Source of the DNA: Bacteroidota bacterium
Lineage (GTDB): Bacteria; Bacteroidota; Bacteroidia; Bacteroidales; Paludibacteraceae
Direction: 5' to 3'
DNA length: 38,696 nucleotides
Assembly (NCBI GenBank): GCA_017860345.1
Contig: JAFNAV010000022.1
Span: 1 to 38,696, forward strand
The notes beneath the pieces were generated by a model. The model searched no databases, was not told where the DNA came from, and saw nothing but the letters and a program-made list of their open reading frames with translations. Both the position numbers and the translations under genes were made by a program. Positions 1-38,696 of this stretch are shown piece after piece. Position 1 is the first letter of the stretch. Each line of letters opens with the position of its first letter.

Positions 1-2358
1 AAAACTATAACTACCATCACTATGGATAGTCAGAGAGCCAACCGATGAGATGTTTACTGCTGAACCGATAGTTTGCGTGCCCGAAATACCCGAAATGGTG
101 TAACCCGTTACCGTCAATGCGTCGCCATCAACATCGGTATCGCCTGTGGTTGAATTTTTGATTAAGCCATTGCTTTCTGTTACCGTTAAAGTTACATCTT
201 CGTTGGTCGATGCTACATCATCATTGGCAACAGGAGCCGTATTGGTAATAGTAACTGAACTCGCTACTTTAATATTATTACACCCTGCACCACTTGTTCC
301 TCCATTACATTCAACGTCCGGGTCAGTTGGTGTTCCCGACACATAACTTGTAGCATCAATATCGGTAATATCGGCAGGACGGATAACGTATGCCCTTGGA
401 GCTAAAGTACCATGCACTAAAGCTGAACCTACTGTACCTGTAATGGTATAAGTCACAGTTCCTCCATTAGTAAGGTTAAAATCAGAGGTTAAAACATTTG
501 TTCCAACACCTGCGACATTACTTTCAGATGCCGTTCCAATGGTTTGCGTAAATGTATGTCCTGTAATTGTAAAACCTGCAGGAGCTTCAAAACCAAATTT
601 TGCCCCTATAGCATCTTCAGTAGCTCCAGCGCCGGCATTATTGATATTATTAACCACAATTGTATAAGTAACTGTATTACCTAACTGGGCAGTGGTAACA
701 TCAGAAACAATGCTCTGCACTGCAAGGTCAATTTTTTTAATTACAAAAGTAAGGCCACTTGTGGTCATTTGATTACTGGGGATATAACTCCATGTGTCCA
801 GTATTGATTCGTTACCAAAACTATTATTAAGACTTGTAGCCAGACCATAATTATGTCCATTAGTATTACTTGATACACCGGAACCAGAATTATTGTTGAT
901 TTGAGGACTTGACGGACCGGTAGTATTCGAAATTTTACTATCATCCCAATAAACAATATCTTTGGAAGGAGAGTATAAATCTAACGAAGGTGTGGTTGGG
1001 TCTAACAATTCAATTTTCACTCCATTCCCGTTAAATTCCATATCACAAAAAGGAAAATGTACTTCTGCAGCAGTAAATTTCCCGACAATTTGTATGGTGG
1101 TGCTTTCCGTTACCGGGTTTCCTGACCCATCTTTGCCATCCCACAAAACATTGTTATCTCCTTCTACACAATAACCTTCCAATGTCCTATCGGTAAAACT
1201 TCCTCCAAACTGTAAAATTACTTTATATCTTCCTTCTACATTTGAAACGAAATATATATAGGCTCCGTCCGGACCAAACACACCTTCAACTTCAGATTCG
1301 GCTCCCTTTATTTTCAGATTATTTATCTGGGGTAATGTGTTTATGCTTTTTCTTAACCATATATTATCAGGAGTAGCACTACCACTATATCGATTTGCTG
1401 TCTCGGGCATATCTGCCGCAGGCTTGGAAAAAAATATTTTATGAGTTATATCGGTTCCATTATCAAGCAACCGTGGATCACTAATTTTAGCTAAAATAGT
1501 AGCTAAAGTATTTCCATAGCTATTACCATTCACATATGTTTCGCTTAAATAACTGGGGTCTGTTCCATTTTTAATCCCCTTGCTGTTTGAGAAAATATTA
1601 AATCCTCCTCCTACTAAATTATCGGTACTAATCTGGTATACATAACCAACATTAGTCAACACATAAACCTTGGAATATAAACCCGGAGTATTAAACGGCA
1701 TATTCAAATTCAGGGTATTGCAAAACACACGACCCGGAATAATCGTTGCAGCATTCGCAGCACTCCCAACCGATATATCAAATGCTGCAAGCAGCGATCT
1801 ATCAGCATCACCACTAATCGCAATAGGTTGCGTCCAGGAATCATTTGCCAAAATTGGCCCATAACCAGTTATGTTACCGGCATTAGGGTTTGAGGCAGCT
1901 GTAAATTCAACTTTCCAGACACCCTCCTCCGCAGCAGTAACAATGTGATTATATGGCAAATAGCCGGAAGGATTTGCAGATGTTCTTGGTCCGGCTAACT
2001 CCTCAGCTCTACTCGCTATTAATCCAACAGTTGTACTGGTACCCGAGGTGTAACTATTACCATTTGGTGACCACATATTAATTGTGCCACTATAAACGGG
2101 TATAGTGGAGGATTGTTTACCCTGAGCACTTGAACCTACATACAAGGTTTCACCTGCTTTGAGGTATACATACATTGTACCTGAGGTTGGAAATGGGTCA
2201 TATCCAGCTGACCCACCGGTTCGTATCTGTAATGACGCTCTATTACCGGAAACTCCATTAGGATAAAGATTTCGACTTCCGTCAGCCAAAAGTTGAAAAA
2301 CTGATAATGAGGTAAAAAACAAAGAAAGGAAAATCTTAAATTGTAAAGATCTTATCAT
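1..2358 (-). CDS. Large secreted surface protein with DUF11-like and cadherin-like repeats, 3' end outside window
   Basis: The frame is open from an ATG at 2358 to the window edge, 786 codons with no stop, so only the N-terminal part is present. Residues 1-25 look like a Sec signal peptide (basic start, then a hydrophobic run ending near LLADGS). The next ~500 residues are Gly/Ser/Asn/Thr-rich and match no family I can name. From about residue 541 (KKIDLAVQSIVSDVTTAQLG) a DUF11-type conserved-repeat domain begins. From about residue 704 (TAPVANDDVASTNEDVTLTV, then DVDGDALTVTGY) there is a tandem-95/VCBS cadherin-like repeat that continues off the window. Such proteins are exported adhesins or matrix proteins, in Bacteroidetes usually through the type IX system; the sorting tail would lie outside the window. 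The function is inferred from architecture only. Confidence 0.88.
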   Translation of the reverse strand, partial: MIRSLQFKIFLSLFFTSLSVFQLLADGSRNLYPNGVSGNRASLQIRTGGSAGYDPFPTSGTMYVYLKAGETLYVGSSAQGKQSSTIPVYSGTINMWSPNGNSYTSGTSTTVGLIASRAEELAGPRTSANPSGYLPYNHIVTAAEEGVWKVEFTAASNPNAGNITGYGPILANDSWTQPIAISGDADRSLLAAFDISVGSAANAATIIPGRVFCNTLNLNMPFNTPGLYSKVYVLTNVGYVYQISTDNLVGGGFNIFSNSKGIKNGTDPSYLSETYVNGNSYGNTLATILAKISDPRLLDNGTDITHKIFFSKPAADMPETANRYSGSATPDNIWLRKSINTLPQINNLKIKGAESEVEGVFGPDGAYIYFVSNVEGRYKVILQFGGSFTDRTLEGYCVEGDNNVLWDGKDGSGNPVTESTTIQIVGKFTAAEVHFPFCDMEFNGNGVKIELLDPTTPSLDLYSPSKDIVYWDDSKISNTTGPSSPQINNNSGSGVSSNTNGHNYGLATSLNNSFGNESILDTWSYIPSNQMTTSGLTFVIKKIDLAVQSIVSDVTTAQLGNTVTYTIVVNNINNAGAGATEDAIGAKFGFEAPAGFTITGHTFTQTIGTASESNVAGVGTNVLTSDFNLTNGGTVTYTITGTVGSALVHGTLAPRAYVIRPADITDIDATSYVSGTPTDPDVECNGGTSGAGCNNIKVASSVTITNTAPVANDDVASTNEDVTLTVTESNGLIKNSTTGDTDVDGDALTVTGYTISGISGTQTIGSAVNISSVGSLTIHSDGSYSF

Positions 2359-2386
2359 AAACTAATAATTAATATACATAACATAC

Positions 2387-2394
2387 CAAAACTA
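2387..2394 (-). promoter_or_regulatory. Possible -7 promoter element of the surface protein gene
   Basis: On the minus strand this reads TAGTTTTG, matching the Bacteroidetes -7 consensus TAnnTTTG, about 29 bases before the ATG at 2358. I see no clear TTG at the expected -33 distance, so support is weak. Confidence 0.35.
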
Positions 2395-2728
2395 AGCCTT
2401 TTATGACAGAGAGTTTAAGCCAAATACAGCTCTGATCACAAAAAACAATGAAAAAAAAACAAGCAACTTGATTTTTATCAAAAAAAGAAACTGATTATAA
2501 AAAAAAGATGAAGATTTATACGTATAAGTTTAAAAACAAGACACATATAATACTTTTATAGTAAACAAAAATATTTTATTATATCTACAATTTTAAACTC
2601 TCTACATATTAACAAGGTGTAACAAAGTAGCGTTTTTAAATTAAATAACAAAAAAAACACTACTTTTTATATAAAAAATGTAGTATTTTATATTACAAAC
2701 AATATAAAACGTATTTTGTTCATTACGT
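2395..2728. other. AT-rich intergenic stretch with no gene
   Basis: This stretch is strongly AT-rich with many A runs and no convincing coding frame. It lies between the 3' end of the protease/small-protein unit and the 5' end of the surface protein gene, both read leftward. Apart from the terminator-like hairpin at 2650-2684 I see nothing definable in it. Confidence 0.6.
2650..2684 (-). terminator. Terminator after the protease/small-protein unit
   Basis: Read on the minus strand, ACTAC and GTAGT (plus positions 2680-2684 and 2659-2663) pair around complementary T-rich and A-rich segments, and a run of eight T follows. It lies about 45 bases after the stop of the 60-residue gene and fits an intrinsic terminator, although most of the stem is A-T. 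Confidence 0.55.
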
Positions 2729-2911
2729 TTATGCTTTAAAAGGACTTTGAGAAAAATCTCCGGTAGCATTATAAGTCCATACCGGCTCACCATCAGGCTC
2801 TGACGCGGATTCCAGTGCCAATGAAATATCATTATCCAACACAATAATTTCTATTTCGGGAGCAGCATATTTTCTCGCTGCTCCTTCTTTGTTTTCATTT
2901 ATAGTATACAT
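2729..2911 (-). CDS. Small 60-residue protein of unknown function downstream of the M6 protease
   Basis: A 60-codon frame begins 7 bases after the protease stop codon, so the two are almost certainly co-transcribed. The protein has no signal peptide and no membrane segment. Its core, APEIEIIVLDNDISLALES, followed by a Pro/Asp/Glu/Gly-rich stretch, looks like a class of short Bacteroidetes proteins that I recall beside secreted-protein genes, but I cannot assign a named family. The short spacing and sensible composition (acidic tail, no rare-residue bias) argue for a real gene; an overlapping frame at 2641-2844 has poor composition and is rejected. The function is unknown. A role tied to the protease, or a peptide signal, would be speculation. 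Confidence 0.6.
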   Translation of the reverse strand: MYTINENKEGAARKYAAPEIEIIVLDNDISLALESASEPDGEPVWTYNATGDFSQSPFKA

Positions 2912-2918
2912 CTTTATA

Positions 2919-5900
2919 TTATTGATTTACTACGATTTTATTCACTATTCTATTATTTTCGGAACAAACGAGATGCACAAAATATACACCAGCCGAAAAC
3001 GTTCCCCTTATTTCGGAACGGTGAGATGTAACAAATTGATGCGCAAGCTTCTGCCCGAGTGCGTTATACACCGACACATAAGTACCTACAGGTAAATTCT
3101 GATCTGTTTCAACAACAATAGCATTCATTGAGTTAACATATACCTTAGGCTTATTTAATTCATAATCATCTACTTCTGTTGTTTCAGAAGAAGATCTGAA
3201 TTTTATTGCAAAACGTGATTTGGTTTCGTTGGCATCGGAAGTAAAACTGTATGTATTATTCTCCGTAGTTAACGGATACTGAACATGTGTATAATTATCG
3301 ACTAATATCAGTGGCAATGAAAGTTCGTTTGTTAATGCACTAATCTGAAACTGTCCGGCTTTTCCGGGACGGAATCCTAATACAAACTCCTGACTATCTT
3401 TAAATTCGCCAACACAATTAATGGTCAGTTCTTCTCCTCCATTCAAAGTGAAAATTTCAGGGATATTGCTGTTTTCATTTTTCATTTTCGGAGCATCATA
3501 ATAATCCATACCTTCCTGAGCAAGTGGCGTGGCCAGCAGTATGGCTTCGTCTGAATTAGTTCCATTGGTTACCTTCAATCGGATTTCCTGCATTTGAACT
3601 TCAACTTCGGATGGAGTGCGCAAGCGATTTGAAAGCAAAGACTGGTCGCGATGTGAACGTATAGCATTACTGAGTATCAATGTACCAGTATGTCCATCGG
3701 CATCTACCCGCACCCAAAAGCCCTGCATAGGCGGAATATACTGGTTTACAACACCATTAACTCCTACCCCCGTACCTGTAAGTCCGTTGTAAGTATCGAA
3801 TACCATTTGCCCGTCGGAGGTACGGGTGCGATACCAGATTGTAGAAGCTAAGTTTGTTTTAACCGCAGCATTCCAGTCAATATACGATGGGTAGGGATTG
3901 CTAATAAGATTGTAACCACGTTTGGCCGCTGTATTTCCGGTACGGCTTGGGTGTAGTGTGATATCACCATCGTGTAGTACACCCGAAAACGAATACGTGT
4001 TATCGCTACCAGCAAGAGTTACATATCCGGTACCGGACACAAGCGGAGTTGTATTATCGGTAATCTGAACATAAGCAGGCGGATTAGATGTTTCGGTGTA
4101 AAAAGCCAGTTTATTGGTGGCACCCGGCGCAAAAACGGCGCTTGTTGCACCACTTACAGGTGTTCCCGTATACCAGTGTCCTGCTTTAAGAAATTGCTGT
4201 ACAGTGGCCTGAACTGATGAACTGGCGCTACCGGAATTAACAAAAGTAGCTGTGCCATTAGCATCGCTACCAAGCACAAAGCCTGCTACGCCGGCATTAT
4301 TGGTAACAGAGGCTGCTGTGAGCTGTTTGCCCGAAGATACAAGTAATTTTGCTCCAGACTGCACCTCTATCTGGTTCTGAACAGTAAGATTTGAGAGTAA
4401 AGTGGCCGAAGGAGTTCCTGTGCCATTTACAACCAAATTGTACAGAGGTACCGCACTGTTGATGCGAATATTGGGACTACCTGATGTTGATGCATTTCCA
4501 ATTTGGAGAGTACCTCCGGTAATATTGTATGTTTCGGCAAGATTCTGGTAATCGCATGCAGCGGCAGAGGCCTTTTGCACGATAATACTTCCTCCACTCA
4601 TGGTGAATGAAGAACCTGTAGTACCTATGCTAAATGGAACTGTGGCGTACGATGAGTTAACAATAAAGTTTCCACCACTCTGTGTATATGATGCTGTATA
4701 TGCTCCATTGTTGTACGGACCAAAAAATCCGGTAACTGTGACTACACCACCCTCAATAATAAATTGGCACACATTGCTATACGAATTCAGATATGCAAAT
4801 AACGAATTGCCTGCTGAATTACGGAAAAGCCCTTGAACATAAACTGACTTCCCGGATAGATTAATATCTCCTCCATTGTTCCATAATCCATCATTGCTGT
4901 GTAATGTGGTTCCACTCTGAAACGGCGTAATGGTGGATGCACTCGATAACTTAAACGTTCCACCTACAAATTCCATCGGCGAATTCCAGTTTTGCGCCGG
5001 AGCATTAAGCGTTATAACCGATGTAGCTTCTAATATGTTGGATAAATATTTTTTATTCATTCGCAACATATAAAAATCGGTCTTAGCTGTGCCGCCTATA
5101 GTTTGATTTTCAGTTTGATTATCGAAACTAACAATACCGATACCGCGGTTAAACAAGCCATGATTTGTCCAATTTCCATAAACCGATAAGGTTTGAGCCA
5201 CACTTCCATCCATGCTAAGCTCAGCACCATTTTGAATCGTAATATTCTGACATGTAGCACCCGAAGCCGATATAACCGGACTATTAGGAGTACCTGACGG
5301 TATTTCCACATCGTTGGTAGAAGTAGGCACGAGACCTGCCGACCAGTTTGAAGGTGTAAACCAATCTGTACTTACACTGCCTGTCCACTGGTTAGTTCCG
5401 GATGCCTGCCATATCTCCACATCGTCGATACAAACACCACGACCATAGTTAGTAGTTCCTTCAAAAGCAATATAGTATGTTGCCGATGAGTTGGGCAATT
5501 CTACTGACTCCAATTTCCAGATTGTTATGCTATTGGTATATTCGGCCAACTTTACCCATTCAGATGTTAACGATGTACGGTAATAAATTCTTAAAACATC
5601 CTGATTGGCTGTTCCCCAGTCGGTTTGCGTATGCCAGAATTTTAAAACCGGTGCAGTAGCTGCTGATAAATCTAAGGGTGGTGTGATAAGCTTGGTAGTT
5701 GAAGAAGTCCAGCTTCCCGAAAACAGACAAGCATTTTTAGTTCCTGTACGAGCCGAAGTTGGATAAATTGAGCCTGTATATCCTCCGGTTTGAAAACTCC
5801 AGTCTTTAGGTTCTTTTACATATTCCACTGACCAACAGCCAGGCAACACTCCCCCTTCAAAACCTTCTGTGAATAAGGCCTGTGAAACTGACGAACAGCT

Positions 5901-7826
5901 TGTGGTACCATTCGCGGCAGCTGCCACTGAAAAACTGCTACCATCGGTAGCCCAAATCTGATAATAATATGTTGTGGATGCCGACAAACCAGTATCATTA
6001 AAAGATGAAGCTGTACCGGAAAACACAATCTCACCATCGCCAAACAATGTTCCGCCCGCCACCGGAGTACCAAAGCTATTGGTAATATTCCGTGCAATAG
6101 TTACCTGTGCGCTACCTAACCACGATAAGTTTATTTGATTGGCGCCAGCGGGAGTGGCTTTAAAATTTTGTATTGAATTTATTGCCGGACAACCATTGAA
6201 ACACAATGATATAGACCCACCACTTTCAACAATATTAGTCAATGGATAACCGGTATTATTGCCTGCCCACGATTTTGAACTGGGTGTACTGACATCGGAA
6301 AACTCAGTTTTTCCGCTTGAGCCGGGGAAAGGACAGCCGGTGGAATTAATAGTTCCGTAACTGCTTTTATCCGAAACAGTAGTTGGATTAACAGTGGCAC
6401 TTGCACATACAGGATAAAAGCCCTGTGGAGCTGTTTTATTGGCAGATAAATCCCAGTATGATTTGCTGTAATGATAAATCATTAATCCGTGACCGGGACA
6501 AGCAGAGTTAAATCCACTTTGCTGCCGGTTCTCAATCAGGAAGTATTCGTTGTCAGTAGTGGTATTATAGCTATACACCACCGGATTGGTTGTTATATCA
6601 GGAATAGTGAGCGTGGTTGAACCAGTAAGTTGCACAGGCGTAACCCAACCCGCTCTGATTTTTTCAAACGGATTAAAATGCGGAGGTTGAGATCCTGACG
6701 GAGTTCCGTTATAAACGCCTACATCCATCAAATCCCAGTCTCCATTACCAGAAAATGAGCCTCCGGTTGCGTAATCAGTATCGTAATAATCCGGAGCACC
6801 GCATACATGTCCAAACTCATGGCAAATCACCCCAATGGTAGTTAATGTCCCATCGGCATTGAGTTCATTGGAGCAGGAGTATTTTGACACTTTTTTTCCA
6901 TCAAAAGTTTTTCCGGCAATACCTCCGGCATGTGGCCATATCGTATTGTCAATTCCCGAAGAGGCTTCGCCGTAACCGGCGTAAATGATATAAACACCAT
7001 CTACCGAACCATCGTTGTCATTGTCGTATTGCGAAAAATCAACACCATCTGCATCGGCTTTTTCACACGCCTCGAGCATAAGCGCTCCGGCATTGATATC
7101 ATCTCCGTTAGCATCATTAGCTCCATAATACGCCATATTATAATCGGCTTTATAAACGGAAGGAGCTACATCAGTACGAATGTCGAACTGTCCGTAAGAT
7201 TGCTCCAGATAATAATCTCGTACCGAACCATGAGCACCCAATAGGCTAAAATTCTGCGTATTCATCAGGTCTACAAAATTCTGCCTGGTGAATGTAAAAC
7301 TATTATCCTGATATTCAATCAAAATCATCAACAGTTTTTTGATTCCCCGGGGCGTAAACACTTTTTTACGGCTGTCTTTATTTGCCGATATTTCGGTTGG
7401 CGAATTAAAAAACTCACCAGTATCTACCAATTTGGCAGAACCGAATTTAGCTTCCCAAACTGATTTTAATGTGTTTATTTGTATCTGACTGAATACAAGC
7501 TTTTTCTGTAATCCCTTGATTAGTTTTTGCTCAGCGGTTACGCGTTTATCAGGCTCATGAGCCAATATCCCCGACGATTTTAAATTACCTGATTTATCCT
7601 GTACAGCATATTCCCAACCGTTTGCACCGTTGCTTACCAAGGTGTAACCATCTGTAGTTTCGGCCCATCGGACTTTTTCATCGCCTTTGAGCTGAATAGT
7701 TATTTTTGAACCATCGGGTTGTTTGTATTGGATTGGATACGGATAAGCAGGCACTGCAGCCACGCGAAAAACCAACACAAAAAGCAGGAATAAAATCAAT
7801 AGTAATTTATGAATCTGTAATTTCAT
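2919..7826 (-). CDS. Secreted M6-family metalloprotease with FnIII-like, MAM-like and T9SS sorting regions
   Basis: The 1635-residue protein starts with a signal peptide (hydrophobic residues about 8-25). The catalytic domain contains HEFGHVCGAPD, with zinc ligands H336 and H340 and catalytic E337, followed by GDWDLMDVG, as in immune-inhibitor-A-type M6 peptidases. Near residue 545 an FnIII-like segment begins. It is followed by a jelly-roll/MAM-like region (TEGFEGGVLPGCW through CIDDVEIWQ) and a long beta-helical Ser/Thr/Gly/Asn-rich region with WTGSVSTDWFTPSNW, a motif common in Bacteroidetes surface proteins. The last ~75 residues (from KPKVYVNSMNAIVVETD to KIVVNQ) look like a type A T9SS sorting domain. 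It is therefore probably an exported or surface-attached endopeptidase. Its physiological substrate is unknown. The start is the only ATG that gives a complete signal peptide. Confidence 0.93.
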   Translation of the reverse strand: MKLQIHKLLLILFLLFVLVFRVAAVPAYPYPIQYKQPDGSKITIQLKGDEKVRWAETTDGYTLVSNGANGWEYAVQDKSGNLKSSGILAHEPDKRVTAEQKLIKGLQKKLVFSQIQINTLKSVWEAKFGSAKLVDTGEFFNSPTEISANKDSRKKVFTPRGIKKLLMILIEYQDNSFTFTRQNFVDLMNTQNFSLLGAHGSVRDYYLEQSYGQFDIRTDVAPSVYKADYNMAYYGANDANGDDINAGALMLEACEKADADGVDFSQYDNDNDGSVDGVYIIYAGYGEASSGIDNTIWPHAGGIAGKTFDGKKVSKYSCSNELNADGTLTTIGVICHEFGHVCGAPDYYDTDYATGGSFSGNGDWDLMDVGVYNGTPSGSQPPHFNPFEKIRAGWVTPVQLTGSTTLTIPDITTNPVVYSYNTTTDNEYFLIENRQQSGFNSACPGHGLMIYHYSKSYWDLSANKTAPQGFYPVCASATVNPTTVSDKSSYGTINSTGCPFPGSSGKTEFSDVSTPSSKSWAGNNTGYPLTNIVESGGSISLCFNGCPAINSIQNFKATPAGANQINLSWLGSAQVTIARNITNSFGTPVAGGTLFGDGEIVFSGTASSFNDTGLSASTTYYYQIWATDGSSFSVAAAANGTTSCSSVSQALFTEGFEGGVLPGCWSVEYVKEPKDWSFQTGGYTGSIYPTSARTGTKNACLFSGSWTSSTTKLITPPLDLSAATAPVLKFWHTQTDWGTANQDVLRIYYRTSLTSEWVKLAEYTNSITIWKLESVELPNSSATYYIAFEGTTNYGRGVCIDDVEIWQASGTNQWTGSVSTDWFTPSNWSAGLVPTSTNDVEIPSGTPNSPVISASGATCQNITIQNGAELSMDGSVAQTLSVYGNWTNHGLFNRGIGIVSFDNQTENQTIGGTAKTDFYMLRMNKKYLSNILEATSVITLNAPAQNWNSPMEFVGGTFKLSSASTITPFQSGTTLHSNDGLWNNGGDINLSGKSVYVQGLFRNSAGNSLFAYLNSYSNVCQFIIEGGVVTVTGFFGPYNNGAYTASYTQSGGNFIVNSSYATVPFSIGTTGSSFTMSGGSIIVQKASAAACDYQNLAETYNITGGTLQIGNASTSGSPNIRINSAVPLYNLVVNGTGTPSATLLSNLTVQNQIEVQSGAKLLVSSGKQLTAASVTNNAGVAGFVLGSDANGTATFVNSGSASSSVQATVQQFLKAGHWYTGTPVSGATSAVFAPGATNKLAFYTETSNPPAYVQITDNTTPLVSGTGYVTLAGSDNTYSFSGVLHDGDITLHPSRTGNTAAKRGYNLISNPYPSYIDWNAAVKTNLASTIWYRTRTSDGQMVFDTYNGLTGTGVGVNGVVNQYIPPMQGFWVRVDADGHTGTLILSNAIRSHRDQSLLSNRLRTPSEVEVQMQEIRLKVTNGTNSDEAILLATPLAQEGMDYYDAPKMKNENSNIPEIFTLNGGEELTINCVGEFKDSQEFVLGFRPGKAGQFQISALTNELSLPLILVDNYTHVQYPLTTENNTYSFTSDANETKSRFAIKFRSSSETTEVDDYELNKPKVYVNSMNAIVVETDQNLPVGTYVSVYNALGQKLAHQFVTSHRSEIRGTFSAGVYFVHLVCSENNRIVNKIVVNQ

Positions 7827-7864
7827 CTTTGATACCTGTTATTTTTATTAATAAAAATGGGTAT

Positions 7865-7898
7865 GCAAAATTACTGATTAAGCAAAATTTCTTACAAA
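7865..7898 (-). promoter_or_regulatory. Likely promoter of the M6 protease gene
   Basis: On the minus strand TTTTG (ending at 7895) is followed after 21 bases by TAATTTTGC (7873 to 7865), a good match to the Bacteroidetes -33/-7 promoter. The predicted start point leaves a leader of about 30 bases before the ATG at 7826. Confidence 0.55.
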
Positions 7899-7903
7899 AA
7901 AAT

Positions 7904-7947
7904 ATCTATACAAAATCTATACAAACTTGTAAAAAAATCTATACAAA
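7904..7947. repeat. Phased 11-bp direct repeats upstream of the protease promoter
   Basis: Three perfect copies of ATCTATACAAA begin at 7904, 7915 and 7937. The slot at 7926 holds a degenerate 11-mer, CTTGTAAAAAA. Spacing is thus exactly 11, then 22 bases, about one and two helical turns. On the coding strand of the protease the unit reads TTTGTATAGAT and lies directly upstream of the -33 region, where an activator would bind. The neighbouring response regulator is an obvious but unproven candidate. Confidence 0.7.
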
Positions 7948-8040
7948 AAATTTTGGGACAAAAAAAAATATTTAAGTACTACATATATGAAAAGGAAGTT
8001 AAGTCAGGCTTCAATAAACTAAATTTTCGGCAACTATCTG

Positions 8041-9255
8041 TTAAGCCAGATTGGTTAGAAAATCAACTAGATTCACATCAGGCTTCAGATTCATTTTTTT
8101 TCGCAGACGATACCTTCCTACATCAACACTCTGATAGTTTTGCGAGGTAATAGTGGCTATATCTTTTGAACTCAGGTTTAGTCTTAACAAAGAGCAAAGT
8201 CGTCTCTCACTGGGAGTAAGGTCTGGAAACGATTGATTCAGTTTTTTATTAAATGACTCATGTACACTCTCAAAACGGTATTCGAACTCTTTCCAGAAAT
8301 TCTCACCCGTATTGAGACTGAACTTATTCAATGCCTTTTTTATAATTTGGGCGCCATCAATATTTGTATACTTGATTAACTCTGACAAATCTGCTACAAG
8401 ACTATTATTCACCTCGCTAAGCTGCACCAGACGTAAAGTACCGGAAGCCAGCTCGCGTTTATTTCGTTCAATAATTTCGTCGTGCCTCTCTTTCAGCTCC
8501 GAAACATCGGTAAACATGCACATTATTCCTTCGGGCAAAGCGCTGGTTCCGTAATAAAGCGATTTTGAAATCATGTATTCCACTCCATTATAGTTGTATT
8601 CATACTTTATCTCTGCTTTATACGTTCTCAATTTTGCATCTTGATCTTTGTGTAAAACAGTATTGGATGTATCGAATATTTTGTATAGATAACTTCCGGT
8701 AATTTGATGCATGGAAGTGCTTATCAAATCACAAAACCGCTCATTAACCGAAAGCACCTCTCCCTCAAAGTTGTAAAACACAAATGGATATGGCAAATTC
8801 CGAATCAGTGTTTGAATAAATTTGTTATTTTGTTCAATGGCAAGTAATCTGTTTCTCAATTCTTTGCGAGAGTCCGAAAGACCGAGCATAGACTTGACCC
8901 GGGCTATCAACTCTACCTTATCAACAGGCTTTCGGATATAATCTACTGCTCCCGAAGATAGCGCCAGTTCCAGATTGTCGGAAGTAGTCATTACACCGGT
9001 ACACATAATCACAGGGATATCTGCCGTTTGTTCCAGACTTTTGAGTTTCGCGGTTAGTTCCAAACCATCCATGCCGGGCATTTCCCAATCAGTAATTATC
9101 AGATCCGGGCATTCGTTGATTGCAATCTTAAGCGCCTGTTCACCATTCAGAGCCTGATAAATAACATAAGGTTGGTTAGAGTCAACAATGCAATTGAATA
9201 TCGATTTGATATTGTCAATCTCATCGTCTACTATCAATATTTTGTGTAGTGTCAT
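8041..9255 (-). CDS. Response regulator: REC, PAS-like middle, LuxR-like HTH
   Basis: The 404-residue protein opens with a receiver domain: acidic pair D10/D11, phosphoacceptor D56 in IITDWEMPG, T86 and K109 in IRKPV. Residues about 145-260 look like a PAS domain (LIRNLPYPFVFYNFEGEVLS through MFTDVSELKERHDE). A helical linker follows. The C-terminal ~60 residues (FPDLTPSERRLCSLLRLNLS, then SVDVGRYRLRKKMNL) form the LuxR-like winged/HTH segment common in Bacteroidetes regulators. It should bind DNA when phosphorylated. It is downstream of the sensor kinase by 48 bases on the same strand, so the two probably form one transcript and one pathway. The target is not shown by sequence; the phased repeats at 7904-7947, just beyond its 3' end, are a reasonable candidate. 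Confidence 0.9.
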   Translation of the reverse strand: MTLHKILIVDDEIDNIKSIFNCIVDSNQPYVIYQALNGEQALKIAINECPDLIITDWEMPGMDGLELTAKLKSLEQTADIPVIMCTGVMTTSDNLELALSSGAVDYIRKPVDKVELIARVKSMLGLSDSRKELRNRLLAIEQNNKFIQTLIRNLPYPFVFYNFEGEVLSVNERFCDLISTSMHQITGSYLYKIFDTSNTVLHKDQDAKLRTYKAEIKYEYNYNGVEYMISKSLYYGTSALPEGIMCMFTDVSELKERHDEIIERNKRELASGTLRLVQLSEVNNSLVADLSELIKYTNIDGAQIIKKALNKFSLNTGENFWKEFEYRFESVHESFNKKLNQSFPDLTPSERRLCSLLRLNLSSKDIATITSQNYQSVDVGRYRLRKKMNLKPDVNLVDFLTNLA

Positions 9256-9303
9256 GGGGTGGATATTTTCTTAAATTAAATAATTATCAAAAAAATCACT
9301 ATT

Positions 9304-12300
9304 TTATCTGTTAATTCGACATTTTAAAATGCTTTCGTATAATGTTTCATTGCCTGAGTCTATTGCTTTTACCAGATGTTCTTTCCAACGGCTTACTTCC
9401 TCGTTGGTTCGGGAATCTATTTCGGCAAGTATAACACTTAACTCTGTTATCTTATAAATTTCGGTTTTCTGCAACCGGCTTATTTGATGCTTAATAAGTT
9501 CAAAACTTTCTACCGACAGAATAACATCATCGCTATCAGGACTATAACCAGACTGCAACATTTGATTAACAACACTCTGATTTTGGCACAGGGGTAATGT
9601 AAACCAAAAAACCGAGCCCATATTTAGCTCTGATACCACATCAATAATGCCCTTATGAGCGTTAACCGCCATTTTACAATAAGCTAAGCCCAAACCGGTT
9701 GAACTAACCGAACCGGAATCCTTAGGTTTAATCTGAAAGAAACTATCGAATATCAAATGTTTTTTCTCCGAATCAATACCTATACCATTATCGGCAACTG
9801 ATATTTTAATAAATGATGGTATTGATTCGGTATCAAAAAGCTCTGCCATCAGCCTCACTTCAGCGTTGTTTGGAGAATATTTAATTGCATTGGTGAGCAG
9901 GTTTTCAAACACCCGCACAATTATATCGTAATCTACATCTACCTGCCAGCTTTTGTCAATGTGGTTGGATATAGTGATATTTTTATCGCCGGCCAAAAAA
10001 TTGATATTTTGAATAGCCATCTGCGAAATCTCAAATAAATTACTACAACTCCTGTTAAGCACCACTTCTGCCTCTTCGTATTTGTAAACATCCAGCATAT
10101 TCAATACAAGATTCAACATTTGTTTGCCACGATGCTTTATCCTTATCAACTGACTTTCGGGCTCGTAATCAGGAGCATTAATTATAGCATTAATAGGATT
10201 TTTAAGATCATGAACCATCATGCTTGTAACTCGCTGTTTGAATCGATCTAATTGCAAAAGCTTTGTATTGGTCCGTAAAAGCTCTTCCGACTGCGTTTTT
10301 ATCTCCTTTGTTCGTTCCTCAATAACCTTCTCCAGCTTTTCCTTTTGCCTGATTAGCCTGTAGGTATAAAATTTCACTGTGAAATATAATACCAACGTAA
10401 CAAGCAGTATATAAGCAGCAAAAGCCCAGATTGTTTTGTACCAGGGTGCCTCTATCACAAAACTAAAGGTGGCAACATCACTTAATACTCCATAAGCATT
10501 TTGGGCTCTCACACTGAACGTATAGCTTCCATCAGGCAAATTGGTATAAGTTGCCTTACCCTCATCCGACCAATTACTCCATTGTTTATCAAATCCTTCA
10601 AGCTGATACTGATACATCATTAAATCGGCATCTTCAAAAAACAATGCTGAGAATCGAAATTTCACCGAATTGTTTGCATAATCAATCTTTGGTATCTGAT
10701 TTGGATTTTGGTGAAGCGACGCCACACTGACCTTCCCATAGGTTTGGGAATGAGCTCCGGCAAATAAAACAGAATCGCTACCTGCTACAACAGAACTTAT
10801 AACAACATTGAACGGTTTTTTATCGGTATGATGCTTCGATAAGTCATAATTAATCAATCCGTTAGGAGTACAGATACTAAGCGTACAGCTATCGAGTAAT
10901 CTCACATCTTCAACCAATGAATTCAGTCTATTGAAGCTACAGGTGTCATATTTTTGTTTCGAACCATTAATCTGAGCCAGAAACATGGCATCGGAAACTA
11001 CAAGAAACCGATTAGTATCCACTTCGAGTAAGGTTCCTACGTAATCGTCGATGGTTTTACCCAGCAGTTTTGAAGGTACGAACCTGATTAGCGAATCCGG
11101 ATCATTAACATCCGGGGGGAATACAGGCGTCAGCAGCCCTTGCTGCGTTGACAATTGCAATTCATTTTTAATCAGAAACGCACGGGTACGCGCAATATCT
11201 TTTATACCATTACGCTCGCCAAGCAATGTAATCCGGTAATTATAAATATCATTGTTCAGAAAACGTACAAAGTAAACTCCATCGAGTTGAGTATTCATCC
11301 ATAAATTACCATCTTTATCACATACAATTTTTCTTATTTTTTCAGAAATCCCCCGAAAATTCATTAACTTCCCAGCCTTTACACCCGATGAGTTTGGGCT
11401 GTCGGTAATCTTCACCACATCTACCTGATCTCTCATTCCAACAAAAAAGATGTTATTAAATACCGGATGTGTTGAAAAACAGTGTGCTTTCTGTGGGCCC
11501 TCAATCTTGTATATTTGACGAGTTTTATGCCCATCAATCAGCCATATACCATTACTACAAAGCGCATACAAACGATTATTCAGCACCTGAAAATCCCAAC
11601 ACTCTTTGGTATTTTCTCCAATTTTAAGAAATTTACTTTCGTTGATATTTTTCCGGGTATCAAATGCAGGTAAATAAAAAATTCCATTTACTGTGCCTGC
11701 ATAGTATACGTTTTTAAATTTATACGATGAGAAAACATTAAATCCAATATCCTCACGGTCAGTAAACCTTTGAGCCGGATAGGCAATATCCACTTTAGAT
11801 ACTCCATTGGAAGTACATACCCACAGGTTTTTTTCCGCATCTACTTCTATTTGGTATATATTTCCGTTAATCAAGCCATTAGCTTTACTTACTATCTGCA
11901 ATATATCGCCATGATTTGATATGATAATTATTTTATTTGACTCTGTAGTTATGGCATACCGCGTATCATCTATGAGGGTTATGTCTAAAACATTATCGGT
12001 ATTTAATAATTCTTGTACAGGCCAGTCCAAACGAACAGGCTTATTACCATCAAAAGCGGTAGTACACAGCCGTTTGTTATTATCAAGCACCAACCACAAA
12101 TTATTCCTGTATCGGGTGATGCAGGAAAAAAGCTCCTTACTGACGAGCAGTAAGCGATTTTCATAAAGCAATTTTACTCCATCGTAAGTAGGAAGGTAAA
12201 AACCATGCGTAGCCGGATAGGCTGCTTGCGCGGCGAAACGGACAGGAATAACCTTCATTGTTGAGCCAGTATAGTGAAAGACGTATTTGTTTGAAAAGAA

Positions 12301-12738
12301 AAACACTCCCTCAGCGGTACAAAACACGCTCCAAATATCCTGAAACTTTATTCCGAGATTTATAATTTTTGCCGATAGAGAAACATACATCATCTGTCCA
12401 TTTGAGCCCGGCTTAAGATAACCAAACTCATTGGAACCACCTACATATATGCGCCCTAAACCATCTATTGCCATGGAGCGAACTATAGAGTTGTTCCTTG
12501 TCTCTATTCTCGTCCAGGTCTTACCGTCGAACTGCACAACTCCTGTTCCATCGCCCAAATAAACCATTCCACGTTTATCCTGTAAGGTGCACCATATTTG
12601 CGGTCCTACGGTATTGACGTTATCAAATTTATAATTTTTTACAAACGGCGTACCCTCTAAAGTACTTACTGGCAGCGAATATGCAGCGACAAAAAAGCTG
12701 ATAGTTGTACAAACAAAAATTGTTCTTATACGTGACAT
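9304..12738 (-). CDS. Membrane sensor histidine kinase with beta-propeller and Y_Y_Y input domains
   Basis: The 1144-residue protein has a signal sequence, then about 650 residues of propeller-like repeats (motifs such as GMVYLGDGTGVVQFDGKTW and KNLWVCTSNGVSKVD, typical of Reg_prop blades) and a Y_Y_Y domain (YQLEGFDKQWSNWSDEGKAT through YTFSVRAQN). A single transmembrane helix lies near residues 768-788, followed by a coiled coil, a HisKA domain with H843 in MMVHDLKNPI, and a HATPase domain with N box NLLTNAIKYSPNN, G1 VADNGIGID and G2 STGLGLAYCK. Unlike hybrid HTCS proteins it has no fused receiver or AraC domain; those roles fall to the separate regulator downstream. About 90 helical residues follow the ATPase domain, an unusual tail. 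The ligand is unknown; HTCS-type propellers often sense glycans. Confidence 0.92.
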   Translation of the reverse strand: MSRIRTIFVCTTISFFVAAYSLPVSTLEGTPFVKNYKFDNVNTVGPQIWCTLQDKRGMVYLGDGTGVVQFDGKTWTRIETRNNSIVRSMAIDGLGRIYVGGSNEFGYLKPGSNGQMMYVSLSAKIINLGIKFQDIWSVFCTAEGVFFFSNKYVFHYTGSTMKVIPVRFAAQAAYPATHGFYLPTYDGVKLLYENRLLLVSKELFSCITRYRNNLWLVLDNNKRLCTTAFDGNKPVRLDWPVQELLNTDNVLDITLIDDTRYAITTESNKIIIISNHGDILQIVSKANGLINGNIYQIEVDAEKNLWVCTSNGVSKVDIAYPAQRFTDREDIGFNVFSSYKFKNVYYAGTVNGIFYLPAFDTRKNINESKFLKIGENTKECWDFQVLNNRLYALCSNGIWLIDGHKTRQIYKIEGPQKAHCFSTHPVFNNIFFVGMRDQVDVVKITDSPNSSGVKAGKLMNFRGISEKIRKIVCDKDGNLWMNTQLDGVYFVRFLNNDIYNYRITLLGERNGIKDIARTRAFLIKNELQLSTQQGLLTPVFPPDVNDPDSLIRFVPSKLLGKTIDDYVGTLLEVDTNRFLVVSDAMFLAQINGSKQKYDTCSFNRLNSLVEDVRLLDSCTLSICTPNGLINYDLSKHHTDKKPFNVVISSVVAGSDSVLFAGAHSQTYGKVSVASLHQNPNQIPKIDYANNSVKFRFSALFFEDADLMMYQYQLEGFDKQWSNWSDEGKATYTNLPDGSYTFSVRAQNAYGVLSDVATFSFVIEAPWYKTIWAFAAYILLVTLVLYFTVKFYTYRLIRQKEKLEKVIEERTKEIKTQSEELLRTNTKLLQLDRFKQRVTSMMVHDLKNPINAIINAPDYEPESQLIRIKHRGKQMLNLVLNMLDVYKYEEAEVVLNRSCSNLFEISQMAIQNINFLAGDKNITISNHIDKSWQVDVDYDIIVRVFENLLTNAIKYSPNNAEVRLMAELFDTESIPSFIKISVADNGIGIDSEKKHLIFDSFFQIKPKDSGSVSSTGLGLAYCKMAVNAHKGIIDVVSELNMGSVFWFTLPLCQNQSVVNQMLQSGYSPDSDDVILSVESFELIKHQISRLQKTEIYKITELSVILAEIDSRTNEEVSRWKEHLVKAIDSGNETLYESILKCRINR

Positions 12739-12972
12739 ATCGTTTTTTTTATGCTTTATATATAACTTATTTGAAATATTTAAAAGCCTGTTTTATCCAT
12801 CTAACTTCTATCATACATTAAAATATTATACCAAGCATAACACTATAGCACAGCACTTTACGTATTTTAAAAGAAATTGGATTATAAAATTATATAATTT
12901 TTGATAAATATACACATCAATGTCGTAAAAATTACCATTTTGTGTGATATTTTTTACAGCAAATTAAATAAT

Positions 12973-13938
12973 TTATCGATATTGGTAGGTAGCTTTTTTC
13001 AGACGATCCATAACAGAGATTCCTACCCCTTTTTCTTCGACAGGGGCTATGTAAATCTGCGTAACAGTCGTGTCGTCTTCCATTTCGTGGAGACAGGTAA
13101 ACAGGTGAGCGGCCACTTCGAGCAAATTGGCCGTATGAGAAGTGTAAATAATTTTTGCTGCCTTTATTTCGTGCAGGGCGGTAGTATGCAAAATCAGTCC
13201 GGAACCTTCGGGCAATTCGAACTGATTATCATCGTAAAAATAAAGGGGCTTGCGCGGCGAGTAGTGGCTGTTGAGCAAACCGGGCGAACCAACCTTATGG
13301 TTGTGACTGGCAATAGTTACGTTTATATTCAGTTTTTGCGATATGTCTTCGGCTGTAATTACCCCGGGACGTAAAATGGTACATGTTCCGTTTTCAACAA
13401 GTACTACTGTAGATTCAATACCCACCAGATGTTCGGCATCGTCGCCTGCTATCAGGTAGTCAATATCCATTTGCTGCTTGGCTACGTGCTTGTAACTTGT
13501 AGGGCTTAGCTGACCAAAAAGGTTGGCACTGGGCGCCGCCACCGGTACCCCGGAGAGTTTAATAAGTTTATGAGCTATGGCATGAGCCGGCATGCGAACA
13601 GCCACATTTTCCATTCCTGAAGTTACAAGTTCAGGCACTAATGCCGACTTGCGGTGAACAATGGTGAGCGGACCGGGCATAAACTCAGAAGCTAAAGTAT
13701 ATACCAACGGATCGACCGGATTTGAAAAAAGCTGACTAAGCTGACTTATATCCGATATGTGAACGATAAGCGGATCGAATGATGGACGCTTTTTGGCTTC
13801 AAAAATACCGGCAACAGCCACCGGATCGAGCGCATTGGCACCCAAACCATAAACTGTTTCGGTGGGGAATGCAACCAATCCACCGTTACGCAAACATAAT
13901 GCTGCTTCGTCAATCTGCTCTTCGGTAATTATTTTCAT
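12973..13938 (-). CDS. L-threonylcarbamoyladenylate synthase, Sua5 type
   Basis: This 321-residue protein makes threonylcarbamoyl-AMP from threonine, bicarbonate and ATP, the first step of the t6A37 modification of ANN-decoding tRNAs. The YrdC-like catalytic domain fills about residues 1-200: GGLVAFPTETVYGLGANA, then KRPSFDPLIVHI, then APSANLFGQLSPTS. A C-terminal Sua5 domain follows (SPGLLNSHYSPRKPLYFY onward), so it is the long Sua5 form rather than the short TsaC. Length and order fit the family. It is transcribed leftward, 118 bases after the DUF4914 gene, with its own possible promoter in that gap, so co-transcription is uncertain. Nothing looks damaged. Confidence 0.95.
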   Translation of the reverse strand: MKIITEEQIDEAALCLRNGGLVAFPTETVYGLGANALDPVAVAGIFEAKKRPSFDPLIVHISDISQLSQLFSNPVDPLVYTLASEFMPGPLTIVHRKSALVPELVTSGMENVAVRMPAHAIAHKLIKLSGVPVAAPSANLFGQLSPTSYKHVAKQQMDIDYLIAGDDAEHLVGIESTVVLVENGTCTILRPGVITAEDISQKLNINVTIASHNHKVGSPGLLNSHYSPRKPLYFYDDNQFELPEGSGLILHTTALHEIKAAKIIYTSHTANLLEVAAHLFTCLHEMEDDTTVTQIYIAPVEEKGVGISVMDRLKKATYQYR

Positions 13939-14009
13939 CGGCTCGTGGCGTCAAGTAATCCTGCCAATAAGTATGGTTTTATGGCGTGGTCACTTATTTT
14001 TTGCGGATA

Positions 14010-14039
14010 CAAAAGTACAAATTATATTCTGTACTTTTG
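14010..14039 (-). promoter_or_regulatory. Possible promoter with inverted repeat upstream of the Sua5 gene
   Basis: CAAAAGTAC (14010-14018) and GTACTTTTG (14031-14039) form a perfect 9-bp inverted repeat with a 12-base spacer. The minus-strand copy contains TACTTTTG, a -7-type element about 72 bases before the Sua5 start. No clear -33 element is visible. It could be a promoter/operator or a weak hairpin after the DUF4914 gene. Confidence 0.4.
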
Positions 14040-14056
14040 CCCGCATTATTATTAAA

Positions 14057-15946
14057 TTATTCCGCACCAATCATAGCCTCATAGTCGGCTACCGAAGCTC
14101 CATTCAGGCAAGCTTCAATAATTTTCCTGCCAAACGGATTGAGTTCCGGCGTGAGGTATTGTACCAGCTCTTCTTTGAAAAAATCGTACAACTTTTCAGC
14201 TCCTGCATCGTAACCGCCCAATCCTACTTCATCCTGCTTGTACACTTTCAGAAAGCGCGATGGAATTTTGGCTCCTTCAATAGTCAGATAATTAAGCTCA
14301 TACCCTAACAGCGGGCAGCGCGATGCCTGATACTGATCCTGACGAAGCTGCGCATTACCTCGTCGGGTAAGATATTCACGCATAAGTAGCTGAGGTTTAA
14401 ATCCTACTTTCCATACTCCTATAAACTGGTTGGGCACAAGGGTATAACGGGTATTGGGAGTTTGCAATATCTGCTCAAGCAACATATTGGCATGATGCAC
14501 CCTTTTACCTGTTGCAAAAGGCCAGTACGAACCTACCCCTTCGGAACCCATGCCGGTACCTCCCACTATACTTGGGTTAGCATGGCCCCGCGGCGACACC
14601 AACCGCCATAACCAGGCCAGTGCAGGCGGAAGCAAATGGAACATTCCGATGATTCCGTAATTCGGATTTTCGGCCGAACTTGGCGGTGTACGCACCCCAA
14701 AGCTACGTACATCTACCGACACCGGAGTACCTATCACATTGGGTACAACCTCACGGGGAAGTATCACCCGTGGATTAGGACAGGGCTTGCCCGGTGCATC
14801 TTCTGTATGATCCCAAATCAATACCGTAGAATCGGGGTTCGATTTCAGATTAAGAAACAAAAGTGGTTTGGGAGGCTTAATTGTTATTTTTTCAAGAAAC
14901 GGATCATCGCCATATTCGTTAACGCTATCTACCCTTATAAACCAGGCATTTTCAGCATCGAGCACGCGCAATTTTCCGTTATTATTCTGAAACGATGGGT
15001 GGCAAATGGCCATATCGTCGGTTACGGGATTGAATGAGGAGAAAAGCGGTAGATTAATTAAACGCTGCTCCCCTGTTATTTGATTCGTACCAATCTTAAC
15101 CTGACCGTTGGGCTCTCGCAATATGTGCTGTAGCATCTCGCTTTTTCCACCACCACTGGCTCCTTCGTGCATGAAGGTAGTAATATTATCGTACGGACTA
15201 ACCGCCTGTACTGTAGAACAATGCGCCGTAATCCAACCCTCGCGTTCACCTTTGGTAAGCAATGCTCCATAAAGTCCTTTTTTGGCACTTGGTCCGGGAT
15301 ATAGATTGTACGAAAAAATTTCATGACGATCTTCAGTGCGGTTATGAACCACAATTTGTTTTCCATCAAAATGCGTGTGACGGAATGTTGGGGCTACGTA
15401 TATCACCGATTCAATTTTAAAATCGGCCGGAATACTGGTTGTAGGTACCAGCACCTGAAGCATGGCAAGCCCCATAGCAAAGAAACCGGCATTGGCAGGA
15501 CAAATGGCTATACCACCCACCCCAATACCTTCGCGACCAGCAAAATAGAGAAAAACTCCTAAATCCTGATTTTTCAACCAATCGAAAGTTTCGGCTTTGA
15601 GTGAACTAAAATCGTAACCAAACTTTCCTTTAAAAGTATCTTTGTCAGTTGGAAATTCGTCGGCAATGGCCATTGTATCCGGGTCGCGGCGACGCATGTA
15701 AGGATCGGTGTAATTGGCCGAAATTCCATTGTTGACCTTGTGAACTATGGCTTCGGTATATACGCCCTTGCCGGGAATATCGTACTTAACCTCGTACACA
15801 TTATTGCCTTCGCCACCTACAGCAGCCAGGGCAAGCTGTTCCACCGTATCAAACACGGTATAACTTTTACATGCTGATAACAATGCTGATAGCTCAGGCG
15901 GTATCTGTATACCAGCGTTCTCTAATTTTGAAATAAACTGACTCAT
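14057..15946 (-). CDS. DUF4914-family protein with a P-loop, possibly PEPCK-like
   Basis: I recognise this 629-residue cytoplasmic protein as a member of the DUF4914 family, whose biochemical role is not established as far as I know. It has no signal peptide or membrane helix. A Walker A-like loop GASGGGKS occupies residues 262-269 (K268), preceded by GEREGWITAHCSTVQA. The layout of a GW-x-x-H segment about 25 residues before a P-loop recalls phosphoenolpyruvate carboxykinases, where a similar segment precedes the kinase loop. Later conserved-looking stretches are GGTGMGSEGVGSYWPFATGK and VPNQFIGVWKVGFKPQ. A nucleotide-dependent enzyme related to the PEPCK/HPr-kinase fold is my inference. Its neighbours (Sua5, an XRE-cupin regulator) give no pathway clue. 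Confidence 0.8.
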   Translation of the reverse strand: MSQFISKLENAGIQIPPELSALLSACKSYTVFDTVEQLALAAVGGEGNNVYEVKYDIPGKGVYTEAIVHKVNNGISANYTDPYMRRRDPDTMAIADEFPTDKDTFKGKFGYDFSSLKAETFDWLKNQDLGVFLYFAGREGIGVGGIAICPANAGFFAMGLAMLQVLVPTTSIPADFKIESVIYVAPTFRHTHFDGKQIVVHNRTEDRHEIFSYNLYPGPSAKKGLYGALLTKGEREGWITAHCSTVQAVSPYDNITTFMHEGASGGGKSEMLQHILREPNGQVKIGTNQITGEQRLINLPLFSSFNPVTDDMAICHPSFQNNNGKLRVLDAENAWFIRVDSVNEYGDDPFLEKITIKPPKPLLFLNLKSNPDSTVLIWDHTEDAPGKPCPNPRVILPREVVPNVIGTPVSVDVRSFGVRTPPSSAENPNYGIIGMFHLLPPALAWLWRLVSPRGHANPSIVGGTGMGSEGVGSYWPFATGKRVHHANMLLEQILQTPNTRYTLVPNQFIGVWKVGFKPQLLMREYLTRRGNAQLRQDQYQASRCPLLGYELNYLTIEGAKIPSRFLKVYKQDEVGLGGYDAGAEKLYDFFKEELVQYLTPELNPFGRKIIEACLNGASVADYEAMIGAE

Positions 15947-16055
15947 AATGTTCTTATTAACTAAAACAACTACCTTTTTTTACCAATATTTTTTTATATA
16001 TATTTATCTGCTTTATTTTTTTCAATAAAAAAATTCCGAAACAAAAACCAGATTT

Positions 16056-16604
16056 CTAATCGTGTGGAATAGTTACGCAAAGCAACTCACTTATATCCTG
16101 AATAATGTTTTGTATTCTGAAATTTCTTTTCCCATTGAAATAAATGGTATCGCCCGGCAATATTACATAGCTCCTGTTGTCAATTTCAAACTGAAGCTCA
16201 CCCCGAAGCAAATAAGCGAAAATCTGACCGGTATGCTGCTTAAAAAGCCCTACACTGTCCGACCCTCCCGGAAATTTCAACAGAAAAGTATCCATTTGCT
16301 TGGAAGCATCGTGCTGCGAAAGCATAAACATCTGCGTACCTGAGTCATTAACCTCTATCACGCCCATATCCTCGCTCCTGAAAACAGGGTTGTTGAACAG
16401 CGACTCATTCTCTCCTATCAGCTCTCCTACCGTTGTGTACAGATTTTCTGCTATCAGTTTCAGTGTTAATATGGATGGGTATGATTTTGCTTTCTCAATC
16501 TGCGACAATGCACTGGACGATATCCCTACCTTTTTGGCCAGGTCATTCAACTGCATGCCAAGCAATTCTCTTTTTCGTTTTACTCTTTCACCAATACGAT
16601 TCAT
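16056..16604 (-). CDS. XRE-family transcriptional regulator with cupin sensor domain
   Basis: The 182-residue protein has an N-terminal XRE helix-turn-helix (residues about 5-60: RVKRKRELLGMQLNDLAKKV, then SSSALSQIEKAKSYPSILTL) and a C-terminal cupin_2 beta-barrel (GQIFAYLLRGELQFEID, then VILPGDTIYFNG). This architecture belongs to one-component repressors that sense small metabolites, for example in amino-acid, polyamine or phosphonate metabolism; the ligand cannot be read from the sequence. The cupin keeps the GD turn but lacks the full set of metal-binding histidines (only one is seen, in KQHTGQ), so a non-metal ligand is plausible. It lies 109 bases upstream of the DUF4914 gene on the same strand and may control it; that is inference. 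Confidence 0.9.
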   Translation of the reverse strand: MNRIGERVKRKRELLGMQLNDLAKKVGISSSALSQIEKAKSYPSILTLKLIAENLYTTVGELIGENESLFNNPVFRSEDMGVIEVNDSGTQMFMLSQHDASKQMDTFLLKFPGGSDSVGLFKQHTGQIFAYLLRGELQFEIDNRSYVILPGDTIYFNGKRNFRIQNIIQDISELLCVTIPHD

Positions 16605-16620
16605 ACCAAATAAATTTTCT

Positions 16621-16672
16621 GCAAATATAATAACTTTATTTTTAAAATTAAGCTACACTTAAATAATTAAGT
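16621..16672 (-). promoter_or_regulatory. Promoter and possible operator of the XRE-cupin gene
   Basis: The minus strand reads TATATTTGC (16629 to 16621), a consensus -7 element 17 bases before the start codon. Just upstream, ACTTAA and TTAAGT (16657-16662 and 16667-16672) form an inverted repeat with a 4-base spacer, flanked by two TTAAGCT words. It could be an autoregulatory operator; no -33 TTG is evident. Confidence 0.45.
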
Positions 16673-16761
16673 TGATTTAAGCTTTACTTTTATGATTTTT
16701 ATGTTAAACCTGTATATTTATTGGTTTTTACTACAAAAAAAGTCAAACCCATTTTTCGCGA

Positions 16762-16804
16762 AAAAGAAAACCGGAAATCAGCTATAGCTGAATCCCGGCT
16801 TTTG
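16762..16804 (-). terminator. Terminator of the DEAD-box helicase gene
   Basis: On the minus strand CCGGGATTCAGC, a TATA loop and GCTGATTTCCGG make an imperfect stem of about 10-12 pairs, followed by TTTTCTTTTT. It lies 23 bases beyond the helicase stop codon at 16827. Confidence 0.68.
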
Positions 16805-16826
16805 ATAATATCTGATAAACGGCTGT

Positions 16827-18158
16827 TTATTTCTTCTTTTGCCCTTTAGTTTTGGGTTTTCCGTATTTTTTCATCATCACATCAGCATAACGTGTTTTGA
16901 TGTTCACTTTTTTGTTTTTACCTTTCTTTTCGTGGTAAGCTCCACCGCCATCCTCAGGACGGGTTACAACGGTCAAAACGTTTTTCATCACCACCTGAGG
17001 CATCTCATACTCAGTTAGCTCGTTAGAAATTTCGACTTCTTCGGGCAGTTTCATAAGCTGAATTTTCATGCCCATCAATGTTTCTACCTGCGTACGTATC
17101 TCGCTGTCATTCTTAGTTATAAATGCCAGAGCTACGCCTTTTTTATCAGCCCTTCCGGTTCGTCCAATGCGGTGAATATAGTTTTCAGGTACTTCAGGCA
17201 TATCAAAATTGACAACATGTGTTATGTCGTCAAAATCGAGACCACGCGCTACAAGGTCGGTAGCAATAAGCACTCTTAAACGATTTTCATTGAATGACCT
17301 GAAAGCTTCCAACCTGAAATTCTGAGATTTGTTAGAGTGAATAACGCCCACTTCGTCGGGAAACTTTGCCGAGATGAGTTCGTACACATCATCGGCCAGT
17401 TTTTTGGTCGACACAAAAACGAGTACTTTTGAAAAACCCGGATTGGTTCGTAACAAAAACTCAAGCAGGTTGACTTTTGTGTTAAAATTAGGAACTTTTA
17501 CTCCGGCTTGTTTGATGTTTTCGAGCGGACTGCCTGCACGTGCTGCTTCAATTTCCTGAGGGTCGGTAAAAAAATCGGCAATAAATAAGCGAAGTTCATC
17601 GGTAATGGTAGCCGAAAACATCAGATTCTGCCGCTTCGATGGTAGTAAATCGATAATACGAACCAGCTGTGGACGAAAACCAAGATTTAGCATTTCGTCA
17701 ACCTCATCGATGATAAATTTCTTGATAGAGCGAAGTTTCAGAGTACCATTCAGCGCAAAATCTATCAACCTGCCCGGCGTAGCCACCAACACATCGAGCC
17801 CTGCTAAAATAAGGGGTGTCTGCTGTACCATATTTACACCACCATAAACTCCGGCCACTCTGATATTCATGTATTTAGTTAGCTTCTGAATATCATCTAC
17901 CACTTGTAACACCAACTCGCGCGTAGGAACTACAATTAAAATGGTAGGGTGCTTTTCTTTTGAAAACTGCCACTGACGCAGGCATGGCAACAAGTACGAA
18001 ATGGTTTTACCTGTACCGGTTTGTGCAATACCTACCACATCGCGCCCCGACATGATTACCGGAAAAGCTTTCTCCTGAATGGTGGTGGGCTTAGTAATAT
18101 TCAAATCGCCGAGTGCATTGAGCAAAGGCGTGTTTATATTAAAATCTGAAAATAACAT
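16827..18158 (-). CDS. DEAD-box ATP-dependent RNA helicase with a DEVD motif
   Basis: All helicase motifs are present in order: Q motif (KPTTIQEKAFPVI), motif I AQTGTGKT, Ia PTRELVLQ, TPGRLID, motif II DEVD, motif III SAT, then ATDLVARGLDFD and HRIGRTGR. Motif II reads DEVD rather than DEAD, a change tolerated in the family. The C-terminal tail after about residue 385 is Lys/Gly-rich (KKGKNKKVN, KPKTKGQKKK) and should contact RNA. The 443-residue product unwinds short RNA duplexes, probably in ribosome assembly or mRNA turnover. I chose the ATG at 18158; the frame could extend three codons to a TTG, but MLFSDFNIN is the usual family start. It is divergent from a second DEAD-box gene at 18427. 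Confidence 0.93.
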   Translation of the reverse strand: MLFSDFNINTPLLNALGDLNITKPTTIQEKAFPVIMSGRDVVGIAQTGTGKTISYLLPCLRQWQFSKEKHPTILIVVPTRELVLQVVDDIQKLTKYMNIRVAGVYGGVNMVQQTPLILAGLDVLVATPGRLIDFALNGTLKLRSIKKFIIDEVDEMLNLGFRPQLVRIIDLLPSKRQNLMFSATITDELRLFIADFFTDPQEIEAARAGSPLENIKQAGVKVPNFNTKVNLLEFLLRTNPGFSKVLVFVSTKKLADDVYELISAKFPDEVGVIHSNKSQNFRLEAFRSFNENRLRVLIATDLVARGLDFDDITHVVNFDMPEVPENYIHRIGRTGRADKKGVALAFITKNDSEIRTQVETLMGMKIQLMKLPEEVEISNELTEYEMPQVVMKNVLTVVTRPEDGGGAYHEKKGKNKKVNIKTRYADVMMKKYGKPKTKGQKKK

Positions 18159-18249
18159 CTGTATCAATTCAATATATAAAGATACGAAACGAATCGCGCA
18201 TCATTTTTACCTGCTTTAAGCAGACTCTTTTTTTATTCTTTTTCGGGAT

Positions 18250-18258
18250 GCAAAGATA
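18250..18258 (-). promoter_or_regulatory. -7 element for the leftward DEAD-box gene
   Basis: The minus strand reads TATCTTTGC, a perfect Bacteroidetes -7 element with its common extension, about 92 bases upstream of the ATG at 18158. The implied leader contains a short palindrome, CTGCTT/AAGCAG (18212-18224). No convincing -33 TTG is seen. Confidence 0.5.
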
Positions 18259-18368
18259 GTTGAAAAATGCCGATTATAAAATTTTGAATCACAATGCTTT
18301 GAGATATTGCACTTTTTCTATGGCTTCTATCAACTGATGACAATGCGATTTATTAAAAAGTTGACCGC

Positions 18369-18403
18369 TTGTTTATATATGACAATTAATTAAGTATCTT
18401 TGC
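18369..18403 (+). promoter_or_regulatory. Promoter of the rightward DEAD-box/pab unit
   Basis: TATCTTTGC (18395-18403) matches the -7 consensus; TTG at 18369-18371 is 23 bases upstream, slightly more than usual. The predicted start leaves about 15-17 bases before the ATG at 18427. Confidence 0.6.
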
Positions 18404-18426
18404 ATATTAATAAATTAAGTGTATAA

Positions 18427-19671
18427 ATGAGATTTGACGAACTTCCGCTTTGTGATGCCGTACAGGAAGGCTTACAGGCCATGAATTTTAAAGAAGCTAC
18501 TCCTGTTCAGGAACAAACTATCCCGGTAATATTAGCTAAACGCGATGTTATAGCCTGTGCGCAAACAGGTACCGGAAAAACAGCTGCCTTTATACTGCCA
18601 CTCCTGCACAACCTGCAAAACGAACCTCATGCCGAAGACAAAGTTAACGCTATAATTATGGCACCTACCCGCGAACTGGCTCAGCAGATTGACCAGCAAA
18701 TGGAAGGGTTCTCCTACTTCACCTCTTTCTCATCGGTTGCTGTTTATGGCGGAAACGATTCGCAAGCCTGGGATGTACAGCGCCGTGGACTAAGCAAAGG
18801 TGCAGATGTGGTAATTGCTACTCCGGGGCGTCTTATCTCGCACATCAACCTTTATGATATTGATTTTTCGGGGGTAAAATATTTTATATTAGACGAAGCT
18901 GACCGCATGCTCGACATGGGATTTTTCGAAGATATTATGCAAGTGGTAAAACGCCTGCCCCAGGAGCGACAAACAATTATGTTCTCGGCTACAATGCCTC
19001 CCAAAATACGCATGTTGGCCAAAACCATCTTGAATAATCCGGCGGAAGTACGCATTGCTGTTTCGCGGCCACCCGAAAGTATTATGCAAACTGCCTATAT
19101 CTGCTACGAAGCTCAGAAAACGGCTATTGTCAGACATCTTTTTCAAGATCAGAATCTGAACAAAGTCATCCTTTTTGCCGGATCAAAAATTAAGGTGAAA
19201 GAGTTGAACAAAACTTTCAAACAGATGGGTCTGTCGGTAGGCGAAATGCACTCCGATCTTGAACAAAGTCAGCGCGACCATGTGATGCACGAATTTAGAA
19301 ACAACCGCATCAACATTCTTGTTGCCACCGACATTGTTTCGCGCGGCATCGACATCGATGATATTACTCTGATTATCAACTTTGACGTACCTCACGATGT
19401 AGAAGATTACGTACACCGCATCGGTCGTACTGCGCGTGCCAAGGCCGAAGGTATGGCCATAACTTTAGTTTCGGAAGATGAGCAGTATAAATTCTCGCTT
19501 ATTGAGCAATTTCTCGAAAAATCTATTTATAAAATCCCCATGCCCGCTGAACTGGGAGATGCTCCGGAATACGAACCTGAGAAACACCGCTTTGGTCACA
19601 AGAAATTTAACTCGGGAAAAGGAAAATTCCGCCGCCAAAAACAAGGAAATCCGAGAAAAACTACGAAATAG
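18427..19671 (+). CDS. DEAD-box ATP-dependent RNA helicase, RhlE-like
   Basis: The 414-residue protein carries a Q motif (EATPVQEQTIPVI), motif I AQTGTGKTAAF, PTRELAQQ, TPGRLISH, motif II DEADRMLDMGF, SATMP, ATDIVSRGIDIDD and HRIGRTARA. The RMLDMGF stretch and short core point to the RhlE subfamily. The tail after about residue 380 is basic (KKFNSGKGKFRRQKQGNP) and is a likely RNA-binding extension. Its role is RNA remodelling, often in ribosome maturation or cold adaptation. It shares a 268-base divergent promoter region with another DEAD-box gene, and it leads a likely unit with pabB (44-base gap) and the pabC-like gene. Confidence 0.95.
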   Translation: MRFDELPLCDAVQEGLQAMNFKEATPVQEQTIPVILAKRDVIACAQTGTGKTAAFILPLLHNLQNEPHAEDKVNAIIMAPTRELAQQIDQQMEGFSYFTSFSSVAVYGGNDSQAWDVQRRGLSKGADVVIATPGRLISHINLYDIDFSGVKYFILDEADRMLDMGFFEDIMQVVKRLPQERQTIMFSATMPPKIRMLAKTILNNPAEVRIAVSRPPESIMQTAYICYEAQKTAIVRHLFQDQNLNKVILFAGSKIKVKELNKTFKQMGLSVGEMHSDLEQSQRDHVMHEFRNNRINILVATDIVSRGIDIDDITLIINFDVPHDVEDYVHRIGRTARAKAEGMAITLVSEDEQYKFSLIEQFLEKSIYKIPMPAELGDAPEYEPEKHRFGHKKFNSGKGKFRRQKQGNPRKTTK

Positions 19672-19715
19672 CTCGATACAAGGCATCGAAAAAATCAACC
19701 CGGACTACTCAACTC

Positions 19716-20711
19716 ATGAATCAATCTTTTCCATATCAATTATTGAATAAGACTGAATTAATTACGTCTATAAATCAGCTTGCGACGCAAAACATTCCTT
19801 TCTTGTTGATTATTGATTATAAAGCTGAAAGTGGTTATGTTATTCCTGAATCGGCAATAAATCACGAGTTCGTCAGATACGCAATCGGCGATGAATTGGT
19901 AACCGAGAAAATGGAGAATCATCAGCGGCCAGCATGGAAGCCTGTTCCTGTTTCGGAAGATTCTTATCTTCGCAAATTCAATTTTGTAGTTGATAATATC
20001 CGCCGGGGCAACTCGTTTCTGGTGAATCTGACCCAACCCACTTTGGTGCATACCAATCTCAATCTGAACCAGCTTTTCCAACTCGGGAAAGCTAAATACA
20101 AACTGTGGCTTAAAAATCGTTTTGTAGTGCTTTCGCCCGAAAGTTTTATAAAAATCAGAGATGGTAAAATATACTCCTATCCCATGAAAGGCACCATTGA
20201 TGCCAGTATACCTGACGCCGCCAACCTGATTATGAACGACAAAAAAGAACAAGCCGAACATGCCACTATTGTAGACCTCATACGCAACGACCTTAGCATG
20301 GTAGCCCATCAGGTAGAGGTTGTCCGATACAGATATATTGACAAGCTACACACCAATGTAGGTGATTTGCTTCAGGTTAGCTCCGAAATTTGCGGTAAGT
20401 TACCTGGTAACTTTCTACCGCAATTAGGCGAAATTATCTTCAAACTTTTACCAGCCGGCTCAGTTACAGGAGCCCCAAAATCTAAAACCTTAGAAATAAT
20501 TGAAGCTGCCGAAGGTTACAGCAGAGGCTTTTATACCGGTATATTCGGGTGGTTCGATGGCCAGAATCTGGATACTGCGGTAATGATTCGTTTTGTTGAA
20601 CAACAAGGTAATCAACTGGTTTTCAAAAGTGGCGGAGGCATTACCTCGCTGAGCAATGCACAAAAAGAATATAATGAACTAATTCGTAAAGTGTATGTAC
20701 CGTTGTATTGA
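19716..20711 (+). CDS. pabB: Aminodeoxychorismate synthase component I
   Basis: PabB converts chorismate and ammonia to 4-amino-4-deoxychorismate for p-aminobenzoate and folate synthesis. This 331-residue protein is the short form, with only the chorismate-binding domain clearly visible. PMKGT (residues 156-160) contains K158, the lysine that distinguishes PabB from anthranilate synthase (PIAGT). Further family motifs are EHATIVDLIRNDLSMVA and PAGSVTGAPKSKTLEIIEAAE, followed by YTGIFGWFDG and FKSGGGITSLSNAQKEYNE. The glutamine amidotransferase subunit PabA is not in the window and must be encoded elsewhere, perhaps shared with tryptophan synthesis. The pabC-like gene overlaps its end by 17 bases, so translation is probably coupled. 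Confidence 0.94.
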   Translation: MNQSFPYQLLNKTELITSINQLATQNIPFLLIIDYKAESGYVIPESAINHEFVRYAIGDELVTEKMENHQRPAWKPVPVSEDSYLRKFNFVVDNIRRGNSFLVNLTQPTLVHTNLNLNQLFQLGKAKYKLWLKNRFVVLSPESFIKIRDGKIYSYPMKGTIDASIPDAANLIMNDKKEQAEHATIVDLIRNDLSMVAHQVEVVRYRYIDKLHTNVGDLLQVSSEICGKLPGNFLPQLGEIIFKLLPAGSVTGAPKSKTLEIIEAAEGYSRGFYTGIFGWFDGQNLDTAVMIRFVEQQGNQLVFKSGGGITSLSNAQKEYNELIRKVYVPLY

Positions 20712-21291
20712 ATCCATCAAATTACTGAACGGATGCTTTATCAGACTCCAACGTCATCAGACACGTGTTGATAAAGCATTTGAGACTTTATACCCTAACT
20801 ACCCTGCCATACAACTTGCCCCGGTTTTAGCTGCAAGTTCTTATCCACTTTCCGGGCTGTATAAATGCCGGATTGTTTTTGACACTGAAATCAGGCTTAT
20901 CGAATTTACCCCTTATAAACTGCGAGAAATTAAGACTTTAAAATTGGTAGAAACCGATGCTGAAAGCTGCGAATTTAAACACGAGAATCGTGAAGACCTG
21001 AATAAGGCATTCCGGCTACGAGCTGATTGCGACGACGTTTTGCTTGTGAAAAACGGGCTCTTAACCGATAGTTCTTACGCCAACATAGCTTTGTTTGACG
21101 GCAAAAACTGGATTACTCCAAAACATCCTATCATATACGGAACAAACCGTGCTCAACTTTTGGCCGATAGAAAAATTACGGAAGCGGATATTAACGTACA
21201 TGAGCTACCAAACTTTTTGAAGATTCGTTTGTTTAATGCTATGATAGAATTTGGTGAAACTGAAACAGATATTAACTGTATAACACATTAA
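20695..21291 (+). CDS. pabC: Aminotransferase class IV protein, likely aminodeoxychorismate lyase
   Basis: The 198-residue protein is a short class IV PLP enzyme. In this Bacteroidetes branch the PLP lysine is probably K95 in CEFKHENREDLNKAF, by analogy with KTLNR in E. coli PabC. NGLLTDSSYANIALFDGKNW fits the substrate-site motif that follows. It should release pyruvate from aminodeoxychorismate to give p-aminobenzoate. The link rests mainly on position: it overlaps pabB by 17 bases in a different frame. It is about 70 residues shorter than E. coli PabC, lacking most of the N-terminal domain, which is normal for this subgroup as I know it. A generic class IV aminotransferase remains possible. 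Confidence 0.88.
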   Translation: MYRCIESIKLLNGCFIRLQRHQTRVDKAFETLYPNYPAIQLAPVLAASSYPLSGLYKCRIVFDTEIRLIEFTPYKLREIKTLKLVETDAESCEFKHENREDLNKAFRLRADCDDVLLVKNGLLTDSSYANIALFDGKNWITPKHPIIYGTNRAQLLADRKITEADINVHELPNFLKIRLFNAMIEFGETETDINCITH

Positions 21292-21368
21292 ACCTATTAA
21301 AATAATTTTATTTTACAGCTTATTATTCTGAATCGAAAGAAAAATAATCAAAAAAAATTCAGTTTGTA

Positions 21369-21399
21369 TTGCGGTTTTCAAAAAATGAACTATCTTTGC
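21369..21399 (+). promoter_or_regulatory. Promoter of the leucine operon
   Basis: TTG (21369-21371), 19 bases, then TATCTTTGC (21391-21399): an ideal Bacteroidetes -33/-7 promoter. Transcription should begin near 21406, leaving only about 14 bases before the leader-peptide ATG at 21420. Confidence 0.8.
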
Positions 21400-21419
21400 A
21401 CAAGTTTAAAAAATGAACG

Positions 21420-21485
21420 ATGAACAACAATTATCTACATATTCTACTACTCGGTATTATTCTCTTGCAAAACAAGATGAAGTGA
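21420..21485 (+). CDS. Leucine operon leader peptide (attenuation)
   Basis: This 21-residue frame starts close to the predicted transcription start and ends 34 bases before a strong terminator hairpin. Nine of 21 residues are branched-chain: six Leu (positions 6, 9, 10, 11, 15, 16) and three Ile (8, 13, 14), with the run ILLLGIILL. This is the expected form of a regulatory leader peptide: scarcity of charged tRNA-Leu or tRNA-Ile would stall the ribosome in the run and favour read-through. The stop codon lies inside GTGAG (21482-21486), which is complementary to CTCAC (21530-21534) in the terminator's ascending arm. The ribosome's position could therefore choose between alternative hairpins. 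An overlapping frame (21413-21511) has no such bias. The peptide itself probably has no other role. Confidence 0.8.
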   Translation: MNNNYLHILLLGIILLQNKMK

Positions 21486-21519
21486 GTTTGGTATGCGGTA
21501 TAATTGAATAATAATATTT

Positions 21520-21557
21520 AAAAGCCTTTCTCACTACGGTGCGAAAGGCTTTTTTTT
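21520..21557 (+). terminator. Attenuator terminator in the leu leader
   Basis: AAAAGCCTTTC (21520-21530) pairs perfectly with GAAAGGCTTTT (21543-21553). An inner CAC/GTG stem closes a TACG loop, and the T run reaches 21557. It is placed between the leader peptide and leuA, so it must be read through for operon expression, as in Leu/Ile attenuators of other bacteria. Confidence 0.85.
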
Positions 21558-21578
21558 GATAAAAAACGGCCTCGTAAA

Positions 21579-21692
21579 TCCCTCTTAGGGAGGAATTAAA
21601 AGAGCACACACTGTATATTGAATTAGAATATTTTAATCAAAAAAAATCCGGAACCTCTCCCGGTTCTCCCTCCTATGGAGGAGTTAGAGGGG
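21579..21692 (+). repeat. Pair of imperfect 26-bp direct repeats between attenuator and leuA
   Basis: TCCCTCTTAGGGAGGAATTA (first 20 of 26 bases, from 21579) recurs as TCCCTCCTATGGAGGAGTTA (from 21667), with about 20 of 26 positions identical. Each copy contains its own small palindrome, for example CCTCC-TAT-GGAGG at 21669-21681. The second copy ends a few bases before the leuA ATG at 21700. This looks like an interspersed intergenic repeat of the kind scattered in Bacteroidetes genomes. An effect on leuA translation is possible but unproven. Confidence 0.55.
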
Positions 21693-21699
21693 GCTTATC

Positions 21700-23193
21700 A
21701 TGGATAAATTATTTATTTTTGACACCACATTACGCGACGGCGAACAAGTTCCCGGATGCCAGTTGAACACAATTGAAAAAATACAGGTAGCAAAAGCTCT
21801 TGAAACTCTCGGCGTGGATGTTATCGAAGCGGGATTTCCAATTTCGAGCCCGGGCGATTTTAATTCAGTGGTTGAAATATCAAAAGCCGTTACCTGGCCT
21901 ACTATTTGCGCCCTTACCCGCGGAGTTCAAAAGGATATAGATGTAGCTGCCGATGCACTAAAATTTGCAAAAAATAAACGTATCCATACTGGTATCGGAA
22001 CATCCGAATTTCATATTAAGTATAAATTTAATTCTACACAGGACGAAATTCTGGAACGCGCCGTAGCTGCCGTAAAATATGCGAAAAAATATGTAGAAGA
22101 TGTAGAATTTTACTGTGAAGATGCCGGACGTACCGACAATGTTTACCTGGCCCGGGTGGTTGAAGCTGTAATCAAAGCGGGTGCTACTGTTGTGAACATC
22201 CCCGATACCACCGGATATTGCCTGCCCTGGCAGTACGGCGAAAAAATCAAATTTCTGATGGAAAACGTAAATGGAGTACACAATGCTGTGCTGTCGACCC
22301 ATTGCCACAACGACCTTGGCATGGCTACTGCCAATACCATTTCCGGTGTTCTGAACGGAGCACGTCAGGTAGAGGTTACCATCAACGGTATTGGCGAACG
22401 TGCCGGTAACACTTCGCTCGAAGAAGTGGCTATGATTCTGAAATGCCACAAAGGCATGGATATAGATACTAACATCAATACACAAAAAATTTACCCCATA
22501 AGCCGCATGGTATCAAGCCTGATGAATATGCCGGTGCAACCCAACAAGGCCATCGTAGGCCGTAACGCTTTTGCACACTCATCGGGAATACATCAGGATG
22601 GTGTACTTAAAAACCGCGAAAGCTACGAAATTATGGACCCTACAGATGTGGGAATTGATAAAAACTCTATCGTACTTACTGCCCGCAGCGGACGAGCTGC
22701 CCTGAAACACCGTCTGAGTGTATTAGGCGTAGAAGTGGAAAACGGAAAGTTAGATGAAATATATGAAGCTTTTCTGAAACTTGCCGACAAGAAAAAAGAC
22801 ATTAACGATGATGACGTATTGGTACTGGCCGGCATGGAACGTACAGAAAAACAGCGCATCAAACTGGATTATTTGCAAGTTACATCGGGTATTGGAGTGA
22901 AAGCTGTTGCGAGTGTGGGATTGCTGATAGCCGGAGAAAAATTTGAAGCCGCAGCCACTGGCAATGGCCCTGTTGATGCTGCTATCAAAGCGCTGAAAAA
23001 AATCATCAACCGGACTATGACTCTTCAGGAATTTACAATCCAGTCGATGAGTAAAGGTAGCGACGATATGGGAAAAGTACATATGCAGGTAGAACACGCA
23101 GGCGTGGTATATTACGGTTTTGGCGCTAACACCGACATAGTTGCAGCTTCGGTAGAAGCTTATGTAAATGCGATAAATCAGTTTGTGAAATAG
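21700..23193 (+). CDS. leuA: 2-isopropylmalate synthase
   Basis: LeuA condenses 2-ketoisovalerate with acetyl-CoA, the first committed step to leucine. The 497-residue protein opens with [15 protein letters not shown], giving the catalytic R12 and metal ligand D13. H201 and H203 in [13 protein letters not shown] complete the metal site, and [14 protein letters not shown] follows. The C-terminal ~130 residues (from about residue 365) form the LeuA regulatory/dimerisation domain, so leucine feedback inhibition is expected on top of leader attenuation. Length is normal. It is the first gene after the attenuator and is followed by an inserted four-helix-bundle gene before leuC. Confidence 0.96.
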
Positions 23194-23195
23194 AC

Positions 23196-23700
23196 AACAG
23201 AAAACAGACGACTGACAACAGACTACAGTCAATGGACAACTGAAAAGGCAGAAGAAATGAAAAGTTTTGAAGATTTGAGAATTTGGCAGGAAGCCAGAGT
23301 TTTTGCTAATCAGATTTATGATTTAAGTGAAAATATGAGAGATTTCGGATTCAAAGATCAAATTCAAAGAGCAGCTCTTTCTGTCATGAATAATATTGCT
23401 GAAGGCTTCGATTATGGCTCAGATGCCATGTTTATCAAATATCTGGACATTTCTAAAGCAAGTTGTGGTGAAGTAAAAAGTATGTTGTATCTTGCAGAAG
23501 ATAGAAAGTACTGTGATTCTGAGAAAGCAAAATATCTTAGGGAAAAATCTAAAAGTATTTCTTCCGGAATACATGCATTAATTAAATATCTTAAAAATAA
23601 AAAAATAAAGAATAATATTAAAAATGAAGTGCGGATTCAAACTTCAATAAACAGAATGCTTTTTCTGTCATCTGTCGTCTGTTGTCCGCCGTCTACGAAG
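23196..23700. repeat. Inverted arms framing the first four-helix-bundle gene
   Basis: The left arm, right after the leuA stop, is built of CAACAGAC/GACGAC-type words. Its segment 23203-23223 (AACAGACGACTGACAACAGA plus C) is complementary at 17 of 21 positions to 23663-23683 in the right arm. The arms bracket the gene at 23257 and reach almost to the leuC start, so a leu transcript could fold with this gene in the loop. The layout recalls intervening sequences in 23S rRNA. Confidence 0.65.
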
Positions 23701-23718
23701 TATGAAAACATTATTTGA
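23257..23718 (+). CDS. Four-helix-bundle protein, S23/IVP-like, with read-through tail
   Basis: Residues 1-118 match the four-helix-bundle family best known from proteins encoded in 23S rRNA intervening sequences: [20 protein letters not shown], then [20 protein letters not shown], then [21 protein letters not shown] typical member ends near LIKYLKNKK (~118 residues). Here the frame runs about 35 codons further through the inverted right arm and stops 17 bases inside leuC. The tail ([18 protein letters not shown]) is therefore translated arm sequence and not a conserved domain. The molecular role of these small proteins is not known; the related fold of Avd binds nucleic acid in diversity-generating retroelements. 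Composition is A-rich compared with leuA and leuC, suggesting a separate origin. Confidence 0.88.
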
Positions 23719-25093
23719 CAAAATCTGGGATGCGCATGTCGTATCGTCGGTCGAAAACGGACCAACACAGTTGTACATCGACCGTCACTTCTGTCACGAA
23801 GTAACAAGTCCACAGGCATTTAACGGACTTCGTGAACGCGGTCTTAAAGTATTCCGTCCGGAACAGACCACCATGACGGCCGACCACAACACCCCAACCA
23901 TCAATCAGGATCAACCGGTAAAGGATCCTATTTCACGTAATCAGCTCGACACTTTTGCTAAAAATGCTGCTGAGTTTAATATGCCATTATTTTTTCCGCT
24001 TGGCCATACTAAAAATGGTGTGGTACACATCATTGGCCCCGAAAACGGATTTACTCAACCCGGCATGACCATTGTTTGTGGCGATAGCCATACATCAACC
24101 CATGGAGCCTTTGGAGCCATTGCTTTCGGGATAGGTACCAGCGAGGTAGAAATGGTACTGGCTACGCAATGTATTCTGCAAAGTCGTCCGAAAACGATGC
24201 GCATCACCTTCAACGGGAAACTCGGAGCTGGTGTAACGGCCAAAGACCTGGCGCTTTACATGATTGCCAAACTAACCACTGGTGGTGCTACCGGATATTT
24301 TGTGGAATATGCCGGCGAAGCTATCCGCAGCATGAGCATGGAGGAACGTATGACTGTATGTAACCTTTCTATCGAAATGGGTGCGCGCGGCGGACTTATT
24401 GCTCCGGATCAAACTACTTTCGATTATGTAAATGGTCGCGAATTTGCTCCTAAAGGCGAAGAATGGGATAAAAAACTGGCATACTGGAAAACTTTAAAAA
24501 CCGACGAAGGCGCTAAATTCGACAAAGAATTAGTATTCGATGCCGCTGATATTCAGCCTATGATTACCTACGGAACAAATCCGGGTATGGGCATGGGCAT
24601 TAAAGAAACTATCCCCACATTAGATACCATTGACGAAGCCGGACGCATTTCGTATCAGAAATCGTTGGATTATATGGGCTTTCAACCGGGCGAGAAACTT
24701 GAAGGGAAACTCATCGACTATGTGTTTCTGGGCAGTTGTACCAACGGGAGAATCGAAGATTTCCGCGTTTTTGCCAATTACGTAAAAGGTAAAAAGAAAG
24801 CCGACAATGTTGTAGCCTGGTTAGTTCCGGGAAGCTGGGTGGTTGAAAAACAAATCCGCGAAGAAGGGCTTTATGACATACTTACAACTGCCGGATTTGA
24901 ACTTCGTCAGCCGGGTTGTTCCGCATGTCTGGCCATGAACGACGACAAAGTACCAGCCGGCAAATACGCAGTTTCAACATCGAACCGCAACTTCGAAGGT
25001 CGTCAGGGTCCCGGAGCTCGTACTATTTTGGCTGGTCCGCTTGTAGCTGCTGCAGCTGCTGTAACAGGCCGTATCACTGATCCGAGAGGATAA
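23702..25093 (+). CDS. leuC: 3-isopropylmalate dehydratase large subunit
   Basis: LeuC, with LeuD, isomerises 2-isopropylmalate to 3-isopropylmalate using a 4Fe-4S cluster. The 463-residue length is normal. Cluster ligands are C346 ([12 protein letters not shown]) and C406/C409 ([10 protein letters not shown]). Other aconitase-family motifs are [40 protein letters not shown] and [16 protein letters not shown]. The start ATG lies 17 bases before the stop of the preceding inserted gene, in another frame, so its translation could be coupled to that gene. With the second synthase of this operon it may also act on citramalate. It is separated from leuD by a second four-helix-bundle insertion. Confidence 0.96.
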
Positions 25094-25662
25094 TATATGT
25101 GCCAATGTGCTAATATGCCAATGTGCCAATTTCCGAAATGAGCCAATTAGCCAATAAGTTAATTTGGCTAATGAAAGAAATGAAATAGTCTAATTTTAGA
25201 AATATACAAGGTTATTTGAACTTATGGCTGAATTACCTGAAACAGGAAACAGAATTGTTGATTTATCTTTTAGTTTTGCATTAAAGATAGTAGCTTATAC
25301 CTGTAGATTAGAAGAATTACGAAAGTATGTTATTTCTAATCAACTTTTGAAAAGTGGAACATCGATAGGTGCGAATGTACGAGAGGCACAAAACTGTGAA
25401 AGTAAGCCGGATTTTATACATAAATTTAAAATTGCAGCAAAAGAAGCAGAAGAAACAGAATATTGGCTGCTTTTGTGTAAGTATTCTGAAAATTACCCTT
25501 TTGAAGAATTTCTATTAGATGAAATAAAAGAAATACAAAAAATAATAAACAGTATAATAAACACGTCAAAAAGCAAGTAAGTCACTGCCAAGCATGTCGT
25601 AAACCATTAATATACAATACACTGCGATTGGTACATTGGCTTATTTTCTCATTGGCATATTA
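25091..25662. repeat. Inverted arms framing the second four-helix-bundle gene
   Basis: The left arm (25091-25165) consists of degenerate GTGCCAAT words. TAATATGCCAATG at 25111-25123 is perfectly complementary to CATTGGCATATTA at 25650-25662, and further GCCAAT/ATTGGC words pair in the same orientation (25101-25130 with 25626-25640). The left arm begins on the leuC stop codon and the right arm ends 5 bases before the leuD ATG. The gene at 25224 lies between them. Confidence 0.72.
25224..25580 (+). CDS. Four-helix-bundle protein, second subfamily
   Basis: The 118-residue protein belongs to the same broad four-helix-bundle superfamily as the gene at 23257 but to a different branch: LSFSFALKIVAYTCRLEELR, then SNQLLKSGTSIGANVREAQN, then FIHKFKIAAKEAEETEYWLL. 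It has normal length, no signal peptide and no membrane segment. The two proteins share little beyond the fold pattern, so they look like independent arrivals, not a duplication. It stands alone between leuC and leuD (131-base and 87-base gaps), both gaps filled by arm repeats. Its function is unknown, and nothing links it to leucine metabolism. Confidence 0.9.
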   Translation: MAELPETGNRIVDLSFSFALKIVAYTCRLEELRKYVISNQLLKSGTSIGANVREAQNCESKPDFIHKFKIAAKEAEETEYWLLLCKYSENYPFEEFLLDEIKEIQKIINSIINTSKSK

Positions 25663-25667
25663 AAAAT

Positions 25668-26255
25668 ATGGAAAAATTTGTAACATTAACATCAACAATG
25701 GTTCCGCTTCCGATTGAGAATGTGGATACCGATCAGATTATACCGGCACGCTTCCTGAAAGCGACCGATAAAAACGGTTTTGGCGATAATCTTTTTGCCG
25801 ACTGGCGCTACAATAAAGATGGAAGTCCCAAGGCCGACTTTGTGCTCAACAACCAGCTTTACACTGGCGCTTCGGTACTTGTAGCTGGTAAAAACTTTGG
25901 ATCTGGCTCCAGCCGCGAACATGCAGCCTGGGCTATTGCCGGATTTGGGTTTAAAGTAGTGGTATCGAGCTTTTTTGCAGACATTTTTCGCAACAACGCT
26001 CTGAATAACGGCGTATTGCCGGTTATTGTCTCTCCTGAATTTTTATCAAACATATTTGCTGCTATAAATTCAGATGCAAAATCGACAATCACTATCGATC
26101 TCCAAAATCAAACCATTACCAACAATGCTGATGGTAAATCAGAATCTTTTGAAATCAATGCTTATAAAAAAGAGTGTTTGCTCAATGGATTGGACGATAT
26201 TGATTATTTGCTAAGCAAAAGAGAGCTAACAGAAGCATACGAGAAAGCAAGATAA
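25668..26255 (+). CDS. leuD: 3-isopropylmalate dehydratase small subunit
   Basis: LeuD is the swivel subunit of isopropylmalate isomerase and pairs with LeuC. The 195-residue protein has the family landmarks: [20 protein letters not shown] near the N-terminus, then [20 protein letters not shown] with the SREHA substrate loop, then [20 protein letters not shown]. Length is typical of the bacterial LeuD1 form. It follows the right arm of the second inserted element by 5 bases, so its translation-initiation region is essentially repeat sequence. It is followed by the gene-less inverted repeat. Confidence 0.96.
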
Positions 26256-26260
26256 ATAAT

Positions 26261-26490
26261 ATGCCAATAAATTAATGTGCCAATAAATTTAATGTGCCAA
26301 TGTGCCAATAATTTAATGTGCCAATAAACCAATTGATTAACAAGTCAATTAATTTATTAAGAGGTTGTAAAATTAGCATATTGACACATTAGCACATTGG
26401 CTTATTTGCATATTGGCACATTAGCAAATTATTCGCATTAGCATATTAATCGCATTGGCACATTGGCACATTAATTTATTGGCACATTAA
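26261..26490. repeat. Large gene-less inverted repeat of GTGCCAAT words
   Basis: The left arm (about 26261-26345) is made of direct copies of AATGTGCCAAT/CCAATAAATTA words. The right arm (about 26377-26490) holds the same words inverted. CCAATAAATTAATGTGCCAA (from 26264) is perfectly complementary, over 21 bases, to 26462-26482. The remaining ~35 bases form the loop. No gene lies inside. The words are the same as in the arms around the gene at 25224, so this may be a solo or emptied copy. Confidence 0.75.
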
Positions 26491-26503
26491 TCACATTTGT
26501 ACT

Positions 26504-28048
26504 ATGATAGAAATAATGGATACCACCCTACGCGATGGTGAACAGACATCGGGGGTTTCTTTTGCTGCACAGGAAAAGCTGAGCGTTGCCCGGCTTTTGC
26601 TCGAAGAGCTTGGCGTAGACAGGATTGAAATTGCTTCTGCAAGAGTATCAGAGGGCGAGTATACATCAGTTAAACGGGTAGCTGAATGGGCTCGTAGTCA
26701 CGGACATATAGGCAAAGTTGAAGTGCTGGGTTTTGTTGACGGACGTACTTCGCTGGAGTGGATAAAAAATGCTGGTTGCGAAGTGATTAACCTCCTTTGT
26801 AAAGGCTCACTTAAACATTGCACCTATCAGCTCAAAAAAACACCTGAACAACATATTGTTGATGTAAAACAGGTGCTGGCCAATGCACGCGAAATGGGTG
26901 TTACGGTCAACATATACCTCGAAGACTGGTCCAATGGCATGCGCGATTCGGAAGAGTATGTTTTCTTTATGGTGGATTCGCTAAGAAATGAAAGCATCAA
27001 ACGTTTCATGCTACCCGACACGCTCGGCGTTCTTAATCCTGATGAAACCCGTGCTTTTTGCGAAAAAATGATAGCGCGTTACCCAGAACTTCATTTTGAT
27101 TTTCATGCACATAACGATTACGACCTGGCTGTTGCCAACGTTTTTGAAGCAGTAAAAGCGGGCATAAAAGGGGTACACGTTACCGTAAACGGCCTTGGTG
27201 AGCGCGCTGGCAATGCACCGCTCACCAGCGTACTTGCCGTATTGCACGACCATGCAGGAACTACCACCCGCATCAACGAAGACCGGGTATACTACGTAAG
27301 CAAGGTTATCGAAACCTATTCCGGCATACGTATCCCTCACAACAAGCCCGTTATCGGCGAAAATGTTTTCACGCAGGTAGCAGGCGTACATGCCGATGGC
27401 GATAACAAAAAAAACCTGTACTTCAACGACTTACTACCGGAACGTTTTGGTCGTACACGCCAATATGCTTTAGGAAAAACTTCGGGCAAAGCCAATATTC
27501 TGAAAAATCTGCAACAACTTGGTATAGAACTTGACGACCAATTGATGCAAAAAGTAACGCAACGTGTGATTGAGCTCGGAGATAAAAAAGAACTTATTTC
27601 TATTGATGAATTGCCATATATTGTAGCTGATGTACTTAACAGCGAACAGGAAGAACAATCCATCCAGCTCTTGAATTATTCGTTAGCGCTTTCTTCCGGA
27701 TTACGGCCTATTGCTGCTGTAAAAATGTCGATAAACGGTGAAACCTATGAGCAATCGGCTTCGGGTGGAGGCCAGTTCAATGCTGTTTCCAAAGCGATGT
27801 ATAAAATTTACAAAACCCTTGGAAAATCAACTCCCGAATTACTGGATTACGAAGTGGTAATACCGCCGGGAGGACAAACTAATGCCATCGTTCAGACTAT
27901 TATAACATGGAAGTTTGATGATAAAACGTTTAAAACCCGCGGATTAGATGTAGACCAAACAGTAGCTGCCATCAAAGCTACTATGAAAATGCTGAATATT
28001 ATCGAAACAGGCAATATCCCTGTAATTAATTATAATCATTTGCCATAA
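26504..28048 (+). CDS. 2-isopropylmalate synthase homologue, possible (R)-citramalate synthase
   Basis: A second member of the LeuA/CimA/homocitrate synthase family, 514 residues. It has the catalytic [12 protein letters not shown] (R10, D11), H201/H203 in HAHNDYDLAVAN, GLGERAGNAPLTSV and a C-terminal LeuA-type regulatory domain. It is clearly divergent from the LeuA of this operon (for example FMLPDTLGVLNPDETRAF, DFHAHNDYD). Since leuA is already present, the likeliest role is condensing pyruvate with acetyl-CoA to citramalate. LeuC, LeuD and LeuB can then take citramalate to 2-ketobutyrate for isoleucine. This is inference from context; the mixed Leu and Ile codons in the leader peptide agree with it. 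A second isopropylmalate synthase is the alternative. Confidence 0.88.
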   Translation: MIEIMDTTLRDGEQTSGVSFAAQEKLSVARLLLEELGVDRIEIASARVSEGEYTSVKRVAEWARSHGHIGKVEVLGFVDGRTSLEWIKNAGCEVINLLCKGSLKHCTYQLKKTPEQHIVDVKQVLANAREMGVTVNIYLEDWSNGMRDSEEYVFFMVDSLRNESIKRFMLPDTLGVLNPDETRAFCEKMIARYPELHFDFHAHNDYDLAVANVFEAVKAGIKGVHVTVNGLGERAGNAPLTSVLAVLHDHAGTTTRINEDRVYYVSKVIETYSGIRIPHNKPVIGENVFTQVAGVHADGDNKKNLYFNDLLPERFGRTRQYALGKTSGKANILKNLQQLGIELDDQLMQKVTQRVIELGDKKELISIDELPYIVADVLNSEQEEQSIQLLNYSLALSSGLRPIAAVKMSINGETYEQSASGGGQFNAVSKAMYKIYKTLGKSTPELLDYEVVIPPGGQTNAIVQTIITWKFDDKTFKTRGLDVDQTVAAIKATMKMLNIIETGNIPVINYNHLP

Positions 28049-28089
28049 ATAAATTTTCGGAAAAATAGAATAATTTATGGGTGAAAATT

Positions 28090-28119
28090 TTGATATTGTT
28101 GTCTGATTAGATAACTTTG
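28090..28119 (+). promoter_or_regulatory. Internal promoter before the toxin-antitoxin pair
   Basis: TTTTG (TTG at 28090-28092), 19 bases, then TAACTTTG (28112-28119) matches the -33/-7 consensus exactly. The toxin ATG is at 28124, so the transcript would be nearly leaderless. It gives the module, and perhaps leuB, expression independent of the attenuator. Confidence 0.65.
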
Positions 28120-28123
28120 TACT

Positions 28124-28459
28124 ATGAAAATTAAACGTCAGGTCATTGCTTATAAAAGACATTTTCTTGACTTTTATGAATCTCAATCTTTAATGGTTCA
28201 ACGAAAAATAGAATGGACCATCGGATTGGTTGTTGAGCTGGATAAGGTTCCTGAGAAATATTTTAAACATATCAACGAAACTAAACTGTATGAAATCAGA
28301 GTAGAGGTAGAAGGTAATATCTTTAGAATTTTTTCTTTCTTTGATAAAGGAAATATAGTTGTACTTGGTAATGGATTTGTAAAGAAAACTCAAAAGACCC
28401 CAATAAAAGAGATACAAAGGGCTTTAAAAATTATGGAGGAATATCAGAATGAAAAATGA
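28124..28459 (+). CDS. RelE/HigB-type toxin of a type II toxin-antitoxin system
   Basis: The 111-residue basic protein has the layout of the HigB/Gp49 branch of the RelE fold: an N-terminal helix pair, then KYFKHINETKLYEIRVEVEG, then NIFRIFSFFDKGNIVVLGNG and FVKKTQKTPIKEIQRALKI. Such toxins are ribosome-dependent mRNA interferases. It is followed by an overlapping XRE gene (11 bases), the toxin-first order of higBA modules. It has its own promoter and lies within the leucine operon, between the second synthase and leuB. No truncation is seen. Confidence 0.9.
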   Translation: MKIKRQVIAYKRHFLDFYESQSLMVQRKIEWTIGLVVELDKVPEKYFKHINETKLYEIRVEVEGNIFRIFSFFDKGNIVVLGNGFVKKTQKTPIKEIQRALKIMEEYQNEK

Positions 28460-28748
28460 AAATATTACGACATTTGAAGAAATTCTGGATAAGAAATACG
28501 GATCAAAAGGCAATGAAACGCGGGAAGAATGGGAACAGGAGTTCGAAGCGTTTAAACTGGGCGTTTTAATCGAAGAGGCGCGTAATCGTCTGGGAATGAC
28601 GCAAGAACAGTTAGCACAAAAATGTGGAACAAATAAATCGTACATTTCGCGTATTGAGAATAATGCCAGTGACATCAGACTTTCTACATTGATAAAAATT
28701 GTCAATCAAGGACTTGGCGGGCATATAAAGCTGACCTTAGATGTGTAG
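28449..28748 (+). CDS. XRE-family antitoxin, HigA-like
   Basis: The 99-residue protein has a C-terminal XRE helix-turn-helix: EEARNRLGMTQEQLAQKCGT, then NKSYISRIENNASDIRLSTL. Its N-terminal ~35 residues are acidic (FEEILDKKYGSKGNETREEW) and are the likely toxin-binding part. It overlaps the toxin stop by 11 bases in another frame, indicating coupled translation. Antitoxins of this type also repress their own promoter; the promoter at 28090-28119 is the candidate target. It stands 198 bases before leuB, a gap without another gene. Confidence 0.92.
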   Translation: MKNENITTFEEILDKKYGSKGNETREEWEQEFEAFKLGVLIEEARNRLGMTQEQLAQKCGTNKSYISRIENNASDIRLSTLIKIVNQGLGGHIKLTLDV

Positions 28749-28946
28749 GCTTTATCTCAAAAAAAGTTTTTTCTTCGCGCTCTTTTGTAAAGAAAAACAG
28801 TAAAAATGTCTTTGTGTTTAAACTATTATTATTTAAATTTTTCATTCATTAGCCCATATATTTTTTAAATAGGTAAAATCAATTTTTTATAGAATTTCAG
28901 TAAAAAAACTGAATTTCATCCGACAATAAAGTATAACAAAATAAAT

Positions 28947-30029
28947 ATGTCAAAATCAAAAAATTTAAACATTGCCGTACTTCCGGGCGACGGTATCGGA
29001 CCGGAAATAGTTGAGCAGGCGCTAAACGTAACGAAAGCCGTTTGTGCAAAATTCGGACATGAACTGAGTTATGAACATGCTATTGTAGGTGCTACTGCTA
29101 TCGATGCCGTGGGCGAGCCTTATCCACAGGCTACGCACGAATTGTGCATGAAGTCCGACGCCGTACTTTTTGGCGCTATAGGCGACCCTAAGTACGACAA
29201 CAATCCTAACGCCAAGGTACGCCCTGAGCAGGGTTTGCTAAAAATGCGCAAAGACCTTGGCCTTTATGCCAATATTCGTCCGGTAACCACTTTTCCATCT
29301 CTGATACATAAATCGCCCTTGCGTGCCGATTTGGTGGAAGGTGCCGACTTTATGTGTATTCGTGAACTTACCGGGGGTATGTACTTCGGTCGGCCACAAG
29401 GACGCAGCGAGGATGGAAATACTGCTTACGATACTTGCGTTTATACCCGCGAAGAGGTAGAACGTATCCTGCATCTGGCCTATAAATATGCCGGACAACG
29501 TCGTAAAAAAGTAACGATGGTGGACAAAGCCAACGTGATAGCCACTTCGCGTTTGTGGCGTCAGATTACGCAGGAAATTGCCCCACAATATCCTGATATC
29601 GAAACCGAATATATGTTTGTGGACAATGCTGCCATGCGCATTATCCAGTGGCCTAAAAGCTTCGATGTGCTCGTGACCGAAAACCTTTTCGGCGACATCC
29701 TCACTGACGAGGCTTCGGTAATTACCGGTTCGCTGGGTATGCTTCCTTCGGCTTCTATTGGTATTCACACCTCTGTGTTTGAGCCTATTCACGGTTCGTA
29801 TCCACAGGCTGCCGGCAAAAACATAGCCAATCCGCTGGCCACCATATTATCAGCTGCGCTGATGTTTGAATATGCTTTTGGCATGATGGAAGAAGGCGCT
29901 CTGATTCGCGAAGCGGTAGCCGCCAGCATGGATGCCAATGTGGTAACTGAAGATATTGCGAGCGGAAGCAAAGCCTACTCAACATCCGAAGTTGGTGAAT
30001 GGATAGTAAACTATGTCAACAACAAGTAA
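28947..30029 (+). CDS. leuB: 3-isopropylmalate dehydrogenase
   Basis: LeuB oxidatively decarboxylates 3-isopropylmalate with NAD to 2-ketoisocaproate, the last dedicated leucine step. The 360-residue protein shows [39 protein letters not shown] (substrate-binding arginines), [33 protein letters not shown] and [20 protein letters not shown], then [20 protein letters not shown] for NAD binding. Length is normal. It ends the leu cluster, 198 bases after the toxin-antitoxin pair, and may be read from the leu promoter, the internal promoter, or both. It converges on a lipoprotein gene at 30066. Confidence 0.97.
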
Positions 30030-30040
30030 ACTTGTACTAT

Positions 30041-30078
30041 AAAAAAGAAAGCGGACTGATTAGATTCAGTTCGCTTTC
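30041..30078 (-). terminator. Terminator between leuB and the convergent lipoprotein gene
   Basis: GAAAGCGGACTGA (30047-30059) pairs with TCAGTTCGCTTTC (30066-30078) over 13 positions, one G-T. On the minus strand the stem is followed by six T, so it is a standard intrinsic terminator for the leftward gene, whose stop codon is inside the stem. For leuB transcripts the hairpin exists but lacks a T run. Confidence 0.75.
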
Positions 30079-30674
30079 TGCATTAATGGTATCTCTTTGA
30101 AATACTGACGATTAAGAAATACTGAGAATTTGGGTTTCTCAGCTCCGTCACTAATGTCGGTATGATAAAGCGTTTTTATAATATGTATCGGAAGCTCGGA
30201 ACAAAAAAACCGGGTAGTATCAGCCATATCAATATCCTCATCGAACGGAACTTTTAAGTCCAGATACCTGATTGCCTGACGTATAATTCCATGAGTTGTA
30301 TCATTGATATAACGAACCACACGCACCGTTTCCGGTCTACTATCTTTTAGAAAATCATCTAACCTGCAAATCTGCATCCCATCCGTTTCAGATACCTTAC
30401 GCGATAAGGCATGTATAACATTAAAATGTCCTTGCGCATCCCGGTAAATTATGCCGCAATGCGAAACATCCACCGTATCATTTAAGCGGGCAACTATTAC
30501 TTCGCTCACCATTCCGTAGCTCTTTCGGAGAATAATATCGCCACTGCTGATTGAGTCGGTACTGTATAAGTTTAAAGCGGTTGCCTTTTCACACCTTGTG
30601 CAACCCGAAAAAATGAACAACAGGCATGCAAAAGCCAGTACACCAACTATTTCAACTTGTAGTCTACCAGCCAC
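30066..30674 (-). CDS. YiiX/YebB-type permuted NlpC/P60 lipoprotein hydrolase
   Basis: The 202-residue protein has a lipoprotein signal (hydrophobic residues 8-22, lipobox FSGC with C25). It shows the circularly permuted papain-fold pattern: H72 in DVSHCGIIY and the catalytic cysteine C158 in RFFCSELPI, with SSGDIILRKSYG before them. The family is DUF830/YiiX-like and is thought to cleave amide bonds, in peptidoglycan or lipid-linked substrates, in the cell envelope. The start codon is inside the preceding DUF4878 gene (28-base overlap), so the two lipoproteins are probably made together. The substrate is not known. Confidence 0.85.
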   Translation of the reverse strand: MAGRLQVEIVGVLAFACLLFIFSGCTRCEKATALNLYSTDSISSGDIILRKSYGMVSEVIVARLNDTVDVSHCGIIYRDAQGHFNVIHALSRKVSETDGMQICRLDDFLKDSRPETVRVVRYINDTTHGIIRQAIRYLDLKVPFDEDIDMADTTRFFCSELPIHIIKTLYHTDISDGAEKPKFSVFLNRQYFKEIPLMQKAN

Positions 30675-31045
30675 TTATCATTTACCTTAATCAGATGCAA
30701 CTTCGAGCCAACCGAATCTTTCACCTGGTTTGTTTCAAAATCAAGGCTACCCAGCACTACTCCTTCTACATCAGCTGATTTTCCATCATCCGATATCTTC
30801 ACCTGCTGTATTTCATATTTCACATCCGACTTTTTCATCTGCTCAACATTTTCCGAAACAAGGGCAGCAACAAAATCCACCGCCTGCTTGCTGTCTTCTG
30901 TGCAAAGAGCCTTAGCTCCTTCAAAGTTGGCTGAATAAACAGCTTTATTAAACTTTTCGGCTACATCTTCGGGTGTATTACCTCCCGAGCAAGCTACCAT
31001 AATCAAAACCGGTACAAACAAAAACATTACTCTTAACTTTCTCAT
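30647..31045 (-). CDS. DUF4878-like lipoprotein
   Basis: The 132-residue protein starts with a lipoprotein signal peptide; the lipobox VACS gives a lipidated C19. The mature part (TPEDVAEKFNKAVYSANFEG, then KSADVEGVVLGSLDFETNQV, then HLIKVNDKWLVDYKLK) has the SnoaL/NTF2-like pattern of DUF4878: an alpha-beta cone that usually binds a ligand or partner and is not an enzyme. Its role is unknown. It precedes and overlaps the YiiX-like hydrolase gene by 28 bases, suggesting a shared envelope task. Confidence 0.82.
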   Translation of the reverse strand: MRKLRVMFLFVPVLIMVACSGGNTPEDVAEKFNKAVYSANFEGAKALCTEDSKQAVDFVAALVSENVEQMKKSDVKYEIQQVKISDDGKSADVEGVVLGSLDFETNQVKDSVGSKLHLIKVNDKWLVDYKLK

Positions 31046-31138
31046 AATATGAAATTTAAAAAAAGATTAATACTATATGGATAACACGATTATTCAGATT
31101 GGTTTGTAAATATATATATATTTTTTAGCATATAAAAT

Positions 31139-31171
31139 AAAAAAGCAGTTTTCTTTACGAAAACCGCTTTT
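31139..31171 (-). terminator. Terminator of the ohrR-glutathione peroxidase unit
   Basis: AAAAGCAGTTTTC (31141-31153), loop TTTAC and GAAAACCGCTTTT (31159-31171) make a 13-bp stem with one G-T pair on the minus strand, followed there by TTTATTTTAT. It lies 31 bases past the peroxidase stop. Confidence 0.7.
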
Positions 31172-31201
31172 AAACATAATATTTGTAAAATCTCTGCTTA
31201 A

Positions 31202-31738
31202 TTATAGCAATTCAACTATGTCTTGCTCAATAAATTCAGGCTTTGTTTTTGGAGCAAATCTTTTTACGGGAACGCCATTTTTATCAATCAGGAATTTCTC
31301 GAAATTCCATCTAATGTTGTTTTTACCTTCGATGGGTAATTTTTCTTTTAGAAAAACATACAGCGGATGAGCATTGTCGCCATTGACGTCAATTTTTTCG
31401 AACAATGGAAATGTTACATCATATTTGGAACTGCAAAAGTTCTGTATTTCTTCGGCAGTGCCGGGTTCCTGACCCATAAACTGATTACAGGGGAATGCCA
31501 GAATTACAAATCCGCTGTCTTTGTATTTTTTATACAAAGCTTCGAGTCCTTCATACTGAGGTGTAAGCCCACATTTGCTAGCAGTATTCACTATTAAAAC
31601 CACTTTGCCTTTATAATCGGCCAGATTAGCGCTTGTACCGCTTAGCGTTTTCACTTTAAAACCGTAAATATTTTCCTGTGCAGTAACGCTCATGAAGCTT
31701 ATGAGCATCAGCGCTGCGAATGTAATTTTTTTAATCAT
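31202..31738 (-). CDS. Glutathione peroxidase-family thiol peroxidase, exported
   Basis: The 178-residue protein has a signal peptide (residues 1-20, ending SVTAQ) and so should act in the periplasm. The peroxidatic cysteine is C56 in [21 protein letters not shown] (with the conserved Gln downstream of the motif) and WNFEKFLIDKNG complete the active site. A further Cys in IQNFCSSKYDVTF is the likely resolving residue, as in thioredoxin-dependent glutathione peroxidases; the enzyme probably uses thioredoxin-like donors, not glutathione. It starts 5 bases after the ohrR-like gene and is almost certainly in its operon, implying induction by organic peroxides. A second, cytosolic paralogue is encoded at 32318. 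Confidence 0.94.
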   Translation of the reverse strand: MIKKITFAALMLISFMSVTAQENIYGFKVKTLSGTSANLADYKGKVVLIVNTASKCGLTPQYEGLEALYKKYKDSGFVILAFPCNQFMGQEPGTAEEIQNFCSSKYDVTFPLFEKIDVNGDNAHPLYVFLKEKLPIEGKNNIRWNFEKFLIDKNGVPVKRFAPKTKPEFIEQDIVELL

Positions 31739-31743
31739 AAAAT

Positions 31744-32211
31744 TTATGCCTTTTCAGATGTTTCTATATTTTTAAGTACCAAAATTAATTCATTCAGTTT
31801 CATTTTTAGCCTGTTTAACTCCTCAATACTGGTCTCATTCAAGTCAATATTCATTTTCCGTACCAGTTTAAACGGTATATCCGCAGCTTTTACCTTAAGC
31901 AGTTCACCCTCCGAAGTTAGCTTCACTACCACCTTTCGCTGGTCGGTAAGCGACTGTGTACGGGTTATAAGCCCCATGGCTTCCATCCGTTTGAGCAATG
32001 GAGTAACCGTGTTGGTGTTAAGTATAAGCTTTTCGGCTATTTCATTTACGGTAGCGCCATCTCTTTCCCAAAGCACCAAAAGCACCAGATACTGCGGATA
32101 AGTAATCCCTAAATCGTCCAGATCATCCTGATACGCTCTGGTTATCAGCCGCGATACAGCATAAAAAGGAAAACAAAGCTGATTTTCGAGTTTTAGTTGT
32201 TCGTACTCCAT
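31744..32211 (-). CDS. MarR-family regulator, OhrR type
   Basis: The 155-residue protein is a MarR winged-helix repressor. The N-terminal QLCFPFYAVSR places C13 where OhrR proteins keep their peroxide-sensing cysteine (QLCFALY in Bacillus). The wing region reads ATVNEIAEKLILNTNTVTPL, then LKRMEAMGLITRTQSLTDQR. OhrR repressors leave DNA when this cysteine is oxidised by organic hydroperoxides. Its usual partner is Ohr; here the next gene is an exported glutathione peroxidase, 5 bases downstream. A 14-bp palindrome at the predicted -33 region of its own promoter (32247-32260) is a likely operator. Binding specificity is inferred. Confidence 0.93.
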   Translation of the reverse strand: MEYEQLKLENQLCFPFYAVSRLITRAYQDDLDDLGITYPQYLVLLVLWERDGATVNEIAEKLILNTNTVTPLLKRMEAMGLITRTQSLTDQRKVVVKLTSEGELLKVKAADIPFKLVRKMNIDLNETSIEELNRLKMKLNELILVLKNIETSEKA

Positions 32212-32227
32212 TCCTGTGTTTTTTCTT

Positions 32228-32260
32228 CAAAAGTAACAATAAACAATAAACTATAGTTTA
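32228..32260 (-). promoter_or_regulatory. ohrR promoter with palindromic operator
   Basis: The minus strand has TACTTTTG (32235 to 32228) as -7 element, 16 bases before the ATG. The perfect palindrome TAAACTATAGTTTA (32247-32260) covers the region where the -33 box should be. A MarR dimer there would block the promoter, suggesting autoregulation by OhrR. Confidence 0.6.
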
Positions 32261-32317
32261 GTACGCCTTTCATATGTACTACAAAATTTATCTGAAAGCC
32301 TGATTATAAACCTATAA

Positions 32318-32797
32318 TCACAATAACTTTTCGATGGATGCTTTCAGATTTTCGGGCTTTACAATAGGCGAAAATCTTTTCACGGGATTTCCGTTTCTGT
32401 CAATCAGGAATTTTCCGAAATTCCATTTTATGTCGTTGCCGGGGAAACCCTTCAGTTCATTTTTCAAATATTTATAAATGGGATGAGCTTCGGGCCCGTT
32501 CACATCTATCTTGGAAAACATCTGAAAAGTAACGCCATAGTTAATCAGACAGCCTTCAGATATTTGCTTCTCGTCGCCCGGTTCCTGATTACCAAACTGA
32601 TTACATGGAAATCCCAAAATAACCAAACCTTGATCTTTGTATGCTTTATAAAGAGCTTCAAGACCCTCGTATTGTGGAGTTAGCCCGCATTTACTTGCAG
32701 TATTTACTACTAATACCACTTTGCCTTTGTAGGCATCCATGCTGATGTCTTTACCTTGTAAAGATTTTGCTGTAAAATCGTAAAAATTCTGTTTCAT
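32318..32797 (-). CDS. Glutathione peroxidase-family thiol peroxidase, cytosolic
   Basis: The 159-residue protein has no signal peptide. Peroxidatic C37 lies in [15 protein letters not shown], followed by [12 protein letters not shown], a likely resolving Cys in [13 protein letters not shown], and [12 protein letters not shown]. It is a paralogue of the exported enzyme at 31202, and this pair covers two compartments. I start it at the ATG at 32797 ([15 protein letters not shown]); an upstream in-frame ATG at 32854 would place the start inside the operator palindrome and add 19 unrelated residues. Its promoter is surrounded by two palindromes and is probably tightly repressed, apparently by a different regulator from the ohrR unit, since the operator sequences differ. 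Confidence 0.93.
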
Positions 32798-32814
32798 ATC
32801 TTTTATTAATTTTA

Positions 32815-32870
32815 TATCGTTTGCGATACAAATATACAACATTTTATATCGCACACGATATAAAATGTTG
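32815..32870 (-). promoter_or_regulatory. Double-palindrome operator around the promoter of the cytosolic peroxidase
   Basis: The arms CAACATTTTATATCG (32837-32851) and CGATATAAAATGTTG (32856-32870) form a perfect 15-bp inverted repeat with spacer CACA. A second palindrome, TATCG-TTTG-CGATA, covers 32815-32828. Between them, with no spare base, lies the minus-strand -7 element TATATTTG (32836 to 32829). Centres are 32 bp apart, three helical turns. The shared core is TATCG-N4-CGATA. Bound dimers would cover the -33 box and the start point. Confidence 0.75.
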
Positions 32871-32910
32871 TAAAAAATAACACTATTTAACTTATACAGC
32901 TATTTAAACT

Positions 32911-33642
32911 TTATTTAATTTTAGATTTTAGAGCAGGATATACTTCATTTTTAATCCATCTGAAGTTTGGCTCTACCAGAAGAGCCTTATCATACATGCG
33001 GGCGGCACTACGATAATCGCCTATGTTTTCGTACATACGCCCTAATTGAGCTATAGTATTTATATACAACCAATTGTTATGTGTTGTTTTTTGCAACTCA
33101 TAACTTTTAATGGCCTTTTGGATATAGTTGATGGCTTCCTTTTTGTCGCCTCCAAACAACTTTGGAGCATGATACAATGTATTTGCCTTATCAATAAGTC
33201 CCTGTGTATTTTGCGGATCCAGCTCCAGCGCTTTATCCACATTGGCAATACTTTCTGTTCCCATTGACAAGGCTTTAAGCTTATTCAAACCAATCCTAAA
33301 GCCTAAAAATGAACCTTTAAAAGCGTAAACTGTAGCATTGCGTGGAGCAGATTTTATAATTTCTCCAATCAGTTTTTCGCCTTTTACAATGTATTTCTCA
33401 GCTTCGGCATTTCGCTTTTTACCAATAAGATAACCCGTGTAACCGTAATAATAACTTACAAGTTCCAGTTGCTTATCCACAGTGTCTAAATGCTCTTTCT
33501 CCATAGCATTCATCACCCCTACCCAACTATTTATATCGCCGTTAATAAACGCTTTGTAAATCTGATCCCGATACGTAGTTTGCGAAAAAACACCACAAAC
33601 ATTAAATAAAAGAATGAAACATAATAAAAGAAATCTACTCAT
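32911..33642 (-). CDS. Exported TPR-repeat protein
   Basis: The 243-residue protein has a signal peptide (SRFLLLCFILLFNVCGVFSQ) and then helical hairpin repeats; the clearest TPR units are TESIANVDKALELDPQNTQG and LGRMYENIGDYRSAARMYDK. No catalytic motif is visible. TPR proteins in the periplasm usually act as scaffolds; the partner is unknown. I start at the ATG at 33642, because the longer in-frame start at 33699 would bury the signal peptide. It lies upstream of the cytosolic peroxidase gene on the same strand, but a promoter and operators separate the two, so they are probably independent. Confidence 0.82.
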   Translation of the reverse strand: MSRFLLLCFILLFNVCGVFSQTTYRDQIYKAFINGDINSWVGVMNAMEKEHLDTVDKQLELVSYYYGYTGYLIGKKRNAEAEKYIVKGEKLIGEIIKSAPRNATVYAFKGSFLGFRIGLNKLKALSMGTESIANVDKALELDPQNTQGLIDKANTLYHAPKLFGGDKKEAINYIQKAIKSYELQKTTHNNWLYINTIAQLGRMYENIGDYRSAARMYDKALLVEPNFRWIKNEVYPALKSKIK

Positions 33643-33733
33643 ACCTGTATTTATTAATAACAGTGTAAATTTATATAAACTATTTATACTGCCAAACATT
33701 TCGCTTACATATCTTGTTCAATAAACGTGAGTT

Positions 33734-33764
33734 TTTGCAAACAAAGAAAAAGTTGTATCTTTGC
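33734..33764 (+). promoter_or_regulatory. Promoter of the riboswitch-TonB receptor transcript
   Basis: TTTG (33734-33737), 18 bases, then TATCTTTGC (33756-33764): a strong match to the Bacteroidetes promoter, about 55 bases before the TPP aptamer. Confidence 0.7.
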
Positions 33765-33819
33765 AGCCGAAAATGAAGCTGCATGCTGAGCATCATTCTC
33801 ACATAAATATTTTTATTAC

Positions 33820-33898
33820 AAATGGGGTGCCTTAATATTTCGGGCTGAGATCATACCCTTTGAACCTGCACGGGTAATTCCGGGAAGGGAATAAGACT
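33820..33898 (+). ncRNA. TPP riboswitch (THI element)
   Basis: The conserved blocks are in order: GGGGTGCC (33824-33831), GGCTGAGA then TACCC, TTTGAACCTG, ACGGGTAATTCCGGGAAGGG and AATA. These are the P1 to P5 landmarks of the thiamine pyrophosphate aptamer. It sits in the ~200-base leader of the TonB-dependent receptor gene. No hairpin with a T run separates it from the start codon at 33964, so control is probably at translation initiation or by a non-obvious structure. Confidence 0.93.
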
Positions 33899-33963
33899 AT
33901 CCACATCCGTACATTTTATCAGGCTCTCAAAACAAAATTATTAACACAATTAATCAATTTGTT

Positions 33964-36402
33964 ATGAGAAAAAAAATCTTTTTTACAGCTATTGTGCTGT
34001 TTTTTACTATCGTGTCGGTTGCACAAAACCTTGTAAAAGGTAAAGTAACCGACGAGAACGGAAAACCTGTTGCCGATGCTACCGTTCAAATCAAAAAACA
34101 AAATCTGGCAAAAACGACCAATGGAAATGGTGAATTTGTTTTTGAGGTACCAAATACCGGAAGGTTTGAGGTAACCATATCTTTTATTGGTTACCAACCT
34201 ACTACCGTACAGGCTTTTACCGGAAGAATCGTTCAGGTTGCTCTGGAGCGCAAGTCCTATGATTTGAGCGAAATTACGGTTTCATCATTGCGGGCAACCG
34301 ACAAATCGGCAGTGGCGTATTCCAATGTGAATAAAGACGAAATAGCTCAGCGCAATCTGGGACACGACATTCCCTACCTGTTGTCGCTTACACCGTCGTT
34401 TATTGCTACTTCAGATGCCGGAACAGGTATCGGTTACACAGGATTTCGTATCCGCGGGACTGATGCCAACCGCACCAATATCACAGTGAACGGTGTACCT
34501 CTTAACGATGCTGAATCTCACGGGACTTTTTTTGTGAATATGCCCGACTTTGCATCGTCGCTTACGTCGGTGCAGGTGCAACGCGGAGTAGGTACCTCCA
34601 CCAATGGTTCGGCAGCTTTCGGAGCCAGTATCAATATGCAAACCGAAGGACTTAATGCAAAACCTTATGGCGAAATATCAAGTTCGGTTGGTTCATTTAA
34701 CACCAATAAGAACACCTTAAAAGCCGGCACAGGGCTTATAAACAACCTGTTTGCTCTGGATGCCCGTTTGTCCAACGTCACCTCCGACGGATATATTGAC
34801 CGTGCATCTGTTGACCTTCAGTCTTATTATTTTTCGGCCGGATATTACGGCGAAAAAACCACGCTCAGATTCCTTACATTTGGCGGAAAAGAAAAAACAT
34901 ATCAGGCCTGGAACGGAGTGGATTCGGAAATAATGAAAACCAACCGAACATACAACGAATTGGGCGAATATACTGACAACGCCGGCAACATTCAGTATTA
35001 CGACAAACAAACAGATAACTATAATCAGACACATTATCAGTTGCATTGGTTGCAGGAACTGTCGGCTTCGCTCCACCTGAACGCCACGGCGCATTATACC
35101 CGTGGAATAGGTTATTACGAAGATTACAAAACTGACAGAAAGTACAAAGAGTACGGACTAACACCTGATACTGTGGCCGGAGTTGCTTTAAAAAAAACAG
35201 ACCTGATCAGGCAAAAATGGCTGGATAATTATTTTTACGGCATTACTTACGCTTTAAATTATCAAAATAAAAAGCTGAATGCTACCTTTGGAGGAGCTGC
35301 CAACCGTTACGATGGCGACCACTATGGTAAAATAATATGGGTGCGAAATGCCACCAAATTAGATCTGAGTAAAGATTGGTATCAAAGCACATCGCAAAAA
35401 AACGATGTAACTGTTTATGCCAAGCTTAATGCCGAACTTAGCAGCAACTTATATGGTTCGCTTGACCTGCAATATCGCTACATAAGCTACAGCATGAACG
35501 GAACTGACGACAAATACGACGAAGACCGTAATGCCATGCGCGATATTACGACTGCTGAACCATACAAATTTCACTTTTTCAACCCTAAAGTGGGCTTGAC
35601 GTATAAGTTCGATAATAACAATGGTGTATATGCCTCATTCTCAATATCGAACCGCGAACCTAATCGTAACAACTATACCGAAAGGGCGCAAAACGAAGCT
35701 CAACCGACCTACGAAACTCTTTACGACACTGAAATTGGATACAGATTTCAGTCGAAACGTTTCTCGTTAGGAACTAATTTTTACTATATGAGTTACAAAA
35801 ATCAACTTATCCTCACCGGTAAAATCAGTGAAATAGGCGAACTCCTTACCACCAACATCCCCGACAGCTATCGTACAGGGATAGAATTGATGGCCGGCGT
35901 AAAACTGACCAACTGGCTGAAGTGGGATATGAATCTGACTTTGAGCGAAAATAAAATACTTCGCTTTACCGAAGAGGATGTAGATGTGTACGATGCCGAC
36001 TGGAACTGGATTGCTTCGCGCGATAACTATCTGGGTAAAACAGATATAGCCTATTCGCCAAATTTTATTGGCAATAATATGTTTACCGTGGGTATGGATA
36101 ACTTTGAAATCGGGTTACAATCCAGTTTTGTAAGCCGCCAGTATTTTGACAATACCTCTGAAAAAGAGCGCTCTATAGATCCGTATTTTATCAACAACAT
36201 CAGCATGAGATATTCATTGCCCTTAAAAAAAATCCGGGGTATCGATTTTCAGTTATTGATTAACAATGTGCTGAACGAAAAATACGAGTCGAATGCCTAC
36301 AGTTGGTATTCTTATTATCTGGATGGAAAAAGAGTGAATGAATCCCGTTACTTTCCACAAGCGGGAATCAATTTTCTGGCTTCGGTTAGTCTGAAATTTT
36401 AA
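33964..36402 (+). CDS. TonB-dependent outer-membrane receptor, probably for thiamine
   Basis: The 812-residue protein has a signal peptide (residues 1-20, ending SVAQN), a carboxypeptidase-regulatory-like domain (about residues 22-100: VKGKVTDENGKPVADATVQI), a plug domain (about 105-220: GFRIRGTDANRTNITVNGVP, SVQVQRGVGTSTNGSAAFGA) and a 22-strand-type barrel ending in the aromatic-terminated FLASVSLKF. It lies directly behind a TPP riboswitch, and in Bacteroidetes TPP-controlled receptors of this kind (OMR1) are proposed to import thiamine or its phosphates. The specificity is inferred from the riboswitch, not the protein. No PnuT-type inner-membrane thiamine transporter or thiamine kinase gene follows; a strong terminator closes the transcript. 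Confidence 0.93.
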   Translation: MRKKIFFTAIVLFFTIVSVAQNLVKGKVTDENGKPVADATVQIKKQNLAKTTNGNGEFVFEVPNTGRFEVTISFIGYQPTTVQAFTGRIVQVALERKSYDLSEITVSSLRATDKSAVAYSNVNKDEIAQRNLGHDIPYLLSLTPSFIATSDAGTGIGYTGFRIRGTDANRTNITVNGVPLNDAESHGTFFVNMPDFASSLTSVQVQRGVGTSTNGSAAFGASINMQTEGLNAKPYGEISSSVGSFNTNKNTLKAGTGLINNLFALDARLSNVTSDGYIDRASVDLQSYYFSAGYYGEKTTLRFLTFGGKEKTYQAWNGVDSEIMKTNRTYNELGEYTDNAGNIQYYDKQTDNYNQTHYQLHWLQELSASLHLNATAHYTRGIGYYEDYKTDRKYKEYGLTPDTVAGVALKKTDLIRQKWLDNYFYGITYALNYQNKKLNATFGGAANRYDGDHYGKIIWVRNATKLDLSKDWYQSTSQKNDVTVYAKLNAELSSNLYGSLDLQYRYISYSMNGTDDKYDEDRNAMRDITTAEPYKFHFFNPKVGLTYKFDNNNGVYASFSISNREPNRNNYTERAQNEAQPTYETLYDTEIGYRFQSKRFSLGTNFYYMSYKNQLILTGKISEIGELLTTNIPDSYRTGIELMAGVKLTNWLKWDMNLTLSENKILRFTEEDVDVYDADWNWIASRDNYLGKTDIAYSPNFIGNNMFTVGMDNFEIGLQSSFVSRQYFDNTSEKERSIDPYFINNISMRYSLPLKKIRGIDFQLLINNVLNEKYESNAYSWYSYYLDGKRVNESRYFPQAGINFLASVSLKF

Positions 36403-36429
36403 ACAACAAAACAACATTGGTTTAGTAAT

Positions 36430-36468
36430 AACGTTTGATCCAAACTTTTGGGTCAAACGTTTTTTTTT
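36430..36468 (+). terminator. Terminator of the TonB-dependent receptor gene
   Basis: AACGTTTGATCC (36430-36441) pairs with GGGTCAAACGTT (36450-36461), 12 bp with one G-T and an 8-base loop, followed by nine T. It ends the riboswitch-controlled transcript as a single-gene unit. Confidence 0.85.
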
Positions 36469-36511
36469 GCGAAAAGCATAGCAAAAAACACGGCTATTCA
36501 TTTAAAATCAA

Positions 36512-36520
36512 TAATTTTGC
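36512..36520 (+). promoter_or_regulatory. -7 element of the CDF transporter gene
   Basis: TAATTTTGC matches the -7 consensus, 46 bases before the ATG at 36567 and after the preceding terminator. No clear TTG is found at -33. Confidence 0.45.
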
Positions 36521-36566
36521 ACCTGCAAAAAAAAACAGTTATAACAACTAAACTCTTAGAAACACT

Positions 36567-37472
36567 ATGTCGCATCAGGACGCATCAGTTAAATCCATCA
36601 TTTTCGCTCTTTTGGCTAATTTGGGCATTGCTATAACCAAAACCATAGCAGCAGTACTTACCGGTTCGGGTGCCATGCTGGCCGAATCTATCCACTCATT
36701 TGCCGACTGTGGCAATCAGGGACTTCTTTTTCTGGGTCTGAAAGCCTCCAAAAGAAATCCCGACGAAGAACATCCGCTCGGTTACGGTAAGTCAGTTTAT
36801 TTCTGGTCATTTATTGTGGCATTGATGCTCTTCAGCATGGGTGGCCTGTTTTCGATGTACGAAGGTATTCACAAACTCAGCACCCACGAGGGCCTCAGCA
36901 GTCCTCTAATTGCGATAGTTGTACTATCCCTGAGTATGGTGCTCGAAGGTATGTCGCTTTGGGGCTGTATTAATCAGATTAAGAAAATTAATCATCACAG
37001 TAGTCTGTGGGCGTGGATAAAAAACTCACGCCAGAGTGAACTCATCGTGGTACTGGGCGAAGATGTAGCTGCTTTGTTCGGTTTGTTTTTTGCCCTGATA
37101 GCAGTATTGTTATCAATGATTACAGGCAATCCTGTATTCGATGCCATGGGCAGTATCATTATCGGAGTATTACTGATTGTAGTATCGGTATTTATTGCTA
37201 TAAAAGTAAAAAGTCTGCTCATAGGACAAAGCGCCGACGAAGAAACACGCGAAAACATCAGGCTTTTTATAAATGAGCAACCTCAGGTAGAAGCGGTTTT
37301 GAACCTGATAACCATACAACTTGGCTCCGACATTATGGTGGCTGTAAAAGCTAAAATGAAACCGGCAGAATCGTCGGAGCAACTGATAGATAATATCAAT
37401 GCCTGCGAAAAGGCTCTAAGAAAAACCAATCCTGCCATCCGCTGGATATTTTTTGAACCGGATAAGGAATAA
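36567..37472 (+). CDS. Cation diffusion facilitator family transporter
   Basis: The 301-residue membrane protein has five or six predicted helices (for example FALLANLGIAITKTIAAVLT, SFIVALMLFSMGGLFSMYEG, SIIIGVLLIVVSVFIAIKVK). It has CDF landmarks: MLAESIHSFADCGNQ in helix II, HPLGYGKSVYFWSF, and VVLGEDVAALFGLFFALIAV in helix V, then DAMGSIIIG. The wording of these motifs is close to the ZnT9-like CDF branch. CDF proteins export Zn(II) or other divalent metals by proton antiport; the helix V site has E-D instead of the classical H-x-x-x-D, so metal specificity is uncertain. A cytoplasmic C-terminal domain follows. It stands alone between two terminators. Confidence 0.93.
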   Translation: MSHQDASVKSIIFALLANLGIAITKTIAAVLTGSGAMLAESIHSFADCGNQGLLFLGLKASKRNPDEEHPLGYGKSVYFWSFIVALMLFSMGGLFSMYEGIHKLSTHEGLSSPLIAIVVLSLSMVLEGMSLWGCINQIKKINHHSSLWAWIKNSRQSELIVVLGEDVAALFGLFFALIAVLLSMITGNPVFDAMGSIIIGVLLIVVSVFIAIKVKSLLIGQSADEETRENIRLFINEQPQVEAVLNLITIQLGSDIMVAVKAKMKPAESSEQLIDNINACEKALRKTNPAIRWIFFEPDKE

Positions 37473-37523
37473 AGCATTCCGTAATGTTTTCCAAAGAATC
37501 AGCAAGTTCTGTTTCTGAAAAAC

Positions 37524-37559
37524 AAAAAACCTGCAACTACGTGAGTTGCAGGTTTTTTT
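37524..37559. terminator. Bidirectional terminator between the CDF gene and tRNA-Ala
   Basis: AAAAAACCTGCAACT (37524-37538), loop ACGTG and AGTTGCAGGTTTTTT (37544-37558) form a perfect 15-bp stem with T runs on both strands. It can end both the rightward CDF transcript and the leftward tRNA transcript. Confidence 0.88.
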
Positions 37560-37566
37560 AATCAAG

Positions 37567-37640
37567 TGGAGATTACCGGACTCGAACCGGTCACCTCGAC
37601 ACTGCCAGTGTCGCGCTCTAGCCAGATGAGCTAAACCCCC
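37567..37640 (-). tRNA. tRNA-Ala (anticodon GGC)
   Basis: On the minus strand the 74-base sequence folds as a cloverleaf. The acceptor stem GGGGGTT pairs with AATCTCC, with the G3-U70 wobble that identifies alanine tRNAs. The anticodon stem is CGACA/TGTCG around loop CTGGCAG, so the anticodon is GGC. The T arm is ACCGG-TTCGAGT-CCGGT. The 3' CCA is not encoded (A then CTT). It reads GCC/GCU codons. Confidence 0.96.
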
Positions 37641-37664
37641 AAAGCTTGATTTTGAAATTGCGGT

Positions 37665-37673
37665 GCAAAGATA
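37665..37673 (-). promoter_or_regulatory. -7 element of the tRNA-Ala promoter
   Basis: The minus strand reads TATCTTTGC, a consensus -7 element 24 bases before the tRNA 5' end. A -33 TTG is not evident. Confidence 0.5.
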
Positions 37674-37798
37674 AAGAAGTTTTGGAAAATATACGTACAT
37701 TTGTAAGGAAATTTTTTCATATTTTGAACGAAAAGATACGTTGAAACCGGGATTTTTTCTGACAAGGTCATTTTATCTATAAAAATTGGAATATTATT

Positions 37799-38104
37799 AT
37801 GCTTATTTTTAACACCACTTATAAAGTTTCTACAGATTTGCGCGATAGTTGGCTGCAATGGATTCATGATTTTCACATTCCTTTTATGCTTGAAGCCGGA
37901 ACCTTTTCGAGTCCGCAGATAGCACGCGTAGTAGGCAGCGAAGATGAACAGGGCATTTCATTCTCAGTTCAGTTTCACATTAATGATATGGAGCTGCTGA
38001 AAAACTGGCACAGGATAAATGCTACAGCTTTTCAGAATAATTGCCGTGAAAAATTTGGAAACAACGTAATTTTCTTTACTACCGTACTTGAACTAATTGA
38101 CTGA
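37799..38104 (+). CDS. DUF4286-family protein
   Basis: The 101-residue cytoplasmic protein fits the small Bacteroidetes family DUF4286: MLIFNTTYKVSTDLRDSWLQ, then HIPFMLEAGTFSSPQIARVV, then GISFSVQFHINDMELLKNWH, then FGNNVIFFTTVLEL. The pattern suggests a ferredoxin-like alpha-beta (dimeric ABM-like) fold. No catalytic motif is visible and no function is known to me. It lies 3 bases before ruvC and is probably co-transcribed and translationally coupled with it. A weak -7 match, TACATTTG, is at 37696-37703. Confidence 0.86.
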   Translation: MLIFNTTYKVSTDLRDSWLQWIHDFHIPFMLEAGTFSSPQIARVVGSEDEQGISFSVQFHINDMELLKNWHRINATAFQNNCREKFGNNVIFFTTVLELID

Positions 38105-38107
38105 AAA

Positions 38108-38662
38108 GTGAAAGAAACCATTATTTTAGGCATCGACCCCGGCACCACCGTAATGGGATACGGACTGCTAAAGGTAACAGGAAATAAAACTGAGTTGCTG
38201 GCCATGGGTGTGCTTGAACTTAAAAAATACAGTAACCATTACCTGAAACTTCAGCGAATCTTTGCCCGCACGCTTTCGCTTATCGACGAGTTTCACCCGG
38301 ACTGCCTGGCTATTGAAGCTCCATTTTTTGGAAAAAATGTGCAGTCGATGCTGAAACTCGGAAGGGCACAGGGAGTGGCCATGTCTGCTGCATTGTACCG
38401 CGACATCCCGATTACCGAATACGCACCGCTTAAAATCAAGATGGCCATCACCGGAAGCGGTAGTGCCTCCAAAGAGCAGGTGGCCGATATGCTGAGACGG
38501 TTTCTGAAAATTCCTCAGGAAAATATGCTGCCCCAACTGGATGCTACTGATGGACTGGCGGCTGCTTATTGTCATTTTCTGCAAATGGGTCGCCCAAGTT
38601 CCGATAAAGCTTATTCCGGCTGGAAAGATTTTATATCCAAAAACCCTGACAAGGTGAAATAA
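38108..38662 (+). CDS. ruvC: Crossover junction endodeoxyribonuclease RuvC
   Basis: RuvC resolves Holliday junctions with the RuvAB motor during recombination repair. The 184-residue protein has an RNase H-like fold with the four acidic catalytic residues in place: D10 ([16 protein letters not shown]), E70 ([11 protein letters not shown]), D145 and D148 ([13 protein letters not shown]). The start must be GTG at 38108: an in-frame stop (the TGA of the DUF4286 gene) lies just upstream, and the next ATG would remove D10. Length is normal, with a short hydrophilic tail ([15 protein letters not shown]). ruvA and ruvB are not in the window. Confidence 0.96.
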
Positions 38663-38696
38663 TCAGCTTCATTCAAAAAAACATCATCGCTTATGT

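Follow-up and report, generated by a model that had tools for sequence, protein, structure and literature searches.

Four-helix-bundle (IVP) genes between inverted short-word arrays at leu operon junctions: probable cargo of small mobile elements

The window analysed here (38,696 nt of contig JAFNAV010000022.1 from a member of the Paludibacteraceae) harbours a leu operon with three elements located at its gene junctions, two of them carrying a gene of their own:

21700..23193, + strand: leuA, host gene upstream of element 1 (TIGR00973 / PRK00915)
23191..23222, + strand: 5′ arm of element 1, CAACAGAC / GACGAC words, overlapping the leuA stop codon (inverted repeat)
23257..23718, + strand: gene of element 1, IVP / four-helix-bundle protein (PF05635, E 7.8e-31)
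23664..23695, + strand: 3′ arm of element 1 (inverted repeat)
23702..25093, + strand: leuC, host gene (TIGR00170)
25100..25156, + strand: 5′ arm of element 2, GTGCCAAT words (direct repeat and inverted repeat)
25224..25580, + strand: gene of element 2, IVP / four-helix-bundle protein of another clade (PF05635, E 9.2e-22)
25627..25662, + strand: 3′ arm of element 2 (inverted repeat at 25643-25662; outer words by eye)
25668..26255, + strand: leuD, host gene (TIGR00171)
26256..26503, + strand: element 3, inverted GTGCCAAT hairpin without a gene, between leuD and a citramalate-synthase-like gene (RNA fold)
26504..28048, + strand: citramalate/isopropylmalate-synthase-like gene, host gene 3′ of element 3 (NF042433, below its own cut-off)

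Element 1 occupies the interval from the leuA stop (23193) to the leuC start (23702) and element 2 that from the leuC stop (25093) to the leuD start (25668), in agreement with the initial annotation, which had placed the element borders at exactly these stop and start codons; the open reading frame of element 1, however, reads through the 3′ arm of the element and overlaps leuC by 17 nt. A comparison by eye with its orthologue in L065 shows a frame change near the C-terminus, so the C-terminal tail of the listed 153-aa protein is encoded by the 3′ arm. The inverted arms proposed for both genes, composed of words differing between the two, were recovered as well: those of element 1 (23191-23222 / 23664-23695) are 32 nt long and 78 % complementary (87 % in a 23-nt core), while the inverted repeat of element 2 (25111-25130 / 25643-25662) comprises 20 nt with 85 % complementarity. 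In RNA folding, both intervals surpass every one of 100 shuffled versions in stability (z −2.6 and −3.7). Element 3, overlooked in the initial annotation, folds with −83.6 kcal/mol (z −8.3). As had been stated, neither a reverse transcriptase nor a transposase is present among the 29 window proteins scanned, and thus no mover is identified among them; an Rfam search of the window yielded a tRNA as sole match and no rRNA.

Both gene products belong to the S23/IVP group, as had been recognized from the letters alone, with 106.9 and 77.7 bits for genes 1 and 2 against PF05635 (23S_rRNA_IVP; curated cut-off 33.8) and 102 and 89.4 bits against TIGR02436 (four helix bundle protein; curated cut-off 24), and they fall into separate protein clusters, i.e., different branches. 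The fold model of gene 1 (residues 1-116, pLDDT 94.5) displays the four-helix-bundle fold of solved S23/IVP members. Two solved IVP relatives contain five chains per entry, and the fold is Avd-like at 7-8 % identity to Avd. The IVP of element 2 evolves under purifying selection as a protein (dN 0.03-0.05, dS 0.44-1.87; three orthologues).

Six IVP genes were found in the source assembly (3.27 Mb, 86 % complete), all six flanked by inverted arms of altogether five word types. The pattern TGCCAATNTGCCAAT matches 13 times in this assembly (reversed control, 0), corresponding to nine places, two with and seven without an IVP gene; the inspected places include gene-gene joints and, by eye, tRNA-tRNA joints.

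PF05635 is present in 50 of 60 genomes of the genus and order (source genome included). The 110 loci from these genomes together with the own-genome loci gave 116 IVP places in the profile search, 113 of them with sufficient flank. Arms were scored by comparing the 5′ flank with the reverse complement of the 3′ flank, with a limit of 29 (99th percentile of shuffles). The score exceeds this limit in 91 of the 113 loci, confirming that inverted arms with differing word types recur in related genomes, and fails it in 22; the median is 39 as compared to 19 for flanks paired across loci. The direct orientation is also above the limit in 26 of the 113. A control with neighbouring open reading frames passed in 14 of 120 cases, but was contaminated since leu-element genes had not been removed: among its 12 rows listed, 10 are IVP or GxxExxY genes at leu joints and 2 are adjacent leu genes. 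G016, a genus member assembled as one contig, provided a random 400-kb sample in which 11 of 176 gaps score at least 35, 8 of the 11 being convergent.

A wider scan of genome contigs retrieved 26 IVP loci. Sixteen of the 25 scored loci, at least 4 of which were already in the genus set, exceed the limit, among others from Chlorobi, Balneola, Nitrospirae, Flavobacterium and two Patescibacteria (L196, L202); the nine below it include two other Patescibacteria (L198, L200), Polaribacter (L195) and all three alphaproteobacterial loci. The Nitrospirae locus bears AGAACAAAGA, the word of a Bacteroidales clade. Both neighbours are co-directional with the gene in 15 of the 17 loci with readable neighbours (18 given), and an Rfam rRNA search of 18 distant IVP loci gave no match. 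In a phylum-wide sample, PF05635 was detected in 90 of 118 genomes (own included); among the 30 loci returned, 13 exceed the arm limit and 17 do not, both neighbours are co-directional in 25, G exceeds C in the 5′ arm in 26 vs 1, and lag 7 is again the highest. Arms are therefore not universal at PF05635 loci, given that 22/113, 17/30 and 9/25 fail the limit.

Placement of the genus and order loci is strongly biased. Where the neighbours were readable (101 loci), the IVP gene and both adjacent genes point the same way in 96 cases, against a background of 155 co-directional gene triples out of 276 in 400 kb of G016 (p ~1e-18). The median distance across 81 loci is 0 nt between the upstream stop and the beginning of the 5′ arm (quartiles −5 and 9) and 10 nt between the end of the 3′ arm and the following start codon (quartiles 6 and 20), demonstrating that the stop-to-start fit of the leu elements is a general tendency; co-directional gaps in G016 have a median length of 73.5 nt (226 gaps). 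These comparisons show that the elements reside mostly at operon-internal junctions, extending from the upstream stop to just 5′ of the next start, with their cargo in sense orientation.

The arms vary in word sequence more than in word length. Other words in the genus and order set include AGTTGACAGTTGAT, AAGAACCAAGAGTC, GTTACGAGTTACAAG and TTGGTTGATTGGTTAATT, and further GTTTCGTGTTCCGTG, AAAGTTTATAAAG and GAAGTTAGG. The dominant repeat lag of the 91 armed loci is 7 in 34, 14 in 12 and 8 in 6, and the mean lag-7 self-match amounts to 0.377 vs 0.294 in 91 control gaps. G exceeds C in the 5′ arm of 74 of the 91 armed loci, with the opposite in 8. A gene-less array, L226, contains 39 words across ~450 bp. 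The two arms of a locus fit each other better than they fit those of relatives; at 0.55-0.7 identity this holds by 298 to 27 (326 pairs), at 0.7-0.8 by 83 to 19 (103 pairs), at 0.8-0.9 by 33 to 16 (53 pairs) and above 0.9 by 6 to 5 (12 pairs). Among orthologous leu arms, compensatory change is clear for IVP1 (12:2) and for CCCC at leuA-leuC (38:3), weak for IVP2 (4:2) and absent for the leu GxxExxY arms (16:17; second GxxExxY type, 1:2). Mismatches within arms are as often G-U (129) as A-C (127), and thus the sense-RNA stem is not singled out; the G-U excess that would indicate selection on sense RNA was looked for and not found.

Whether arms and gene belong together was assessed with loci without detected shared flanks, binned by protein identity. 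Arms are common to 213 of 5478 pairs below 0.5 identity, 34 of 310 at 0.5-0.6, 70 of 127 at 0.6-0.7, 50 of 65 at 0.7-0.8 and 10 of 11 above. Pairs from one and the same genome share words in 0 of 10 cases at 0.5-0.6, 2 of 7 at 0.6-0.7 and 4 of 4 above 0.7. In most of 26 listed pairs from different sites, DNA homology ends roughly at the arm edges, and in a few it stops before or passes them; for L135 and L142 of one genome, homology spans −99 to +149 with arm edges at −80/+143 and −111/+76. Since homology at different sites is for the most part bounded by the arm edges, arms and gene appear to move together. The word type follows the protein clade and stays the same at new sites, with one exception (L158/L159, protein identity 1.00) in which the arms are unlike and both genes contain stops. 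Instead of recognition of the word by the protein, common descent of the element in its entirety could underlie this pairing. The comparisons show a unit of arm, gene and arm, whose arms are inverted short-word arrays, the words having mostly 7 nt, sometimes 8-9.

The leu joints were compared in 30 genomes of the genus (own included), with states classed by eye. At leuA-leuC (29 readable), an IVP gene with GACAACAG-type arms is found in 6, some damaged or shortened, a 90-nt gene-less GACAACAG-type hairpin in 2, CCCCTAACCCC hairpins in 10, and other gaps of 3-127 nt, some of which may contain short hairpins, in 11. At leuC-leuD (30 genomes), 4 genomes have an IVP gene with GTGCCAAT arms, 2 have CCCCTAA hairpins and 12 have gaps of 12-50 nt; the remaining 12 contain a GxxExxY gene, which is flanked by ACGCAAAT arms in 9 of them and by a different word in 3. 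Element-free sites, whose existence the initial annotation had proposed to test, thus occur at both joints in the form of short bare junctions, some genus members having no more than 3-21 nt at the same junctions. Nor are the same genes retained at the same leu sites: mapped on a leuC tree in which 10 of the 27 inner branches are open, the states change 16 times at leuA-leuC (29 genomes) and 15 times at leuC-leuD (30 genomes), counts that are raised by scoring 'empty' and 'short' as well as the two GxxExxY types apart. These changes and several bare junctions rule out a static regulation of the leu operon by conserved hairpins. Arms persist around the damaged or shortened leuA-leuC genes L043, L044 and L048 (own scores 42, 29 and 25). 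Inspection of empty and filled sites at species level, by eye only, revealed no target-site duplication, the flanks being too diverged.

A second junction was picked because L022 has an IVP element there, and the 20 genomes matching it best were compared. Its genes are adjacent in 18, and 14 of these 18 have arms scoring above every one of 200 shuffles; these arms fall into five word groups. An IVP gene is present in four genomes (L280 among them fails the arm test), and L291 and L295 contain the same words without a gene in 162-164 nt. Gene-bearing and gene-less forms of one element hence share this site, which unrelated cassettes occupy in other genomes. Across the leu joints and this junction, comparison shows turnover of the sites: they may be empty, hold an IVP gene, hold a gene-less form or hold a cassette with different arms.

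The GxxExxY gene at leuC-leuD (TIGR04256; PF13366, PDDEXK_3) matches PF13366 at all 12 places, L056 being confirmed additionally, and PF13366 is present in 39 of 48 genus genomes. With a flank of 300 nt and the limit of 29 borrowed from the IVP loci, arms are detected at 19 of 28 usable genus loci (of 30); unlike GxxExxY loci often share words, the 95th percentile of mismatched pairs being 57. Both neighbours are co-directional in 24 of 26 loci. Words such as ACGCAAAT, CGCAGAG and CACGAAG display a weak period of 8-9 nt and no heptamer period in 18 loci chosen for their arms. GxxExxY cassettes thus resemble IVP elements in inverted arms and in use of the same leuC-leuD site, but differ in word type and in their unrelated protein.

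Taken together, the two leu-operon IVP genes are probably carried as cargo by small mobile elements (~450-580 bp) that belong to a single widespread family and end in word arrays. Mobility itself, which the initial annotation had considered possible, is suggested by the comparison of sites and genomes, and the arms would be the ends acted on during movement. The accompanying proposal of mRNA-borne relatives of intervening sequences, in which the arms pair in the leu transcript and RNase III cuts the stem to remove or isolate the insert, is compatible with such elements, would account for the tolerance of the insert by its neighbours, and is a possibility of less than even likelihood. It agrees with the operon-internal sense placement, the stable folds and the better fit of a locus's own arms; moreover, PMC4990558 describes for the 23S rRNA intervening sequence (IVS) of C. 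burnetii an S23 open reading frame, a 28-bp terminal stem and cleavage by RNase III in vitro. However, selection on a sense-RNA stem should favour G-U over A-C mismatches, contrary to their equal numbers, and the compensatory signal among orthologous leu elements is mixed. Movement via RNA, with the IVP oligomer handing the element to a reverse transcriptase supplied in trans as Avd does for the enzyme of diversity-generating retroelements (DGR), would fit the Avd-like fold and the sense placement between co-directional genes; it appears improbable, as none of the 29 window proteins is a reverse transcriptase and the need for a host transcript explains the sense bias equally well.

Alternatively, the host may need a stem at some junctions, for mRNA stability or differential expression, and keep any supplier of it with the genes as passengers. 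The second junction with significant arms in 14 of 18 genomes despite differing words, and the arms still visible at the damaged leuA-leuC genes, point in this direction. Such host-useful hairpins are nevertheless an unlikely explanation in view of leu junctions of only 3-21 nt, 15-16 state changes on the tree and purifying selection on the IVP2 protein. Least likely is a neutral by-product free of recognition and function, where slippage expands the words and template switching at hairpins copies them across. Freely varying, slippage-prone-looking words, the 39-word array L226 and the lacking strand-specific mismatch signal would be in line with it, but slippage leaves a length of 7 nt recurring across clades unexplained, as it does the fixed arm polarity (74 vs 8 of 91; 26 vs 1 of 30), the sense placement between co-directional genes and the tie between word and clade.

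For mobile elements ending in word arrays, the following mechanism may be proposed. The IVP protein would bind its cognate word in arrayed copies, with each subunit contacting a single word; it would thereby pair both arms and mark the element, in the form of RNA or single-stranded DNA, for an enzyme provided in trans. Location in a host operon would supply the transcript of the cargo gene, and gene-less copies would represent non-autonomous derivatives. Extending this to IVP rings that read heptamer arrays, to IVP plus arms as an unrecognised class of operon-junction mobile elements in Bacteroidota and several other phyla, to the 23S IVS as a special branch and to GxxExxY as second cargo of the same cassette kind is tentative and on balance doubtful. 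With the nuclease-fold GxxExxY protein as second cargo, the class would be defined by word-array arms and insertion site, not by the gene. Genes annotated as 'four helix bundle protein' or 'GxxExxY protein' are common but have no assigned function, and both families would gain context as cargo of hairpin cassettes at operon joints. If correct, the extended proposal would also offer an answer on the origin of the long-known 23S rRNA intervening sequences and define an element class that alters junctions of metabolic operons between related species; constant word length at changing word sequence is a specific, testable sign of an array-reading protein.

Among known systems, REP/RAYT elements (REPtrons) consist of an HUH transposase gene within inverted repeats, with gene-less repeat copies elsewhere in the genome. 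The IVP elements likewise combine a gene between inverted repeats with gene-less copies, but carry helical-bundle or PDDEXK cargo and no HUH/Y1 transposase, have word arrays instead of a single palindrome and are placed at operon junctions. MITEs and Correia/NEMIS are small inverted-repeat elements, the mRNA stems of NEMIS being cut by RNase III; in contrast, many IVP elements possess a conserved gene and their word differs by clade. Terminal inverted repeats as in DNA transposons and MITEs are present, formed by word arrays instead of a fixed repeat. The Avd protein of DGR shares the IVP fold, but only 7-8 % identity, and the 29 window proteins include no reverse transcriptase.

Intergenic heptamer repeats of TAACTGA, almost all direct, were reported for some Bacteroidetes including Paludibacter propionicigenes (PMC4679880). 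This word resembles, by eye, the L139 arm, but its repeats are mostly direct whereas IVP arms are inverted, and the main text of that paper contains none of the terms 'four helix', 'S23', '23S' or 'intervening'. A literature search outside subscription journals and preprints retrieved no description of arms around IVP or GxxExxY genes; GxxExxY is mentioned in two papers, in one of which it figures as an incidental neighbour gene. A close parallel is the 23S rRNA IVS, termed a selfish element for C. burnetii in the abstract of PMC4990558, which like the leu elements encodes a PF05635 protein within complementary arms. The leu elements differ from it in lying between protein genes instead of inside a 23S rRNA gene, and the IVP elements in general by word-array arms varying between copies, gene-less copies and sites that host other cargo as well.

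Further features of the leu region and of the compared genomes are as follows:

Window 23560-23718: C-terminal part of the first IVP gene (element 1, leuA-leuC), with a frame change, seen by eye, relative to L065, the locus holding its orthologue.
Window 26256-26503: third inverted array, of GTGCCAAT words and without a gene, in the same operon as elements 1 and 2.
Window 28124-28748: Gp49-like (HigB-type) gene and HTH (HigA/HipB-like) gene, between the citramalate-synthase-like gene and leuB.
L226 (genome 70, contig 14) 737-1191: TGCCAAT array of 39 words, all in one direction, spanning about 450 bp between two genes.

Because the reading frame of the first IVP gene shifts close to its 3' end, the arm, as judged by eye, encodes the tail of this protein. 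CCCCTAA hairpin cassettes are located upstream of leuC in L066 and similar loci, where the cassette appears to bring in a new start codon and to lengthen the N-terminus of LeuC in frame; the frame was read in L066 (one of the ten such loci), with the extension reading by eye like ...TPPLGGRGAAT. The leuA leader of the window (21571-21696) resembles by eye the CCCCTAA/GGGGGAGTTAGAGGGGGCTT hairpin cassettes between leuC and leuD of L057 and L061; it is not among the repeats listed by the inverted-repeat search.

Two further GTGCCAAT hairpins without a gene (L038 and L039) lie elsewhere in the window's own genome between apparent tRNA genes, and the tRNA clusters holding them resemble each other (both by eye). 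The Gp49-like and HTH genes probably form a toxin-antitoxin pair, and no inverted repeats of at least 14 nt were found in the gaps adjoining them.

Additional or mixed arm words appear, by eye, to be present in the gaps of L051 (leuC-leuD), L059 (leuA-leuC) and L279, where one cassette seems to adjoin the remains of another. Across phyla, the IVP locus L197 (Nitrospirae record) carries the same arm word, AGAACAAAGA, as Bacteroidales loci, to whose IVP proteins its own is 44% identical.
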